NCBI RefSeq assembly: GCF_007197755.1
Contig: NZ_CP041636.1
Span: 3,818,001 to 3,882,000, forward strand
DNA length: 64,000 bases
From: Ferrovibrio terrae
Lineage (GTDB): Bacteria > Pseudomonadota > Alphaproteobacteria > Ferrovibrionales > Ferrovibrionaceae
Reading direction: 5' to 3'
Every line of letters begins with the position of its first letter. Position 1 is the first letter of the stretch. The notes under the pieces are model-generated. The model had not been told where the DNA came from. It saw only the letters and a program-made list of their open reading frames with translations, and did no database searches. The position numbers and the translations under genes were made by a program. Shown here piece by piece: positions 1 to 64,000 of this stretch.

Positions 1-759
1 TTCCTCGACCGTTTCGCCGCCGCCGCCGACCAGGGCTTCCAGGCCGTCGAATTCATGTTCCCCTACGACCATTCGGCTGCTGCCGTGGCCTCGGCCGTAC
101 GGGCGGCCGGGGTGCAGGTGGTGCTGTTCAACACCCCCGCCGGCGACTGGGCCAAGGGTGAGCGCGGGCTGGCCGCGCTGCCCAGCCGGCGGCAGGATTT
201 CCGCGCCGCCATGGCGCGGACCTTCGAATATGCCGAGGCTTTCAACTGCCCACGCATCCATGTGGTGGCCGGCATGCAGCCTTCAGGTGCGGATCGCCGT
301 GCCATGGAAGCCTGTTTCATGGACAACCTGGCCTGGGCGGCGCAGCAGGCTGCGGGGATGGGTCGCATGCTGATGCTGGAGCCGCTCAACCAGCGCGACA
401 ATCCGGGTTTCTTCCTCAGCGATTTCGATTTCGCCGAGAAAGTGATCACCGATATCGGCGCCCCCAACCTGCGCCTGCAGTTCGACGTCTATCATGCGCA
501 GATTACCCATGGTGACATCACCAAACGGATCGAACGGCAGATGCCGTGGATCGGCCATGTGCAGATCGCCAACCCGCCCGACCGCCGCGAACCGGGCAAC
601 GGCGAGATCGACTACCGCTATATCCTCGAGACCTTTGACCGGCTGGGCTATGACGGCTGGATCGGCTGCGAATACCGCCCAACCGGCAGCACGGTGGAGA
701 GCCTCGGCTGGATCAGGGACTACGGCGTGGTGCCGCCGAAGAAGCCGACTAATCCATAA
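1..759 (+). CDS. hyi: Hydroxypyruvate isomerase / 2-oxo-tetronate isomerase family protein (5' partial)
   Basis: The reading frame is open from the first base of the window, so the start codon lies just upstream. The visible 252 codons suggest that only about 5-10 residues are missing, since the family is about 258 residues long. The protein is a xylose-isomerase-like TIM barrel. Visible family signatures are GFQAVEFMFPYD near the N-terminus, the metal-ligand-bearing segment LEPLNQRDNPG, the HVQIANPPDRREPG loop and GCEYRP near the end. Hyi interconverts hydroxypyruvate and tartronate semialdehyde; the close relative OtnI acts on 2-oxo-tetronates. A DenD-type erythronate dehydrogenase at 8880 and the sugar-acid-type TRAP genes next door fit a role in C3/C4 sugar-acid catabolism, but Hyi and OtnI cannot be told apart from sequence alone. 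It converges on the TRAP operon with only 5 bp between the two. Confidence 0.88.
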   Translation, partial: FLDRFAAAADQGFQAVEFMFPYDHSAAAVASAVRAAGVQVVLFNTPAGDWAKGERGLAALPSRRQDFRAAMARTFEYAEAFNCPRIHVVAGMQPSGADRRAMEACFMDNLAWAAQQAAGMGRMLMLEPLNQRDNPGFFLSDFDFAEKVITDIGAPNLRLQFDVYHAQITHGDITKRIERQMPWIGHVQIANPPDRREPGNGEIDYRYILETFDRLGYDGWIGCEYRPTGSTVESLGWIRDYGVVPPKKPTNP

Positions 760-764
760 GCCAG

Positions 765-2066
765 TTAATCCATAAGACCGGGCAGCCAGAGCGCAATCGC
801 CGGGAAGCCGATCAGCAGGGCGACGCGCACCAGATCCGCCACCACGAAAGGCAGGATGCCGCGGATGACGGTTTCCAGCCTCACATTGCCGACCCCCTGA
901 ATGACGAACAGGTTCATGCCGACTGGCGGCACGATCATGCCAATCTCGATAATCGTGACCATGTAAATGCCGAACCAGATCGGATCGATGCCTAACGCCT
1001 GCACCAGCGGGAACACGAATGGCAGGGTCAGCAGCATCATCGCCAGGTCATCCATCAGCGCGCCGAGGATGACGTAGAATCCGGTCAGCAGGATCAGGAA
1101 CAGCACCGGGCTCAGATTGAGGGCCTGAATCTGCTGCACCACGAATTGCGGTGCATTGGTGACTTCGAGGAAGAAATTGAACAGGCCCGCGCCGATCAGG
1201 ATCAGGAAGATCATCGCACTGGTGGCTGCGGTTTCGCGCAAAGAGTCGCGGAAGCGACCCAGGGTCATCGAGCGGCTGAGCACTGCGAACAGCAAAGCAC
1301 CGACGGCGCCCACCGAGGCGGCTTCATTCGGCGAGAATACCCCGATGAACATGCCGCCGATCACGATGGCGAACAGCAGGAAGACCGGCCAGACCGTTTT
1401 CAGCGTACGGCGGCGCTGCGGCCAGGACATCCGCTCGCCGGCCGGCCCTATGGCGGGATTGAGCCGCGTGGCGACGGCAATCGCCAGCATATAGAGCACG
1501 GTGCCCAGTACGCCCGGCAGCAGTGCCGCGACATAGAGCTTGCCGAGCGACTGTTCCGTGAGCAGCGCATAGATCAGCAGGATGATCGACGGCGGAATCA
1601 GAATCCCGAGCGTGCCACCGGCCGCTATCGTGGCCGAGGCCAGGCTGTCGGCATAGCCGCGCCGGCGCATTTCGGGCAATGCCACGCGGCACATGGTGGC
1701 AGCCGTGGCAATCGCCGAACCGCAGATCGAGCCGAACGCCGCGCAGGCGCCAATAGTGGCGAGCGCCAGTCCACCGCGATAATGGCCGAGGAAAGCATAG
1801 GCTGCGTCGTAGAGCTGACGCGAGAGCCCGGCATAGGTGGCGAACACTCCCATCATCACGAACAGCGGCACGGTCGACAGGCTGTAGGGGATCACTGATT
1901 CAAACGGCGACGAGCCCATTACATAGGCAAGGCCATCCCAGCCCTGCAGCCACAGAAATCCCACGGCACCAACCACGCCCATCGCCACGGCAACGGGCAC
2001 CTGCACGAACATCAGCACCAGCACCGCGCCGAAGCCGATCACGCCAAGCCAGGCCGCTGTCATCAC
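765..2066 (-). CDS. dctM: TRAP transporter large permease, DctM subunit
   Basis: 433-residue integral membrane protein of the DctM/SiaM family, the ion-coupled translocation subunit of tripartite ATP-independent periplasmic transporters. Around 12 hydrophobic segments run along the whole length. Family features include the SICGSAIATAATM stretch, GTLGILIPPSI and PNEAASVGAVGAL, all typical of DctM. The start overlaps the end of dctQ by 4 bp (ATGA), so the two permease genes are translationally coupled. The solute is most likely an organic or sugar acid, given the adjacent hydroxypyruvate/oxo-tetronate isomerase gene, but specificity is set by the binding protein and cannot be read here. Confidence 0.95.
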   Translation of the reverse strand: MMTAAWLGVIGFGAVLVLMFVQVPVAVAMGVVGAVGFLWLQGWDGLAYVMGSSPFESVIPYSLSTVPLFVMMGVFATYAGLSRQLYDAAYAFLGHYRGGLALATIGACAAFGSICGSAIATAATMCRVALPEMRRRGYADSLASATIAAGGTLGILIPPSIILLIYALLTEQSLGKLYVAALLPGVLGTVLYMLAIAVATRLNPAIGPAGERMSWPQRRRTLKTVWPVFLLFAIVIGGMFIGVFSPNEAASVGAVGALLFAVLSRSMTLGRFRDSLRETAATSAMIFLILIGAGLFNFFLEVTNAPQFVVQQIQALNLSPVLFLILLTGFYVILGALMDDLAMMLLTLPFVFPLVQALGIDPIWFGIYMVTIIEIGMIVPPVGMNLFVIQGVGNVRLETVIRGILPFVVADLVRVALLIGFPAIALWLPGLMD

Positions 2067-2593
2067 AGTACCTCGGCTTTCGGTTCCATCGGCGCAATCA
2101 CCTCGCGCCCGGTGATGGCGACGGCGAGATGGCGCAGCACGATCAGCAGGATCAGTGCGGTCGTGAAGAACGCGCCGGCCAGCAGCGGGTACCAGAACCA
2201 GATCATCGGCAGCCCGATGGTCTGCGATTTATCGCCCATCATGGCCACGGTCTGCGCCTGACCGATGCCGAACCAGCCGATGGCCAGCATCAGCACGCCG
2301 CCCAGCAGCGCCGAAAATGCACGGCAGAGCGCGCGGCCGCGCAGCGGCAGCCGCGTGGTAACGATATCGACCGAGACATGGCTGTCGGTCATAAAGCCGT
2401 AGGGGATGGTGAGGAAGGCGCAGCCGACGATCATCAGCTGTGTGATATCGACCGTACCCAGAATACCCCGCCCACCGAAATTTCGGATCACTATGTCGAG
2501 GCAGGTGAACAGGCCAGCCAACAGCGCACAGAAGGCACCGATCTTGCCGGCCCAGGAGGCGGCCCGTTCCGCGAGGCGATAGAAAACGATCAT
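2063..2593 (-). CDS. dctQ: TRAP transporter small permease, DctQ subunit
   Basis: 176 residues with four predicted transmembrane helices (about 15-35, 50-70, 90-112 and 130-152) and the usual DctQ topology. The ITQLMIVGCAFLTIPYG segment and the DSHVSVDIV motif are typical of the family. It partners DctM in the inner membrane. It lies between dctP (upstream on this strand, separated by a stem-loop at 2611-2644) and dctM (4-bp overlap). Confidence 0.93.
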   Translation of the reverse strand: MIVFYRLAERAASWAGKIGAFCALLAGLFTCLDIVIRNFGGRGILGTVDITQLMIVGCAFLTIPYGFMTDSHVSVDIVTTRLPLRGRALCRAFSALLGGVLMLAIGWFGIGQAQTVAMMGDKSQTIGLPMIWFWYPLLAGAFFTTALILLIVLRHLAVAITGREVIAPMEPKAEVL

Positions 2594-2610
2594 CGACCGG
2601 TCCGCTGCAA

Positions 2611-2644
2611 TAAAAATATCCCGCCGCCCGTCAGGCGGCGGGAT
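2611..2644 (-). terminator. Intra-operon stem-loop/terminator between dctP and dctQ
   Basis: Perfect 11-bp stem: arms CCCGCCGCC (2620-2628) and GGCGGCGGG (2634-2642), each extended by an A/T pair at 2618-2619 and 2643-2644, with a 5-nt loop. On the minus strand it is followed by ATATTTTTA. It begins about 20 bp after the dctP stop codon and precedes dctQ. This looks like a Rho-independent terminator or mRNA stabiliser that would give more binding protein than permease. Confidence 0.8.
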
Positions 2645-2665
2645 CGTTCAGATCAGCACCAGAAC

Positions 2666-3721
2666 TTACTTCTTGGCGCCTTCATACTTGGCGATGCGCT
2701 GCTGCATCTCGGCAAAGATGGCACGGGCATCCTTCACGCCCTGGCCTTCCAGATCGGTCAGCAGCTTTTCAGTGGTCGGCTTCAGTGCGTCGCGCCAACG
2801 CACGCGTTCCTCGGCGCTCAGCGAACTCATCGCGTTGCCCTTCTTCGAGGCGGCTTCAAGACCCGGTGCATCCCACTGGTTCCACCAGTCGCCGAAACGC
2901 TCGGTCAACGCCGCGCCGGTGGTGTCGTCGATCGCCTTCTTCACATCGGCCGGCAGGCTGTCGTACTTCCGCTTGTTCATCACGAAATAGAAGCTGGCGG
3001 TGTAGGAGCGTGCATCAAGATGGAATTTCGTCACCTCGAACAGGCGGAACGAGTTGATCGGGTCCCACGGGAAGACCGCGCCATCGATCACGCCGCGCTG
3101 CAGATTTTCATAGACCTCGCCCGGCGGCAGGCCGACCGGCGTGGCGCCCAGCTGCTGCAGCATCGCGTTGATCTGCGGGCTGGGCGAGCGGATGCGCAGG
3201 CCCTTCAGGTCGTCCATCGTCTTGACCTGCTTGGCGCCGGTATGGATCAGGCCGGCGTTATGCGCATGCAGGCCCAGCACTTTCACCGTGTCGGGAAATT
3301 CGCCGGCGAAATGCTTGGGATACATCTCCCACAGCGTGCGGCTGGCGGCATTCGCCGTCTCGACCAGGAACGGGAATTCGATGATGCCCATGCGGTTGAA
3401 GCGACCGGCCGGCACACCGCGCAGGCCATGCGCGATATCGACCACGCCGCTGGTCGCCTGCTCGAGCTGGCGCGCCGGATTGCCGAAGGCGCTGCCGGCC
3501 GGGAAGACAGTCAGCTTGACCTTGCCATTGGTGCGCTTGGCCAGTTCCTCGCCCCAGGGCACGAACCAGTCGCGATGCATGCCGTGGCCGGCAGGCAGGA
3601 AATGGCTCAGCTTCAGCTCGATTTCCTGCGCCGCAACCGGCAATGCTGCGGTTGCGAAGAGCGCGGCGACCAGCGCCGCCGGCGCCGATTTGCCAATCAG
3701 GCGGATCAGTTTGGATGACAC
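2666..3721 (-). CDS. dctP: TRAP transporter periplasmic solute-binding protein, DctP family
   Basis: 351 residues when started at GTG 3721. That start has a GGGAGG ribosome site about 8 nt upstream and gives a clean signal peptide (SSKLIRLIGKSAPAALVAAL, cleavage near VAAQE). A longer in-frame ATG at 3799 would put 26 polar residues before the signal sequence and is unlikely. The DctP fold is supported by ELKLSHFLPAGHGMHRDW at the mature N-terminus, the IRSPSPQINAMLQQLGATPVGL hinge (split here as IRSPS and GATPVGL) and YENLQRGVIDG. The SBP-type arginine of the LRIRSP motif is expected to bind a carboxylate. It is the first gene of the dctPQM operon and is divergent from a second DctP gene at 3934. 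Confidence 0.95.
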   Translation of the reverse strand: MSSKLIRLIGKSAPAALVAALFATAALPVAAQEIELKLSHFLPAGHGMHRDWFVPWGEELAKRTNGKVKLTVFPAGSAFGNPARQLEQATSGVVDIAHGLRGVPAGRFNRMGIIEFPFLVETANAASRTLWEMYPKHFAGEFPDTVKVLGLHAHNAGLIHTGAKQVKTMDDLKGLRIRSPSPQINAMLQQLGATPVGLPPGEVYENLQRGVIDGAVFPWDPINSFRLFEVTKFHLDARSYTASFYFVMNKRKYDSLPADVKKAIDDTTGAALTERFGDWWNQWDAPGLEAASKKGNAMSSLSAEERVRWRDALKPTTEKLLTDLEGQGVKDARAIFAEMQQRIAKYEGAKK

Positions 3722-3933
3722 GATGCGTCCTCCCAGACGATGTTTGTTATGGCATTTTGCCTTGCGGCGCAGGATAGTTGCAGATGTAACTAAGGTCAAG
3801 ACGACCCGTCCACGGCGAGTTTCCGGGAGCCAAGGTTACCGCCTGAATACATAGACGGCCCATAGGCTTGTGCCTATTGTGACCCGGCAGAAACCGGTGG
3901 GTGGGTCCGCCGAGACTATAAAGGATTTTGCAG

Positions 3934-5064
3934 TTGGCGCGTCTGGTCACAGTGGCCGGCCTGGCTCTGGTATTGGGCATCCTGATCGGCATCGGTGCAG
4001 TCTCGCTTGACCGCGCGACGCAGAGCCCGGAAGCGCGCGCCATCAAGGAACCCGACAACGCGCAGAATCAGAATGCTGTGGTCGAGGCGCCGGGTGGCCG
4101 CATCACCATCCGCATGGCGAGCGCTGCGCCCACCTCGGCGCCACAGATCGGCACCATGGCTGTCGTCACCGTCGAGAAGCTGCAGGTCGCGTCCGACGGC
4201 AATGTCGAGATCAAGCTGTTCGAGCCCAACATGCTGGCGCCGAATGCCGAGCTGTTCGACAAGGTGTCGAACGGCGAGATCGACGCCGTGTGGTCTTCGC
4301 CCAACTTCTTCGCGCAGCGTGATTCCGTGCTGTGGCTGTTTTCCACCGTGCCCTTCGGGCCGTCGGCGAGCGAATATCTCGCCTGGCTGGCCTATGGCGG
4401 CGGCCAGGAACTGATGGACGCCACCTTCTCGCGCTTCAACATCAAGCCGATCGTCTGCACCGTGCTGCCGCCGGAATCCGGCGGCTGGTTCCGCCGTGAG
4501 ATCAACACAGTCGAAGACCTCAAGGGCCTGCGCATGCGCTTCATGGGCATCGGTGCCAAGGTGATCAGCCGACTGGGTGTCGAGACCGTGGCGCTGAATG
4601 GCGGCGACACCTTCCATGCGCTGCAAAGCGGCAGCATCGATGCGGCCGAATTCTCGCTGCCCTTCGTCGATGTGCGCTACGGCTTCGAGAAAGCCGCCAA
4701 CCACTATTATTTCCCCGGCTGGCACCAGCAGAGTTCGCTGATCACCATGCTGGTCAACATGAAGGTGTGGGACGGCATGAGCGATGCCCAGCGCGCCATG
4801 ATCAACAATGTCTGTGGCGACAATATCCGCGACAGCCTGGCCGAAGGCGAAGTGCAGCAGGTGCAGGCACTGCAGGAAATCCGCCAGCGCGGGGTCAAGG
4901 TACACACGCTGCCCAAGCCGATCATGGACGCGCTGAAGGCCTCGTGGATCCAGGTAGTGAAGGAAGAAAGCGCCGCTAATCCGGAATTCAAGAAAGTGTG
5001 GGAATCCTTCCACACCTTCCGCAAGTCCTACGCCGAATGGCGCGGGCTGGGATACCTGCCTTAA
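3934..5064 (+). CDS. TRAP-type solute-binding protein, DctP/TakP-like (orphan)
   Basis: 376 residues if started at TTG 3934, which has AAGGA 8 nt upstream; an in-frame TTG at 3928 is only 2 nt from that site and is less likely. An uncleaved or lipid-independent membrane anchor (residues about 5-25, VTVAGLALVLGILIGIGAV) is followed by a DctP domain. WSSPNFFAQRDSVLWLF, MRFMGIGAKVISRLG and HALQSGSIDAAE resemble the TakP-type binding proteins for 2-oxo acids and related carboxylates. No permease genes lie beside it, and it is transcribed away from the dctPQM operon. It may feed that DctQM pair or a distant one. Confidence 0.88.
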   Translation: MARLVTVAGLALVLGILIGIGAVSLDRATQSPEARAIKEPDNAQNQNAVVEAPGGRITIRMASAAPTSAPQIGTMAVVTVEKLQVASDGNVEIKLFEPNMLAPNAELFDKVSNGEIDAVWSSPNFFAQRDSVLWLFSTVPFGPSASEYLAWLAYGGGQELMDATFSRFNIKPIVCTVLPPESGGWFRREINTVEDLKGLRMRFMGIGAKVISRLGVETVALNGGDTFHALQSGSIDAAEFSLPFVDVRYGFEKAANHYYFPGWHQQSSLITMLVNMKVWDGMSDAQRAMINNVCGDNIRDSLAEGEVQQVQALQEIRQRGVKVHTLPKPIMDALKASWIQVVKEESAANPEFKKVWESFHTFRKSYAEWRGLGYLP

Positions 5065-5075
5065 GCAGTCGGCGC

Positions 5076-5813
5076 CTAAGCCGCCAGTGACCGACGCAGC
5101 TGGCGCAGCTGCCGTTCCACCGAAATATCGATCGACGCGGTCACTTCCAGGCTGCGGTCTTCCAGAGCATCGCCGCGCGGATTGGCGCGACCGCGCGCCT
5201 CCACCGCATCGTCGCGGCGACGGATCAGATCGATGATCTCGGGCTGGAACAGGCGCAGCAGGCCGTTGAGCCAGCGGTTCACCGGCGAGGACGGCCAGGC
5301 ATGACGCAGCTCGAAGCGCTCCAGCATGGCGATCACGTCGCGTGCGGCGAACCAGGTTTCATCAGTAACCCAGCGGTTGACGGTGAACAGCCGGATCGGC
5401 TGGCCGTAATGATCCATCGCCACACCGATGATATGGGCCAGGGCGTTTTCGCCGCGCGGCCAGTGTTCGCCGATCTTCTGCTTGGGCGAGCAGCGGCCGA
5501 CACCGGTCTTCACATATTTGGCCGGCTCGAACTGTTCACCCAGGAATTGCGGGCGCTGAAAGACATGAAAGTGACCATGCTCACGGCCGTCGTTGCGATG
5601 GGCGTGGTAGTAATATTGCGCACCGGTCTGCGGATCGAACACATCGCCGGCGGGATAATGCTGCTGCTCGAAGAAATCCTCCTCGCCACGCAGCAGTTCA
5701 GCCACCAGGTTGCTGCGCCGCGCCGCCAGATCCTGCTGGATCTTCAGCACCTCGCCGCCCGCCGCCGCCATCGCCTGCAGCCGCATCGTCCCCGCATTGG
5801 CCATCATATTCAT
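5076..5813 (-). CDS. Conserved uncharacterised protein (DUF6969-like)
   Basis: 245 residues, soluble, no signal peptide. The core holds a conserved histidine-rich segment, QYYYHAHRNDGREHGHFHVF (residues about 67-86), which looks like a metal or active-site cluster, and a second segment ALAHIIGVAMDHYG followed by LFTVNRWVTDETW. From memory this matches an uncharacterised family catalogued as DUF6969, but I cannot confirm that. A start at 5813 has GGGAGAG upstream. It converges on the orphan DctP gene with 11 bp between. No function can be assigned. Confidence 0.75.
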   Translation of the reverse strand: MNMMANAGTMRLQAMAAAGGEVLKIQQDLAARRSNLVAELLRGEEDFFEQQHYPAGDVFDPQTGAQYYYHAHRNDGREHGHFHVFQRPQFLGEQFEPAKYVKTGVGRCSPKQKIGEHWPRGENALAHIIGVAMDHYGQPIRLFTVNRWVTDETWFAARDVIAMLERFELRHAWPSSPVNRWLNGLLRLFQPEIIDLIRRRDDAVEARGRANPRGDALEDRSLEVTASIDISVERQLRQLRRSLAA

Positions 5814-6008
5814 CGGTACTGCTCTCCCGCACTCAACGCGGGGCAGTTAACCAGCCGCTCTGTTAAGCGGTGGTAAATGCGACAAGGCGCCACGCTTCCC
5901 AATGCGAGTCGCCGTGCTATTTTTTTCATCGGTGGGATACTAGTCCTGCCCCGAATCGGTGTTTGACACGCCATATACAGAAAACGCCCACTGCCCCAGG
6001 AGCCCCAG

Positions 6009-6386
6009 ATGTCGCGAGTCGCTTTATCCGTTTTTGCCCTGCTCGCCCTCAGCTTCACTCTCGGCAGCGCCCAGGCTGCCGGCAACCCGGAGGAAGGCCG
6101 CAAGGCTTTCGCCAAATGCCGGGCCTGCCACCAGCTGGATGCCGGCAAGCATGCCGTCGGCCCCTCGCTGAAGGGCGTGTTCGGTCGCAAGGCCGGCACC
6201 ACCGAAGGTTTCAAATATTCCGATGCGATGAAAAATTCCGGCATCACCTGGAGCGATGACACCATCGCGCAGTATCTCGCCGACCCTAAGAGCTTCATCA
6301 AGGGCAACAAGATGGTCTTCCCGGGCATCAAGCGGGAAACCGAGATCGCCGACCTGATCGCCTACCTCAAGGACGCGACCAAGTAA
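6009..6386 (+). CDS. Small class I c-type cytochrome
   Basis: 125 residues. An N-terminal signal peptide (SRVALSVFALLALSFTLGSAQA) directs it to the periplasm. The haem motif is CRACH (residues about 36-40), and the distal Met ligand lies in GNKMVFPGI. GRKAFAKCRACHQLDAG and VGPSLKGVFGRKAG are typical of the cytochrome c2/c-552 group. The role is electron transfer in a respiratory chain; the redox partner is not indicated by neighbours. AGGAG lies 7 nt before the ATG. Confidence 0.93.
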   Translation: MSRVALSVFALLALSFTLGSAQAAGNPEEGRKAFAKCRACHQLDAGKHAVGPSLKGVFGRKAGTTEGFKYSDAMKNSGITWSDDTIAQYLADPKSFIKGNKMVFPGIKRETEIADLIAYLKDATK

Positions 6387-6468
6387 CTGTCCAGTCAGGC
6401 TGTCACAGCCCCCTCTTCCTCCGTCTCGCCCGGTTGGCTAAGGTCAACGGGCAGAGATGGAGGAAACG

Positions 6469-7065
6469 ATGCCCGTATACGGCCCCGACGTGGTGCTGAA
6501 CAATCCCGCCTATATCCACGATACGGCGCAGATTTACGGCAAGGTGCGGCTGGAGGAAGGCAGCTCGGTCTGGATCAACGTGGCCGCGCGCGCCGAAAAT
6601 TACGAGATCGTCATCGGCGCCTACACCAACGTGCAGGATTTCTCGATGCTGCATGTCGGCAGCCAGACCGGCACCTACGTGGGCGCGCACTGCTCGGTCA
6701 CCCATCACTGCACGATCCACGGCTGCACGATCGGCGACAACTGCCTGATCGGCATCGGCTCGACCATCATGGACGGCTGCGTGATCGGCAACAACTGCAT
6801 CATCGGCGGCCATACCTTCCTGAAGGAAGGCACCGTAATCCCCGACAATTCTGTGGTGGTCGGCAGTCCCGGCAAGGTGATCAAGACGCAGAACAACTAC
6901 GTGCGCTGCCGGCTGAATGCCTATCTCTATTACCGCAACGCGCTGGCCTACAAACAGGGCCAGTATCGCGACTGGGATGCTCCGGACATGGCCAAGGCCG
7001 TCGGTGCCGAAATCGCGCGCCTGACCGAGGAACTCAAGGCGCTCGAAGCCGCCGGCAAGGCCTGA
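6469..7065 (+). CDS. Gamma-carbonic-anhydrase-like hexapeptide-repeat protein
   Basis: 198 residues started at ATG 6469, which has GGAGG at 6459-6463; the earlier ATG at 6457 overlaps this ribosome site and is rejected. The sequence is a left-handed beta-helix built from hexapeptide repeats (IYGKVRLEEGSSVWINVAAR, IGAYTNVQD, IGDNCLIGIGSTIMDG). The histidines in GAHCSVTHHCTIHGC match the zinc ligands of gamma-class carbonic anhydrases of the YrdA/PaaY branch. A C-terminal helix (about 160-198) is usual. Whether it hydrates CO2 or acts as an acyltransferase or thioesterase is not decided by sequence. Confidence 0.88.
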   Translation: MPVYGPDVVLNNPAYIHDTAQIYGKVRLEEGSSVWINVAARAENYEIVIGAYTNVQDFSMLHVGSQTGTYVGAHCSVTHHCTIHGCTIGDNCLIGIGSTIMDGCVIGNNCIIGGHTFLKEGTVIPDNSVVVGSPGKVIKTQNNYVRCRLNAYLYYRNALAYKQGQYRDWDAPDMAKAVGAEIARLTEELKALEAAGKA

Positions 7066-7186
7066 TCCGGCCTCAAGTCCTGCCTCTACCGTTTTTCGGC
7101 CTGAATTCCGCCGCTTTTACAGCGCAGGAATCCTGCCATGGTGCCGTGTAGGGTATTGAGATCAACGATGAGCAGGACATCGCCGC

Positions 7187-7795
7187 ATGTTCGCCTCTCT
7201 CGCCTTACCCCGGCTGGAAACCATCCCGGCTGACCGCAGCATGAGCGAAATCGACACCGCCCTGATGCACCGGGTCGCCCGCGGCGACCATGCGGCCTAT
7301 CGCCTGCTGGTCGACAAATACCTGCGTCATGCCGTCACCGTGGCCTATCGCGTGCTGTACAGCCGCGGCGATGCTGAAGAGGTCGCACAGGAGGCCTTCC
7401 TGCGCGTCTGGCAACATGCCGCACGCTGGCGCGCCGATGGCGGTGCCAGCTTCAAGACCTGGCTGAACCGCGTGGTCGTCAACCTGTGCATCGACCGCAA
7501 ACGCAAGCCTGGCATGGCGGCGCTGGACGACCAGGTCGAGATTGCCGACGAGGATCACGCGACACCCTATGACACGCGGCTGGCTGTCGAGACCAGCGAC
7601 CATGTCGCACTGGCGCTGCAGAAGCTGCCCGAGCGGCAGCGCGCCGCCATCCTGCTCTGCTTCTGGGAAGGTGAGAGCAATATCGATGCCGCCAGGGCGC
7701 TGGATATCAGTATCGGCGCGCTGGAATCCCTGCTGATCCGCGCCAAGCGTGCGCTGCGCGACGACCTGCGCACCACGTTCGGGCCAAAGGAGTAA
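7187..7795 (+). CDS. ECF-family RNA polymerase sigma factor
   Basis: 202 residues from ATG 7187; a shorter start at ATG 7241 (MSEIDTALMHR) is possible. Region sigma2 is seen at DAEEVAQEAFLRVWQH with the -10-binding helix, and sigma4 is an HTH at ERQRAAILLCFWEGES...ALDISIGALESLLIRAKRAL. It is followed after 4 bp by an anti-sigma-type gene with AAGGAG upstream, and then by a CnrX-like membrane sensor, so the three form an envelope-stress or metal-response sigma switch. No target genes are obvious next door. Confidence 0.93.
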   Translation: MFASLALPRLETIPADRSMSEIDTALMHRVARGDHAAYRLLVDKYLRHAVTVAYRVLYSRGDAEEVAQEAFLRVWQHAARWRADGGASFKTWLNRVVVNLCIDRKRKPGMAALDDQVEIADEDHATPYDTRLAVETSDHVALALQKLPERQRAAILLCFWEGESNIDAARALDISIGALESLLIRAKRALRDDLRTTFGPKE

Positions 7796-7799
7796 AGCG

Positions 7800-8261
7800 A
7801 TGAATCTCGAACGCTTCCTCGACCTGCTCGATGCCTATGGCGCCGATCTCGACCGCTGGCCGCAGAGTGAACAGGCTGCCGCCACCGCGATGCTCACCAC
7901 CCGCTCCGATGCCCGCGAAGCGCAGCGCCGCGCCGCTGCCGTGGATGCGCATCTGCTGCGCGCTCCTCTGCCCCGGATCGAACCGAGCGATGCGCTGCGC
8001 CAGCGCGTGCTGGCCCAGGTGGCCAATCTGCCGCCGGCACTTGCCGCAGCCCCCGCTCCCGACTGGCGCGCCCAGGTGGCCGAAGCGCTCGGGCTGCTGT
8101 TCCCGACCGGCCGCCGTGCACCGCAGTTTGCCGCACTGGCGCTCGCACTGGCTATCGGCGTCAGCGCCGGCTTCGCCAATTTCGGTCTGATCGATGCGCA
8201 GGAGACCGATCTCGTCACCGTGCAGATTGCATCTGCCACGCCGTTCCTGAGTGAGGACTAA
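7800..8261 (+). CDS. Putative anti-sigma factor, single-pass membrane protein
   Basis: 153 residues. The N-terminal FLDLLDAYGADLDRWP motif is typical of alphaproteobacterial anti-sigma/periplasmic sensor partners of ECF factors. A single transmembrane segment lies at about 113-133 (PQFAALALALAIGVSAGFANFGL), leaving a short C-terminal periplasmic tail. No zinc-binding ZAS motif (HxxxCxxC) is present. The assignment to anti-sigma rests on this motif, on topology and on the position directly after the sigma gene with an AAGGAG ribosome site inside the sigma stop region. Confidence 0.78.
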   Translation: MNLERFLDLLDAYGADLDRWPQSEQAAATAMLTTRSDAREAQRRAAAVDAHLLRAPLPRIEPSDALRQRVLAQVANLPPALAAAPAPDWRAQVAEALGLLFPTGRRAPQFAALALALAIGVSAGFANFGLIDAQETDLVTVQIASATPFLSED

Positions 8262-8266
8262 ACCCC

Positions 8267-8770
8267 ATGTCCGATACCATTACGCCCGCCCCCGCCAGAT
8301 CGAAAGTCAACCGCTGGCTCGCCATTGCGCTGATCGTCTCCGTGGCGATCAACCTCGGCTTCGCCGGGTTCGGCGCCGTGCGCTATTTCAAATACCGTGA
8401 ATTCGCCGAGCGGCGTGGCTGGCAGATTGAGGATCAGGTGGCACGCCGCCTGCCCGACAATGCCCGGCAGGCCTTCCGCCAGGCTTTCGAGGAAGGCCGC
8501 AAGGGCGGCAATGTCTCGCATCACCAGATGCGGCGCGACCTGTCGAGCGCGCTGGGTGCCGAGCCATATGACCATAACCGCCTGGCCGCCGTGCTGGACG
8601 AACACCGCCGGCGGCTCGACCAGCTGCAGGCCGGCATGCAGGCGGGCATGCTTGCCGCCGCCGATGCCATGACGCCGGAACAGCGCCGGGAATTCGCCGA
8701 ACGCATGCTGCGCCGCGGTCCCAAGCATATGCGCGGCGAGATGCCGCCGCCTCCGCCGCCCCGGAACTGA
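8267..8770 (+). CDS. Periplasmic heavy-metal sensor/resistance-like protein (CnrX/ZraP type)
   Basis: 167 residues with one N-terminal membrane anchor (about 16-37, NRWLAIALIVSVAINLGFAGF) and a helical periplasmic domain. Repeated HHQMRRDLSSALGAEP and AADAMTPEQRREFAERMLRR segments match the Metal_resist family (CnrX, ZraP, Spy-like). The extreme C-terminus is rich in His, Met and Pro (PKHMRGEMPPPPPP). Third gene of the sigma/anti-sigma unit, 5 bp downstream; it probably senses envelope metal or misfolding and tunes release of the sigma factor, as CnrX does with CnrY/CnrH. Confidence 0.82.
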   Translation: MSDTITPAPARSKVNRWLAIALIVSVAINLGFAGFGAVRYFKYREFAERRGWQIEDQVARRLPDNARQAFRQAFEEGRKGGNVSHHQMRRDLSSALGAEPYDHNRLAAVLDEHRRRLDQLQAGMQAGMLAAADAMTPEQRREFAERMLRRGPKHMRGEMPPPPPPRN

Positions 8771-8805
8771 ATGCCGGCCTAAGATCACCCGAACCATTCA
8801 CGACC

Positions 8806-8837
8806 AGCCTGCACCGCTTGTTTCAGCAGTGCAGGCT
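8806..8837 (+). terminator. Candidate terminator after the ECF sigma unit
   Basis: Perfect 9-bp arms AGCCTGCAC (8806-8814) and GTGCAGGCT (8829-8837) with a 14-nt spacer, followed by GTTTAG. The loop is long and the U-tract weak. It fits the end of the three-gene unit, 36 bp after the last stop codon. Confidence 0.5.
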
Positions 8838-8879
8838 GTTTAGCGTGGGCGCTCCCGAAAGCTCTTTCTGGGGTCATCC

Positions 8880-9902
8880 ATGCTCAATGTCGTCATTACC
8901 GGCGGTGCCGGCTTTATCGGTCAGAAACTGGCTGCGGAATTGCTGCGCCGCGGCAAGCTGACCGGCCCAAGCGGCCAGCCGGAAGAGATCAACCAGATCA
9001 TCCTGTTCGACGTCGTGAAGGCTGCCGGTCCGCAGGATCCGCGCGTCACCACGCTGGCTGGCGATATCGGCGACCATGCCGAAATATTGAAGCTGATCGG
9101 GCACAACACCCATTCCGTATTTCATCTCGCCGCGATTGTATCCTCCGGCGCCGAGGCCGATTTCGAAGGCGGCTATCGCGTTAACCTGGAAGGTACGCGC
9201 AATGTGCTGGAAGCCTGCCGCGCCATCACCACGCACACGCCGCGCCTGGTGTTTGCCTCATCGGTGGCGGTTTATGGCGGCGACGACCTGCCCAAGACCG
9301 TGACCGACCAGACCGCGCAGCGCCCGACCACCTCCTACGGCGTGCAGAAGCTGAGCGGCGAGTTGCTGATCAACGACTACAGCCGCAAGGGCTTCGTCGA
9401 TGGCCGCAGCATCCGCCTGCCCACCATCATGGTGCGGCCGGGCAAGCCGAACAAAGCGGCCTCCACCTGGGCCAGCTCGATGATCCGCGAGCCGCTGTCG
9501 GGCGTGGATGCCATTTGCCCCGTGCGCCCTGACAGCCCTATGGCCTGCCTGTCGCCGCGTCATACCATCGATGCCTTCATCCGCGCGCATGACCTGCCGG
9601 CAGAAAAATTCGGCAAGGATCGTGCGCTGCTGCTCTCTGGCATCCGCGTCACTGCTGGCGAGATGGCCGCCGCTGTGGAGCGCGCCACGCCCGCGCTGCG
9701 CGGCGCAAACCGCAAGGTCGGCACCATTCACTGGACGCCTGATACGGCGATCCAGAAGATTGTCGATGGCTGGCCGGGCGCTACATCATCGGAACGCGCC
9801 AGGACGATGGGCTTCACTGTCGATGCCAGCATCGACGAGATCGTGCAGTCCTTCATCGCCGACGACCTCGATAACCAGATCAAGAGTTTGCAGTCCAGCT
9901 AA
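8880..9902 (+). CDS. denD: NAD-dependent epimerase/dehydratase-type D-erythronate dehydrogenase
   Basis: 340 residues, extended SDR. The N-terminal nucleotide motif is TGGAGFIG (residues 7-14), the catalytic Tyr-Lys is in SYGVQKLSGE, and FASSVAVYGG is the Ser-bearing strand. The overall arrangement, including GPSGQPEEINQIILFD and LPTIMVRPGKPNKAAS, matches DenD, which oxidises D-erythronate to 2-oxo-tetronate. This pairs logically with the OtnI/Hyi-type isomerase at the left edge of the window, although the two are 8 kb apart. No OtnK/OtnC (DUF1537 kinase or aldolase) genes are visible here. Confidence 0.85.
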   Translation: MLNVVITGGAGFIGQKLAAELLRRGKLTGPSGQPEEINQIILFDVVKAAGPQDPRVTTLAGDIGDHAEILKLIGHNTHSVFHLAAIVSSGAEADFEGGYRVNLEGTRNVLEACRAITTHTPRLVFASSVAVYGGDDLPKTVTDQTAQRPTTSYGVQKLSGELLINDYSRKGFVDGRSIRLPTIMVRPGKPNKAASTWASSMIREPLSGVDAICPVRPDSPMACLSPRHTIDAFIRAHDLPAEKFGKDRALLLSGIRVTAGEMAAAVERATPALRGANRKVGTIHWTPDTAIQKIVDGWPGATSSERARTMGFTVDASIDEIVQSFIADDLDNQIKSLQSS

Positions 9903-9910
9903 CCCATGCT

Positions 9911-10000
9911 GTGTCATGGCCGGACTTGTTCCGGCCATCCACGCCTTACAACCCGATCAAGCAAAGACGTGGATGCCCGGCACAAGGCCGGGCATGACAC
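9911..10000. repeat. REP-like palindromic repeat (inverted 33-bp arms)
   Basis: Arms at 9911-9943 and 9968-10000 are inverted copies that agree at about 28 of 33 positions; each arm is itself a small hairpin (GGCCGGACTTGTTCCGGCC in the left arm). The spacer is 24 bp. This is the familiar form of dispersed extragenic palindrome seen many times per genome in alphaproteobacteria. It fills most of the denD-argE gap. Confidence 0.8.
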
Positions 10001-10025
10001 CGTTTAAAAACGCAAGGTAATCCCC

Positions 10026-11207
10026 ATGACGAAGCCCTCCCCCGAAGCCCTCGCAATGGTCAAGCAGCTGATCGAAATGCCGACGGTCAGCCGCGATTCC
10101 AATCTCGACCTGATCCACTGGGTCCGCGATCACCTGAAATCGCTTGGCGTCGATGCCACGCTGGTGCATGACGCTACCGGCAAGAAAGCCAACCTCTACG
10201 CCACGCTCGGACCGCAGGACAAACCGGGCATCGTGCTGTCGGGTCATACCGACGTCGTGCCGATCGACGGTCAGGACTGGGATACCGATCCGTTCAAGGT
10301 CATCGAGAAGGACGGTAAGCTGTACGGCCGCGGCACGTCGGACATGAAGAGCTTCGTCGCCGTCGCGCTCTCCTACGCGCCGAAATTCCTGGCGCAGAAA
10401 CTCGAAACTCCGATCCACTATGCCTTCACCTATGATGAGGAAGTTGGCTGCCTCGGCGCCAAGCGGCTGATCGAGGTGCTGCGGGACCTGCCAGTAAAAC
10501 CCAAAGCCTGCATCGTCGGCGAACCGACCGAGATGCAGGTGATCGCCCAGCACAAGGGCAAGAAAAGCTGGCGCGTCGATGTGCGCGGCTTTGAATGCCA
10601 TTCCTCGCTGACCCATCAGGGCGCCAATGCGGTGGAAGCCGCCGCCGAACTGATCGCCTTCATCAAGGGGCTCGCGCGCAAGAAGCGCGACAACGGTCCT
10701 TTCGACGCTGAATTCGCCCCGCCTTACACCTCGCTGCATACTGGCACGGTGAATGGCGGCACGGCGCTGAACATCGTGCCGAAGGATTGCAGCTTCCTGT
10801 GGGAAATCCGCTACCTGCCGCAGGATGACGTGGATGCGCTGTATGCCGAGGTGGTCGCCTACGCCAAGAACAAGCTGGAGCCGGAGTTGAAAGCCGTCGA
10901 TCCGGCCTGCGGCTTCACCTTCACGCAGATCTCGGAATTCCCCGGCCTCTCCACCGATGATCGTGCTGGCGTGGTCGAACTGGCCAAGGCACTGACCGGT
11001 GCGAACCGTGTGCAGAAGGTGGCCTTCGGCACTGAAGCCGGTCTGTTCTCTGAACTCGGCATCCCCACCATCGTCTGCGGCCCGGGTAATATCGAACAGG
11101 CGCACAAACCGAACGAGTTCATCGAACTCAGCCAGATTGGTCTGTGCGAGGCCTTCATGGAGCGCCTGCTCCAGCGGGTCAAAACCGGGGGCGCCCTTCC
11201 GGCATAA
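10026..11207 (+). CDS. argE: Acetylornithine deacetylase
   Basis: 393 residues, M20A metallopeptidase family. Metal-site motifs are present in order: SGHTDVVP, GRGTSDMKSF (bridging Asp) and the catalytic Glu in TYDEEVGCLG, followed by GEPTEMQV and the C-terminal CGPGNIEQAHKPNE, which carries the last His ligand. The reaction is N-acetylornithine to ornithine in cytosolic arginine biosynthesis, which also supplies the ornithine decarboxylase encoded at 37079. Length and motifs match ArgE rather than DapE. Confidence 0.93.
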   Translation: MTKPSPEALAMVKQLIEMPTVSRDSNLDLIHWVRDHLKSLGVDATLVHDATGKKANLYATLGPQDKPGIVLSGHTDVVPIDGQDWDTDPFKVIEKDGKLYGRGTSDMKSFVAVALSYAPKFLAQKLETPIHYAFTYDEEVGCLGAKRLIEVLRDLPVKPKACIVGEPTEMQVIAQHKGKKSWRVDVRGFECHSSLTHQGANAVEAAAELIAFIKGLARKKRDNGPFDAEFAPPYTSLHTGTVNGGTALNIVPKDCSFLWEIRYLPQDDVDALYAEVVAYAKNKLEPELKAVDPACGFTFTQISEFPGLSTDDRAGVVELAKALTGANRVQKVAFGTEAGLFSELGIPTIVCGPGNIEQAHKPNEFIELSQIGLCEAFMERLLQRVKTGGALPA

Positions 11208-11225
11208 TTGCTTGCGATTACAACT

Positions 11226-11256
11226 ATGGCCCTGCCCAATGTCTGGGCAGGGCCAT
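11226..11256 (+). terminator. Stem-loop terminator after argE
   Basis: Perfect 13-bp stem, ATGGCCCTGCCCA (11226-11238) and TGGGCAGGGCCAT (11244-11256), with a 5-nt loop, 18 bp after the argE stop. The downstream sequence TCGCAATTGC has only a weak T content. Confidence 0.7.
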
Positions 11257-11349
11257 TCGCAATTGCATAGCTGCGTTGTGACGGCGGCTATGGTGCGGCG
11301 CAACATTCCCTGTTAGACAGCGCGCCTTCGCTGGAGCAAAGGCGCCGTC

Positions 11350-11901
11350 ATGACCTTCAGTCCCGCACGTCATCTTGTCCCCCTGCTGCGTCCGCCCCAG
11401 GCCAACCTGGATGCGGCCCAGGCGGCGCGACACCAGGCGCACTACGGGCTGGTGCGGGATTTCCTCGACTACTACATCAGCATCCACCCCGGCGATGCGC
11501 TGCCGACCCGCACGGTCTTTGATCCGACTGCAATTCCGCGCCTGCTGCCGAATCTGGTGCTGGCCGAGGTGGTACACCAGCCCGACATCGCCCGGCCCCG
11601 CTTCCGCATCAAGGTGGCTGGCGATGAAGTCGTGCAGGCGATGCGCATGCCGCTGAACGGCCGCTTCCTGGACGAAATCGCCAATACCAACGAGCCAACA
11701 GCGCGCTTTCCCATCGAAACCCGGCACAGCGTGGTTGAGAACGGCTGCCTGATCTATCGCCGCGGCCAGCCGCGCATGCGTTTCTCGCTCGATTATGCCG
11801 AGGTCGAATACGTTCACTGCCCATTGGCCGAGGACGGCGTTACCGTCGACCACATTGTCTCGATCATCTACTATAAGGCTCTCGAGACCGTCACCGGTTG
11901 A
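11350..11901 (+). CDS. PAS_5-domain protein (tandem copy 1)
   Basis: 183 residues, soluble. It shows the pattern of the small alphaproteobacterial PAS_5 family: FLDYYISIHPGDALPTRTVFDPTAIPRLLP near the N-terminus (given in parts), FRIKVAGDEVVQAM in the sensor core, and EYVHCPLAEDGVTVD near the C-terminus. No output domain is attached. It is followed, with a 4-bp overlap, by a paralogue. Relatives are stand-alone PAS modules of unknown ligand and role. Confidence 0.82.
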   Translation: MTFSPARHLVPLLRPPQANLDAAQAARHQAHYGLVRDFLDYYISIHPGDALPTRTVFDPTAIPRLLPNLVLAEVVHQPDIARPRFRIKVAGDEVVQAMRMPLNGRFLDEIANTNEPTARFPIETRHSVVENGCLIYRRGQPRMRFSLDYAEVEYVHCPLAEDGVTVDHIVSIIYYKALETVTG

Positions 11902-12419
11902 CCCGCTTGGCTTTGCATCCGAACCTTGCTGCGATTGAAGCCGCGCTGGCCGTCGCCGACAGCCGGGTACTCCGCGACTTCCTGACCTACATGCACGAGA
12001 TCCATCCGGCTGACCGGCTGCCGGCGCGCGCGGCTTTCGACCCCATGAGGGTGCCGCATCTGCTCAGCCATCTGGTGCTGGTGCAGGTCGAGCGAGAGAC
12101 GCACGGCATGCGCTTCCTAGTGCGCGTTGCCGGCGAAATGGTGCTGCGTGCGGCGCCAGTGCCGCTGATGAATCGCTATATCGAGACGAGTGTCAACCTG
12201 ACCCAAAATCCCGGCGACGAAAGCCAGGCGCGCATCGTGAATGTGCGGCAGAAAGTGGCGGAGACCGGCTGCGCGATTTACTTCCACGGCCATGTGAATG
12301 TGCCGTTCCGCTTCAACTTCGCGGCCATGGAATATGTGCATTGCCCGTTGGCGGAAGATGGCGTGACGGTGGATCGCGTGCTGTCCGCCTTTTACTATCA
12401 CGGCGCCCCGGACAACTAG
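11898..12419 (+). CDS. PAS_5-domain protein (tandem copy 2)
   Basis: 173 residues from TTG 11898, whose second and third bases start the stop codon of copy 1, so the two are translationally coupled. It shares the layout FLTYMHEIHPADRLPARAAFDP, LVRVAGEMVL (core) and the identical EYVHCPLAEDGVTVD segment, with about the same spacing. This shows a tandem duplication that has diverged in the core. No output domain. Confidence 0.8.
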   Translation: MTRLALHPNLAAIEAALAVADSRVLRDFLTYMHEIHPADRLPARAAFDPMRVPHLLSHLVLVQVERETHGMRFLVRVAGEMVLRAAPVPLMNRYIETSVNLTQNPGDESQARIVNVRQKVAETGCAIYFHGHVNVPFRFNFAAMEYVHCPLAEDGVTVDRVLSAFYYHGAPDN

Positions 12420-12420
12420 A

Positions 12421-13689
12421 TCAGGACACCGGGTCAAGCGCCAGCTGTGATGCCACGGTCAGCAAGGCCGCGGTCTGTTCCGTCACCTCCTCATCCGGGC
12501 CAGCTTGCGGCATTATCTGAGGCTGGTTTGCCAGCAGCATCGGCACGGCTTCAGGCTGTGTGCCCTGCGACAGTACTGGCAAGCCTTCACGCGCCTGACG
12601 ACAGAGCTGGTGGACGAAACCGAGCTTGCTTATGGCGGCCGGGCTCAGCACGAACGGGTAGAAATCCTGCTGGCCCATGGCACGGTTGAGGCTATTCACC
12701 GCAAAGGTCACCGGCAGGAAAGCCTCGATCAACTGCTCGATCGTTTCGCCATGATAAGGATCGAAATCGACGCGCACGCCGAGTTCCTCGCCACGGCTGA
12801 TGCGCGGCTTGACGCGTAGGCCAAAGGCATTGGCGGTCTCCAGCGTGTCCACGATGTGCATGTAATGCGCCCAGGTCTCGGCGAAATCCTCCCAGGGATG
12901 CACGGCGGCATAGGCGCTGACATAGCCATCCTGCCAGCCGGCAGGCGGACCGTTCTCGTAATGCGTCTTCAGGGATTCCCCGTAATCCTGCCGCTCGTCA
13001 CCGAACAGGTTGCGGAAGGTTGCCATTGTCTCGCTGTTGTCGCCGGCGCGCCGGACCAGCCGTTCCCAATAATAGTGCCCGACCTCATGGCGGAAATGTC
13101 CGAGCAGCGTGCGATAGGGTTCATGCATCTGCACACGGATGCGTTCGCGCTCGGCATCGTCGGCCTCCACCAGGTTGATGGTGATCAAGCCGTTGTCATG
13201 CCCGGTGATGATGCGGGGCGCTTTCGGGTCGGGCGGATCGGCGAGGAAGTCGAAGGCCAGACCCTCCTCGGGATCCTCGTCGCGGTTTTCATGCGGCAGG
13301 TCGAGACGCAGCAGGCCATGGAACAGACGATGTTTGGCGCTCTCGATGCGGCGCCAGTTGGCGACATGATCCGGAACCGAAAGATCCGGCACCGTGCGGT
13401 TATGCGCGCAGGCGACGCAATAAGGCTCCGGATCGACCTGTGCGCCGTCGGCTTCCGCCGGCAGCAGCCAGTTGCAGGCATCATGCGCGACGTTGCTGCA
13501 GAAGCGGTACTGCTGCTCCGGCGCCGCCAGGGCCTGCCACGCATCGATGCCATCGTTGCGCTGTACCGGTTCCAGGGCGCTGAGCACACCCGATTCCGGC
13601 AGAAAACCAAGTCGCCGCCCGCAGCTTTCGCAGGTGGTGTTCTCGAAATACAGTGGCTGGCCGCAGGCCAAGCATTCAAAGAGTTTCAT
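12421..13689 (-). CDS. Putative zinc-binding metallopeptidase (Peptidase_Mx family) with zinc-ribbon
   Basis: 422 residues, no signal peptide. Residues about 6-25 form a four-cysteine ribbon (CLAC...CESC). A second Cys/His-rich block follows at about 63-100 (CSNVAHDAC, YCVAC). The catalytic motif is HEVGH in FRHEVGHYYWERLV (about residue 200), followed by PWEDFAETWAHYMHI, which would supply the third ligand. This arrangement matches the uncharacterised zinc_ribbon_10 plus Peptidase_Mx proteins common in Proteobacteria. Substrate unknown. It ends against the tandem PAS_5 gene. Confidence 0.88.
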   Translation of the reverse strand: MKLFECLACGQPLYFENTTCESCGRRLGFLPESGVLSALEPVQRNDGIDAWQALAAPEQQYRFCSNVAHDACNWLLPAEADGAQVDPEPYCVACAHNRTVPDLSVPDHVANWRRIESAKHRLFHGLLRLDLPHENRDEDPEEGLAFDFLADPPDPKAPRIITGHDNGLITINLVEADDAERERIRVQMHEPYRTLLGHFRHEVGHYYWERLVRRAGDNSETMATFRNLFGDERQDYGESLKTHYENGPPAGWQDGYVSAYAAVHPWEDFAETWAHYMHIVDTLETANAFGLRVKPRISRGEELGVRVDFDPYHGETIEQLIEAFLPVTFAVNSLNRAMGQQDFYPFVLSPAAISKLGFVHQLCRQAREGLPVLSQGTQPEAVPMLLANQPQIMPQAGPDEEVTEQTAALLTVASQLALDPVS

Positions 13690-13821
13690 ATAAATTGCCT
13701 GCCGAGTCTGAATTTTACCCCGTATTCCAGACGATCCGGGCCCTCATTAGTTCCGCATTAATTCCGGAACTTGGCCGCGTGCCAGCTGTTTTCTTAAGGA
13801 GCCAGCAAGGAGGCCATTGCC

Positions 13822-14211
13822 ATGACTGCCAGGAAGAGCCCCGAAAAGATCGATCGTCCTCCAAATAAGGAACAGATGACCGAAGCCCGTCGCGACGACC
13901 GCGACGATCAGGACAAAGACGACGAACTGGACGAGGCGTTGCGTGACAGCTTCCCCGCCAGCGATCCGGTGGCGATGTCCCAACCCACCGCATCGACGCC
14001 GTCGCTGCGCAGCGAGGCTGGCGCGGCATCCGCCAACAAGGCGCGCGAAAAAATCCTGAAGAAGCACAGCCGCGTCAATCTGAGTGACGATGGCGAAGTG
14101 GAATACTGGACCGAGCGCCTTGGCGTGTCGGAAAAGGAACTGCGCAAGGCCGTGCGCGAAGCCGGCTTCATCCCCGCCGATGTCGCCGACAAGCTGGGCA
14201 AGACGCTTTAG
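13822..14211 (+). CDS. DUF3606 domain protein
   Basis: 129 residues with AAGGAGG 8 nt before the ATG. The N-terminal half is highly charged and probably disordered, with DDELDEALRDSFPASDPV, a short motif seen in many small stress-associated proteins. The C-terminal half (about 70-129) is DUF3606: DGEVEYWTERLGVSEKEL, then AVREAG and VADKLG. The family often accompanies general stress response genes, but its function is unknown. Confidence 0.85.
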   Translation: MTARKSPEKIDRPPNKEQMTEARRDDRDDQDKDDELDEALRDSFPASDPVAMSQPTASTPSLRSEAGAASANKAREKILKKHSRVNLSDDGEVEYWTERLGVSEKELRKAVREAGFIPADVADKLGKTL

Positions 14212-14223
14212 TCCCAGCGGCCT

Positions 14224-15609
14224 CTAATCCCAGCGGGTTGCCTTCACCAACAGGCCGGTGGCGATGCCATAGACGATCATGGCGCCACCGGCCAAAGCGA
14301 ACAGGGTCCAGACCGGGGCGGCATTCGTCGCCAGCCACCAGCCGCCGACCGCCACGATCACAAGGCGGATGGTGCCGCCCAGGACGGGGCCAAGCACTTT
14401 GCCCGCACCCTGCGAGGCGAAATACAGACACAGCCCGAAGCCGAAGAACGGGAAGCCGAAACCGGCAGCGGTGAGATATTGCCGCGCTGCGGCGATCACC
14501 GCGTCATCGCTGGTGAACAGCCTGGACCACAGGTCCGGCGCCACCACCACCACAAGACCAACGATGCCGAGCCCGGCCGCCGCCACGCTGCCTGCGGTCC
14601 AGGCCACCTTGCGCGCACGCAGTATATTTTTCGCGCCGACTGCCATGCCGACCATCGGCACGCTGGCGACACCGACCGAGAAGGCAATCGGCACCAGCAG
14701 GAATTCGAGCCGCGCGCCGATGCCGTAGCCGGCCAGCGCAATGGTGCCGAACCGCGCCACCAGGCCAGTGAAGATCAGCACGGTCAGCACGGTCTGCAGC
14801 GAGGAGAGGCTGGCCAGCCCGCCGACGCGCAGGATGTCGGCAAACATCGTGCGGTCCATATGGAAGCCGGCAAGTCTCAGCCGCAGCCGCGCATCGGGCC
14901 GGCACAGATGGATAAAGAGGTAGATGCTGCCGAGTCCGAATGCGATCACCTGACCAAGACCGATACCTACCACGCCAAACGAAGGCACCGGGCCAAAACC
15001 AAGCCCCAGCACGCCGCCGATCACGATCTGCAACGCGGCAGCGACCAGCGCCACGACGGACGGCGCGTTCATGTTACCGGTGCCGCGCAGCACCGACGAC
15101 AGCGTGTTGAACAGCCAGATGCAGAGCGCGCCGCTGAACACCGTATGGGAATAGAGGATGGCGAGATCGAGCGCCCTGCCCTGCCCGCCCAGCAGCCGGT
15201 AAATCGCCGGGCCGAGCAGCCAGAAGAAGGCGGAAAAGATCGCCGCCGCGACCACCGCGATGATGATGGCATGCAGCGCCAGCGTATTGGCGCGCGCCAG
15301 ATCGCCGGCGCCGACCGCACGTGCAATCGCCGACGACACGCCGCCGCCCATCGCACCAGCCGACACCATCTGCATCAGCATGATCATCGGGAAGGTCAAC
15401 GCCATGGCGGCCAGCGCCTCGACGCCCAGCACGCCGACATAGGCGGTCTCGGCGATCGCCACCAGTGCGATGGCCAGCATCGCCACCGTGGTCGGTGCGC
15501 TGAGTTTCAGCAGCGTCGGCAGGATCGGCGCAGTCAGCAGCATTTCCCGCCCAGCCGGTTGCTTTTGCTTCTGGGCCAGGAGCTTCGGGATCGTCGCCTG
15601 CCTGTTCAT
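14224..15609 (-). CDS. MATE-family multidrug/sodium efflux transporter
   Basis: 461 residues with about 12 transmembrane helices and the two-fold MatE repeat. Characteristic stretches are LSAPTTVAMLAIALVAIAET, MGGGVSSAIARAVGAGD (N-half) and VASVPMVGMAVGAKN (C-half). It exports cationic compounds in exchange for H+ or Na+. Its start codon overlaps the stop of the upstream TetR gene (ATGA), so regulator and pump form one operon, likely self-repressed through the palindrome at 16236-16270. Confidence 0.93.
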   Translation of the reverse strand: MNRQATIPKLLAQKQKQPAGREMLLTAPILPTLLKLSAPTTVAMLAIALVAIAETAYVGVLGVEALAAMALTFPMIMLMQMVSAGAMGGGVSSAIARAVGAGDLARANTLALHAIIIAVVAAAIFSAFFWLLGPAIYRLLGGQGRALDLAILYSHTVFSGALCIWLFNTLSSVLRGTGNMNAPSVVALVAAALQIVIGGVLGLGFGPVPSFGVVGIGLGQVIAFGLGSIYLFIHLCRPDARLRLRLAGFHMDRTMFADILRVGGLASLSSLQTVLTVLIFTGLVARFGTIALAGYGIGARLEFLLVPIAFSVGVASVPMVGMAVGAKNILRARKVAWTAGSVAAAGLGIVGLVVVVAPDLWSRLFTSDDAVIAAARQYLTAAGFGFPFFGFGLCLYFASQGAGKVLGPVLGGTIRLVIVAVGGWWLATNAAPVWTLFALAGGAMIVYGIATGLLVKATRWD

Positions 15610-16223
15610 GCCTGCACCATGGTGTCGATGCGGGCCTTGAGTGCCGCGCGCGAGGTTTTCAGGATGCGGTCGGACAGCGGCGGATCGCTGACCGCCCGCG
15701 CCAGCGCAACGGCGCCGGCCATCTCCGCCATCAGCGAACTGACGGCATGTTCTTCGGTCCCGGCCGGCAGATGCGCCGACAGCCGGCCGGCAATGCCGCG
15801 GATGCCGTCATCGAAGGCCGCGCGCGCCACCGGCTCCAGCCGGGCTATATCCGAAATCAGCGCCGCCATGGCGCAGCCACCGCCGGGATTGTCGCGGTGC
15901 TCGCGCGACACATAGCTGTCGATCCAGGTCTTCAGCGCTTCCGGACCGGTCCTGCCACCAACACGCGCGACGAATTTCTGTCGCCCGCCTTCGAACATGC
16001 TGCGGATCGCCTCGGCCACCAGTGCATCGCGCGAGGTGAAATGGGCGTAGAAACCGCCATGCGTCAGCCCGGCCTCGCGCATCACTTCGGCGACGCCGAT
16101 CCGGTCGGGCCCGCGCTCGCGTATGATGCGCGCGGCGGCGGTCAAAATGGCGCGGCGCGTCGCCTCGCCTTTGGTTTCGGATCTGGGGGTTTCTGACCGG
16201 ATGGCAGTCTTCTGGGTTTTCAT
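15606..16223 (-). CDS. TetR/AcrR-family transcriptional repressor of the MATE operon
   Basis: 205 residues started at ATG 16223. A longer frame to 16364 runs through the palindromic operator and is rejected. The N-terminal HTH reads RRAILTAAARIIRERGPDRIGVAEVMREAGLTHGGFYAHF (about 22-61, seen in parts), as in the AcrR/YcdC branch. The C-terminal part binds an unknown ligand. It is co-transcribed with the MATE pump and lies 12 bp from a perfect 35-bp palindrome. Confidence 0.92.
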   Translation of the reverse strand: MKTQKTAIRSETPRSETKGEATRRAILTAAARIIRERGPDRIGVAEVMREAGLTHGGFYAHFTSRDALVAEAIRSMFEGGRQKFVARVGGRTGPEALKTWIDSYVSREHRDNPGGGCAMAALISDIARLEPVARAAFDDGIRGIAGRLSAHLPAGTEEHAVSSLMAEMAGAVALARAVSDPPLSDRILKTSRAALKARIDTMVQA

Positions 16224-16235
16224 CACCGGATCACA

Positions 16236-16270
16236 CCATAAAATATGATGATAGTCATCATATTTTATGG
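16236..16270. promoter_or_regulatory. Perfect 35-bp palindrome, probable TetR operator
   Basis: Arms CCATAAAATATGATGA (16236-16251) and TCATCATATTTTATGG (16255-16270) are exact inverse copies around the 3-bp centre TAG. It is the most AT-rich spot in the region. It lies between the tetR-MATE operon (start 16223, minus) and the Kef-type antiporter gene (start 16363, plus). TATGAT in each arm could double as a -10 element in either direction. Confidence 0.85.
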
Positions 16271-16362
16271 TCGGCCAACCTCCACCTTTCGGGGGTTGCG
16301 GCCTCGGCCGGCCCAAGCCAAGGTGCGCGCAGAGCGTGATCCAGATTCGGGTGGAGTAAGAC

Positions 16363-18192
16363 ATGGCGGAAAACCACGGAATTGACCTGGTACAGCTGGT
16401 CGCCCTGCTCGGTGCCGGCGTGCTGGCCGTTCCCCTGTTCCGCCGGCTCGGCCTCGGTTCGGTGCTGGCCTACTTTGCGGCCGGAATCGCCATCGGGCCT
16501 TTCGGTTTGCGCCTGATTTCCGATCCCCAGACCATCCTGCACACCGCCGAGCTCGGCGTGATCATGCTGCTCTTTGTCATCGGCTTGGAGATGCAGCCAT
16601 CGCGGCTGTGGAACCTGCGCCGCGAAATCTTCGGCCTCGGCGTTGCCCAGGTCGTCACCTGCGGCCTGCTGCTGACCGGCGCGGGCATGCTGGCCGGACT
16701 CAGCGCGCCGGTGGCCTTCATCGCCGGCATGGGTTTCGTGCTCTCGTCGACTGCTGTCGTTATGCAGATGCTGGATGAACGCGGCGACACCTCGACGCAG
16801 CAGGGTCAGAAGGCCGTCTCGATCCTGCTGCTGGAAGACCTCGCCATCGTGCCGCTGCTCGCCATTGTCGCGGTGATCGCGCCGACCGCCGCGGATGACG
16901 GTGAACCGCGCTGGGTCGCCATCGCCATCGCACTGGCCGCCATCGCCGGACTGGTCGCGGCCGGACGCTGGCTGCTCAATCCGATGTTCCGCATCCTGGC
17001 GCAGTCACATGCCCGCGAGGTAATGACCGCTGCCGCCTTGCTGGTCGTGCTGGGCGCCGCGCTGCTGATGCAGGTCGGCGGTCTGTCGATGGCGATGGGT
17101 GCCTTCCTGGCCGGCGTCCTGCTGTCGGAATCCAGCTTCCGCCACCAGCTCGAAGCTGATATCGAGCCGTTCCGCGGCATCCTGCTCGGCATCTTTTTCA
17201 TCGCCATCGGCATGTCGCTCGACCTCGCCGTGGTGGCGCAGGACTGGCTGCTGATCGCCGCTGCCGTGGTCGCCTTCACGCTGGTGAAGTCCTTCGGCAT
17301 ATTCGCGATCGCCTGGCTGTCCGGCTCCAGCTGGCGCGAGGCGCTGGATCGCGTCACGCTGTTTGCCCAGGGTGGCGAATTCGCCTTCGTGCTCTATGCG
17401 GCGGCACTGGCCGGCGGCATCTTCTCGGCGCATGTCAATGCGATCTTCACTGCCACCGTGATCGTCTCCATGGCGCTGACGCCCATCATCGCCATCCTGG
17501 TCCGCCGCGCCATGCCGTCGCCGGCGGCAACCCAGTCGATGGATGGCGTAGAGCCCGCCAGCGCGTTAAGCGGCGATATTCTGATGATCGGCTTCGGCCG
17601 TTTCTCGCATATCGCCTGTCAGGGCCTGCTGGCGCGCGGCTTCAACCTGACGATCATCGAGAACGATGTCGAGATGATCCAGGCCGCCAGCACCTTCGGC
17701 TTCAAGATCTATTATGGCGAAGGCAGCCGGCTCGACATCCTGCATGCCTCGGGCGCGGCAACCGCCCGCGCCATCATTGTCTGCGTTGACAACACCAATG
17801 GCTCCGCCACGCGGATCGCACGCATGGTGCGCCGGGAGTTTCCGCTGGCCCGGCTTTACGTCCGCGCCTATGACCGCGGCCATGCGCTCGACCTGATCCA
17901 GGCCGGCGTCGATTACCAGATCCGCGAAACCTTTGAATCAGCCCTGGCGCTCAGCGGCGCCGTGCTGCGCGACCTGGACGTGCCGGACGACGAGGTCACC
18001 GAGCTGATGGCCGACGTGCGCCGGCGCGACGAAGAGCGCTTCGAACTCCAGCTCGCCGCCAGCGACGTGACGGCAGGCAACAACCTGATCCTCGGCAACG
18101 CGCCGAAGCCGACGCCGCTCACCACGCCGAAGCGGCCGAGCCAGGTGATCGGCGAGGTGCCCGCCACGGCCACTGTTTCTGGTGAGAGCTGA
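16363..18192 (+). CDS. Kef/YbaL-type monovalent cation:proton antiporter (CPA2 family)
   Basis: 609 residues. About 12 transmembrane helices span 1-385 (Na_H_Exchanger fold; GFVLSSTAVVMQML and LLLEDLAIVPLLA carry the exchanger motif). A cytosolic TrkA-N/RCK domain follows at about 400-520, with the Rossmann signature IGFGRFS and an acidic strand end (IIEND). A flexible C-terminal tail of about 60 residues ends the protein. The family exports K+ (or exchanges Na+/K+ for H+) under nucleotide or glutathione-adduct control. It ends 2 bp before a SelW-like gene, so the two are an operon. Confidence 0.92.
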   Translation: MAENHGIDLVQLVALLGAGVLAVPLFRRLGLGSVLAYFAAGIAIGPFGLRLISDPQTILHTAELGVIMLLFVIGLEMQPSRLWNLRREIFGLGVAQVVTCGLLLTGAGMLAGLSAPVAFIAGMGFVLSSTAVVMQMLDERGDTSTQQGQKAVSILLLEDLAIVPLLAIVAVIAPTAADDGEPRWVAIAIALAAIAGLVAAGRWLLNPMFRILAQSHAREVMTAAALLVVLGAALLMQVGGLSMAMGAFLAGVLLSESSFRHQLEADIEPFRGILLGIFFIAIGMSLDLAVVAQDWLLIAAAVVAFTLVKSFGIFAIAWLSGSSWREALDRVTLFAQGGEFAFVLYAAALAGGIFSAHVNAIFTATVIVSMALTPIIAILVRRAMPSPAATQSMDGVEPASALSGDILMIGFGRFSHIACQGLLARGFNLTIIENDVEMIQAASTFGFKIYYGEGSRLDILHASGAATARAIIVCVDNTNGSATRIARMVRREFPLARLYVRAYDRGHALDLIQAGVDYQIRETFESALALSGAVLRDLDVPDDEVTELMADVRRRDEERFELQLAASDVTAGNNLILGNAPKPTPLTTPKRPSQVIGEVPATATVSGES

Positions 18193-18194
18193 CG

Positions 18195-18473
18195 ATGGCG
18201 GGCAAGCCGCGCATCGTCATCACCTACTGCACGCAATGCCAGTGGCTGCTGCGCGCGGCCTGGATGGCGCAGGAGCTGCTGTCGACCTTCACCGAGGATT
18301 TGGCCGAGGTCGCGCTGGCGCCCGCCACCGGCGGCGTCTTCACCATCGCCTGTGACGGCGAGACGATCTGGGACCGCAAGCAGGCCGGCGGCTTTCCCGA
18401 CGTGAAGACGCTGAAGCAGCTGGTGCGCGACCGCCTCGATCCCGGCCGCGATCTCGGGCATATTGATCGCTAG
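18195..18473 (+). CDS. SelT/SelW/SelH-family (Rdx) thioredoxin-like protein, Cys form
   Basis: 92 residues. It has the thioredoxin-like Rdx fold with the redox motif CTQC (residues 12-15) after a beta-strand (IVITY), where eukaryotic members carry Sec in place of the second Cys. GVFTIACDGETIWDRK and GGFPDVKTLKQLVRD complete the family pattern. Thought to be a small thiol redox protein. The tight coupling to the antiporter gene (2 bp) suggests a possible redox link to ion efflux, since Kef-type systems respond to thiol adducts; that link is inference. Confidence 0.9.
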   Translation: MAGKPRIVITYCTQCQWLLRAAWMAQELLSTFTEDLAEVALAPATGGVFTIACDGETIWDRKQAGGFPDVKTLKQLVRDRLDPGRDLGHIDR

Positions 18474-18493
18474 ACTGAACCGGGCTAGGCCGT

Positions 18494-19072
18494 ATGCAGA
18501 TTTTCGCCCAACTGCCGCACAGCACTCTCGAGATTACGACCGGGACAATCGCCGGATTGCCCGACGAACGGCTGCGGCATCTGGCGACCTACTGGGTCAC
18601 GCGCCACAGCGCTGACAGCGTCCCCGCCCGCAGCGCCATCGACCCGCTCGATTTCCCGGCCCTGCTGCCGAATATCATGCTGATCGAGCGCGTGATGGAG
18701 AACGGCAGCGACCGCTACCGTTTCCGCCTCGCCGGCACCGATATCGCGCGCTATACCGGCCGCGAGCTGACCGGGTGCTTCCTCGATGACGTGGTGCCGG
18801 CCGACTACCATGAGTATGTGCGGCAGATGAACCGCGTGGCGCTGACCCGTCGCCGCCCGGTCTATTCCTCCAGCCTTTATCACGACAAGGGCGATTTCGT
18901 GAATGCGATCACCTATCGCCTGATCATGCCGCTGGTGAGCGGCAGCGCGAGGCCTGCCGAACCCGACTTGCTGTTCGTCTGCCAGTTCTGGCAACGCCGC
19001 GCGGAGCCCGGCGCGTGGAACGGCGACTGGCGCAGCGTGATGCCGGAGATCAGGGTGATCGAAGACGCGTGA
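18494..19072 (+). CDS. PAS_5-domain protein (third copy)
   Basis: 192 residues, soluble. Pattern of the family: RLRHLATYWVTRH-like N-terminus, ARSAIDPLDFPALLPNIMLIE, YRFRLAGTDIARYTGRELTG in the core and NAITYRLIMPLVSG in the last third. It lacks the HCPLAEDGV segment shared by the tandem pair, so it is a more distant relative. 20 bp after the SelW-like gene and perhaps co-transcribed. Ligand and output unknown. Confidence 0.8.
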   Translation: MQIFAQLPHSTLEITTGTIAGLPDERLRHLATYWVTRHSADSVPARSAIDPLDFPALLPNIMLIERVMENGSDRYRFRLAGTDIARYTGRELTGCFLDDVVPADYHEYVRQMNRVALTRRRPVYSSSLYHDKGDFVNAITYRLIMPLVSGSARPAEPDLLFVCQFWQRRAEPGAWNGDWRSVMPEIRVIEDA

Positions 19073-19217
19073 GGCCGGTACCGCCCCGGCAACTCTCGCC
19101 GCCCGTCTGTCCCTGCCCGGCAAAAAATACCGGTTAACGCGCATTCACCATATTTCGTCGTAATGTGATTTCGCCGTAATCCGCCGTATTCACGTCTGTC
19201 TGGGCCACGGCCACGCA

Positions 19218-19233
19218 TGGCATGTCGATTGCT
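19218..19233 (+). promoter_or_regulatory. Sigma-54 (RpoN)-type -24/-12 promoter
   Basis: TGGCATGTCGATTGCT matches the RpoN consensus TGGCAC-G-N4-TTGCW at every specified base except one (C to T). The invariant GG (19219-19220) and GC (19231-19232) are at the correct 10-bp spacing. It is about 33 bp before the start codon of the gene at 19266. Confidence 0.72.
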
Positions 19234-19265
19234 TCTCCTGTCTGCAAAGGACGAGGAGAGATTCC

Positions 19266-19628
19266 ATGTTAGGTGCGATCAGCGGTTTTAATCCGCTTGC
19301 AATGCTGGGCGGTATGGCGGCCAGCAAAGCCATCGATGCCATCGGCGGCATTTTTGCGCCCGATGCACCGCCGGCGCAGACCGGCAAGTTGCAGCAGCTG
19401 ACTCTCGACAAGGATCAGCAGCAGCAGTTCCTCGACACCACCAAGATTGAAGACGCCAGCAAAATGCGGCTGGCCTGGTTCGACGAGCAGCCAGTGGCCC
19501 AGAATGCGGCCGATATGGATGCGCAGCAGCGCAGCCAGCTCGAAGAAACCCTCCGCAAGAAAACGGAAGATCATGTGCGGGCCATGACCGGCAAAACGTC
19601 GGGTGGCCTGGTCAACCTTGTTGCCTGA
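19266..19628 (+). CDS. Unknown small protein, first gene behind a sigma-54-type promoter
   Basis: 120 residues with a strong ribosome site (GAGGAGAG). The N-terminal 30 residues are hydrophobic, glycine- and alanine-rich (ISGFNPLAMLGGMAASKAID) but not a classic signal peptide. The rest is polar and helical with Gln runs (DKDQQQQFLDTT, MDAQQRSQLEETLRKK). I do not recognise a family. RpoN promoters commonly drive flagellar and structural genes in alphaproteobacteria, so a flagellum-associated role is possible but unproven. A second unknown gene follows after 8 bp. Confidence 0.75.
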   Translation: MLGAISGFNPLAMLGGMAASKAIDAIGGIFAPDAPPAQTGKLQQLTLDKDQQQQFLDTTKIEDASKMRLAWFDEQPVAQNAADMDAQQRSQLEETLRKKTEDHVRAMTGKTSGGLVNLVA

Positions 19629-19636
19629 GGAGCGAC

Positions 19637-20014
19637 ATGACCTCCGCAATCTCGAGCTATTTCAACAATCCCTATTACGGCATCAACCAGGCCAGCGGCG
19701 TAAAGCCGACTGACCACGCCAAGAGCCAGGAAGACGCCGCCAAGCAGGGCGCATCCGGCCTGGGCGCTGCGCCGGAGCTGGGCAAAAACGCGCGCGAGGA
19801 ATTCCTCGATTACGCCAAACTGTCGGTGCCCGAGCGCATCCGCAAGCAGTTCCTGGAGAGCAAGGGTCTCGACGAGAAGTCGTTGGCCGCGATGTCCGAG
19901 GAAGACCGCAAGGCGATCGAAGACGAGTTCCGCGAACTGCTGGAACAGAAATTCAAGGACGAGATCAACAAGAAGGGCGAGCAGACCGGTCTGGTCGCCA
20001 ACATCCTGGTCTGA
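19637..20014 (+). CDS. Unknown small protein, second gene of the sigma-54-type unit
   Basis: 125 residues with GAGG upstream of ATG 19637. The first 50 residues look disordered (SYFNNPYYGINQASGVKPTD). The second half is a charged helical region (EFLDYAKLSVPERIRKQF, AMSEEDRKAIEDEF, LLEQKFKDEINKKGE) that looks like a small protein-binding domain. No recognised family. Co-directional with the preceding gene and 8 bp away, so both probably share the RpoN-type promoter. Confidence 0.75.
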   Translation: MTSAISSYFNNPYYGINQASGVKPTDHAKSQEDAAKQGASGLGAAPELGKNAREEFLDYAKLSVPERIRKQFLESKGLDEKSLAAMSEEDRKAIEDEFRELLEQKFKDEINKKGEQTGLVANILV

Positions 20015-20152
20015 TCGTCAGTTTCACTGATCGATGGCAGTCCGCCGTCCGGTGCCAGTTCCGACCGCCGCCACATCCCGGTCAGAAGACCCATGTGGCA
20101 GCGGTCGAGACTGTGCCTGTGAGATTTTTGTACGCCGTGACAATCCCTGCCC

Positions 20153-20737
20153 TCAGGCCGGCTTTCCCACCGTCAGTGTCTTTCGCCAGGCCTGATCGTC
20201 GTCGAGGAAGGCCGCTTCCGGCCCCGCGCCCACCGCGTCGAAGAACCGCCCGATGAAGCAGCGGAACGCAGCGCAGAGCGCGATGTCAGAGATATTGGCA
20301 TCCGTGAAGCCCGCCTTGCGCAGGGCATCGATATCGGCCAGCGTCACCTGCGAGGCGTCGCGCGCCACCTTCTCGGCATAAGTCAGCATCGCCACATCGC
20401 GCGGCGGCAGACCGGCATTGCGGAAATCGCGCTGCACCGCCAGCACCATCTCCTTACCGCCAAGATCGGCGATCAGCTGCTTGCCATAGACCATGGAGCA
20501 GTAGGTCGATTTCACTTCGCGCGCCGCGATCAGTGTGATGATGCGCCAGTCGCGCGGACTGAGCGTGAAGCCGCCACGCATCGTGTTGACGAACTCGGTA
20601 TAGGACGGCAACAGGTCGTCGCGCGAGGTCAGACATTGCGCTGCCGACATCACGAACCCCAGCTGCGCCTTCTGGGCGGCGTAGATGTCAGCCACCTTGC
20701 CGGTGGCCTCGGTCTCATCGATCGTTTTCAGATACAT
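20153..20737 (-). CDS. Carboxymuconolactone decarboxylase/AhpD-like protein with a degenerate redox motif
   Basis: 194 residues from ATG 20737, which has AGGGG about 7 nt upstream. An in-frame ATG at 20755 overlaps the stop of the upstream MFS gene (ATGA) and is the alternative. The CMD/AhpD fold is supported by FTLSPRDWRIITLIAAREV and the C-terminal AFRCFIGRFFDA. In AhpD the site is CxxC followed three residues later by His. Here the site reads STYCSMVY: the first Cys is Ser77, the second Cys is kept (Cys80), and the His is Tyr84. Normal disulphide peroxidase chemistry is therefore doubtful. Co-operonic with the MFS pump. Confidence 0.83.
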   Translation of the reverse strand: MYLKTIDETEATGKVADIYAAQKAQLGFVMSAAQCLTSRDDLLPSYTEFVNTMRGGFTLSPRDWRIITLIAAREVKSTYCSMVYGKQLIADLGGKEMVLAVQRDFRNAGLPPRDVAMLTYAEKVARDASQVTLADIDALRKAGFTDANISDIALCAAFRCFIGRFFDAVGAGPEAAFLDDDQAWRKTLTVGKPA

Positions 20738-20751
20738 TTGCACCCCTGTTC

Positions 20752-22113
20752 TCATATCTGGCGCGGCAGGCAGAAAGCCGCCGCCATGGCCCCCAGCAGC
20801 GCCGCAAGGGCGGCCGCTGCGAAACCAGGGCCATAGCCCACGCCTGCCGAGATCGCGCCCAGCAATGCAATCCCGATGGCGAAGCCGCTCTGCCGCAACA
20901 CGGTGGCCAGCGCAGATGCCATGCCTGCACGTTCCGCCGCCGCCTGCGCCACCAGCGCGCCCGAAATCTGCGAATTGCTGAGCCCGGCGCCACTGGCCGC
21001 CACCATCATCGCAGCCAGCGCCCAGAACAAGTCTGTTTTCAGAACCGCCGCCGCAGCCAGCGCCGCCATGCCGACGGCCAGCAGCAGCATCCCGCCGGTG
21101 AAATTGGCGCGCCAGCCGTAAACCCGGGTCAGGCGCACGCCGAGTGGCGGCAGCGCCAGCATCGGCAGCGTTGCCGCCAGCATCGCGAAGCCAGTCGACC
21201 GGATATCCAGATCATGCGTGGCCTGCAGCCAGAGCGGCAGATAGACCAGCATTGCCCAGTAGCCGGCCGAGATGCTGAACAGCAACGCGATAATCCCGAG
21301 CGGCGCGCGGCGGGTGAACAGCGCCACGTCCAGCATCGGCTGGCTGCGGCCTCTCTGCTGGAAGGCCAGCAGGACAGCCATCACCGCGCCGAGCGCCACA
21401 CCGCTCCAGCGCCAGATCGCGCTGCCCTCATGCAGCAGTGCCTGCACCGGCAAGGCGATGGCGAGCGTGAGCAGCGCGACGCCGGTCAGATCAAGCGGCC
21501 GGCCGGCGTCATCGCGCGTCTCCGCGATCACGCGACGCACTGCCCATTCGTTGACGGCGCAGATCGGCAGGTTGAGCAGGAATATCCAGCGCCAGCCGAA
21601 TTCACCCGCAATCAGCCCGCCGAGTGTCGGCCCCAGCGCCATCGCTGCGCCGCCGGTGACGCCGACAATCCCGAAGGCGCGCGCACGCAGGTCAGGCGCG
21701 GCCATCGGGTAGCTCAGCGAGGTCGTCGCCAGTGCGCCAGTGATAAAGAGCGCTGACATGGCGCCCTGCGCGGCCCGCGCCAGCCAGAGGCTCGGTCCGT
21801 CCCACGCCAGGCCGCAGGCCAGCGAGGCCAATGCGAAGCCGGCATTGCCGAGCAGCAGGATGCGGCGGCGACCGAAACGGTCGGCCAGCGCACCGGCGGC
21901 AAACAGCGTACCGGCGAAGGCCAGGCTGTAGGCATCCATCACCCAGGCGGTGGCAGCCAGCGTGAAGCCGAGTTCGCCCCGGATCGCCGGCAGCGCGACG
22001 GCCGCGGCCGTGACATCGAACTGGGTGAGACAAACGGCGAGCGCCAGCACCCAGGCCGGCGTCATGGGATGAGCGAGCAGGCCCGTGCGGGCGGCAGAAG
22101 CTGTATCGGACAT
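20752..22113 (-). CDS. MFS drug:H+ antiporter, DHA2 (EmrB/QacA-like) type
   Basis: 453 residues with 12-14 hydrophobic helices. MFS motif A is GALADRFGRRRIL. TQFDVTAAAVALPAIRGELGF is a DHA2-type first helix, and the motif C-like GVTGGAAMALGPTLGG is the antiporter signature. It exports small hydrophobic compounds from the cytoplasm. The gene is divergent from a LysR regulator with a T-N11-A box in between, and it is followed by an AhpD-like gene with overlapping stop/start. Confidence 0.93.
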   Translation of the reverse strand: MSDTASAARTGLLAHPMTPAWVLALAVCLTQFDVTAAAVALPAIRGELGFTLAATAWVMDAYSLAFAGTLFAAGALADRFGRRRILLLGNAGFALASLACGLAWDGPSLWLARAAQGAMSALFITGALATTSLSYPMAAPDLRARAFGIVGVTGGAAMALGPTLGGLIAGEFGWRWIFLLNLPICAVNEWAVRRVIAETRDDAGRPLDLTGVALLTLAIALPVQALLHEGSAIWRWSGVALGAVMAVLLAFQQRGRSQPMLDVALFTRRAPLGIIALLFSISAGYWAMLVYLPLWLQATHDLDIRSTGFAMLAATLPMLALPPLGVRLTRVYGWRANFTGGMLLLAVGMAALAAAAVLKTDLFWALAAMMVAASGAGLSNSQISGALVAQAAAERAGMASALATVLRQSGFAIGIALLGAISAGVGYGPGFAAAALAALLGAMAAAFCLPRQI

Positions 22114-22169
22114 GACCGATGCATAACCGATGCACCGTCCGCGCGCGCGCGACGTCTCTTCACAGCATC

Positions 22170-22184
22170 ATGAATCTAATTCAT
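22170..22184. promoter_or_regulatory. T-N11-A palindrome, probable LysR-type operator
   Basis: ATGAATCTAATTCAT is a perfect palindrome (arms ATGAAT and ATTCAT) and contains the LysR-type T-N11-A core (T22171 to A22183). It lies between the divergent MFS gene (start 22113) and the LysR gene (start 22194), where a LysR protein would autoregulate and activate the divergent gene. Confidence 0.7.
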
Positions 22185-22193
22185 ATTACCCGC

Positions 22194-23174
22194 ATGCGCC
22201 CCCTGCCCCCTTTCGATGCCCTGGTCGCCTTCGATGCCGTGCTGCGGCTGGGCAGCATGACGGCGGCGGCGGCGGAGCTGGGCGTGACGCAGAGCGCGGT
22301 GAGCCATCGCCTGCGCCGGCTGGAAGCATTCATGGGCACAGATCTGCTGTTGCGCCGCCGCGCCGGTCTGGCGCCGACGCCTGCGGGGACTGCCCTGGCT
22401 GAAGGCCTTGGCGATATTTTCGACGGCATGGCGGCGTTGCGCGAGCGCAGCCGCATGGCCGCACATCCGGCGCGACTGCGCGTCGGACTGGGCGCGGCGC
22501 TGGCGCAGCACTGGCTGGTGCGCCGCTTGCCCGACTTCAGCCGTCGCCATCCCGGTATCGAGATCGAACTGGTGATCTTCACCACGCGCGCGCAGGCCGA
22601 AGCACGCGGCGGCGATCTCGACCTGCGCATCCACTGGGTGAAGCCCGAAGAGGCGCGCAACAGCAGCACGCAGACACTGCTGTTCCGCGAACAGGTCTTC
22701 CCGGTCTGCGCACCATCGATCAGCAAAAAACCGTTGCGCGATCCAGCCGGGCTGGCGGAACTGCCGCTGCTCTACAAATCCGCAGAGTCCAGCCAGGGAG
22801 AGTCGAAACAGGGCGAAGAATGGGAATGGAGCACGTGGTTCCAGCGGCTAGGCATCAAAGGCCGGCCCAGGCCGCGCCTGCGCTTCGAGGAGATCGGCCT
22901 GGCCATCGCGGCCGCGATGGAAGGCGGCGGTGTCGCGCTGGGCCGTTCGCTGCTGGTGCATGATGCGCTGCGCGACGGCCGGCTGGTGCGCCCGCTCGGC
23001 GATGGCTGGGCGCTGCCGTCGGCCAAGGTGCATCTGGCGCGCTGGCCGGCGGCGCTGTCGCGGGACCTGCGCTTACGCGCCTTCGTCGACTGGCTGGCGA
23101 CAGAAACCGCCCGCACCGTCGCCGGCATGTCGGCCGCGGAGCCTACGCGCGAAGCACGGCGCAAGCGCGCCTAG
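22194..23174 (+). CDS. LysR-family transcriptional regulator (GcvA-like)
   Basis: 326 residues from ATG 22194. Longer in-frame starts at 22119 and 22170 would run through the operator palindrome. The N-terminal winged HTH is clear: LPPFDALVAFDAVLRLGSMTAAAAELGVTQSAVSHRLRRLE (about 4-44, given in parts), then LLRRRAGLAPTPAG. The C-terminal ligand domain shows GVALGRSLLVHDALRDGRLV, as in the GcvA branch. A probable regulator of the divergent MFS/AhpD-like operon. The C-terminal RREARRKRA tail is basic. Confidence 0.92.
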   Translation: MRPLPPFDALVAFDAVLRLGSMTAAAAELGVTQSAVSHRLRRLEAFMGTDLLLRRRAGLAPTPAGTALAEGLGDIFDGMAALRERSRMAAHPARLRVGLGAALAQHWLVRRLPDFSRRHPGIEIELVIFTTRAQAEARGGDLDLRIHWVKPEEARNSSTQTLLFREQVFPVCAPSISKKPLRDPAGLAELPLLYKSAESSQGESKQGEEWEWSTWFQRLGIKGRPRPRLRFEEIGLAIAAAMEGGGVALGRSLLVHDALRDGRLVRPLGDGWALPSAKVHLARWPAALSRDLRLRAFVDWLATETARTVAGMSAAEPTREARRKRA

Positions 23175-23210
23175 CTCCGCCTGGCATTCTGCTGTGCCCG
23201 TAAAAAGCAG

Positions 23211-23236
23211 AAGGCCGGACCTCTCGGTCCGGCCTT
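23211..23236. terminator. Bidirectional terminator between LysR and beta-barrel genes
   Basis: Perfect 11-bp arms AAGGCCGGACC (23211-23221) and GGTCCGGCCTT (23226-23236) with loop TCTC. T-rich sequence follows on both strands (CGCCTGTTTTAG on plus, CTGCTTTTTACG on minus). It serves the convergent lysR and outer-membrane protein genes. Confidence 0.85.
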
Positions 23237-23268
23237 CGCCTGTTTTAGACTTGAAGTCTGCGTTACGC

Positions 23269-24351
23269 TTAGAAGCGCATGCGCACGCGGCCCGAGATGG
23301 TCCAGACGTCGAGGTCGGTGCGACCCAGCGAGTCATAGGTGCCTTCGAGATTGCCGCTGAACGGGCCGGCCGAGAAGAAGTCCACGCCCAGACCGACCTT
23401 GCCGCCGGTATCGTCGTCGTTGGTGAAGGTGCCGTTGCCGATGGCGAGCGCATCCGGATGCTCGAAGTCGTATTCGCCGATCAGCTTGAAGTACGGCATC
23501 ATCGTGCCCATCGCGTAGCCGACCTTACCACCGGCATAGAGGCGACCCAGCTTGATGGTGTTGCTGGCATTCACCTGGCCATTCGACTCGGTGAAGGCAT
23601 CAGCCTCTTCCTCGAGATACATCACGCCGACCTGCGGCATCATGACGATCTTGCCCGAGGTATAGGTACCGTTCAGCGAGCCATTCAGCATCCAGCGGGT
23701 GGCATCATAGCTGCCCGAGACGGTGTTGTTGGTGCGCTTCGCGTCGTAGCTCAGCCAGCTATAGGCGCCGCTCAGGCTGGCGCTCCAACGATTGGTCAGC
23801 TGGAAGCCCAGGTAGGGTGCGATACCGAAACCTTCGCTCTGCACATTGCCGCGACCGGTCAGCGTATTGGTATCGACATCGACATTCTCGTAGATGCCAC
23901 CCACGCCGATGACCAGGCGGTCGCTCAGCTTGTAGTCCAGGCCGAGCACGGTGTTGATCGCAGTGCCATCCGCGGCAGCGCCGACCTGGCCGTTGTCGAT
24001 CGTGCTGTAGGCGCCCTGCAGCCAGACGCCGAACGGCTTGTCCGCCGCGCCGGCGTTGCGGCCGGTATCGCGCGAATTCAGGTAGGTAGTCTGGTTCGGC
24101 GCGCGATTGCCGCTGTCAGTCAGACTGAAAGTGCTGCCGCTCGGAGAGAAACCACCAATGCCACCGCTCAGGGCGCCGCCGATGGCGCCGCTGATCAGGC
24201 TGGCGGTCTGCGCCGAGGCGATCGGCGCGGCGATCGCGGTCACGACCTGGGCCGAGCCCGAACCCGAATTGCTGACGTCGCTGGCTGCAAAGGCAGAGCC
24301 CGACACCATCATCCCAAGGCCCATCAGGCCTAGTGCAACCTTGCGCAGCAT
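23269..24351 (-). CDS. Outer-membrane beta-barrel protein, autotransporter-barrel type
   Basis: 360 residues. A signal peptide (LRKVALGLMGLGMMVSGSAFA, cleaved before ASDVS) is followed by a glycine/serine-rich linker (about 25-85, ALSGGIGGFSPSGS). From about residue 105 a beta-barrel shows alternating strands, e.g. FGVWLQGAYSTID, IGVGGIYENVD, YLGFQLTNRWSASLSGAYSW. It ends in VRMRF, the usual aromatic C-terminal signature recognised by the BAM complex. The passenger region is very short, so it is more likely a simple surface barrel or porin-like protein than a classic autotransporter. Confidence 0.85.
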   Translation of the reverse strand: MLRKVALGLMGLGMMVSGSAFAASDVSNSGSGSAQVVTAIAAPIASAQTASLISGAIGGALSGGIGGFSPSGSTFSLTDSGNRAPNQTTYLNSRDTGRNAGAADKPFGVWLQGAYSTIDNGQVGAAADGTAINTVLGLDYKLSDRLVIGVGGIYENVDVDTNTLTGRGNVQSEGFGIAPYLGFQLTNRWSASLSGAYSWLSYDAKRTNNTVSGSYDATRWMLNGSLNGTYTSGKIVMMPQVGVMYLEEEADAFTESNGQVNASNTIKLGRLYAGGKVGYAMGTMMPYFKLIGEYDFEHPDALAIGNGTFTNDDDTGGKVGLGVDFFSAGPFSGNLEGTYDSLGRTDLDVWTISGRVRMRF

Positions 24352-24638
24352 GAATATCCCCCAATGACGCCTCCCCCTTGGGGAGTACGAATCACAATAT
24401 CGCCTTGTTTATAGGGGGAAACCTGCGCCCTGAGCAAGAACAGACGGTTTACATTTCAGGTTATGCACAACCCTGATGATGCTTTCGGGATGCCTTGTGG
24501 CAAGCCCGCAACAGTTACCGTTACGGCACTACTGCCCGGCAAGACCGACAATCTCGGATTATACTATTGATAATACTGAAATAACTGAAAATTTCGCCTG
24601 CCTGGACACGCAGTCATCGCAGCGCAATAAATCTGTCC
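24352..24638. other. Noncoding, AT-richer intergenic region
   Basis: Nothing convincing is coded here. Close to 24351 it holds the leader of the beta-barrel gene on the minus strand, with a short stem-loop (CTCCCC 24371-24376, GGGGAG 24380-24385) just before the ribosome site. The rest, up to the typA promoter, is AT-rich without a clear motif. A 68-codon frame at 24476-24682 lacks a ribosome site and family resemblance. Confidence 0.6.
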
Positions 24639-24667
24639 TTGTAACAATCCATCCCGGGCCGTATATA
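24639..24667 (+). promoter_or_regulatory. Sigma-70-type promoter of typA
   Basis: TTGTAA (24639-24644) and TATATA (24662-24667) are separated by exactly 17 bp. It precedes typA by about 80 nt. The leader contains GCCCGG (24703-24708) and CCGGGC (24729-24734), then CCTTTTGTG, a possible weak attenuator. Confidence 0.65.
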
Positions 24668-24750
24668 CCCGCCCAACCCTAGCCGAAACCTAAAGGAATC
24701 GCGCCCGGCCGCCTGACCCCAGGATGGACCGGGCCTTTTGTGTAAGCCGC

Positions 24751-26571
24751 ATGGACATCCGCAATATCGCCATCATCGCCCACGTCGATCATGGCAAGAC
24801 CACCCTCGTCGACGCCCTGCTGCGCCAGTCCGGCTCGTTCCGCGAGAACCAGCAGGTCGCCGAGCGCGTCATGGACAGCAACGACCTGGAGCGCGAGCGC
24901 GGCATCACCATTCTCGCCAAATGCACCTCGGTCGAGTGGCACGGCACCCGCGTCAATATCGTCGACACCCCCGGCCACGCCGATTTCGGCGGTGAAGTCG
25001 AACGCATCCTGAGCATGGTGGATGGCGTGGTGCTTCTGGTGGATGCCGCCGAAGGCCCGCTGCCGCAGACCAAGTTCGTGCTGGGCAAGGCGCTCGGCCT
25101 CGGCATGCGACCCATCGTCGTGATCAACAAGGTCGATCGTCAGGACGCCCGTCCGGTGGAAGTCCATTCCGAAGTCTTCGACCTGTTCGCCGCGTTGGAT
25201 GCCAGCGAAGACCAGCTCGACTTCCCCTGCATGTTCGCCTCGGGCCGCAGCGGCTGGGCCGATGACAGCCTGGAGGGTCCGCGCAAGGACCTCGCCCCGC
25301 TGTTCGACCTCATCGTGCGCCATGTGCCGGCGCCGACGGTGGAACTCGACAAGCCGTTCCGCATGCTGGTCACCACGCTGGAAGCCGATAACTTCCTCGG
25401 CCGCATCCTCACCGGCCGCATCTATTCGGGTAAGCTGAAGGTCAACACGCCGATCCATTCGCTGCGCGCCGATGGCAGCGAGATCGAAGTTGGTCGTGTC
25501 ACCAAGCTGCTGGCCTTCCGCGGCATCGAGCGCGTGCCGGTGGAAGAAGCCGATGCCGGCGACATCGTCGCCATCGCCGGCCTGACCACCACCACCGTGG
25601 CCGACACCATCTGCGAACCCGCCGTCACCGAGCCGGTGCCGGCCAATCCGATCGACCCGCCGACGCTGGCCATGACCTTCTCGGTCAACAACTCGCCCTT
25701 CGCCGGCAAGGAAGGCAGCAAGGTGCAGAGCCGCGTGATCCGCGACCGCCTGCTGCGTGAGTCCGAGGGCAACGTTGCCATCCACATCCGCGAGACCGAA
25801 GAGAAGGACGCCTTCCAGGTCGCCGGCCGTGGCGAACTGCAGCTCGGCGTGCTGGTCGAAGTGATGCGCCGCGAAGGTTTTGAACTCTCGATCAGCCGCC
25901 CGCGCGTACTGTTCCAGAAGGACGAGAACGGCGACCTGCTCGAGCCGATCGAGGAAGTGCATGTCGACGTCGACGACGCCTATACCGGCGTGGTCGTGGA
26001 AAAGATGTCCTTACGCAAGGCCGAGCTGCGCGACATGCGCCCGTCCGGTGGCGGCAAGACCCGCATCACCTTCCATGCCCCGTCGCGCGGCCTGATCGGC
26101 TATCACGGCGAATTCCTGACCGACACACGCGGCACCGGCATCATGAACAAGCTGTTCCATGGTTACGGCCCGCATCGCGGCGTCATCCCGGGCCGCCGCA
26201 ACGGCGTGCTGATCGCCAACGGCACCGGCGAAACCGTGGCCTATGCGCTGTGGTACATCGAGGAGCGCGGCGCCCTGTTCGTCGATCCGGGCACGCCGGT
26301 CTATGAAGGCATGATCATCGGCGAGAACAGCCGCGACAACGACCTCGAAGTCAATCCGATGAAGGCCAAGCAGCTGACCAACATGCGCGCGTCGGGCAAG
26401 GACGAGGCCGTGCGCCTCACCCCGCCGCGCAAGATGACGCTGGAACAGGCGATCAGCTATATCGGCGACGACGAGCTGGTGGAGGTGACGCCGAAGAGCG
26501 TGCGCATCCGCAAGAAGCTGCTCGATCCGAACGACCGCAAGCGCGCGTCGCGCGCTGCAGACGCCGCCTGA
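24751..26571 (+). CDS. typA: Ribosome-associated GTPase TypA/BipA
   Basis: 606 residues from ATG 24751, which gives the standard [19 protein letters not shown] start and the usual family length; the in-frame ATG at 24724 adds nine unrelated residues. G-motifs: AHVDHGKT (G1), RGITI (G2), DTPGHADFG (G3), NKVDR (G4). Domains II, III, V and the BipA-specific C-terminal domain follow ([18 protein letters not shown], ...[20 protein letters not shown]). It binds the ribosome at low temperature and under stress and assists 50S assembly. It ends at a strong terminator. Confidence 0.97.
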
Positions 26572-26596
26572 AAATCTGACCAACTCTTCTGTGGAT

Positions 26597-26624
26597 AAGG
26601 CCGGGCAATGCCCGGCCTTTTCTT
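26597..26624 (+). terminator. Rho-independent terminator of typA
   Basis: Perfect 10-bp stem AAGGCCGGGC (26597-26606) and GCCCGGCCTT (26610-26619) with a 3-nt loop, followed by TTCTTG. It begins 25 bp after the typA stop. Confidence 0.9.
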
Positions 26625-26827
26625 GTGTAGCCGGCGGGTAAAATAGTCCGTAAACGGTTGATCTGCCGTTACTTTCGGCCAAGCCGCGCTTTGCATATTA
26701 ACGTTTATTACAAATCACTAAATACAACTTAAGCCAGATATTCTCTTGAGAAGTGTTTTCGACTTTGGGAGTATACGACCAGAAATAGCCCGCCCAACGG
26801 TGCACCGCCCCTCCCCAGGAGCAGCCG

Positions 26828-27391
26828 ATGACAAAACCGGCCCTGAACCTGCAAAGCCTCCGCTTCCTCGTCGCGGACGGCAACAGCTACTTCCAGAGCA
26901 TCCTGTACGGCATCCTGCATGCCCTCGGCGCGCAGCACATCGCTGTTACCGGTAACGGTGACGAGGCGCTGGCTCACAGCCGCGCCGGCGTGACCGACCT
27001 GCTGATCTGTGACTGGAATCTGCCGCAGCTCGATGGCTTCGACCTCGTCCGGCGTATCCGCGAAGACAATCACAATCCCAACCGCCATACGCCGGTGATC
27101 GTGCTGACCAGCCATGCGCGGGCGCAGAATGTCGAGCGGGCGCGCGACTGCGGCGCCAACCTGGTGCTGGCCAAACCGATCTCGCCGAAGATGATCTACG
27201 ACCGCCTGCTCTGGATCGCGGAAGATCCGCGTCCCTTCGTGCTGACACGGAGCTATATCGGGCCGGACCGCCGCTTCAAGGAAGGCCCGCCGCTGGGCGA
27301 TGCGGATCGTCGTGTCGCAGGCGCGTCGGCGGCCGCACCTCCGGCGCAGATTCGTGTCGCGCCAGTGCGCGCGCCGGCGCTGACGCATTGA
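26828..27391 (+). CDS. Single-domain response regulator with short C-terminal extension
   Basis: 187 residues. REC domain at about 10-130: LRFLVADGNS (only one acidic residue where most have two), phospho-acceptor Asp62 in LLICDWNLPQLDG, Thr94 in VLTS and Lys116 in LAKPIS. The tail carries YIGPDRRFKEGP, a motif typical of this alphaproteobacterial subgroup, and a Pro/Ala-rich end. No output domain. The following gene, overlapping its stop if it starts at TTG 27388, encodes an HPt-like protein, so the pair looks like a signalling module lacking a local histidine kinase. Confidence 0.9.
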   Translation: MTKPALNLQSLRFLVADGNSYFQSILYGILHALGAQHIAVTGNGDEALAHSRAGVTDLLICDWNLPQLDGFDLVRRIREDNHNPNRHTPVIVLTSHARAQNVERARDCGANLVLAKPISPKMIYDRLLWIAEDPRPFVLTRSYIGPDRRFKEGPPLGDADRRVAGASAAAPPAQIRVAPVRAPALTH

Positions 27392-27399
27392 GCACGACA

Positions 27400-27975
27400 A
27401 TGAGTAACGACGTGAAAACCGGCGAAACTGACACCACTGCGGCGTCACCGCCAACCGAAGTGCAGATTCTCAGGATCAAGTCGCGCTTCGCCATGCTGGC
27501 GCTGCGCGAGGGCGGCAAGCCGGCTGCCGTAGCGCTGAAGGCTGCCGAGGCCTTCCTGCAGGGCGAGCGCAGCCGCTATCACGGCTGGGTCAGCGATGCG
27601 CTGCAGCAGCTCGACCGGATGCTCGATGAACTTCCAGGCAGCATTCCTGAAGCGCTGCAGTCGGCCTATGGCCTGGCGATGCAGGTCCGCGACCTCGGTG
27701 GCACGTTCAATGCCCCGCTGGTCACCGAAGCCGCCGACAGCATGTGCGAGTTGCTGTATCGCCTGCATGCCGCGGGGCTCTATAACGCGCAGGCCATCGC
27801 CACGCATCAGTCTGTGCTGCGGCTGGTCTGTGCGGCCGACCAGGGCCATGCCACGCCCGCCGGAATGCTGGAAATGCTGGCCGGGTTGAAGCAGATCGTG
27901 GCGAAATTCCCGCGCCCGCAGCCGCCGGCCAAACTCAAGCCGGCCGCGGAAGCCGCAGCGGCCCAGCCGCACTAA
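27400..27975 (+). CDS. Degenerate HPt-like partner of the response regulator
   Basis: 191 residues from ATG 27400 (an alternative TTG at 27388 overlaps the regulator stop). A helical region at about 60-150 resembles the HPt-like proteins that accompany this REC type. They carry a phosphorylatable His in a HDLKGQGGTF-type motif. Here that place reads QVRDLGGTFNAPLVTEAAD (about 95-113) with no His. It therefore cannot be a normal phosphotransfer protein and may be a docking or inhibitory partner. The C-terminus is Pro/Ala/Lys-rich. Confidence 0.75.
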   Translation: MSNDVKTGETDTTAASPPTEVQILRIKSRFAMLALREGGKPAAVALKAAEAFLQGERSRYHGWVSDALQQLDRMLDELPGSIPEALQSAYGLAMQVRDLGGTFNAPLVTEAADSMCELLYRLHAAGLYNAQAIATHQSVLRLVCAADQGHATPAGMLEMLAGLKQIVAKFPRPQPPAKLKPAAEAAAAQPH

Positions 27976-27993
27976 GACCGGCGCGCTGGGGCC

Positions 27994-28743
27994 TTATTCT
28001 TTCACGCTCGCGCAGTAACGCGTGGACGAGCGGATTTTCGCGCAGGCCGCATCGGCATCCTTGCGTTCGGCAAAGCCGACCAGCACCAGCCGCGCGAATG
28101 AACCGCGGGCGGAAGTATCGACCCACTCGACCAGCGGATCGTATTGGCCGTAGAGCGACGGATTGCCCCGCAGCAGTTCCTGCCATTCGTTGATCGCTGC
28201 AGACTCCGTGCGGTGCGAAGCGAGATGCGCACGCCAGCCTGCCGTCGCGGCAGCACCCGCATCCTGCATGTTGCCGGCCATGACTGCCGCTGATGGCACA
28301 TAACCGGCCGGCAATGCCGGCGCGCTGGCGACCACGACGGGAGCGGCGGCCGGCGTCGCAGAATTCGTGGCGGTTGCCGCTGTGCGCCCTGCCGCTGTGC
28401 GTGGCATCGGTGCGGAGGGCTTGGCGGCGGGTGACGGCGCTTTTGCGGCGGCAACGCGGTCGGCTGCTTCGGCCTCGGCTGCCAGCTTTTCGGGATCCTG
28501 GTAATTGACCGGCGCGGTGTTGCCCTGGTTGCGCGCCTGGGTGCTGGCGGCGCGCTGCGCGGCCCAGTTGGCCTGCGACACCGAACCGGGCGGCGGCATC
28601 GCCACTTCCTCGCGCGGCGGATCGACCGGATACATGCCGAGGTTTTTCTGCAGCTCGTAGGAGCCCTGCTTGAAATCCTCGCAGCCGGCCAGCAGGCCAG
28701 TGGCAAGCAACAGCGCAATGACGTTACGGCAAGTCATGGACAT
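27994..28743 (-). CDS. Putative lipoprotein with C-terminal SPOR domain
   Basis: 249 residues. Lipoprotein signal sequence with lipobox LLAGC (Cys21). A long Ala/Pro-rich linker runs from about 60 to 165. The last 75 residues (AGWRAHLASHRTESAAINEWQELL, FARLVLVGFAERKDADAACAKI; split here) fit the SPOR fold, which binds denuded glycan strands at division sites. This suggests a periplasmic, cell-envelope role. Start at 28743 is preceded by a GAAGGA-type ribosome site. Convergent with the two-gene REC module. Confidence 0.82.
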   Translation of the reverse strand: MSMTCRNVIALLLATGLLAGCEDFKQGSYELQKNLGMYPVDPPREEVAMPPPGSVSQANWAAQRAASTQARNQGNTAPVNYQDPEKLAAEAEAADRVAAAKAPSPAAKPSAPMPRTAAGRTAATATNSATPAAAPVVVASAPALPAGYVPSAAVMAGNMQDAGAAATAGWRAHLASHRTESAAINEWQELLRGNPSLYGQYDPLVEWVDTSARGSFARLVLVGFAERKDADAACAKIRSSTRYCASVKE

Positions 28744-28830
28744 TCCTTCTGAAGGCCCGTTCGGCCCCCATTTTAGGCTTATGCAGGATGCCCGGCCAAG
28801 GTAGAAACATGGTTAAGACGAGGAGGAATC

Positions 28831-29052
28831 ATGCCCAGTATCGACATCAAGGCCGAAGTGACCGGCAAAGTCTGGAAGCTGGAGGCCGCCATCGGCGCCA
28901 GTCTGGCCGCCGGCGACACCGTGATGATCCTTGAATCGATGAAGATGGAGATTCCGGTCGAGGCGCCCAAGGCGGGCAGGCTGGCGGCCGTGACCGTCGC
29001 CGAGGGCGACAGCGTCAAGGAAGGCCAGGTTCTGGCCAGGCTCGAGGTCTAA
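28831..29052 (+). CDS. Free-standing biotinyl/lipoyl carrier protein
   Basis: 73 residues, a complete biotinyl domain: AEVTGKVWKLEAAIGASLAAGD, then ESMKME with the biotinylatable Lys (Lys37 by count), then PKAGRLAAVTVAEGDSVKEGQ. GAGGAGG precedes the ATG. Such small BCCP-like proteins work with acyl-CoA or urea carboxylases. No biotin carboxylase lies adjacent; an unpartnered carboxyltransferase is encoded at 48902-50449, but there is no direct evidence that the two work together. Confidence 0.9.
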   Translation: MPSIDIKAEVTGKVWKLEAAIGASLAAGDTVMILESMKMEIPVEAPKAGRLAAVTVAEGDSVKEGQVLARLEV

Positions 29053-29057
29053 GCCGT

Positions 29058-29621
29058 TCAGTCCTGCTCCGGCCCGGTCCAGTGCCGGCGGATCAGCGGC
29101 AGCTGCGCGACCGAGAACAGCACGGTCAGGCCGATCAGACCGAAGACCTTGAAGCCGACCCAGAACTCCTCGCTCTGCGTGCGCCAGACCGCCTCGTTGA
29201 GCACCGCCAGCAGGATGAAGAACAGCCCCCAGCGCAAGGAGAGCGCACGCCAGCCGGCCTCGCTCACCGTGATCGACTTGCCGAGCACTTTCTGTAGCGG
29301 AAGTTTGCCGACGACAAGTCCACCAAGCAGGATCGCGGCGAAGATCGCATTCACGATAGTCGGTTTCATCTTGATGAAGCTGTCATCCTGCAACCACAGA
29401 GTCAGCCCGCCGAAGATGCCGACGCCGGCTGCTGCGATGACCGCCAGCCACGGCAGGCGTCGCAGGAGCAGCCACGACAACACCAGGCCCACAACGGTGG
29501 CCACCAGCAATGCCGCCGTCGCCGGCATCAGGCCCTTGCCGAGATAGACCACGAAGAACAGCGCCAGCGGCCCGTATTCGGTGGCGGGCTGCAGCCAGCG
29601 CGGTGCGGTGCGTTCGGTCAC
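29058..29621 (-). CDS. yciB: Inner-membrane septation protein, YciB/IspZ family
   Basis: 187 residues with five or six hydrophobic helices. Family features: EYGPLALFFVVYLGKG near the N-terminus, MKPTIVNAIFAAILLGG with GKLPLQKVLG, and WRALSLRWGLFFILLAVLNE. It starts at GTG 29621, which overlaps the stop of the upstream aldolase/dehydrogenase gene (GTGA), so it is translationally coupled. YciB is linked to envelope synthesis and septation. Confidence 0.92.
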   Translation of the reverse strand: MTERTAPRWLQPATEYGPLALFFVVYLGKGLMPATAALLVATVVGLVLSWLLLRRLPWLAVIAAAGVGIFGGLTLWLQDDSFIKMKPTIVNAIFAAILLGGLVVGKLPLQKVLGKSITVSEAGWRALSLRWGLFFILLAVLNEAVWRTQSEEFWVGFKVFGLIGLTVLFSVAQLPLIRRHWTGPEQD

Positions 29622-31672
29622 CGCAGAGCCGCCGCGATATTGCCGCCATCCACCGTGGCCACCGCTGCGGTCGTCTTGGCGGCGACGGCCAGCTGTACGA
29701 AGGCCTGCGCCACATCGGCGGCCTTCACTTCACGGGCAAGAAGATTCCCCGACATGTAATCCTTCTCGGACACGCCGCGCGCCTTGGAGCGCTTGGCCAC
29801 CATCTCGTCGGTCAGCAGGCCGGAGCGGATGCGGTCGGCATTCACGGCTGATGACCGGATACCCTGCGCGCCGTAATCCAGCGCATACTGGCGCGACAGG
29901 AACAGCGTCGCGGCTTTCGGCAAACCATACGGGCCGAAATCGAGGCCCGGATTGACTGCCTGCTTGGACGCGTTGAACAGCAGGCAGCCGCCGGTTGTCT
30001 GCGCCAGCATGATCTTCACGGCCGCTTGCGCCACCGCCTGGTGGCTGAAGAAGTTCAGCTCGAAGGACTTGCGCAGCAATTCGTCGGAGACATCGCCGAT
30101 CTTGCCGCCCCAGGCATTGCCGGCATTGGAGACGACGATATCGACGCCGCCGAAATGCTGCGCGACTTTCGCGAAAGCCGCCTGCACCGCCTTCGGGTCG
30201 GTGACATCGCAGGCCACGCCGATGCCGCCGAGCTTCTTGGCAATTTCAGTGGCCTTGGCGCCATCGAGATCGAAGACCGCAACTTCGGCGCCCTCAGCCG
30301 CCATCGCCTTGGCGGTAGCCGCGCCAATCGCGCCCGCACCACCGGTGACAACCACGACCTGACGCGACAGCGGCTTCTCGCCGCCCTTGCCCAGCTTGGC
30401 CTGTTCCAGCGACCAGTATTCGACATCGAAAATGTCGCGTTCCTTGATACTCGTGAACCGCCCGATGGCTTCGGCTTTAGTGATGATGCTGACCGCCATC
30501 TCGGCCACATCACCGGCGATCACGGCATCCTTGCGGGTCTTGCCGACGCCGACCAGACCAAGGCCCGGGATCAGCAGCGCGCGCGGCATCGGATCGAGCA
30601 TGATCTTCTTCGGCACCGCCTTGGCATTGTGGCGCTCGAAGTAGGCCGTGTATTTCTTGATATAGGCATCGACCACCTTCTTCGCCTCGGCCTTGAAGGC
30701 GTCGAGCTTGCCGGCTTCGGCGGCCGGCAGCACCAGCGGCCAGGGCTTGGTGCGGATCACGTGATCCGGCGTCACCGTGCCGGCCTGGCTGTAACGCATC
30801 ACATCCTTGCCGCGCGCAAAGGCCTGGATCTCGGCGCTGTCGCGCAGGTTGAAGACCCAGCGCGTAACAGCGCCGTCATCGTTGCCCGGAATGCTGAGCA
30901 GGCCGCGCAGGATCGGCAGCACATCTTCGGCAGCGGCCAGCTTCTTGGGCAGTGCACGCGCCGGCGTGAATACCGTCTTTTTGCCCTTGGCCAGATGACG
31001 CTCGGCCTTCGAGACGAATTCGATCATCAGGTCGTAGGCCTCCTTCGCCGTCTCGGCGAAGGTGAAGATGCCGTGCTTGAGCAGGATCAGGCCCTGACAC
31101 TCCGGGTTGGCCTTGAACGCCGCCGCCGCCTTCTTGGCGAGGCCGAAGCCGGGCATCTCGTAGTCCACCAGCGCAACGCGATTTCCATAAAGCTTCTTGC
31201 AGATGGCATCACCGTCGGGCTGATCGGTGATCGCCAGCACCGCCGAGGCATGGGTGTGGTCGATGAACTTGTGCGGCAGGAATGCGTGGAACAGCGTTTC
31301 GACCGACGGATTGGGAGACGTGCTATCCAGCAGGTTGCAGCGCTGGATGTTGACCATGTCTTCGTCGGTCAGCTGCTTCAGGGCAATCAGCTCCTGCAAC
31401 GGCGCCAGGCGCACCGCGGGCAGACCCGGCGGTTCGATCACCGCCATGTCCCAGCCAGACCCCTTGACGCAGAGCACATCCACCGGCTTGCCGAGCGGAT
31501 CTGGCATCGAGGTCTTCACCGAGGTATTGCCGCCGCCATGCTGCACCAGGTCGGGCACGCCGCCGAGCAGGCGGGTCGTGTAGGTGCGCAAAGCCAGATC
31601 CCGGTTCACGCCCTGCTTGGCGTAATGGGCAATCGCCGCCTTGGCGTCGCGGTCGGACCAGAGATTCTTCAT
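29618..31672 (-). CDS. Bifunctional class II aldolase / short-chain dehydrogenase (RhaD-type fusion)
   Basis: 684 residues from ATG 31672 (AGGA 8 nt upstream; an ATG at 31699 is less likely). The N-terminal half is a class II aldolase/adducin domain (HGGGNTSVK, then HTHASAV with zinc-ligand His residues). The C-terminal half, from about 430, is an SDR: VVTGGAGAIGAA (NAD site), VSNAGNAWGG and YGLPKAA with the catalytic Tyr/Lys. This is the known rhamnulose-1-phosphate aldolase/lactaldehyde dehydrogenase-type fusion, but no rhamnose genes are nearby, so the substrate is uncertain. Confidence 0.92.
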   Translation of the reverse strand: MKNLWSDRDAKAAIAHYAKQGVNRDLALRTYTTRLLGGVPDLVQHGGGNTSVKTSMPDPLGKPVDVLCVKGSGWDMAVIEPPGLPAVRLAPLQELIALKQLTDEDMVNIQRCNLLDSTSPNPSVETLFHAFLPHKFIDHTHASAVLAITDQPDGDAICKKLYGNRVALVDYEMPGFGLAKKAAAAFKANPECQGLILLKHGIFTFAETAKEAYDLMIEFVSKAERHLAKGKKTVFTPARALPKKLAAAEDVLPILRGLLSIPGNDDGAVTRWVFNLRDSAEIQAFARGKDVMRYSQAGTVTPDHVIRTKPWPLVLPAAEAGKLDAFKAEAKKVVDAYIKKYTAYFERHNAKAVPKKIMLDPMPRALLIPGLGLVGVGKTRKDAVIAGDVAEMAVSIITKAEAIGRFTSIKERDIFDVEYWSLEQAKLGKGGEKPLSRQVVVVTGGAGAIGAATAKAMAAEGAEVAVFDLDGAKATEIAKKLGGIGVACDVTDPKAVQAAFAKVAQHFGGVDIVVSNAGNAWGGKIGDVSDELLRKSFELNFFSHQAVAQAAVKIMLAQTTGGCLLFNASKQAVNPGLDFGPYGLPKAATLFLSRQYALDYGAQGIRSSAVNADRIRSGLLTDEMVAKRSKARGVSEKDYMSGNLLAREVKAADVAQAFVQLAVAAKTTAAVATVDGGNIAAALR

Positions 31673-31708
31673 GGGGCAGTTCCTAACTTCCAACGTCAAA
31701 ATTTAACT

Positions 31709-31775
31709 CGTCATTCCCGCGCAAGCGGGAATCCGGCAACCGAAAGACTGGGCTCCCGCTTTCGCGGCAGCGACG
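31709..31775. repeat. REP-like palindromic repeat, second type
   Basis: Left arm CGTCATTCCCGCGCAAGC (hairpin with GCGGGAATCC) and a right arm from 31751 (GGCTCCCGCTTTCGCGGC, ending GCGACG) are imperfect inverted copies around a 17-bp spacer. The pattern is that of the common CGTCATTCCCGC dispersed repeat. It fills the gap between the aldolase and mtnA genes and differs from the element at 9911. Confidence 0.75.
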
Positions 31776-31781
31776 GACTGA

Positions 31782-32876
31782 CTACGCAAACTCGGGGTAC
31801 AGTTTCGTCAAACCAGCTTCCGACGCCGCGCAGACGCCGCGTTCGGTGATCAGGCCGGTGACCAGACGCGCCGGCGTGACGTCGAAGCCGAAATTGGCGG
31901 CCTTGCTGCCTTCCGGCGTGATGGTCACCGGCACGATCTCGCCGTCTGAGGTCCGGCCGCTCATCACGGTGACCTCTTCCTGCGCGCGCTCCTCGATGGG
32001 AATTTCCTTCACGCCGTCGCGGATGGTCCAGTCGATGGTGGAATGCGGCAGCGCCACGTAGAAGGGCACGCCATTGTCATGCGCGGCCAGCGCCTTCAGA
32101 TACGTGCCGATCTTGTTGCAGACATCGCCTTCGCGCGTGGTTCGGTCGGTGCCGACGATGCACATATCGACGCTGCCATGCTGCATCAGGTGGCCCCCGG
32201 CATTGTCGACGATCACGGTATGCGGCACGCCATGGCTGTTCAGTTCCCAGGCGGTGAGCGATGCGCCCTGGTTACGCGGCCGCGTCTCGTCGACCCAGAC
32301 ATGCACGGGGATGCCGGCGTCATGCGCCTTGTAGATCGGCGCAATCGCGGTGCCCCAATCCACCGTGGCGAGCCAGCCGGCGTTGCAGTGGGTCAGGATA
32401 TTGATCGTGCGCTTGCGCCCGGCCTTTTCATACAGCGCGTCGATGATCTTCAGGCCGTGGTCGCCGATCGAGGAGCAGGTTGCCACATCGTCATCGGCGA
32501 TCTCGGCCGCGACCTGATAGGCAATCGCGGCGCGGCTGGACGTCGGCTGGTTGTGCAGCGCGTTGCGCACGCGATCCAGTGCCCATTTCAGGTTGATCGC
32601 CGTCGGCCGCGTCTCGTTGATGACCGTGTGGGCCTTTTCCAGCATCGCATCCGAGGGATCGGCTCGCATCGCCAGCGCCAGACCATAGGCGCCGGTGGCG
32701 CCGATCAGCGGGGCGCCGCGCACGATCATCGCCTTGATCGCATGCGCCGCCTCTTCCCACGAGGTCAGGTTCGTGGTCACAAAGGCATGCGGCAGCTTGG
32801 TCTGGTCGATGATGCCGACCGACCAGCCGTCGCCGTTGACCCAGATCGTGCGGTAAGCTACGCCCTTAACCTTCAT
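31782..32876 (-). CDS. mtnA: S-methyl-5-thioribose-1-phosphate isomerase
   Basis: 364 residues from ATG 32876; an ATG at 32939 adds a poor 21-residue prefix. Family motifs: [12 protein letters not shown], the catalytic Cys in THCNAG and the catalytic Asp in [10 protein letters not shown], then NKIGTY. It isomerises methylthioribose-1-phosphate to methylthioribulose-1-phosphate in methionine salvage, a cytosolic pathway tied to polyamine synthesis. No other mtn genes are adjacent. The aldolase/SDR fusion 100 bp away is class II, the same superfamily as MtnB, but is not that enzyme. Confidence 0.93.
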
Positions 32877-32985
32877 GTCCCGCCCTGCAAATGGCCCGAA
32901 AATCGCGCGGAAAGTAGCGGACCCGGCCCTGTGGGGCAATGCCGGATGCCGGCCAAAAGCCGCCTTGTCACACAGGTTTCGCTGA

Positions 32986-34158
32986 ATGTTGCCAGTCCTG
33001 CTGCTGACTGTCGTGATCGACCTGATCGGCTTCGGGCTGATCCTGCCGTTGCTGCCGTTTTATGCCACCAGTTTCGGCGCATCTCCGGTCACCATCGCCT
33101 TTTTGGCGGCCGTGTTCTCCATTGCACAGTTCCTGTCCGCCACACCGCTGGGCGGCCTTTCCGACCGCCTGGGACGCCGCCCGGTTTTCCTCTGCTGCAT
33201 GGTGCTCACCGTGATCGGCTATGTCTGGCTGGCCTCAGCCGACAGCCTGCTCGGCATTTTCCTCGCGCGCACCGTGGCCGGCATCGGCAGCGGCAAGATT
33301 TCGATTGCCCGCGCCATCATCGCCGACAGCACGCCGCCCGAGCAGCGCGCCCGCGGCATGGGCCTGATCGGCGGCGCTTTCGGTATCGGCATGATCCTGG
33401 GTCCGCTGATCGGCGGCCTGCTGATCGGCCCCGATCCGCTGCAGCCGAACTATGCCCTGCCCGCCATGGCCGCCGCCGCCACGTCGGGCATCGCGCTCGT
33501 GCTGGCGTTCTTCACCGTGCGTGAAACCCGGCCGGGCGCGGCGCAACCACTGACCGGCCTGAGGTTATGGCGCAACCCCTTCGCACCGCTGTCGCAGCTC
33601 AACCGCGTGGTGCTGGCGCTGATCGCGATCAACTTCAGCATCAACTTCGTGTTTTCCCAGGTCGAAGTGCTGTTCCCGCTGTTCTCCGCCGCGCGGCTCG
33701 ACTGGCATGCCTATGAAGTCGGCATCGCCTTCACTTTCATCGGCACCATCGTGCTCTGCATGCAGGGCTTCCTGATCGGGCCACTGACCCGGCTGTTCGG
33801 CGAGCGCAAGCTGCTGACCATGGGCATGATCAACCTCGCCGCCGGCACGGCGATGGCACACTGGATCGTCTCCACGCCGATGATGGGCCTGTCGATCATT
33901 CTCACCGCCTCCGGCGTGGCGATGATCGGCCCCACCATCAACAGCCTGGCCTCGCGCAGCGCTGAAGTCACACAGCAGGGCATTGCGCTCGGCACCATGG
34001 AATCGCTGGCGGCTCTGGGCCGCACCTTCGGACCACTCTGGGGCGGCTGGCTGTTCGACCGCATCGGCATCAACGTGCCCTACTGGATCGGTGGCGCCCT
34101 CCTGATCGTCACGCTGGCGCTGGGCTGGCGTTCAATCAATCCGAAGGATCCATCATGA
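32986..34158 (+). CDS. MFS transporter, TetA/arabinose-efflux-like
   Basis: 390 residues, 12 helices. Motif A is [12 protein letters not shown], and helix 1 reads [19 protein letters not shown], as in the TetA(B/C)-like DHA1 group. [19 protein letters not shown] is motif C of antiporters. It probably expels a drug or metabolite. The stop overlaps the start of the quinone reductase gene by 4 bp (ATGA). Confidence 0.92.
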
Positions 34159-35138
34159 CTGGCAGCTACCGCGCCATGCTGGTCCGCTGCCTCGGGTCGC
34201 CTGACGTGCTGGAGCTGGCGGACCTGCCGCGCCAACCGCTGCGCTCTGGTGAAGTGCGCCTCTCCGTGCGCGCCGCCGGCGTCAACTTCCCGGATCTTCT
34301 GCAGGTGGCCGGCGAGTACCAGCACAAGCCGCCGCTGCCATTCGTGCCGGGCTTCGAGGCCGCCGGCGAGATTATCGAGACCGCTGCTGACGTGACTGGC
34401 TGGAACACCGGCGACGCCGTGCTTCTGCGCGGCACCGGCTGTTACGCCGAAGAACTTGTCGCGCCCGTCAATGCCCTGTTGCCCAAACCGGCGGACTGGA
34501 GTTGGGCCGAGGCCGCCGCCTTTCCCGTCTGCGCCAGCACGGCCTGGATCGCGCTGCTGTGGCGCGGACGGCTGCAGGCCGGCGAGACGCTGCTGGTGCT
34601 GGGTGCCGGTGGCGGGACCGGCCTGGCGGCCATCACGCTGGGCGTACAGAGCGGCACACAGGTGATCGCGGTGGCGTCATCAGCGGAAAAGCGCGCGGCG
34701 GCACAGAAAGCCGGCGCGACGCTTTGCATCGATCCTGCCGTGGAAGGCTGGGAAAAGACCGTGCAGGCCGATGTGGTCTTCGATCCTGTCGGCGGCGAGA
34801 TGTTCGGCACCGCCTGGCGCGCGCTCAAACCCGGCGGACGCTGGCTGGTGGTCGGCTTTGCCGGCGGGGCCATTCCACGGCCGTCGGCCAATCGCCTGCT
34901 GCTGAAGGAAGCCGAACTGATCGGCGTGCGGGCCGGCGAACAGGCGCGCCGGGTGCCCGCTGCCGCCAAAGCGATGGATCAGGGACTGAGAGACTGGTTA
35001 GTCGGCCCGTCTTCAATCAGCGGCGAGCGAGGTCGGCCGCTGATCGCCGGCGTCTACCGGCTGGAGGAAGCTGCCGCTGCCCTGCGCCAGCTCGCTGATC
35101 GCAAAGCCACCGGCAAACTGGTTCTGCAGCCCCGCTAA
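34155..35138 (+). CDS. NADPH:quinone oxidoreductase-like MDR enzyme
   Basis: 327 residues, medium-chain dehydrogenase without the zinc-ligand set, so of the zeta-crystallin/QOR type. FVPGFEAAGEIIE lies in the N-terminal GroES-like domain, and VLGAGGGTGLAAI is the NADPH-binding glycine loop. Probable one- or two-electron reduction of quinones or enoyl substrates. Translationally coupled to the MFS gene upstream. Its last 126 bp overlap the histidine kinase gene on the other strand. Confidence 0.9.
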   Translation: MTGSYRAMLVRCLGSPDVLELADLPRQPLRSGEVRLSVRAAGVNFPDLLQVAGEYQHKPPLPFVPGFEAAGEIIETAADVTGWNTGDAVLLRGTGCYAEELVAPVNALLPKPADWSWAEAAAFPVCASTAWIALLWRGRLQAGETLLVLGAGGGTGLAAITLGVQSGTQVIAVASSAEKRAAAQKAGATLCIDPAVEGWEKTVQADVVFDPVGGEMFGTAWRALKPGGRWLVVGFAGGAIPRPSANRLLLKEAELIGVRAGEQARRVPAAAKAMDQGLRDWLVGPSSISGERGRPLIAGVYRLEEAAAALRQLADRKATGKLVLQPR

Positions 35139-36743
35139 AGGTCCCGGACGATGGCGTTCGGGCGGCAGGGTGACGCTCACCGTGGTGCCCTCGCCCAGCC
35201 GGCTTTCGATGAACAGCTCGCCGCCATGCAACTCAACCAGGCTGCGCGACAGCGACAGGCCCAGACCGGTGCCTTCGTGGCTGCGCGACAGCGCATTGGC
35301 CACCTGGCTGAACGGCTGCTGCACGCGTTCAATGTCTTCCTCGGCGATGCCGATGCCGGTATCGGTGACGGCGATTTCCAGCCGGCCATCGGCCAGGATT
35401 TCGCAGCGCAGTTCCACGCTGCCGCCCTGCGGCGTGAACTTGACCGCATTGCTGACCAGATTGATCCAGACCTGACGCAGGCGGCGCATATCGCCCCATA
35501 ACGCTGGCGCCGGATCGGGTACCTTCCGGGTCATGGTGATGCGGCTGCTGGCGGCGCGCTCGCGCACCAGCAGCAGGGCCGCCTCCAGGCTTTCGTTCAG
35601 ATCGACCCATTCCTCGTCCAGCGACATCTTGCCGGATTCGACCTTGGCCATATCGAGGATGTCGTTGATCAGCGCCAGCAGATGCTCGCCGCTCAGCACG
35701 ATGTCGCGGCAGTATTCGCGGTACTTGGCGTTGCCGAGCGGGCCCATCATCTCGTCCATCAGCACCTGGCTGAAGCCGAGGATGGCATTGAGCGGCGTGC
35801 GCAGTTCGTGGCTCATATTGGCGAGGAAGTCGGACTTGGCGCGGTTGGCGTCTTCGGCCTGTTCCTTGGCCAGCATCAGTTGCTGCTCGTTGCGGCGCTG
35901 CAGGCTGACATCGCGGAACATGCCCTCGATCATCACCAGGTTGCCGGTCTCGTCGGTGACGCGGCGCAGCGTCTTGGAGACCCAGACGGAGTTGCCGTCG
36001 CGCCGGCGCATCTCAGAACGGAAGTCGCGCGCCAGACCGTGGCGTTCGAGATGCTTGAGCAGTTCCTTGCGGCGCTCGGGGTTCACGTAAAGCTGATCGC
36101 CGGCGCGAGTGACAGTGGCGAGCATTTCTTCCGGTGACGAAAACCCGAAGATGGCAGCGCCGGCGCGATTGATCGCCAGCACGCGGCCTTCGGGCGTCAC
36201 CTGGATAATGCCTTCATGCACGTTGTCGAAAATCTGTCGGTACTTGGCTTCGGCCTGGCGCAGGCGGATCTGGGCGCGCTTGCGTACGGTGATGTCGGTG
36301 AAGACCGAGACATAGCCGATGCTGCCATCCGTGCTGGGCAGCCGGCGCCAGTCGAAATTCAGCCAGGTGCCGTCGGTCAGACGCACCTCCTGCTTGCGGT
36401 CGGCGCGGGTCGAAGCATCGATATAGGCGTTGATCCAGGCCGAGGCCTCTTCGGCGCGGATGGTCAGCACACCGCGCGACACCAGCAGGCCGAGGAATTC
36501 CTTCGCCGGCAGGCCCGGCCGCAGCAGGTCGGCGGGCAGGCCGAACAGATCCGGCAGGCGACGATTGAACTGCACCAGATTGGGGCCGGCGTCCCAGACG
36601 GCAAAGCCCTCGCCCATCGTGTCGAGGGCTGCATGCAGCAGGTGATTTTCAGTAACGGCGGCTTCGGGGGTCTCTTCCACGGCGTCGCGATGACGCGCCA
36701 GCGCCGCCATGAACCTGTCCTCGCCGAATGGCGGCTGTGTCAC
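35013..36743 (-). CDS. PAS-PAS sensor histidine kinase with an overlapping C-terminal tail
   Basis: 576 residues from GTG 36743, which has a strong AGGGGGAGAG ribosome site; a frame to 36884 extends upstream without such support. No transmembrane segment, so cytosolic. PAS at about 30-150 (LLHAALDTMGEGFAVWDAG), a second PAS at about 165-290 (YRQIFDNVHEGIIQV), HisKA with phospho-His in FLANMSHELRTPLNAILG, and HATPase_c with NAVKFTPQGG and GTGLGLSLSRSL. No receiver domain. After the normal end (TVSVTLPPE) about 42 extra residues are encoded antisense to the quinone reductase gene (35013-35138). Confidence 0.92.
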   Translation of the reverse strand: MTQPPFGEDRFMAALARHRDAVEETPEAAVTENHLLHAALDTMGEGFAVWDAGPNLVQFNRRLPDLFGLPADLLRPGLPAKEFLGLLVSRGVLTIRAEEASAWINAYIDASTRADRKQEVRLTDGTWLNFDWRRLPSTDGSIGYVSVFTDITVRKRAQIRLRQAEAKYRQIFDNVHEGIIQVTPEGRVLAINRAGAAIFGFSSPEEMLATVTRAGDQLYVNPERRKELLKHLERHGLARDFRSEMRRRDGNSVWVSKTLRRVTDETGNLVMIEGMFRDVSLQRRNEQQLMLAKEQAEDANRAKSDFLANMSHELRTPLNAILGFSQVLMDEMMGPLGNAKYREYCRDIVLSGEHLLALINDILDMAKVESGKMSLDEEWVDLNESLEAALLLVRERAASSRITMTRKVPDPAPALWGDMRRLRQVWINLVSNAVKFTPQGGSVELRCEILADGRLEIAVTDTGIGIAEEDIERVQQPFSQVANALSRSHEGTGLGLSLSRSLVELHGGELFIESRLGEGTTVSVTLPPERHRPGPLAGLQNQFAGGFAISELAQGSGSFLQPVDAGDQRPTSLAAD

Positions 36744-37012
36744 CGCTCTCCCCCTGTTCGCGCAGCCCGTTGGCCCGGCCGGTGCGGCAAGCTTGCATCC
36801 CAACGGCACTGCAACCGCTGCATCCCACCAAGCTCCCGACCTGTTAAGCCGATTCTTATCTTTATACGCGTTTTTCGAGCGCAAAATTTGTCACACAGGC
36901 GGAGCGCTGCCGCAACAGAAAAGCGGCAATTTCACTGGCGGTAATGGGATTTAGATAAGCTGCAGTAGGGTCTGGAGCGTGCGTTATGCGCACTCAGGTA
37001 GCAAAAACCAAG
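36744..37012. other. Noncoding leader/intergenic region
   Basis: Between the histidine kinase gene (leaving to the left) and the terminator of ornithine decarboxylase. An AT-rich stretch (36845-36900) with TTGCGC and TATAAA on the minus strand could hold the kinase promoter, but spacing is poor. No gene is seen. Confidence 0.5.
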
Positions 37013-37042
37013 AAAAAAGGCCGGCTGCTCGCGCAACCGGCC
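37013..37042 (-). terminator. Rho-independent terminator of ornithine decarboxylase
   Basis: On the minus strand a stem of GGCCGG/CCGGCC (37037-37042 and 37019-37024), extended inward with one mismatch, is followed directly by TTTTTTCT. It lies 37 bp after the decarboxylase stop codon. Confidence 0.88.
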
Positions 37043-37078
37043 CTTTCGAACCCAGCAAATCCGTCTGAAACGGCGTGC

Positions 37079-38284
37079 TTAGATGCAGTAGCTCTTCAGC
37101 GGCGGGAAGCCGTTGAAGCCGACCGACGAATAGGTCGTCGTGTAGGCGCCGGTGGACAGGATCTGGATCTTGTCGCCGACTTCCAGCGCCAGCGGCATCT
37201 GGTATTCAGCTTTCTCGTACAGGATGTCGGCGCTGTCGCAGCTCGGACCGGCGAGCGACACGCGGCCGGTCGGGCCACCGTCGCGCGGGGTCAGGATGCG
37301 GTACTTGATCGCCTCGTCCATGGTCTCGGCCAGACCGGAGAACTTGCCGATGTCGAGGTAGACCCAGCGACGGTCGTCGTCGTAGTCCTTCTCGGAGATC
37401 AGCACGACCTCAGCCTGGATCACGCCGGCATCGCCCACCAGACCACGGCCCGGCTCGATGATCATCTCGGGGATCTTGTTGCCGAAATGCTTGGTCATCG
37501 CGTCGCTGATCGCCTGGGCATAGGCTTCCAGCATCGGGATGTCGGTGCGATACCGCGCCGGGAAACCGCCGCCGAGATTGACCATGCGCAGGTCGACATC
37601 GGCCTGCTGCAGCACGCTGAACATCTGCGAGACCTGGGCAACCGCCTTGTCCCACTGGTTCAGGTCGGTCTGCTGTGAGCCGACATGGAAGGAAATGCCA
37701 TAGGGGTCCAGACCCAGCTCGCGCGCCTTGACCAGAAGGTCGGCGGCCATGCGGGGAGCGCAGCCGAATTTCTTCGACAGCGGCCATTCGGCGCCTTCGC
37801 ATTCCATCAGCACGCGGCAAAAAACCTGCGAGCCCGGCGCCAGTTCGGCCAGCTTCTGCAGTTCGCAGAGCGAGTCGAAAGCGTACAGGCGCACGCCCTG
37901 CTCGAAAGCCCAGGCGATGTCGCGCTTCTTTTTGATGGTGTTGCCGAAGGAGATGCGGTCGGTGCTGACGCCCTGGTCCATGCACTGCTGGATCTCGTTG
38001 GCCGAGGCCGTGTCGAAACTCGAGCCGAGCGTGCGCAGGCGGCGCAGGATTTCCGGGGCCGGGTTCGCCTTGATGGCGTAGTAGACCTTGGCCAGCGGCA
38101 GCAGGCGGCGCAGTTCGCGGTAGTTCTGCTCGACGACGTCGACATCGACGACCACGAACGGCTCGGTGTCCTTCGCCTCGGCGAGGAAACGCTGGAGCTT
38201 CGGGGTCAGTTGACCCTGCTCAATACGGGACTTTGCGGCGGAACGTCGCAGACGGGTATTGGTGCGGCCAGCGGCTGCAAGCAT
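37079..38284 (-). CDS. odc: Ornithine (diamino acid) decarboxylase, fold-type III PLP enzyme
   Basis: 401 residues, alanine-racemase-like fold. The PLP lysine is in VYYAIKANP, the phosphate-binding EPGRGLVGDAG is present, and the C-terminal GPSCDSADILYE carries the catalytic Cys-Asp. A basic N-terminal tail of about 20 residues precedes the usual start, and GGGAGG is the ribosome site. It makes putrescine from ornithine (possibly cadaverine from lysine). This fits ArgE upstream in metabolism and the polyamine ABC transporter at the right end of the window. The leader has stem-loops; see 38285. Confidence 0.93.
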   Translation of the reverse strand: MLAAAGRTNTRLRRSAAKSRIEQGQLTPKLQRFLAEAKDTEPFVVVDVDVVEQNYRELRRLLPLAKVYYAIKANPAPEILRRLRTLGSSFDTASANEIQQCMDQGVSTDRISFGNTIKKKRDIAWAFEQGVRLYAFDSLCELQKLAELAPGSQVFCRVLMECEGAEWPLSKKFGCAPRMAADLLVKARELGLDPYGISFHVGSQQTDLNQWDKAVAQVSQMFSVLQQADVDLRMVNLGGGFPARYRTDIPMLEAYAQAISDAMTKHFGNKIPEMIIEPGRGLVGDAGVIQAEVVLISEKDYDDDRRWVYLDIGKFSGLAETMDEAIKYRILTPRDGGPTGRVSLAGPSCDSADILYEKAEYQMPLALEVGDKIQILSTGAYTTTYSSVGFNGFPPLKSYCI

Positions 38285-38470
38285 CGAAACCTCCCTCTCG
38301 GACCGGCTTTAAACCGGCACAGCTCAAGCGCTGTGCGACCAAAAAGGACGCGTTCGTCGTTGCATAACCTGCCAGGGGCCATCGGCACGTGCGGGTGCGT
38401 CGTTGAAAGCGGTATTTACATCATCGCGCCCCCATTGCAATAGGAAATTCCCCCCGCCCAAAAATTTTTT
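38285..38470 (-). promoter_or_regulatory. Structured 5' leader of ornithine decarboxylase
   Basis: On the minus strand, upstream of the odc ribosome site, a 7-bp hairpin (GCACAGC 38317-38323, GCTGTGC 38330-38336) and a neighbouring CCGG/CCGG stem lie next to each other. Alphaproteobacterial ornithine decarboxylase genes are known to carry the speF leader RNA; this stretch is in the right place, but I could not verify the full consensus. Confidence 0.4.
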
Positions 38471-38530
38471 GCCGGCACCGTGTTCTGCACGTCACAGCAC
38501 CGCCGCGGCGATGCTGCAGCCGAGTACGAA

Positions 38531-38555
38531 GAAAGCCGCATCAATTGCGGCTTTC
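38531..38555 (-). terminator. Perfect stem-loop, probable terminator of the FecR-domain gene
   Basis: Arms GAAAGCCGCA (38531-38540) and TGCGGCTTTC (38546-38555) with a 5-nt loop. On the minus strand it is followed by TTCGT after a GGCTTTC stem end. It lies 170 bp downstream of the FecR-domain gene (minus). It could alternatively end an unannotated plus-strand transcript. The remaining DNA, 38556-38725, holds no gene that I can see. Confidence 0.6.
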
Positions 38556-38725
38556 TCTCATCTCTCCACCCGTGCCCGGCGTCGCGTGGCGACGCCGGCA
38601 GCGGCAGATAAAAATTTGATAAGCGGTGCCGGAAGCGGGCCGCAGCGGGCTTTGTGACGTCGCGAAGGGTGGCAGCCGCTCGGATCGCGCGGCCGAGTCT
38701 GTCGCCGCCGCTGCGCGTCAGCGCC

Positions 38726-39400
38726 CTATAATCTGGGCGCGCCCAGATTGGCGCGCAGGGCAATCTGGCTGGTGAGGCCGACGAAATCCTGCAGGCGATG
38801 CGGCGGCAACTGTGTCGGCTGGCTCGGCGCGGCGTAGCCGGTCAGCCGGGTGAAGTCGCCGATCTTGTCCAGCCGCACACTGCCACCCGCAGGGGCGGCG
38901 ACGTCGACACGGCCGACGCTGAGCAGCGCCACCTCGGCACAATCGGGCAGGATACGACCGCCCACGGTGGCGGCCTTCACCGTCACGGTGCCGCCCGGCA
39001 GCACAACATAGACATTGCCGGGATTGGCGGAATCGAGGTGGAAGCTGCCGCGTTCGACCCGCAGCACCACCCGGTCGGCGGCAAACTCGTCCACAGTGAT
39101 GGCGCTGTTCGGGCCGATGATGACGGTGGTGCGGTCGTCAAGGGTGAACTTCAGCCCCGAGCCGGGGCCGCTGACCAGCCGGTTGCCCAGCACGATGGGC
39201 AGGCCACGGCGACTCTCCTGCCCCACCACCCGCGGCGCGGCGCGCACGGCGGCGATCGCCGTGGCGGCGGTCGGGCTGCCATTCAGGTCGGAGGCAGCAT
39301 GCGCCTTCCCGACCCAGACCGAGGCGGCGATGCCGGCAGCAGCGGCAACGGTGAGAGTGAGAGAAACGCGTAAAACGCGGCGAAGAAGCATGGCAGCCAT
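38726..39400 (-). CDS. Secreted FecR-domain protein
   Basis: 224 residues. A signal peptide (about 1-36, LRVSLTLTVAAAAGIAASVWVGKAHA) is followed by a FecR-like domain: IVLGNRLVSGPGSGLKFTL, DRTTVIIGPNSAITVDEF and VERGSFHLDS. No ECF sigma factor lies next to it, and the N-terminal anti-sigma helix of true FecR is absent, so this is a periplasmic FecR-domain protein and not an anti-sigma. It is divergent from the haem receptor gene (39814), 413 bp away; that may be coincidental. Confidence 0.8.
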   Translation of the reverse strand: MAAMLLRRVLRVSLTLTVAAAAGIAASVWVGKAHAASDLNGSPTAATAIAAVRAAPRVVGQESRRGLPIVLGNRLVSGPGSGLKFTLDDRTTVIIGPNSAITVDEFAADRVVLRVERGSFHLDSANPGNVYVVLPGGTVTVKAATVGGRILPDCAEVALLSVGRVDVAAPAGGSVRLDKIGDFTRLTGYAAPSQPTQLPPHRLQDFVGLTSQIALRANLGAPRL

Positions 39401-39661
39401 GACACGGCACCTCGGGTTGTCGGAATGCGCCGACTATGTCGCGTTACCGCCCGGAATGCTGTGATGGTGGATACGAGTTGGTCTGTGGCGCAGCCTGCCG
39501 TTGACCTCCCAATCGCCGCTCCCGTCTCTGGCCGCAACAATAGGCTCCGGGCAACGCCTCCCCCGGCCCCGGATAGGTTTCGAACCGATGGGGGCCTTCC
39601 CGGGCCAGTCCGAACCATTAAGCCCGGTATTCTGCGCTGAATTTGCCAGAAACAATTCTTT
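39401..39661. other. Noncoding intergenic region before the haem cluster
   Basis: No gene supported. The stretch is GC-rich with several small inverted segments (e.g. around 39545-39605) but no recognised riboswitch. The iron-box candidate lies to its right. Confidence 0.5.
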
Positions 39662-39680
39662 GCTATTGATAATGAGTCGT
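39662..39680 (+). promoter_or_regulatory. Fur-box-like site upstream of the haem receptor gene
   Basis: The 19-mer GCTATTGATAATGAGTCGT matches 12 of 19 positions of the classic Fur box GATAATGATAATCATTATC, with the half-site TTGATAATGA intact. It is 134 bp before the receptor start, in the most AT-rich part of the intergenic region, as expected for an iron-repressed promoter. Confidence 0.55.
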
Positions 39681-39813
39681 AGTTGCAAAACTTGGCCGTT
39701 GGAATTATGACACCTCCATAGCTGGCGCCGGCGATGCCCCACGTCCGACACCCAGCTCGCATCAACAGTTTGCCGAGCCGGCCATTACCGCCGGCCAGAT
39801 ATGGGGAAGTACC

Positions 39814-41871
39814 GTGACTGCATCCGAATCCCGCTCTTTCCGCACCCTGCCGTTCAGCGGTCTGGCGATTGCTTCCGTCCTGCTCGGCACGACGGCCCTG
39901 CAGTCGGCTCAGGCACAACAGGTGGCGGATATGATGCTGTCACCGATCACGGTGACAGCAACCAAGACCGCCCATAGCGCGGATGAGGTTCCCGCCAATG
40001 TGACGGTGATCGACAGCAGCGATATCGAAAGCCGCGGCGCCTCCAAGATGGAAGACATCTTCCGTGGCATGCCCGGCGTGGAGATGCAGGGCGGTCCGCG
40101 CCGGACCGGTCAGGACATCAATATCCGCGGCTTCGGCGGCCAGCGCGTGGTCACTACGCTGGACGGCGCGCGCCAGAATTTCGACGCCGGCCACAAGGGC
40201 CGCTTCTTCCTCGATCCCGAACTGCTGCGCCAGGTGGAAGTGGTGCGTGGCAGCAACTCCGCCCTGCACGGCTCCGGTGCCATCGGCGGCGTGGTGTCGA
40301 TGGAAACCAAGGACGCCTCGGACTTCCTGGATAGCGGCGAGACCGTCGGCTTCCGCACCAAGTATGGCTACAGCTCGGTGCAGCGTGAGAATTACTACAG
40401 CGCCGGCGCCTTCGGCCGCATCCAGGACAAGGTCGACCTTGTCGCCAACTTCTCGTTCCGCGACAGCGGAACCCTGCAGCAGGGCGGCGGACGGGAGCTG
40501 GACTACTCGGCAGCCGACATGCACGACACCTTCTTCAAGGCAACGATCCGTCCGGACGAATTCAACAAGCTGTCAGCCAGCCTGATCAAGTTCAATGAGG
40601 ATACGCAGGCGCCGACCAACCTGGACGCCGTGCCGACCGCCACCAGCAACCCCGTCGTCAACCGCTATACGACCATGACGACATGGGCCGGCACTTATGC
40701 TTACGCCAACCCGGACGTGCCGCTGATCAATCCGACCATCCGGGCATACAACAACCAGCTCGATGTGCGTGAAGACCGCGTGATCCCAGCGACCCCGGCC
40801 CGCCTGGACGAGTCATCGCTCACAACCTGGGGCTTCGACGCCTACAATACCTCCCGCTTTGTTATGGGCAGCGTGAACCACGCCGTCACAGTCGGCACAG
40901 ACTACTTCAACGACGATCAGCTCGGCCTGCGCAACGGCGGCGTCCGTTCCACCTTCCCCAGCGCCGGCGGCGAAGTGACCGGCTATTACCTGCAGGATGA
41001 GATCACGCTGCTGCCCGGCCTGACTGTGTCGCCAGCGGTACGCTATGACACCTACAAACGCGAATCCTCCGCCATTCCGGATTTCGAGGAAAGCGCAGTG
41101 TCGCCGAAGATCGGCGCCACCTGGCAGGCGCTGAACTGGCTGGGCTTCTACGGATCCTACGGCAAGGCCTTCCGCGCACCATCGATGACCGAGGCCTTTG
41201 TCGCCGGCCAGCATTTCTTCGGCAACAACTTTGTCTCCAATCCGAACCTGCGGCCGGAAAAGACCCTGACCACGGAAGGCGGCGTGCGCCTGAAGTTCGA
41301 CAACGTGGCGATGGCGGGCGACAAGCTGCGCCTCAACACCACTTACTTCCACACGAAGGCCGACGATCTGATCGAACTGATCGTCGGGGCGACGACATCG
41401 ACCTATACCAACATCAACGATGCGACGATCCAGGGCGTGGAATCGGAGCTGATGTATGACACCAACCGGGCCTTCACCAGCATCGGCCTGTCACGCATCC
41501 GCGGCGAGAACAACAACACCAACCGGCCTGTCGACTCCATTCCTGCCGACAAGGTGATGGCGACCATCGGAGGCAAGCTGCCCGAATATGGCCTGCGTTT
41601 TGGCTATAAGGCCGAACTCGTCGCCGAACAGAATCGTGTCAGTGGCACCAACAATGCCGCCGGCGTCGAGGCCACTGTTGTGCGCACCAACGGCTACACC
41701 GTGCATGGCGTGTTCATGACCTGGTTCCCGATGCAGGACTGGCTCGATGGCTTCCGTGTCGACGCCGGTGTCGAGAACATGTTCGACAAGACCTATCGCC
41801 GCCATTTGAGCAACCTCTATGAGGAAGGCCGCGATTACCGCATCTCCGTCAGCTACACCAAAGGCTTCTGA
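39814..41871 (+). CDS. hmuR: TonB-dependent haem/haemoglobin receptor
   Basis: 685 residues from GTG 39814. A signal sequence (ending ALQSAQAQ), a TonB box-like LSPITVTAT, a plug domain at about 60-170 (RGFGGQRVVTTLDGARQ) and a 22-strand barrel follow. The haem-receptor motifs FRAP (in GKAFRAPS) and NPNL (in NPNLRPE) are both present, as in HmuR/HemR/PhuR. It ends in VSYTKGF, with a terminal Phe. It brings haem iron through the outer membrane with TonB energy. It is upstream of the HmuSTUV genes, from which a terminator stem separates it. Confidence 0.94.
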   Translation: MTASESRSFRTLPFSGLAIASVLLGTTALQSAQAQQVADMMLSPITVTATKTAHSADEVPANVTVIDSSDIESRGASKMEDIFRGMPGVEMQGGPRRTGQDINIRGFGGQRVVTTLDGARQNFDAGHKGRFFLDPELLRQVEVVRGSNSALHGSGAIGGVVSMETKDASDFLDSGETVGFRTKYGYSSVQRENYYSAGAFGRIQDKVDLVANFSFRDSGTLQQGGGRELDYSAADMHDTFFKATIRPDEFNKLSASLIKFNEDTQAPTNLDAVPTATSNPVVNRYTTMTTWAGTYAYANPDVPLINPTIRAYNNQLDVREDRVIPATPARLDESSLTTWGFDAYNTSRFVMGSVNHAVTVGTDYFNDDQLGLRNGGVRSTFPSAGGEVTGYYLQDEITLLPGLTVSPAVRYDTYKRESSAIPDFEESAVSPKIGATWQALNWLGFYGSYGKAFRAPSMTEAFVAGQHFFGNNFVSNPNLRPEKTLTTEGGVRLKFDNVAMAGDKLRLNTTYFHTKADDLIELIVGATTSTYTNINDATIQGVESELMYDTNRAFTSIGLSRIRGENNNTNRPVDSIPADKVMATIGGKLPEYGLRFGYKAELVAEQNRVSGTNNAAGVEATVVRTNGYTVHGVFMTWFPMQDWLDGFRVDAGVENMFDKTYRRHLSNLYEEGRDYRISVSYTKGF

Positions 41872-41877
41872 TTTCGG

Positions 41878-41911
41878 CCGGCCGGCAGTCCCCTCTGCCG
41901 GCCGGTTTTTT
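41878..41911 (+). terminator. Strong terminator between hmuR and hmuS
   Basis: Perfect 11-bp stem CCGGCCGGCAG (41878-41888) and CTGCCGGCCGG (41895-41905) with a 6-nt loop, directly followed by TTTTTT. It separates the receptor gene from the cytosolic and inner-membrane part of the cluster. Readthrough or a second promoter must serve hmuS. Confidence 0.9.
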
Positions 41912-41940
41912 CGTTCCACTGCTTGAATGAGGTGACCGTG

Positions 41941-42996
41941 ATGACCAGCCAATCGAATTCCCTTACCGCACGTTGGGCCGAACTGCGTGCCGCCGAACCC
42001 AACCTGCGTATCCGCGACGCCGCGCTGAAACTGGGCGTTTCCGAAGCCGAACTGCTTGCCACCCGACTGGGCAGCGGAGTCACTCGTCTGCGCGGCCCAT
42101 GGTCCGAAATCATTAGCGCCGTGAGCAAGGTCGGCGAAGTGATGGCGCTGACGCGCAATGACTCCATCGTACATGAGCGCCATGGCGTCTATGGCGAATT
42201 GTCAGTCGAGGGCAACGGCCATGTCGGGCTGATCCTCGGCGAGGATATCGATCTGCGCATCTTCTTCGGCCCCTGGGCGCATGGCTTTGCCGTCAGCGAA
42301 GATACCAAGGCCGGCCCGCGCAGCAGCCTGCAGTTCTTCGATGGTGCCGGGCGCGCCGTGCACAAGATTTACGCCACCGAGAAAACCAACACAGCAGCCT
42401 TCCAGGCCATTGCCGAAGTCTTCCGCGCAACCGAGCAGTCGGCCGACCTGGCGATCGTCCCGGCCAAGCCAAAAGCCGCCCCCGCGCCTGACAGCGACAT
42501 CGACACCGCATCGCTGCGTGCCGCTTGGGCTGCGCTGCAGGACACGCACGACTTCTTCCCGCTGCTGCGCAAGCACAAGGTGGCGCGCGAGCAGGCCTTC
42601 CGCCTCGCCGGCCGCGAATTTGCCGAACCGGTCTCGAACGACAGCGCCCGTCGCATGCTGGAGGCCGCCGCGGCCAGCGAACTGCCGATCATGGTCTTCG
42701 TCGGCAATCCGGGCATGATCCAGATTCATACCGGCACCGTGAAACGCCTGGTGCCGACCGGTCCGTGGTTCAACGTGCTCGATCCGATGTTCAATTTGCA
42801 TCTGCGCGAGGACGCGATCGTGTCGAGCTGGCTGGTGCGCAAGCCCAGCGTGGATGGCACCGTCACCTCGCTGGAACTGTTCGACAAGGATGGCGAGCTG
42901 ATCGTCTCCTTCTTTGGCAAGCGCAAGCCGGGCAATCCGGAGCTGGCTGAATGGCGCGCGCTGGCTGAATCCCTGGTGACCAAGGCTGCAGCATGA
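41941..42996 (+). CDS. hmuS: Haemin-degrading/haem-transfer factor, HmuS family
   Basis: 351 residues from ATG 41941 (GAGGTGA upstream). The protein is a tandem repeat of two HemS/ChuX domains (about 20-155 and 185-345); each carries the pattern of helices then SWLVRKPSVDG-like beta strands, e.g. LILGEDIDLRIFFGPW in repeat 1 and VLDPMFNLHLREDAI in repeat 2. HmuS binds incoming haem in the cytosol and supports its transfer or breakdown. It overlaps hmuT by 4 bp. Confidence 0.93.
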   Translation: MTSQSNSLTARWAELRAAEPNLRIRDAALKLGVSEAELLATRLGSGVTRLRGPWSEIISAVSKVGEVMALTRNDSIVHERHGVYGELSVEGNGHVGLILGEDIDLRIFFGPWAHGFAVSEDTKAGPRSSLQFFDGAGRAVHKIYATEKTNTAAFQAIAEVFRATEQSADLAIVPAKPKAAPAPDSDIDTASLRAAWAALQDTHDFFPLLRKHKVAREQAFRLAGREFAEPVSNDSARRMLEAAAASELPIMVFVGNPGMIQIHTGTVKRLVPTGPWFNVLDPMFNLHLREDAIVSSWLVRKPSVDGTVTSLELFDKDGELIVSFFGKRKPGNPELAEWRALAESLVTKAAA

Positions 42997-43886
42997 TGAC
43001 GCGACTGTCCCGTCGCCGGCTGCTCGCCACGGCATTCGCCGCGGCGGCCACCCTGCCGCATGCCGCCTTTGCCAACACGCCGCGGCGGATCGTCGTGGCG
43101 GGTGGCGCATTGACCGAGATCGTCGTCGCGCTCGGCGCAGGCGACCAACTGGTGGGCGTCGACCAGACCAGCCTGCATCCGGCGACGGTGCGCAGCCTGC
43201 CGCAGATCGGCTACCTGCGCACGCTGGGTGCCGAAGGGATCCTGTCGCTGTCGCCTGACCTGATCATCCTCTCCGACCAGGCCGGCCCACCGACGACGAT
43301 GGCGCAACTGCGCGGTACCAAGGTGCCGATGCTGGTGGTGCCCGAGAGCTATATCGAACCGGCGGTGCCGAAAAAGATCCTGGCCATCGCCGATGCCGTC
43401 GGCCGCCAGCCCGAAGGCAAGGCCCTGGCCGCCACCGTCGAGGCCGACCTGCAGGCGGTGCAGCGTATGGTGGCCCCGCTGCGGCGGCCACGCGTGTTGT
43501 TCGTGCTGAGCACCAGCAATGGCGCCGTCCTCGCGGGCGGCCGGGAGACCGCCTCCGATGCCATGCTGCGGCTGGCTGGCGCGCAAAATGTCGTCACCGA
43601 TTACAAGAGTTTCAAACCGCTGAACGCCGAGGCGGCGCTGGCTGCCGATCCCGATGCCATCCTGCTGCCCGATCATTCCTTCGAGGCGCTGGGCGGCAAA
43701 GACGGCATCACCAAACTGCCGGCGCTGGCACAAACCACCGCCGGTCGCGCCGGCCGCATTTACACCATGGACACGCTCTACATGCTGGGCCTGGGACCGC
43801 GCATCGCCCATGCGGCGCGCGACCTGGCGGCGATATTGCATCCCGGCAGCACACTGCCCGCCCTGCCGGCGCGCGCCTGGCTATGA
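42993..43886 (+). CDS. hmuT: Haem ABC transporter periplasmic binding protein
   Basis: 297 residues. The signal peptide carries a twin-arginine-like RLSRRRLLATAFAAAA stretch. The BtuF/HmuT fold is supported by RRIVVAGGALTEIVVALGAG, VDQTSLHPATVRSLPQIGYL and LMLGGKD-like C-terminal loop residues. It captures haem in the periplasm and delivers it to HmuUV. The start ATGATG overlaps the hmuS stop; the end overlaps hmuU. Confidence 0.94.
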   Translation: MMTRLSRRRLLATAFAAAATLPHAAFANTPRRIVVAGGALTEIVVALGAGDQLVGVDQTSLHPATVRSLPQIGYLRTLGAEGILSLSPDLIILSDQAGPPTTMAQLRGTKVPMLVVPESYIEPAVPKKILAIADAVGRQPEGKALAATVEADLQAVQRMVAPLRRPRVLFVLSTSNGAVLAGGRETASDAMLRLAGAQNVVTDYKSFKPLNAEAALAADPDAILLPDHSFEALGGKDGITKLPALAQTTAGRAGRIYTMDTLYMLGLGPRIAHAARDLAAILHPGSTLPALPARAWL

Positions 43887-44932
43887 ACACGATCGAGGCT
43901 GCGGCCGGCACGCCGCTGCGTCTGCGCTTTCCGCTGTTGCTGGGCCTGGCTGTCGCCCTGCTGGTGGCCGCGATGATCGCCGGCCTGGGTCTCGGCGCGG
44001 TCAGGCTGTCACCCGGCGAGGTGATCGCCACGCTGTTCGGCCAGGCTGTGGAAAGCCGCCACGAAACCATCATCCTCTATTTGCGCCTGCCACGCGTGCT
44101 GCTGGCCGGTCTGGTCGGCGCGGCGCTCGGCGTCTCGGGCGGCGTGATGCAGGGCCTGTTCCGCAACCCGCTGGCCGATCCCAGCCTGATCGGCGTCTCG
44201 GCCGGCGCCACTGTCGCGGCTGCCAGCGTGATCGTACTGACCGGCTGGATCTTCCCGCCCAGCTGGCAGCCGGTGCTGCTGCCGCTCGGCGCCTTCGGCG
44301 GCGGCCTGCTGGTGATCGCGATGATCTACCGCGTTGCGCTGGTCAACGGCACCACCGTCGTGCCGATGCTGCTGCTGGCCGGCATTGCCTTCAATGCCAT
44401 TGCACTTTCCCTCACCGGGTTCCTTGTCTTCATCGCCAACGACGCCCAGCTGCGCGACATCTCCTTCTGGACCTTCGGCAGTGTCGGCGGCGCGCGCTGG
44501 CAGACCGTGCTGATGGTGGCGCCCTGCGCGCTGGCACCCTTCTTCGCCCTGCCCTGGTTTGCCCGCTCGCTGGATGCGCTTAACCTCGGTGAACGCGAGG
44601 CGGGCCATCTCGGCTTTCGCGTCGAATGGGTCAAGCGGCTGGCCTGTCTGTGCACGGCGCTGGCGGTCGGTGGCGCCGTGGCGGTCAGCGGCACGGTGGG
44701 TTTCGTCGGCCTGCTGGTGCCGCATGTGGTGCGTATGATCGCTGGACCGATGCATGGCAGGCTGCTGCCGCTCTCCGCCATCCTGGGCGCAGCATTGCTG
44801 ATCGGTGCCGACCTGGTGGCACGAACCATCGTCGCCCCGGCCGAACTGCCGCTCGGCCTGCTGACCTGCCTGATCGGCGCGCCGGTCTTCCTCAGTCTGC
44901 TTTGGCGGGCGCGGGCGGGGTTCAGCGCATGA
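43883..44932 (+). CDS. hmuU: Haem ABC transporter permease (FecCD family)
   Basis: 349 residues with about ten transmembrane helices. The FecCD signature GVSGGVMQGLFRNPLADPSLIGVSAGA (given in parts) and the cytosolic LNLGEREAGHLG, which meets the ATPase, are present. It forms the channel for haem import. It overlaps both neighbours by 4 bp (ATGA), so the STUV genes are tightly coupled. Confidence 0.95.
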   Translation: MNTIEAAAGTPLRLRFPLLLGLAVALLVAAMIAGLGLGAVRLSPGEVIATLFGQAVESRHETIILYLRLPRVLLAGLVGAALGVSGGVMQGLFRNPLADPSLIGVSAGATVAAASVIVLTGWIFPPSWQPVLLPLGAFGGGLLVIAMIYRVALVNGTTVVPMLLLAGIAFNAIALSLTGFLVFIANDAQLRDISFWTFGSVGGARWQTVLMVAPCALAPFFALPWFARSLDALNLGEREAGHLGFRVEWVKRLACLCTALAVGGAVAVSGTVGFVGLLVPHVVRMIAGPMHGRLLPLSAILGAALLIGADLVARTIVAPAELPLGLLTCLIGAPVFLSLLWRARAGFSA

Positions 44933-45717
44933 GCCTGCTGGTCGAAGCCCTTGGGATTGAACGCCGCGGTCGCCGGTTGCTGGATGGCGTATCGCTTGAC
45001 CTGCAGCAGGGCGAACTGCTCGCCATCGTCGGACCCAATGGCGCCGGCAAGACCACGTTGCTGTCGGCGATGGCCGGCGATCTCGCACCGGATGCGGGCT
45101 CGGTGAAACTGGACGGCCGCATGCTGGCGCAATGGACGCCGCTGGCTCTGGCCCGCCGCCGCGCCGTGATGCCCCAGGCCTCACGGCTTGGCTTCTCGCT
45201 GGCGGTCCGCGCCGTGGTGACGCTGGGCCGGGCACCCTATCGCGACCGCGCCGATGCAGCCGCAGATGCTCATGCCGTCGACCGCGCATTGAAAGCGGCC
45301 GATATCCTGCATCTGGCCCAGCGCGCCTATGACACGCTGTCAGGCGGCGAGCAGCAGCGCGTGCAACTGGCCCGCGTGATCGCCCAGCTCGATCTTGATA
45401 CTGATGGGGCCGCGCCGATCCTGCTGCTGGACGAACCAACCGCCAGCCTCGATCTGGCGCATGCCTACGGCGTGCTGCAACTGGCCCACCGGATGTCCCG
45501 TCATGGTGTGGCCATCGCCGCCGTACTCCATGACCTCAGCCTCGCCTACCGCTACAGCGACCGCGTGCTGGTGCTGAAGGACGGCCGTACGGAAGCGCTG
45601 GGCGATCCCCGCAGCGTGCTGAATGTCGACCTGGTGCGACGCGTGTTCAGCGTTGAATCGCAGGTGGTGGACGACTGCCTGATGATCCGCGGGCCAGCGC
45701 TGCCCGCGGTCGCATAA
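44929..45717 (+). CDS. hmuV: Haem ABC transporter ATP-binding protein
   Basis: 262 residues from ATG 44929, overlapping the hmuU stop. Walker A GPNGAGKTT, Q-loop PQASRLG, signature LSGGEQQRVQLARV, Walker B ILLLDEPTASLD and H-loop VLHDLS are all in place. It powers HmuU. The last gene of the haem cluster, convergent with the uracil phosphoribosyltransferase gene (2 bp between). Confidence 0.95.
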   Translation: MSLLVEALGIERRGRRLLDGVSLDLQQGELLAIVGPNGAGKTTLLSAMAGDLAPDAGSVKLDGRMLAQWTPLALARRRAVMPQASRLGFSLAVRAVVTLGRAPYRDRADAAADAHAVDRALKAADILHLAQRAYDTLSGGEQQRVQLARVIAQLDLDTDGAAPILLLDEPTASLDLAHAYGVLQLAHRMSRHGVAIAAVLHDLSLAYRYSDRVLVLKDGRTEALGDPRSVLNVDLVRRVFSVESQVVDDCLMIRGPALPAVA

Positions 45718-45719
45718 GC

Positions 45720-46358
45720 CTACTTGGTGCCGTAAATCCGGTCGCCGGCATCGCCCAGGCCCGGGCGGATATAACCGTGCTCGTCCAGCTGGCGGTCGAC
45801 CGAGCAGGTGTAGACCATCACGTCGGGATGGGCTTCCTGCATCACGCGCAGTCCCTCGGGCACCGTCAGCAGGCAGACGAACTTGATCTGCACCGCACCG
45901 GCTTCCTTCAGTCGCGTCACGGCGGCGGCGGCGGAATGGCCGGTCGCCAGCATCGGATCGACCACGATCACCAGACGCTGCGCCACGTCGTCGGGCAGCT
46001 TGAGGTAATACTCCACCGGCACCAGCGTCTCGGGGTCGCGATAGAGGCCGACATGGCCGACGCGGGCCGAAGGCACCAGATCGAGCATGCCGTCCAGGAT
46101 GCCGTTGCCGGCACGCAGGATCGAGACAAAGCAGAGCTTCTTGCCCGCCAGCAGCGGCGCCTTCATATGCTCCAGCGGCGTCTCGATATCCACCTTCTCC
46201 AGCGGCAGGTCGCGGGTGACCTCATAGCAGAGCAGCAGGCTGACCTCGCGCACCAGACGGCGGAATTCGGCGGTCGAGACCTCCTTGCGGCGCAGCAGGC
46301 TCAACTTGTGCTGCACCAGCGGATGCTGAACCACGGTGGCATTGGGAAACGCGTTCAT
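45720..46358 (-). CDS. upp: Uracil phosphoribosyltransferase
   Basis: 212 residues. The PRPP loop is [14 protein letters not shown], and the uracil-binding C-terminal [14 protein letters not shown] is present, typical of Upp. It makes UMP from uracil and PRPP. It is the last gene of the operon with URC1 and URC4, where in the URC route of uracil breakdown this reaction is the first step (FUR1/URC6 in yeast). Confidence 0.95.
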
Positions 46359-46383
46359 CGGTGACTCTCCCCCGGGAATGAAA

Positions 46384-47619
46384 TCAGAAAACCGTGCCGT
46401 CGCTGGCGATGATCAGCGGCGGGCCGCCGTCAGCAGGGCGCTTCTCCCTGGCGATGCGGCGGCCGGCCGCCCAGGTGCCGCCTTCCAGGATGCGGGCCAG
46501 CGGCATCTCGGCCGCCGTCTTGCCCAGCCGTTCGCGCACCGGATCGGCGATATGGTCGAGCAGCGCCAGCGTCAGCGCGCGCCATTCCACCACGGCCTCG
46601 TCTTCGACCGGGACGGGGTATTTCTTCAGCGCATCGTGGCGCACGACGAGCACACCCAGGTCGATGAACAGGCCGCCATTACGGTATTCCGGCAGACCCG
46701 TGAGGTCATCCAGCCCGGTCACGGTGATGCCGGCATCCTCGAAGATTTCGACCAGCGAATAGGTCAGCCACTGCGACAGCTTGTGAAACGGAATCAGACC
46801 CGAGGTCAGGTCGTCGCTCATCAGGCCGCGATGGCGCCAGACATCGCCCAGATTGACGCCCGCCAGCGTAATGCGCGACGGCCAGATCGGGCCGAGGCCT
46901 TCCAGCACGGCCGCGAGAATGGCGGTGGCCGGCAGCTTGCCATCCTTCACGGCACTGCTGAGCAGGTAATCGTACAGGCCGCCGATGCGGGCATCGCTGC
47001 CGAACAGATCAGGCCGGCTTTTCAATGCCTGGCCGAGATTGCGCATCAGCGCCGCGCGGCCGTCCACGCCGACCAGCGGATTGCCGTCCGACACCTGGAA
47101 GGCATGCGCAATGGCATTGGGCGCCAGCGGAATCAGACCGGCGGCATCGGCACGCAGCGGTTTCGACTTGTCACCCGAGAACAGTCCCGCCTTGAAGGCA
47201 TGCAGGCTGGCCACCGCCAGACCTTCCGAGCGCGTGACCGTGCGGCCCTCTTCATCGTATTTCCACTGCGGCCCGGAACCGGCATCCAGCAGTACGCTGG
47301 TGACGCAGAGATCGAAGCGGATGCGGGCGATCTCGTTCTTGTCCGCGTTCAGCGTCTTGGCAAGCTGCCCCCAGCGGTCGATGCCGCCGGCCGCGAAATG
47401 CCGCCAGCGCGCGTGATAGGGAATCTGCAGCGTGGGATAATTCTGCCGGATCGTCTCGGCGACATAGTCGGCGGCCGCCGGCACCGCCGAGAGATGCAGT
47501 TCAAAATTCGGCATCGCGTGACGCTCCGCCAGACTGAACATGGCATGGCAGCGTTCGCGGATCGCCTTGGTGGTGCGCAGCCAGGCAACCGCCTGGGCCG
47601 GATCGTGCAGATTACTCAC
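46384..47619 (-). CDS. urc4: URC4-family protein (DUF1688) of the URC uracil-catabolism pathway
   Basis: 411 residues, soluble. The sequence ([54 protein letters not shown]) belongs to the DUF1688/URC4 family. Genetic work in the yeast Lachancea kluyveri places URC4 with URC1 in the breakdown of UMP-derived ribosylurea. The enzyme reaction itself remains poorly defined. It is 5 bp after urc1 and 25 bp before upp. Confidence 0.9.
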
Positions 47620-47624
47620 GCATC

Positions 47625-48901
<1,277 letters not shown>

Positions 48902-48905
<4 letters not shown>

Positions 48906-50449
48906 GGTCTGTACCCAAAGCTAGGAGGGCCCGCCGTGCGCAACGGCGCGGCGAGGTTGGCGAATTCACACAGCAGCGGACGAGTGTCGCGCGGGTCGAT
49001 GATCTCCTCGACCAGGAAGGCTTCTGCCGTGCGGAATGGCGAGCGCACCTGGTTCAGGCGCGCCTCGATCTCTTTCAGCAGCGCGGCGCGGTCGTCGGCC
49101 TTGTCGAGATCGGCGCGATAGGCCGCCTCGATGCCGCCTTCCAGCGGCAGGCTGCCCCAGTCGCCTGAGGGCCATGCATAACGGTAGCGCAGCCGCGTGT
49201 GATTGGAATGCCCCGCACCCGCCACACCGAAAGCCTTGCGCATGATGATCGAGCACCAGGGCACGGTGGCCTGGTAGACTGCCGTGAGCGCACGGGCACC
49301 ATGACGGATCGTGCCGCTCTGCTCAGCCTCAGGCCCGATCAGGAAGCCCGGAATGTCGACGAAATGCACCACCGGCAGGTGGAAGGTCTCGGCCAGATCG
49401 ACAAAGCGCGTGATCTTGTGCGCCGCATCGGCGGTCCAGCCGCCGCCATAGTGATACGGATCGCTGGCGAGAATGGCGACCGGCCAGCCATCCAGCCGCG
49501 CCAGACCGGTGATCACCGAGCGGCCATACAGCCGGCCCATTTCCATGAAGCTGCCGGCATCCACCGTCATCTCGACGATCTCGCGCGTCTTGTACACGCG
49601 GCGGCGATCACGCGGCACGATGGAGAGCAGCTTTTCCTCGCGACGATTGGGGTCGTCTTGCGGCACGATACGCTGCGGCAGGTCGTAGACCGAGGGCGGC
49701 AGGTAGGACAGGAAACGCCGTGCCGCGGCGAAAGCCTCTTCCTCGCTGGCGACCGCCAGATCGATGGCGCCGGCGCGCTCATGGATCTCGGTGCCGCCGA
49801 GTTCCTCCTTGGTCATCTCCACGCCGGTGCGCGCCACCACCGGCGGACCGGCGATAAACATCTGCGAGATGCCTTCGACCATCACCGAGAAATGGCTGCT
49901 GACCGTGCGGGCAGCACCCAGCCCGGCGACAGACCCCAGCGCCAATGCCACGACCGGCACGGTGGAGAGATTCGCCACGACATGTTCCCAGCCGGGCATC
50001 AGCGGCACATATGTCCGCCCTTCCATCTCCAGCGACTTGACCGAGCCGCCGCCCCCGGTGCCATCGACCAGCCGCACCATCGGGATGCGCAACTCGCGCG
50101 CCATCTGTTCGGCATGCACCTGCTTCTGCCAGATCGCGGCATCTGCCGCGCCACCGCGTACCGTAAAATCGTCGCCGCCGACCACCATCGGGCGGCCATC
50201 GATCTTGCCGCGGCCAAAGACGAAATTGGTCGGGCTGAACTCTTCCAGGCTGCCATCGGTGCCGTAGCGCGCCCGGCCGGCGATGGCGCCGACCTCGTGG
50301 AATGAACCGGAATCGAGCAGGCACGCGATGCGCTCGCGCACCGTCAGCTTGCCACCGTCATGCTGGCGTTTGATCTTGTCAGGGCCGCCCATCTGGCGGG
50401 CCATGTCTTCACGTCGCCGTAGTTCGGCGATCTCGGCTTCCCAGCTCAT
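48902..50449 (-). CDS. Acyl-CoA carboxylase carboxyltransferase (beta) subunit
   Basis: 515 residues from ATG 50449; a start at 50509 adds 20 residues without support. Two crotonase-like halves of the carboxyl_trans family are seen (GGDDFTVRGGAADAAIWQKQ, LVDGTGGGGSVKSLE, ILASDPYHYGGGWTADAAHKI), as in propionyl-CoA or methylcrotonyl-CoA carboxylase beta chains. No alpha (biotin carboxylase) subunit is nearby. It is the first gene of the urc1-urc4-upp operon, overlapping urc1 by 4 bp. A role in disposing of the C3 product of uracil breakdown through propionyl-CoA is a testable guess. Confidence 0.9.
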
Positions 50450-50656
50450 AAAACAGGCCTCGTTGGCACTGGAAAGCGATGGAGTGTAACGCCGCCCCGG
50501 GCGGTCCACAACGGCCCGGATAGCCCTCGGCTCCGCCCGTCGCCAAACCTTAACGCGTCATCCTTAACGCGGGGGCAGCCCGGATTTTTCACCCCCCGCT
50601 GTCACAGCCGGCCGCCCCGCCCCGTCTATGCAGCGAAACCCTCACAGGAGAGACCC

Positions 50657-51124
50657 ATGCACCCCCGACTGAACGACCATATCAAGCTGGCCCCCGAAGG
50701 CGTGAAGGCGATGATGGCCCTGGAAACCAGCATCGCGAAAAGCGGCCTGGAAGAGAGCCTGCGCCATCTGGTGAAGCTGCGCGCCTCGCAGATCAACGGC
50801 TGCGCCTTCTGCATCCACATGCACACCACCGACGCCCGCAAGCATGGCGACAGCGAAATGCGGCTGTATATGCTGAATGCCTGGCGCGAGAGCCCGCTCT
50901 ACAGCGACCGCGAACGCGCGGCCCTGGCCTGGACCGAGGCGCTGACCCTGGTGGCGCAGACCGGCGCGCCGGATGCCGATTACGAGCTGGTGAAGGCGCA
51001 GTTCTCGGAGGCCGAACAGGTGCAGCTCACCCTGCTGATCGGTGCGATCAATGTCTGGAACCGGCTGCAGGTCGGCTTCCGCGCCGCCCATCCGGTCAGC
51101 GAGAAGGACAAGGCGGCGGCCTGA
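50657..51124 (+). CDS. AhpD-like carboxymuconolactone decarboxylase family alkylhydroperoxidase
   Basis: 155 residues. The catalytic pattern is intact: INGCAFCIHMH, i.e. CxxC followed by His three residues later. The helical CMD fold is supported by SLRHLVKLRASQ and ERAALAWTEALTL. It should reduce hydroperoxides using a thiol relay, unlike the degenerate paralogue at 20153. AGGAGAG precedes the ATG. Monocistronic. Confidence 0.93.
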   Translation: MHPRLNDHIKLAPEGVKAMMALETSIAKSGLEESLRHLVKLRASQINGCAFCIHMHTTDARKHGDSEMRLYMLNAWRESPLYSDRERAALAWTEALTLVAQTGAPDADYELVKAQFSEAEQVQLTLLIGAINVWNRLQVGFRAAHPVSEKDKAAA

Positions 51125-51131
51125 TCGCCGC

Positions 51132-51554
51132 CTAAACCCGGGCGATCGTCGCCAGTGCCGTGGCGACGATCTTCTCGGTGCCGTCTTTCACGGCATAGAC
51201 ATCGGCGCGCGTCACCACCTGACGCCCGCCGGCCTTGATCACTTCGCCCACTGCCGTCAGTTCTTCGCCAATGGCCGGCGCCAGCAGGTTGAGCTTGTAT
51301 TCCGAGGTGACGACGTCACCCACCACCGAAGCGGCCGCCCAGGCACAGACCGTGTCGGCCATGTAGCCAACGATGGCGCCATGCGCGAAGCCGTGATGCT
51401 GCGTCATCTCCTTGCGGATCGCAGCCGAGATCTTCACCCGGCCGGGATCGAAATCGAGCAGCTTCGTCCCCACCCAGTTGGTGAAGGGGCTGATGGCGAT
51501 GGCCTGTTCCATCATCTCGCGGGTGAGTTGCACCTTCGGAACGGTTCCGGTCAT
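51132..51554 (-). CDS. PaaI/YbgC-type hotdog-fold thioesterase
   Basis: 140 residues from ATG 51554, overlapping the TetR stop codon. Hotdog fold with the PaaI signature GFAHGAIVGYMADTVCAWAA, where the helix carries the catalytic Asp, and TSEYKLNLLAPA. It probably hydrolyses an aryl- or acyl-CoA. Coupled to the TetR regulator gene upstream, so likely under its control. Confidence 0.9.
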   Translation of the reverse strand: MTGTVPKVQLTREMMEQAIAISPFTNWVGTKLLDFDPGRVKISAAIRKEMTQHHGFAHGAIVGYMADTVCAWAAASVVGDVVTSEYKLNLLAPAIGEELTAVGEVIKAGGRQVVTRADVYAVKDGTEKIVATALATIARV

Positions 51555-52144
51555 ACGAGGGCTTTCTGCAGGAGTTTTCCGATGCGGCGCAGCGGCTCGG
51601 CGGAATGCTGGGTGCGCGCCAGGATGATGGCGCCTTCCAGCGAGGCGATGGCCCACAGCGCGAGATCACTGGCGTCTTTCGCAGACTTGCCGTCGCGACG
51701 CAGCTTGTCGGCCAGCGCATCGACGGCTGACTGGTAGCCGCGCTGGCAGGCGAGCCGCAGCGGCTCACTGAAGGCACCGGTCTCGACCGCCACGATGGTG
51801 AGCGGTGAGCCGTCGCGAAACGCGGACTCTTCCAGCCAGATAGCGAACTGTACCGACAATGCCTGCACGGCATCGGCGGCCGAGCCGGTACGTTCAATCG
51901 CCTCGTCCAGCGTGTGGCTGAAACATTCGGCCGACCAGTCGACAGCGGCCTCCGCCAGTTGCTCCTTGCCCTTCGGGAAGAAGTAATAAAGCGAACCCTT
52001 CGGCGCGCCGCTTTTCTCGACGATCTCGTTCAGCCCGGTGGCGGCATAGCCGCGCCGCGACATCAGCTTCGCCGTCATGGCCACGAAACGCTCGCGGGTC
52101 GTGGCCGGCGTCTTCGCCGGCAGCAGGGTCGCGGTCTTGCTCAT
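51551..52144 (-). CDS. TetR-family regulator (LmrA/YxaF-like)
   Basis: 197 residues. HTH at about 17-62 (RERFVAMTAKLMSRRGYAATGLNEIVEKSGAPKGSLYYFF, seen in parts). KGSLYYFFPKGKEQL and the C-terminal AIASLEGAIILARTQHSAEPL match the LmrA/YxaF subgroup. A short palindrome lies 11 bp before the start codon. It heads an operon with the thioesterase gene. Confidence 0.9.
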   Translation of the reverse strand: MSKTATLLPAKTPATTRERFVAMTAKLMSRRGYAATGLNEIVEKSGAPKGSLYYFFPKGKEQLAEAAVDWSAECFSHTLDEAIERTGSAADAVQALSVQFAIWLEESAFRDGSPLTIVAVETGAFSEPLRLACQRGYQSAVDALADKLRRDGKSAKDASDLALWAIASLEGAIILARTQHSAEPLRRIGKLLQKALV

Positions 52145-52155
52145 GCGTTGATTAT

Positions 52156-52169
52156 ATAGACTGGTCTAT
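52156..52169. promoter_or_regulatory. Perfect palindrome, probable operator of the TetR-thioesterase operon
   Basis: ATAGACTGGTCTAT (arms ATAGAC/GTCTAT, centre TG). The TAGAC-GTCTA core resembles the sites reported for LmrA/YxaF-type TetR proteins, as I recall. It is AT-flanked and sits where the -10 region of the tetR gene would be. Confidence 0.75.
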
Positions 52170-52180
52170 TTAATACAAGA

Positions 52181-52208
52181 CCAAAGAAAAGGGCGGTTAC
52201 CCGCCCTT
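52181..52208 (-). terminator. Rho-independent terminator of the SDR gene
   Basis: Arms AAGGGCGG (52189-52196) and CCGCCCTT (52201-52208) with a 4-nt loop; on the minus strand followed by TTCTTTGG. It lies 13 bp downstream of the SDR stop codon. Confidence 0.75.
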
Positions 52209-52221
52209 CCCACTTCTGAAC

Positions 52222-53004
52222 TCAGAAACTGCCCGGATAGTTGCCGCCATCCAGCAGCACATTCTGGCCGGTGAAATAGGCCGCCTGCACCGAGCAGAGG
52301 AAGGCGCAGACCTGGCCGAATTCTTCCGCCGTGCCGAAACGGCCGGTCGGAATCGTGCCGGCCTGTTTGACGATCTCGGCTTCCAGCTCGTCGCCCTGCT
52401 TCTTGCTGGCGGCGCCGATGGTCTGCTTCAGGCGGTCGGTCAGGAAACGGCCCGGCAGCAGGTTGTTGATGGTGATGCCGTCCTTCGCCACCTGGCGCGA
52501 CATGCCGGCCATGAAACCATGCAGGCCCGAGCGTGCGCCGTTGGAGAGGCCGAGCACCGGGATCGGCGCCTTCACGGCACTGGAGGTGATGTTGACGATG
52601 CGGCCGAACCTGCGCGCCGCCATCTTGTCGACCACGGCCTTGGCCAGCAGGATCGGCGTGATCATGTTGCCATCCACCGCCTTGATCCAGTGCTCGCGAT
52701 CCCAGTCGCGGAAATCGCCCGGCGGCGGTCCGCCCGCATTGTTGACCAGGATGTCGATCTCGCCCGCCGCGGCCAGCGCCTCGCTGCGCCCGGCTTCGGT
52801 GGTGATGTCGCCGGCGACCGTCTTCACCGTCACACCAGGTGCGACCTCGCGGATTTTTTTCGCGGCGGCTTCCAGCGTCTCGACAGTGCGCGCCGTGATG
52901 GTGACATGCACGCCCTCTTTCGCCAGCGCCATCGCGCAGCCCAGGCCCAAGCCCTTGCTCGCGGCGCAGACCAGCGCGTTACGACCCTTGATACCGAAAT
53001 CCAT
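52222..53004 (-). CDS. SDR-family protein with a degenerate catalytic motif
   Basis: 260 residues from ATG 53004 (AAGGAG 7 nt upstream). The NAD(P)-binding part is normal: ASKGLGLG (modified glycine motif) and NNAGG. The strand with the catalytic Ser is present (NITSSAV), but where YxxxK should follow, the sequence reads LGLSNGARSGL (about 151-161), with no Tyr or Lys in the expected positions. The LSNGARSGL form is seen in an existing SDR subgroup. It may be a non-classical reductase or an inactive relative. Monocistronic. Confidence 0.88.
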   Translation of the reverse strand: MDFGIKGRNALVCAASKGLGLGCAMALAKEGVHVTITARTVETLEAAAKKIREVAPGVTVKTVAGDITTEAGRSEALAAAGEIDILVNNAGGPPPGDFRDWDREHWIKAVDGNMITPILLAKAVVDKMAARRFGRIVNITSSAVKAPIPVLGLSNGARSGLHGFMAGMSRQVAKDGITINNLLPGRFLTDRLKQTIGAASKKQGDELEAEIVKQAGTIPTGRFGTAEEFGQVCAFLCSVQAAYFTGQNVLLDGGNYPGSF

Positions 53005-53063
53005 CACGCTCTCCTTTTAAAACCAGCGCTCAACACATAGCGCCATCAGGCAGTCGGTTCCAG

Positions 53064-54200
53064 CTATTCGGCTGCCGCCGGCTTTCTCGCAACGCCCCAG
53101 TCGGCCAGCGCCTGCTCGCCGCCCTCGCCGCGCGTGGGTGGTTTGCGGGCGATGCCACCCGGCGTGCGCGAGAAGCGCGGCGCGGGCGCCGGCTGCACGA
53201 CGCCATCGGGCGCCGTGAAAGTGTCGCGCGCCGCCATATGCGGATGCTGCGGTGCCTCATCGAGGCCCAGCACCGGCGCGAAGCAGATATCGCTGCCTTC
53301 CATGATGGCGCACCACTCGTCGCGCGTCTTCGTCCTGAAGGCCGCAGCGATAGCGGAGCGCAATGACGGCCAGCGCTTGCGGTCATGCTGCTTCGGCAGG
53401 ATCGCGGCATCGAGGCCGAGTTTCTCGATCAGTTCGGCATAGAACTTGCCCTCGATCGAGCCGATGGCGACATGCCCGCCATCGCGGCAGTCGTAGGTGT
53501 CGTACCATGGCGCGCCGCTGTCGAGCATGTTGGCGCCGCGCGTGTCGCTCCACAGGCCCGCGCCCTTCAGGCCGTAGAACAGCGTCATCAGCGAGGCCGC
53601 GCCATCCACCATGGCCGCATCGATCACCTGGCCTTTGCCGGACTGCTGGCGCTCGAACAGTGCGGCGAGAATGCCCATGGCGAGATACAGCGAGCCGCCG
53701 CCGAAGTCGCCGACCAGATTGAGCGGCGGTACCGGTTTGCCATCCCTGCTACCAATCGCATGCAACGCGCCGGTCAACGCGATGTAATTGATGTCATGCC
53801 CGGCGGCCATCGCCATCGGGCCGTCCTGGCCCCAGCCGGTCATGCGGCCGTAGACCAATTTCGGATTCTTCGCCAGTGCCGCATCGGGCCCGAGACCCAA
53901 CCGCTCCATCACACCGGGACGGAAGCCCTCGATCAGCACATCGGCCTTGCCGATCAGATCGAGCACCAGTGCGATGGCCTGCGGATCCTTCAGATCGAGC
54001 GCCAGCGAGCGTTTGCCACGACCGAGCAGTTCGTATTTCGGCTCGACCGGCAGACCGAGATCGACATCGCCGGTGCGGTCGATGCGCAGCACGTCGGCGC
54101 CCAGATCGGCCAGCAGCATGCCGCAGAACGGCGCCGGGCCGATGGCCGGCATCTCGATCACTTTCAGGCCATTCAGTGGCCCCTGACTGCTTTTGGTCAT
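53064..54200 (-). CDS. CaiB/BaiF-family CoA transferase / alpha-methylacyl-CoA racemase-like
   Basis: 378 residues from ATG 54200, overlapping the rhodanese stop by 4 bp; a frame to 54344 is rejected. Family III CoA-transferase: [29 protein letters not shown], and [11 protein letters not shown] with the catalytic Asp, which is also seen in methylacyl-CoA racemases. [17 protein letters not shown] and PFSRTPGG-like C-terminal residues fit the racemase branch. Substrate unknown. Confidence 0.9.
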
Positions 54201-54598
54201 TTCTTGTCCTTCGGCTTCCAGTCCTGCACCGGCAGGCCGGCCTTCTTCCATTCCGAGAGACCGCCATGGATATGCGCGATTTTTTCCAGCCCCATATCCT
54301 GCGCGGTCTTGGTGGCCAGCGCCGAGCGCAGGCCACCGGCGCAATAGAAGATAAAGCGCTTGTCTTCGGCGAATACCGGCTTGTGATACGGGCTTTCCGG
54401 ATCGATCCAGAATTCCAGCATGCCGCGCGTGGCGTGGAATGAGCCCGGAATCAGGCCGTCGCGTTCAAGTTCACGCGGATCGCGGATATCGACGAAGACA
54501 ACATCCGGCTTGTTCAGATGCTCGGCCGCTTGTTCCGGCGTGAGCGTGACGATGGCCTGCATGGCCTCGTCGAGCATGGCTTTGTAGCCCTTGCGCAT
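54197..54598 (-). CDS. Rhodanese-domain sulfurtransferase
   Basis: 133 residues from ATG 54598; an upstream ATG at 54655 overlaps the next gene and is rejected. Rhodanese fold: [20 protein letters not shown], then the active-site loop [10 protein letters not shown] with the persulphide Cys, and [13 protein letters not shown] at the end. A single-domain enzyme that moves sulphane sulphur. Coupled to the CoA-transferase gene by a 4-bp overlap, an arrangement without an obvious shared pathway. Confidence 0.92.
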
Positions 54599-54633
54599 GG
54601 CGTTCCTCCGCTTCAATTGCGGAGCAGTATAGG

Positions 54634-55767
54634 TCAGTCGCCGAAACCGAGCCAAGAGCGGTCGAAGCGCGGCCTCGGCAGTGGCGGCGTCAGCCTGAGC
54701 TGCCAGGTCCAGCCGGCTTCCGTTACGGCATTGCGCACCGCGAGCAGCAGTGCGTCATCGCCGTCGATCAGCAGCGTGTTGTTGTGCCAGCGTTTCGGCG
54801 GCGGCGGCGCGGCGCCCAGCCGTTCCGTCTCGCCGCTGCGGCCGACCAGCGGCAGTGCCGTCACGACATTGCGCTCGCGATCAAAGCTGAGATCGAGGCC
54901 GGTGAGCCAGTCCCGGCCAGCCAAAAGCCCGAGATCGCGCTGGCGCAGATCCTCGCCATGGCCGGCAATCCGCATGCCGCCAGGCCGCAATGCCACGGCA
55001 ACGCGCTGGCCGCCGGCATCCAGCGCGGTCAGCCGCATGCGCAGTTCGCTGGTGGGAATGGGCGCCCGCGCCGCCTCGCGCTGTGCGGCGAATTCGATGC
55101 ATCGGCCGGCCCCGGCCAGCAGCAGAACGAGCCAGAGCAGCATCACCATGCCATGGCCGGCGCGGCTGTGCAGAATGCGCAGCGGGCCGGGAAAGCGGCG
55201 CGCACGTAATGCTGGAATGGCATGGCGGCGACGCGCCAGCGCAGCGCTGTCGGCGCCGTAGAAAGCGAACAGCGTATCGCCGATCACCAGCCACTGGCCG
55301 CGCGCATAGCCCTTCTTCTCGCTGCCAGCCTCAGTCTGGAACGACACGCCGGCATCGGCATATTCGACGCCCGCAGCGGCAAAGCTGCCGAAACGCTGCT
55401 CGGCGGCGGCCTGGGCGCCTGCGGCGTTGCGAAAGCGCGCGGCGATACAGGCTGTGCCATCGTGGAAGCGTGCCAGTTCTGCGGCCTGCGCCTCGGGGAA
55501 CAACGGCCGCAGGTCGCGGTATTCACTGGCATGACGGCCGAACACCGCCCAGGAATTCATGTAGCCGCCGTAGCGGGTGGCGAGCGCGATACTGTCGATG
55601 CGCAGCCGCGACGCCGCCCAGCGATCGAGCAGCGCATAGAAGCCGGCCGGCACCGCGATGCCACCGGCCAGCAGCAGCAGCAACGCGAACCAGGGACCGT
55701 CGGCCGTCCAGTTGATCTGCGACCAGTCGAACCGATCGACCAGCGCTGCTGCCCAAGCTTCGCTCAT
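54634..55767 (-). CDS. Unknown two-pass membrane protein
   Basis: 377 residues. Membrane helices at about 25-46 (WFALLLLLAGGIAVPAGFYALL) and about 208-226 (MVMLLWLVLLLAGAG) bracket a soluble domain of about 160 residues (NSWAVFGRHASEYRDLRPLF, ACIAARFRNAAGA). A second soluble domain follows (about 240-377), rich in Arg and beta-like strands (ERLGAAPPPPKRWHNNTLLIDGDD, WTWQLRLTPPLP; split). No family recognised. Independent of the convergent transglycosylase gene. Confidence 0.7.
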   Translation of the reverse strand: MSEAWAAALVDRFDWSQINWTADGPWFALLLLLAGGIAVPAGFYALLDRWAASRLRIDSIALATRYGGYMNSWAVFGRHASEYRDLRPLFPEAQAAELARFHDGTACIAARFRNAAGAQAAAEQRFGSFAAAGVEYADAGVSFQTEAGSEKKGYARGQWLVIGDTLFAFYGADSAALARRRHAIPALRARRFPGPLRILHSRAGHGMVMLLWLVLLLAGAGRCIEFAAQREAARAPIPTSELRMRLTALDAGGQRVAVALRPGGMRIAGHGEDLRQRDLGLLAGRDWLTGLDLSFDRERNVVTALPLVGRSGETERLGAAPPPPKRWHNNTLLIDGDDALLLAVRNAVTEAGWTWQLRLTPPLPRPRFDRSWLGFGD

Positions 55768-55889
55768 ACCGCCTGTTTGCCTGTAAATCCGTGTGTAAAC
55801 AAGGGGATAGTGTATTTCTCAGGTATTAACTGAATCTTTCCCCTCACCCGCTATAGGATAATCCGGTCCATATCAGGTTTGCTTTGCCC

Positions 55890-56780
55890 ATGGCTCCCGT
55901 TACGCCGTTCCGTCCCGCCACCACGCCTGCCACCGACAGCTATCGCGTCGGCGGCCATCAGGTAAGCTATGAGCTGCTCAGCACGCTCAAGCAGGCCAGC
56001 AGCCGCACCGGCGTGGATTTCGCCTATCTGGTGGCCCAGGCCGGACAGGAAAGCGGCTTCAAGGCCGATGCCCAGGCCAAGACCAGTTCGGCGCGCGGCC
56101 TGTTCCAGTTCATCGACAGCACCTGGCTGGAAACCGTGCGCGACCACGGCGCCAAGCATGGCCTGGCTGACTATGCCCAGAAGATCGGCACCGCCAGCGA
56201 TGGCCGCCCGCGCGTGACCGACCCGGACGCGCGCAGTGAAATTTTGGCCCTGCGCGACGATCCGCGCATCGCCTCGGTGATGGCCGCGGAATATGCGCGC
56301 AGCAACCAGCAGGTTCTGGCGCGCGAATTCGGCGTCGATGTGAAGAAGGTCGACCTCTATCTCGGCCATTTCCTGGGTCCGAACGGCGCCACCAGATTCC
56401 TCGGCGCGCTGAAGGAGAACCCGACCCAGCCTGCCGCCAACCTGCTGCCTGAGGCCGCCGCCGCCAACAAGGGTGTGTTCTACGGCGCCGATGGCAACCC
56501 GCGCACGCTGGGTGAAATCTACGCCTTCTTCAACGCCAAGCTCGACAGCAAGTCGCAGGGTCTCGATACCGTGCCGCTGGATGGCCAGTCGTCAGGGCTG
56601 GCCGCCGCGCCCTATGGCAATTCCGCTGTGCAGGCGCAGATGGATGAGCAGCGCCGCTTCGTCGACCAGAATATGAAAATGATGGCGATGGAAATGCTGC
56701 ACAAGATCATGCTCGGCAACAAAAGCCGGCTGATGGGGCTGGGCAGCCCCAGGAGCAGCTTCGACAGCGGCGAGAGCTGA
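55890..56780 (+). CDS. Lytic-transglycosylase-like (SLT fold) protein
   Basis: 296 residues, from ATG 55890 (a TTG at 55884 is possible). The SLT-like domain is at about 40-190: FAYLVAQAGQESGFKADAQAKTSSARGLFQF (given in parts), with the catalytic Glu in QESGF, then STWLETVRDHG. No signal peptide is evident, so export must occur by another path or the protein acts as a flagellar or phage-like lysin. It ends in a Met-rich helix (MKMMAMEMLHKIM). Chaperone-rod flagellar relatives exist, but the role is not proven. Confidence 0.82.
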   Translation: MAPVTPFRPATTPATDSYRVGGHQVSYELLSTLKQASSRTGVDFAYLVAQAGQESGFKADAQAKTSSARGLFQFIDSTWLETVRDHGAKHGLADYAQKIGTASDGRPRVTDPDARSEILALRDDPRIASVMAAEYARSNQQVLAREFGVDVKKVDLYLGHFLGPNGATRFLGALKENPTQPAANLLPEAAAANKGVFYGADGNPRTLGEIYAFFNAKLDSKSQGLDTVPLDGQSSGLAAAPYGNSAVQAQMDEQRRFVDQNMKMMAMEMLHKIMLGNKSRLMGLGSPRSSFDSGES

Positions 56781-56803
56781 AGCCCTCGCCTGCCCCGCCC
56801 TGA

Positions 56804-57742
56804 TCAGACGACTTTCGTCAGCACGGGCTTGCCGGCGAACCAGGCTTCCAGATTCTTCAGCATCAGATCGCCCATCGCCTGGCGCGTTTCATGCGTGCCC
56901 GAGCCGACATGCGGCGCGAGCGCCACGGTGTCGAGCGACCACAGCGCTTCCGGCACGTTCGGCTCGTCGGCGAACACGTCCAGACCCGCGCCGGCGATCT
57001 TCTTCTCCACCAGCGCCTTCACCAGCGCCGGCTCCTCCACCACGCTGCCCCGTGCGATATTGACAATGTAGCCATCGGCGCCCAGTGCGTCGATCACGGC
57101 TGCATTTACAAGCTGGTTGGTTTCTTTGCCGCCCGGGCAGGAGATCATCAGGATATCTACATCCTTCGCCATGGCGACAAGGTTGTCGTAATAGCGCCAA
57201 CTCAGATCGGCTTTCTTGCGCGGACCGAAATAGGCGATCTGCAGGCCGAAGGCTTCGGCGCGCTTGGCAATCGCCTGACCGATACGGCCGGCGCCGACGA
57301 TGCCCATGATGCGGCCGCCCAGCTTGTCGGTGAGCGGGAACTTGTCCTTCGGCCAGCGGCCCGTACGAACGAACTGGTCGGCCTGCGGGATGCGGCGCAT
57401 CATCGCGAGCGTCAGCGCCATCGCGGTATCGGCGACGCAGTCGGTCAGCACGTCCGGCGTGTTGGTCACGGTGACGCCGCGGTCCCTGGCGCAGCCGATG
57501 TCGATGGAGTCATAGCCGACGCCGAAGCTGGAGATGATTTCGAGCTTCGGCAGCGCCTCGATCAGCTCGCGGCTCGCCCCCGCTCCGCCCGACGTCGCCA
57601 TGCCGCGTACGCGCGGCGCGATCTCTTTCAGCAAAGCGGCCTTGTCCGTGGCTTCCCACAGCTTGTGGACCGTGTAGGCGCCATCCAGCACCTTCTGGAC
57701 GGCCGGCGGCATGGCGGTGGTCTGCAGGATTTCGACGGCCAT
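56804..57742 (-). CDS. 2-hydroxyacid dehydrogenase (hydroxypyruvate/hydroxyphenylpyruvate reductase-like)
   Basis: 312 residues from ATG 57742 (GGAGGAA upstream). NAD-binding motif GIVGAGRIGQAIA. Catalytic Arg in NIARGSVV, Glu in FADEPNVPEAL and His in LAPHVGSGT, i.e. the complete D-2-hydroxyacid dehydrogenase triad. Likely reduces hydroxypyruvate or glyoxylate. The isomerase and DenD genes in this window act on the same class of acids, but they are not adjacent. Confidence 0.93.
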   Translation of the reverse strand: MAVEILQTTAMPPAVQKVLDGAYTVHKLWEATDKAALLKEIAPRVRGMATSGGAGASRELIEALPKLEIISSFGVGYDSIDIGCARDRGVTVTNTPDVLTDCVADTAMALTLAMMRRIPQADQFVRTGRWPKDKFPLTDKLGGRIMGIVGAGRIGQAIAKRAEAFGLQIAYFGPRKKADLSWRYYDNLVAMAKDVDILMISCPGGKETNQLVNAAVIDALGADGYIVNIARGSVVEEPALVKALVEKKIAGAGLDVFADEPNVPEALWSLDTVALAPHVGSGTHETRQAMGDLMLKNLEAWFAGKPVLTKVV

Positions 57743-57829
57743 CGGGTATTCCTCCAACTGATATATGAGTTGGCGCAAACCCTAGCGGGGGGAGGACGCT
57801 ACCCGCAAGCCGCAGGACCAATGGACCAA

Positions 57830-57854
57830 ATGGCCCACGGCCCCTTTGGGCCAT
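57830..57854. promoter_or_regulatory. Inverted repeat before the PAS_5 gene
   Basis: ATGGCCCA (57830-57837) and TGGGCCAT (57847-57854), perfect 8-bp arms around a 9-bp spacer, embedded in a sequence with repeated ATGG/CCAT words. It lies in the 224-bp gap between the divergent dehydrogenase (57742) and PAS_5 (57967) genes, so it may bind a regulator of either. Confidence 0.45.
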
Positions 57855-57966
57855 ACCCGGCTAACCCTGCAAGAGTATTTCCCGACTGCCGAATCCCGTC
57901 ATCCTGTCGATTGTCGGACAAGGGCTTGGGTTATTTCGGGGAACCCTCGGCCGATGGGGTGCAGGC

Positions 57967-58476
57967 ATGAATATAGAGCCACATTTTCTGTCGCGGTTTC
58001 TGCGGCTCGGCCCCGGACCGCATCACGCGGCGAACGCGCCGGCGATCAGCAACCCCCGACTGCAGCGGCTGTATGAATTGTGGGACACAAAACGTGGCGG
58101 CAGCCTTGTGGCGCCGGCGCGCAGCGATTTCAGCATCGCCGAATTCAAACCCTGGCTCGGCAATCTGCTGATCCTCGACAATATCGGCGCGCGCGAGGAT
58201 ATCCGCTTCCGCCTGTATGGCACGAACCTCGCCGAGCTGTTCGGTTTCGACCTCACCTACAAGACCGTGCTGGAATCGACACTGCTGATCGGCGACCGGC
58301 CACTGGTGGAATATCAGGAAGTCTCGCAACAGCAGCGACCGATCCATGTCTCGCGCTTCACGCCGACGGCGCGCCGCCATATCGCGGTCGACAAGCTGGC
58401 ACTGCCGCTGATGTCGCATGATCGCGTCGACCAGATCCTGGCCGCGATCTATCCGTCCGAACCTGACGAGATTTAG
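57967..58476 (+). CDS. PAS_5-domain protein (fourth copy)
   Basis: 169 residues. Pattern: NPRLQRLYELWDTKRGGSLVAPARSDFSIAEFKPWLGNLL (given in parts), RFRLYGTNLAELFGFDLT in the core and ISRF-like strand before HVDKLALPLMSH. It is soluble with no output domain. It converges on a LuxR gene with a 5-bp gap. Confidence 0.78.
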   Translation: MNIEPHFLSRFLRLGPGPHHAANAPAISNPRLQRLYELWDTKRGGSLVAPARSDFSIAEFKPWLGNLLILDNIGAREDIRFRLYGTNLAELFGFDLTYKTVLESTLLIGDRPLVEYQEVSQQQRPIHVSRFTPTARRHIAVDKLALPLMSHDRVDQILAAIYPSEPDEI

Positions 58477-58481
58477 CGGGC

Positions 58482-59606
58482 CTAATTACCCAGACCGTTG
58501 CCGAGCAGGCGCACCAGGTCGTAGTGCCGCGCGACGCCGAGCTTGCGATACAGGTTGCGCCGGTGCACGCGGATGGTGTTGACGCTGTTGCCCAGCATCT
58601 GCGCCACGCGCTTGACCGGATGACCCGCCACCAGATGCTCGGCCACCCGCACTTCCGACGGGCTGAGACCGAACTGGCTGGCGAGCGTAGCATCGAGGCC
58701 ATGCTCGGCGACCGGCTCGCTGAAAATCTGGATCGCCAGTTCTACGCCGTCGCCGGCGAAATAGTATTTGCGCAGCGACAGCGGCATGATCTGCAGCCGG
58801 TACGGCCGGCCGGCGGGCCGCCGCACGAACACGGTCGAGCCCGGCCGCGACAGGATCGGACTGTTCATCAGCGAGAAGATTTCCTGCTGCAGTTTCCGGT
58901 TGTCGTCGGCATTGGCTGCGGCCAGCGCACCGCCCGTGATCACCAGGCCGTCATTGTCGCAGCAGATCGCCGAGGCAACTTCGTTCATCGACTGCACGCG
59001 GCCGCTGCGATCGAGCACGACCAGGCCGACGCCGCGTTCGGCCATCGAGGCCGTAAAGAAGTCGAGATGGCGGTCGCGCGCGATCATGGTGCCACGCAGC
59101 TGGAACATGGTCTGGAAATGCGGAATCATCTCGCTCAACCCGACAATGGTATCCTCATCGAACTCACCGAAGCGGTCGCCGCGATTGAGCACGAAGTAAT
59201 TGAAGCGGTCGCCATCCTGGGCAAAGATTCCGGTGGCGAGATACTGGTGCCCGGCGGGCCGCAGGAATTCATTGACGAACTGGTCGCGCATCTGGCGTTC
59301 GCGCGACAGCATGCTGCTGGTGGTGAGCACGCGGCCAAGATTGCCCCGCAGCATCATGATCGGACGGAACGGGCTGCGCATCGCGTAGTATTCCGGCAGG
59401 CGCGGCGCTTCTTCGCTCTCATTAGCGCAGCCGGACACGCGCAGGCCGTCGCGACGCGAGGGACCTTCCATGGTCGCAATGGTGGCGAGGCTCGCATTGT
59501 AAGCGAGCGCGAGTTCGCTCAGGAACGGCGACAGGTTCTGATCGTCGGCCGCTGCGAGATACAGCTTCTGCAGCAGGCGCGACGAGTTAATCTCGGAATA
59601 CGACAT
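58482..59606 (-). CDS. LuxR-family transcriptional regulator
   Basis: 374 residues. The N-terminal two-thirds is a sensory region without a recognised ligand domain (about 1-300; MSEMIPHFQTMFQLR helix and a PAS-like patch around LVVLDRSGRVQSMNEVASAI). The C-terminal HTH_LuxR is clear: LSPSEVRVAEHLVAGHPVKRVAQMLGNSVNTIRVHRRNLYRKL (about 312-354, given in parts). No receiver or autoinducer-binding motif is visible. Target genes are not adjacent. Confidence 0.92.
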   Translation of the reverse strand: MSYSEINSSRLLQKLYLAAADDQNLSPFLSELALAYNASLATIATMEGPSRRDGLRVSGCANESEEAPRLPEYYAMRSPFRPIMMLRGNLGRVLTTSSMLSRERQMRDQFVNEFLRPAGHQYLATGIFAQDGDRFNYFVLNRGDRFGEFDEDTIVGLSEMIPHFQTMFQLRGTMIARDRHLDFFTASMAERGVGLVVLDRSGRVQSMNEVASAICCDNDGLVITGGALAAANADDNRKLQQEIFSLMNSPILSRPGSTVFVRRPAGRPYRLQIMPLSLRKYYFAGDGVELAIQIFSEPVAEHGLDATLASQFGLSPSEVRVAEHLVAGHPVKRVAQMLGNSVNTIRVHRRNLYRKLGVARHYDLVRLLGNGLGN

Positions 59607-59798
59607 TCAGCTCCCCCGCAAACGTCGAATTGCGCGCAGTCAATGCGCGACTGTACGTCCAAACTCAAGTGCAGAATTGAGACCCTGCAATTTTACCCGC
59701 TTTTGGCGAGGTTTTGCAGCTTTTTAGGTCGCACGGGGGTCACAACTGAGGGAGAAGCCGCCCGCAAAACAGGCAACCGTTTGGATGATTATTTCCGG

Positions 59799-60845
59799 TC
59801 AGGCCGCCTTCGCGGCTGACGCTACGGAAGCGCGGGGGACCGGACGCTCCAGCGGCACCAGATTCCGCAAGAATTGGTCCGTGCACGCATCCCACGAATA
59901 CTGCAGCGCCAGGTCGCGGCAGGCTTCCGGCGACTTGCCCAGCGCGCCCCGGATCGCGACTGCCAGATCCTCATCCAGCGCACCGACTTCGGGATGCGGT
60001 CCGATGATGTCGATCGGTCCGGTGACCGGATAGGCGGCGACCGGCACGCCCGAGGCCAGCGCCTCCAGCACGACAAGGCCGAATGTGTCGGTCAGGCTGG
60101 GGAAGACGAACACATCGGCTGCCGAGAAGTAGCTGGCGAGATGGCCGTTCTCCAGATAGCCGGCAAACACGGCTTCAGGATACTTCGCGCGATAGCCGTC
60201 CAGATCTGGACCGATGCCGACCACCAGCTTGGTGCCATCGAGTTTGAGTTTCAGGAAGGCCTCGACATTCTTGTCGACCACGACGCGGCCGGCATAGAGG
60301 TAGATCGGGCGCGGCAGGTCGAGAATATCCTTCGGCCGCGGCTTGAAGCGTTCGATATCCACGCCGCGCGACCAGGTGCGCAGGTTCTTGAAACCGCGCT
60401 CGGTCAGGCTCTGCGCCAGGCTGTCGGTCGCCACCATCATTCCGGCGCCGCCATTGTGGAACCAGCGCATGAAGGCATAGCTCCAGCTGAGCGGAATGCC
60501 GGTGCGCTCCTGGACGTATTCCGGGAACTTGGTGTGATAGGCGGTGGTGAAGATCAGGTTATGGCGCTTGCAGTATTTGCGCGCCGCCATGCCGAGCGGG
60601 CCTTCGGTGGCGATATGGATGGCGTCGGGTGCGAAGGCCTCGATCAGCCGGACCAGCTTGCGATAGGGCAGGATCGACAATTCGATCTCGGGGTAGGTCG
60701 GGCAAGGCACGCGGCGGAATTCGCCCGGGCCGATCACCTCGACCACGTGACCGCGCTTTTCCAGCACCTCGCGGGTCTTGGTCAGGGTCCGTACCACGCC
60801 GTTGACCTGCGGATGCCAGGCATCCGAGACGATCAGAATACGCAT
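59799..60845 (-). CDS. GT4-family glycosyltransferase (diacylglycerol/mannosyl type)
   Basis: 348 residues from ATG 60845; GGGAGAAAG is upstream. GT-B fold. The N-terminal VSDAWHPQVNGVVRTL and VEVIGPGEFRR and the C-terminal FVFPSLTDTFGLVVLEALASG with the EX7E motif match GT4 enzymes such as those making glucuronosyl or mannosyl diacylglycerol. WSRGVDIERFKP precedes the C-terminal domain. Substrate unknown; a lipid role is usual for this branch. Confidence 0.9.
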   Translation of the reverse strand: MRILIVSDAWHPQVNGVVRTLTKTREVLEKRGHVVEVIGPGEFRRVPCPTYPEIELSILPYRKLVRLIEAFAPDAIHIATEGPLGMAARKYCKRHNLIFTTAYHTKFPEYVQERTGIPLSWSYAFMRWFHNGGAGMMVATDSLAQSLTERGFKNLRTWSRGVDIERFKPRPKDILDLPRPIYLYAGRVVVDKNVEAFLKLKLDGTKLVVGIGPDLDGYRAKYPEAVFAGYLENGHLASYFSAADVFVFPSLTDTFGLVVLEALASGVPVAAYPVTGPIDIIGPHPEVGALDEDLAVAIRGALGKSPEACRDLALQYSWDACTDQFLRNLVPLERPVPRASVASAAKAA

Positions 60846-61078
60846 GCCGTTCTTTCTCCCACTCGCGTTCTGGCTCATGACGGGCCGAATCACCGAGTCC
60901 CGATTTCATCGCGATTCGATGACAGACGGATGAAAGGCTGGGGATAAGTCGGAGACAGTGGTGAAACTTTGATGACAATCCACAAAGGGTTACCGCCCGG
61001 GTCGAGGTGGAATCCCGGCGTTGCCCGGCCGTGGACGGATTGTCATAATCCGGCAACCCAAACCGGAGCCGCTGCATT

Positions 61079-62170
61079 ATGACCCTGATCCGCCTGCCCC
61101 TCCTCGCCGCACTGCTGGCCATCACGTCCCTTGGCGCAGTTGCCCAGGAGAAGGTCGTCAACGTCTACAACTGGTCGGACTATGTCGATCCGCAGGTGCT
61201 GAAGGATTTCGAGACCGAGACCGGCATCAAGGTGCACTACGACGTCTACGACAGCAACGACACGCTCGAAGCGAAACTGCTCGCCGGCAAGAGCGGCTAC
61301 GACATCGTGGTGCCGACGCAGTACTACATGGCGCGCCAAGCGCAGGCCAAGCTGCTCCGCCCGCTCGACAAGTCGAAGATCCCGAACTTCACCAAACTCG
61401 ATCCGGCGCAGATGGAACGTCTGGCCAAATACGATGCTGGCAACCAGCATGCCGCGATCTATCTCTGGGGCACCAGCGGCATCGGCCTCAACCCCGACAA
61501 GATCAAGCAGCGCATGCCTAATCCGCCGTCTTACAGCTTGCGCATGCTGTTCGATCCTGAAGTGGTGTCGAAATTCGCCGATTGCGGCGTGGTGATGCTG
61601 GATGCGCCGGACGAGATCCTGCCTGCCGCGCTGAAATATCTCGGCCTCGATCCGAACGCCAAGGACGCCGCCAGCATTGCCAAGGCCGAGGCCGTGCTGA
61701 TGAAGGTGCGCCCCTACATCCGCAAGTTCCATTCCTCGCAATACATCAACGACCTCGCCAACGGCGATGCCTGCCTGGCCTATGGTTACTCGGGCGACAT
61801 CCTGCAGGCCCGCACCCGCGCCGAAGAGGCCAAGAAGGGCGTGCGCGTGCAGTATCTGCTGCCGAAGGAAGGTGCCCAGCAGTGGTTCGACGTGATGGTG
61901 ATCCCGGCCGATGCGCCCAATCCTGACAACGCGCATGCCTTCATCAACTACGTGCTGCAGCCCAAGGTGATGGCCAAGATCACCAATGCCGTGCAGTACC
62001 CGAACGCCGTGCCTGAGTCGCTGCCGCTGGTGTCGAAGGATGCTATGGCCGACAAGGACGTGTTCCCGCTGGCCGAGGCGCTGAAGTACCTTTACACCGT
62101 GGTGCCGTCCAGCCAGACGGAGCAGCGCACGATCAGCCGCACATGGACTCGCATCAAGGGCGGCAACTAG
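61079..62170 (+). CDS. potF: Polyamine ABC transporter periplasmic binding protein
   Basis: 363 residues. A signal peptide (RLPLLAALLAITSLGAVAQ) precedes VVNVYNWSDYVDP, the strong start of PotF/PotD proteins. The polyamine-binding acidic residues are expected in FDVMVIPADAPNPDNAHAF and IYLWGTSGIGLNPDK. It binds putrescine or spermidine in the periplasm. Together with Odc (37079) it suggests active polyamine homeostasis. Confidence 0.94.
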   Translation: MTLIRLPLLAALLAITSLGAVAQEKVVNVYNWSDYVDPQVLKDFETETGIKVHYDVYDSNDTLEAKLLAGKSGYDIVVPTQYYMARQAQAKLLRPLDKSKIPNFTKLDPAQMERLAKYDAGNQHAAIYLWGTSGIGLNPDKIKQRMPNPPSYSLRMLFDPEVVSKFADCGVVMLDAPDEILPAALKYLGLDPNAKDAASIAKAEAVLMKVRPYIRKFHSSQYINDLANGDACLAYGYSGDILQARTRAEEAKKGVRVQYLLPKEGAQQWFDVMVIPADAPNPDNAHAFINYVLQPKVMAKITNAVQYPNAVPESLPLVSKDAMADKDVFPLAEALKYLYTVVPSSQTEQRTISRTWTRIKGGN

Positions 62171-62172
62171 GC

Positions 62173-63255
62173 GTGCCTCTGCTTCAGCTTGCCGGCGTCT
62201 GTAAATCCTATGGCGCCGAACCGGCCGTCAGCAGTCTGAATCTGAGCGTCGACGAGGGCGAATCCCTCGTCCTGCTCGGCCCATCCGGTTGCGGCAAGTC
62301 CACCTTGCTGCGGATGATCGCCGGGCTGGAGACGCCGGACAGCGGCCATATCCTGCTGGATGGCCGCGACATCACCGCCCTGCCGCCCAACCACCGGCCC
62401 GTCAACATGATGTTCCAGTCCTATGCGCTGTTTCCGCATTTGAGCGTGCGCGACAACATCGCCTTCGGCCTGCGCCGCGAGAGACTGCCGGCGTCCGAGA
62501 TTGCCGTACGCACGGCGGAAGCCATGGCGATGCTGGAGATCGAAAGTTTCGCCACCCGCAAGCCGCATCAGCTGTCCGGCGGCCAGCAGCAGCGCGTCGC
62601 TTTGGCGCGCGCGCTGGTGAAACGGCCCCGCATGCTGCTGCTCGACGAACCGCTTGGTGCATTGGATAAACGCCTGCGCCAGCAGACCCAGGCTGAGCTG
62701 CGCAAGCTGAACCGGCAGACCGGCATCACCTTCGTCTTCGTCACCCATGACAACGACGAGGCCATGGCGCTGGCCGACCGCATCGCCGTGATGGACCATG
62801 GCCGCTTCCGCCAGCTGGATGCGCCGCGCCGGATATACGACCGGCCAATCGACCGCTTCGTCGCCAGCCTGATGGCCGAGACCAACCTGTTCAATGCAGC
62901 CGTCGAAAGCGGCAGCGGCGGCCTGGTGACGGCGCGCAGCGGCATCCTGCGGCTGCATTACAGCGCCGATGCCGAACGGCCTACCCGCAATGGCCGGCAG
63001 GAACTGTCGCTGCGGCCGGAGCAGATCGAGATTTCGCGCGAGCCGTTGGAAACCGTGGCCAATGCCGCCACCGGCATCGTCGCAGATATCGACTATATCG
63101 GCGACATGACCGGAATCTCCGTACGGCTGGATGACGGCCAGGTATTGAAGGCCTCACAGCTCAATGCCCTGCACGAACCGCTGCTCGAACTCGACCAGCA
63201 GGTCTGGCTCAACTGGGAGGCCGATGCGCTGGTGCCGTTGCGGAGTCAGGAGTGA
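62173..63255 (+). CDS. potG: Polyamine ABC transporter ATPase
   Basis: 360 residues from GTG 62173, which follows the potF stop by 2 bp; an ATG at 62143 that overlaps potF by 28 bp is the alternative. Walker A GPSGCGKST, signature LSGGQQQRVALARAL, Walker B MLLLDEPLGALD and a C-terminal TOBE-type domain are present. It powers PotH/PotI. The stop overlaps the potH start. Confidence 0.94.
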   Translation: MPLLQLAGVCKSYGAEPAVSSLNLSVDEGESLVLLGPSGCGKSTLLRMIAGLETPDSGHILLDGRDITALPPNHRPVNMMFQSYALFPHLSVRDNIAFGLRRERLPASEIAVRTAEAMAMLEIESFATRKPHQLSGGQQQRVALARALVKRPRMLLLDEPLGALDKRLRQQTQAELRKLNRQTGITFVFVTHDNDEAMALADRIAVMDHGRFRQLDAPRRIYDRPIDRFVASLMAETNLFNAAVESGSGGLVTARSGILRLHYSADAERPTRNGRQELSLRPEQIEISREPLETVANAATGIVADIDYIGDMTGISVRLDDGQVLKASQLNALHEPLLELDQQVWLNWEADALVPLRSQE

Positions 63256-64000
63256 CAGCGAGACGCCTCGGCCTGCTGGCGCTGCCGCTGCTGTGGACAG
63301 CGGCATTCGTCGTCGTGCCGCTGCTGCTGATCCTCAAGATCAGCTTCGCCGAGGCACAACTGGCGCAGCCACCCTATACGCCGCTGTTCCAGGACGGCGC
63401 ACTGGCCGCAAGCCTGACCAATTACAGCCTGCTGCTGGAAGACACGCTTTACTTACGCGCACTCGGCAACAGCCTGCTCTATGCCGGCCTCGCCACGATC
63501 TGCTGCCTCGTGATCGGCCTGGCGATTGCCCGCGCCGTGACGCAGGCGCCGAAAGGCTGGCAACCGTTTCTGCTCACCCTGATCATCCTGCCCTTCTGGA
63601 CCTCGTTCCTGATCCGCGTCTATGCCTGGATCGCGCTGCTCAAGCCTGAGGGCCTGATCAATGCCGCGCTGCTCAGCAGTGGCGTGATCGACCAGCCGCT
63701 GGTGCTGGTCAATACTGGCTTCGGCGTCGTGCTCGGCATGACCTACAGCTACCTGCCATTCGCCATCCTGCCCATCTATGCCAGCCTCGCCGGCCAGTCG
63801 CCGCGCCTGACCGAAGCCGCCATCGACCTCGGCTCGACGCCGATCCGTGCTTTCTGGCTCGTCACCGTGCCGCTGGCGCGGCCCGGCATTCTCGCGGCTG
63901 GGCTTATGGTGTTCATCCCGATGGCGGGCGAGTTCGTTATTCCCGACCTGCTGGGCGGCTCGGCCACCATCATGATGGGCCAGACACTGTGGACCGAGTT
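63252..64000 (+). CDS. potH: Polyamine ABC transporter permease (3' partial)
   Basis: GTG 63252 overlaps the potG stop (GTGA). The frame is open to the window end, 249 codons visible. Helices begin with LGLLALPLLWTAAFVVVPLLLILKI (in parts), and the EAA-type loop that docks to the ATPase is AAIDLGSTPIRAFWLVTVPLARPG (in parts). The rest of the gene and probably potI lie to the right. Confidence 0.92.
   Translation, partial: MTARRLGLLALPLLWTAAFVVVPLLLILKISFAEAQLAQPPYTPLFQDGALAASLTNYSLLLEDTLYLRALGNSLLYAGLATICCLVIGLAIARAVTQAPKGWQPFLLTLIILPFWTSFLIRVYAWIALLKPEGLINAALLSSGVIDQPLVLVNTGFGVVLGMTYSYLPFAILPIYASLAGQSPRLTEAAIDLGSTPIRAFWLVTVPLARPGILAAGLMVFIPMAGEFVIPDLLGGSATIMMGQTLWTE

What the first reader, a model, noticed from the sequence alone, without database searches (positions are those of the whole stretch)
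19218..20014. Sigma-54-type promoter driving two unknown small genes
TGGCATG-N4-TTGCT with GG and GC at exactly -24/-12 spacing precedes two co-directional genes of 120 and 125 residues that I cannot place in any family. RpoN promoters of this quality are rare by chance, and RpoN units usually serve flagella, nitrogen or structural genes, so the products may be new components of one of these.
Basis: partly seen in the sequence, partly recalled or inferred. Interest (0 to 1): 0.58.

Follow-up and report, generated by a model that had tools for sequence, protein, structure and literature searches.

The report
Uncatalogued flagellum-linked small protein family
Two small neighbouring genes of unknown function in a bacterium sit behind the same kind of promoter as its flagellum-hook genes, and they belong to a protein family that the databases searched do not name and that was found only in genomes with flagellum genes.

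Summary
The sigma-54 site is real. TGGCATGTCGATTGCT (19218-19233) is one of 7 exact sites in the 4.26-Mb Ferrovibrio genome; two others precede flgE-type hook genes. It is kept in 10 of 10 genus genomes, and a site with this spacing recurs across the wider family (45 of 53 loci, against 2-3 of 53 at other spacings). The two genes are paralogues, from tandem duplication of a gene that is single in six sister species. Their helical domain matches no Pfam, NCBIfam or PHROG family. Of 389 alphaproteobacterial genomes 49 carry it (two matches doubtful); all 49 have the flagellar gene flgI (228 of 389 do) and rpoN (308 do); 48 have fliX. Upstream lie two imperfect copies of a palindrome, CGGCA-N5-TGCCG, whose exact copies precede sigma-54 sites of flgE, fliK-flgD, flgF and flgI. 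Best reading: a FlbD/sigma-54-activated accessory protein of the middle-to-late flagellar programme, perhaps exported (disordered, low-charge N-terminus). Sequence evidence supports the regulation and the flagellar link; the molecular job is inferred. No experiment tests any step.

The parts
19087..19101 (.). upstream palindrome 1, CGGCAACTCTCGCCG (9 of 10 to CGGCA-N5-TGCCG), candidate activator (FlbD-type) site
   Evidence: one mismatch; the window holds 19 such matches, 9.8 expected; kept in the three sister species that have the gene pair; exact copies precede flgE, fliK, flgF, flgI
19118..19132 (.). upstream palindrome 2, CGGCAAAAAATACCG (9 of 10)
19218..19233 (+). sigma-54 promoter, -24 TGGCATG, N4, -12 TTGCT; start of transcription predicted near 19244
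19266..19628 (+). first small gene, 120 aa: diverged paralogue of the second
   Evidence: found by a family profile built without it at E 4.1e-7; dN/dS 0.23
19637..20014 (+). second small gene, 125 aa: N-terminus modelled as disordered (1-46), then a helical domain (about 48-110)
   Evidence: model; dN/dS 0.06
20015..20135 (+). strong hairpin region after the operon, possible end of the transcript (no run of T directly after the stem)
   Evidence: -57.7 kcal/mol, z -6.7, 0 of 200 shuffles as stable

Best explanation
The operon is a sigma-54-dependent unit of the flagellar programme. An NtrC-type activator, most likely the FlbD-like protein encoded between fliN and flhA, binds the CGGCA-N5-TGCCG palindromes about 86-131 bp upstream and opens the promoter at 19218-19233 together with hook and rod genes (inferred from shared sequence elements). 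The two products are tandem paralogues of a small-protein family: a flexible N-terminus rich in Ser/Thr/Asn/Gly/Ala, then a domain of helices of about 60 residues (around FLDYAKxSxxERxRxxxLxSxGLTEExLAAMDxxxR) and in part of the family a hydrophobic C-terminal tail. They probably act as an accessory part of flagellar assembly and are plausibly substrates of the flagellar export apparatus (this last step is the weakest).
For: Sigma-54 site: 10 of 10 genus genomes; family-wide 45 of 53 loci score at least 10/12 at spacer 4, against 3, 3 and 2 of 53 at spacers 3, 5, 6 and 0 of 53 for the reversed sequence. Phylogenetic profile: 49 carriers of 389 genomes, all 49 FlgI+ (228 of 389) and RpoN+ (308 of 389); within the 308 RpoN+ genomes Fisher p 3.4e-8. 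FliX in 48 of 49. Upstream palindrome: 18 of 52 loci at least 9/10 at gap 5, 0.17 expected, other gaps 0-4; exact copies before sigma-54 sites of flgE, fliK-flgD, flgF, flgI. FlbD-like activator in a fliF-fliG-(217-aa ORF)-fliN-activator-flhA cluster. N-terminus: charged residues 14% (53 family proteins) against 21% (509 control ORFs), S/T/N/G/Q/A 56% against 40%; residues 1-46 modelled with pLDDT under 50.
Against: The gene is an orphan: in the 85 nearest neighbours of 43 family loci outside the genus no Pfam family recurs more than 3 times, and no flagellar family is among the 25 most frequent of 85 families shown; own locus likewise. 173 of 222 FlgI+ RpoN+ genomes lack a detectable member, so it is not a core part. 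The profile is not corrected for shared ancestry. Some relatives lack the site: Rhizobium, two 'Rhizobiales bacterium' and Agrobacterium loci, L169, L170, L182; the Azospirillum brasilense Sp7 site lacks the -24 GG (TTGCAC) and L172 lacks the -12 GC. The second flgE-type gene of the own genome has an exact sigma-54 site but no palindrome at 9/10 upstream. Each palindrome of this locus has one mismatch and alone is weak; the element was defined after looking at genus and flgE sequences, and outside the genus 9 of 43 loci have it. The N-terminal composition test cannot tell export signals from flexible linkers; fold search gave nothing.
Confidence: 0.7

Rival explanations
1. The genes belong to the flagellar sigma-54 regulon but the proteins stay in the cytoplasm, as a regulator, chaperone or assembly checkpoint rather than an exported or structural part.
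For: Small, helical, charged domain; regulation and profile as above. Many flagellar regulators are small helical proteins (recalled).
Against: No FliS, FlgN, FliT, FlgM, FlaF or FlbT model among Pfam/NCBIfam hits of 13 members at E up to 0.1; a long disordered low-charge N-terminus is unusual for those chaperones (recalled).
Confidence: 0.35
2. The genes are in the FlbD/sigma-54 programme of the motile cell but act outside the flagellum, for example in chemotaxis, polarity or surface sensing.
For: Orphan position; 2 of 85 nearest neighbours carry a chemoreceptor (MCP) domain, and two loci of another class lie beside ORFs that look like a CheV-type and a PAS-type sensor protein (read by eye).
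Against: In the own genome the element is shared with hook, rod and P-ring genes; chemotaxis genes were not searched for it.
Confidence: 0.2
3. A nitrogen-type (NtrC) sigma-54 promoter.
For: The genome has other sigma-54 activators (four strong ones) and an exact sigma-54 site before an NrtA-like gene (named by eye) next to an activator.
Against: Co-occurrence with flgI within RpoN+ genomes (49 of 49); the palindrome is not seen by eye in the 220 bases upstream of the NrtA-like promoter.
Confidence: 0.05
4. Chance match to the sigma-54 consensus.
For: 1.86 sites with at most one mismatch are expected per window.
Against: Conservation in ten species and spacing-specific recurrence in the family.
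Confidence: 0.02

Closest known systems
FlbD/FliX-controlled sigma-54 flagellar genes of Caulobacter (hook, flagellins)
   Same: Same kind of promoter, an upstream palindrome at enhancer distance, FlbD-like activator in the fliF cluster, FliX gene beside flgI; review passages seen in PMC3930126 and PMC3096577.
   Different: The protein family is none of the flagellar proteins I know; whether the palindrome equals the Caulobacter ftr sequence was not checked (the one original paper asked for is not held).
Flagellar export substrates such as FlgD, FliK, FlgE
   Same: N-terminus with few charges and many S/T/N/G/Q/A (FlgD, FlgE; FliK less so, 21% charged) and sigma-54 plus palindrome control.
   Different: No sequence relation found; export not shown.
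FlgM (exported anti-sigma-28)
   Same: Small, partly disordered, helical, under flagellar control (analogy, recalled).
   Different: No FlgM model among the hits; no sigma-28 partner was looked for.
FlaF and FlbT (small flagellin regulators of Alphaproteobacteria)
   Same: Size, taxonomic range, flagellar control (recalled).
   Different: No such family among the hits.

Membership tests
sigma-54 (-24/-12) promoters | GG and GC elements with exact spacing and consensus TGGCAYG-N4-TTGCW | tested here: met
sigma-54 (-24/-12) promoters | RpoN and at least one NtrC-type activator in the genome | tested here: met
sigma-54 (-24/-12) promoters | transcription start about 11-12 bp after the -12 GC and loss in an rpoN mutant | not testable with these tools
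   needs 5'-end mapping
FlbD/FliX flagellar regulon | activator gene of FlbD type in the flagellar cluster, and FliX | tested here: met
   Sigma54_activat with a weak receiver domain (below Pfam's cut-off) between fliN and flhA; FliX at contig 4075326-4075736; the name FlbD rests on an arrangement recalled from Caulobacter
FlbD/FliX flagellar regulon | upstream site shared with hook/rod promoters | tested here: met
   each copy here has one mismatch, and one of two flgE-type promoters lacks it
FlbD/FliX flagellar regulon | site equals the Caulobacter ftr sequence bound by FlbD | not tested
   paper not held
FlbD/FliX flagellar regulon | expression depends on FlbD | not testable with these tools
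   needs a mutant
flagellar type III export substrate | unstructured, low-charge N-terminal signal | tested here: inconclusive
flagellar type III export substrate | secretion dependent on the export gate | not testable with these tools
   needs an experiment
any catalogued protein family (Pfam, NCBIfam, PHROGs) | match above the curated cut-off (PHROGs: a significant match) | tested here: not met
   for the two proteins; for 13 members (Pfam, NCBIfam)
flagellar export chaperones (FliS, FlgN, FliT) | match to the family models | tested here: not met
   no such family among hits of 13 members

The most novel reading that the evidence does not exclude
A widespread, unnamed class of small proteins of Proteobacteria, made together with the hook, is exported through the growing flagellum and signals or tunes a stage of its assembly, in Alphaproteobacteria where no flagellum-specific sigma factor is known (so stated in the abstract of PMC12826043, seen in the listing). 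In Ferrovibrio it has been duplicated and one copy is specialising.
Probability: 0.2. Interest if true: 0.8.

Novelty: new variant of a known kind. Interest (0 to 1): 0.6.

Why it matters
A family present in 24 family-level groups of the class (22 without two doubtful matches), tied to flagellar genes in every alphaproteobacterial carrier tested, has no entry in the family libraries searched. It gives a concrete gene to delete in tractable strains, and its promoter elements offer a way to list the rest of the sigma-54 flagellar regulon, which here holds at least two further genes of unknown function.

Tried and rejected
Known-family assignment: Pfam, NCBIfam and PHROGs gave only sub-threshold matches; PDB sequence search one match at E 0.19; Foldseek against PDB 23 matches, none with E at or below 0.001. 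Direct BLASTP of the two proteins shows no relation; the paralogy rests on the sister-species intermediate (G005: its first gene matches the second protein at E 3.5e-7) and on the profile. Gene neighbourhood: no recurrent neighbour (85 nearest ORFs of 43 loci outside the genus, mechanical ORF calls, 25 of 85 families shown); loci read by eye or annotation (4 loci; 6 loci) agree; the Azospirillum record bears no annotation. Phage or plasmid origin: no phage match; 17 plasmid records in each of two searches, 15 of each 17 from Azospirillum and Agrobacterium. Nitrogen control and chance were rejected for the reasons given. Papers: searches brought up no described protein that I could recognise as this family; they search words, not sequences, so this is no proof of absence from print. 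Passages only were read of PMC3096577, PMC3930126, PMC4287350 and PMC5579053; other papers were seen only as listings.

Biases to know: the start codon of family genes was chosen relative to the best site, so the figures '44 of 53 within 12-110 bp, against 4 of 898 control ORFs' and '48 of 53 against 33 of 898' favour the family; the spacer control does not depend on the start. Control ORFs are mechanical and include spurious ones. Dropped before counts: G001b and G388b (second genes of pairs); also G202, a probable false match inside an FtsH-like ORF; G202 and G388b; G202. G202 and the weak G052 are still among the 49 carriers; without them 47 of 47 are FlgI+. The regions read were picked because they hold AT-rich palindromes or sigma-54 sites; one search is the unpicked control for the first 15 palindromes. 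The class search scored at most 11 candidates per genome, so weak members may be missed. The confidence was lowered from 0.72 to 0.70 on checking, for the second flgE-type promoter without palindrome and the defective Azospirillum site.

Full report
What is there. The window lies in a complete 4.26-Mb genome. Bases 19218-19233 read TGGCATGTCGATTGCT, an exact match to TGGCAYG-N4-TTGCW. 48 bp after its first base starts an ORF of 120 aa, followed after 8 bp by one of 125 aa, both with GGAG-type ribosome-binding sites. Compared with a sister species, dN/dS is 0.23 and 0.06, higher in shifted frames (0.54-6.9), so both are very likely real protein genes.

Is the promoter more than chance? The whole genome holds 7 exact sites against 2 for the reversed pattern. 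Six of the 7 point at an ORF starting close downstream: 48-58 bp for five and about 73 bp for one. They are two flgE-type genes (Pfam), an NrtA-like gene beside an NtrC-type activator, a VOC-like gene (both named by eye), a 175-aa unknown, and this operon; the seventh lies antisense in a gene that looks like thrC. RpoN is present once and there are four strong activators.

The family. Both proteins have relatives in the 10 genus genomes searched. In four genomes (own, G001, G002, G005) there are two tandem genes; in the other six one gene matches both proteins. Direct comparison of the two finds nothing, but the first gene of G005 matches the second protein (E 3.5e-7), and a profile made without the first protein finds it at E 4.1e-7. 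So the pair is a tandem duplication with one copy diverging. Invariant positions in the 11-row alignment are F56, E66, L73, L83, R91 and E95 of the second protein. AlphaFold (16 sequences, mean pLDDT 67, pTM 0.42) gives pLDDT under 50 for residues 1-46 and confident helices from about 50 to 110; no PDB fold match. A C-terminal tail [ND]-[ILVMF]-x-[AV] ends 21 of 56 family proteins against 19 of 793 control ORFs; 12 of the 21 are from the genus.

Distribution. With the profile, 49 of 389 alphaproteobacterial genomes, 30 of 254 genera and 24 family-level groups carry a match; G202 and G052 are doubtful, leaving 22 groups. A survey of the phylum found 23 of 308, seven of them outside the class. 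Named relatives come from Devosia, Tistrella mobilis, Azoarcus indigens, Azonexus, Rhizobium, Tardiphaga, Terricaulis, Azospirillum brasilense, Agrobacterium pusense and Thalassospira marina.

Promoter across the family. In 45 of 53 loci the best upstream site scores at least 10 of 12 at spacer 4; with spacers 3, 5 and 6 the counts are 3, 3 and 2, and 0 for the reversed sequence at spacer 4. Sites lie mostly 45-70 bp from the start (starts were partly chosen by the site). Of the 16 loci, 11 score at least 10, among them Devosia, Tistrella, Azoarcus and Azonexus (three of the 16 repeat genomes already counted). Of 12 further loci, 9 score at least 10, among them the seven outside the class, one of which (L172) lacks the -12 GC. 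Thalassospira has an intact GG/GC site, Azospirillum brasilense Sp7 lacks the -24 GG. Below 10: two Rhizobium and two 'Rhizobiales bacterium' loci and Tardiphaga (8-9), Agrobacterium (9, far from the start), L169, L170 and L182 (8-9). From memory, Rhizobiaceae control flagella without sigma-54, which would fit part of this.

Link to flagella. All 49 carriers have FlgI, found in 228 of 389 (Fisher p 4.5e-13), and RpoN, found in 308 of 389; among the 308 RpoN+ genomes, FlgI is in 49 of 49 carriers and 222 of 308 overall (p 3.4e-8). FliX is in 48 of 49 carriers and 197 of 222 FlgI+ RpoN+ genomes (p 0.02). These tests ignore shared ancestry. The gene itself is an orphan: among the 85 nearest neighbours of 43 loci outside the genus no Pfam family recurs more than 3 times; 2 carry a chemoreceptor domain; no flagellar family is among the 25 of 85 families shown.

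Upstream element. The genus loci and the first flgE promoter share a palindrome CGGCA-N5-TGCCG. In 18 of 52 family loci it scores at least 9 of 10 within 200 bp upstream of the site; shuffles give 0.17, other gap lengths 0-4. Nine of the 18 are from the genus and helped to define it; outside the genus it is 9 of 43. Here two copies lie at 19087-19101 and 19118-19132, each with one mismatch. In the own genome 56 exact copies exist against 32 for the reversed pattern. Of the first 15, unpicked, 4 copies (3 promoters) have a sigma-54 site of at least 11/12 within 160 bp pointing away; the other 11 have at most 9. The pairs found precede flgE, fliK-flgD, flgF, flgI, a 420-aa unknown and a 344-aa unknown; a 9/10 copy lies between a DUF1153 gene (SciP-like, name recalled) and fliF. 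The second flgE-type promoter has no copy of 9/10 upstream. An NtrC-type activator with a weak receiver domain sits between fliN and flhA, the place of flbD near fliF and fliN in Caulobacter (recalled); FliX lies divergent to flgI.

Mechanism. Shown: sequence elements, conservation, co-occurrence. Inferred: the FlbD-like protein binds the palindromes, sigma-54 polymerase transcribes from about 19244, the two proteins are made with hook and rod proteins. More weakly inferred: export through the flagellar apparatus, from the low-charge (14% against 21%) and S/T/N/G/Q/A-rich (56% against 40%) first 30 residues and modelled disorder. The control ORFs are mechanical, and flexible linkers look alike, so this is only a hint.

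Verdict. The new content is the family itself: uncatalogued in the libraries searched, behind sigma-54 sites over a wide range of Proteobacteria, and accompanied by flagellar genes in every alphaproteobacterial carrier tested.

Noticed in passing
own genome, L158:5381-6643 (+), contig 3918880: A 420-aa protein without a Pfam match, with exact palindrome and sigma-54 site upstream; three internal repeats (by eye) around ...NERRAA/NEQRAA; low-charge N-terminus.
   Followed up: partly
own genome, L161:3826-4860 (-), contig 280325-281359: A 344-aa protein with no Pfam match, containing FSDFLDIINPLQHIPIVNTVYR, with exact palindrome and sigma-54 site upstream.
   Followed up: partly
own genome, L003:1558-2085 (+): A 175-aa protein without Pfam or NCBIfam match (one weak PHROG match, E 0.019) behind an exact sigma-54 site, without the palindrome in the 200 bases upstream.
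   Followed up: partly
L132, L135, L136, L137, L165: Rhizobium, 'Rhizobiales bacterium' and Agrobacterium members of the family lack a good sigma-54 site (best 8-9 of 12), perhaps a natural case of rewired control.
   Followed up: no
L046 (G008 gene): The single gene of one sister species carries an extra N-terminal stretch (SRLQQLSFDSETMESFLKLA) that by eye resembles part of the first protein (KLQQLTLDKDQQQQFLDTTK), as if two copies were fused.
   Followed up: no
window 20015-20135: Very stable RNA hairpin after the operon (z -6.7) before a convergent gene.
   Followed up: no
L005, about 1430 (-): A further exact sigma-54 site about 73 bp before a VOC-like gene, divergent from a gene that looks like a cyanuric acid hydrolase/barbiturase, possibly nitrogen-scavenging control (named by eye).
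   Followed up: no
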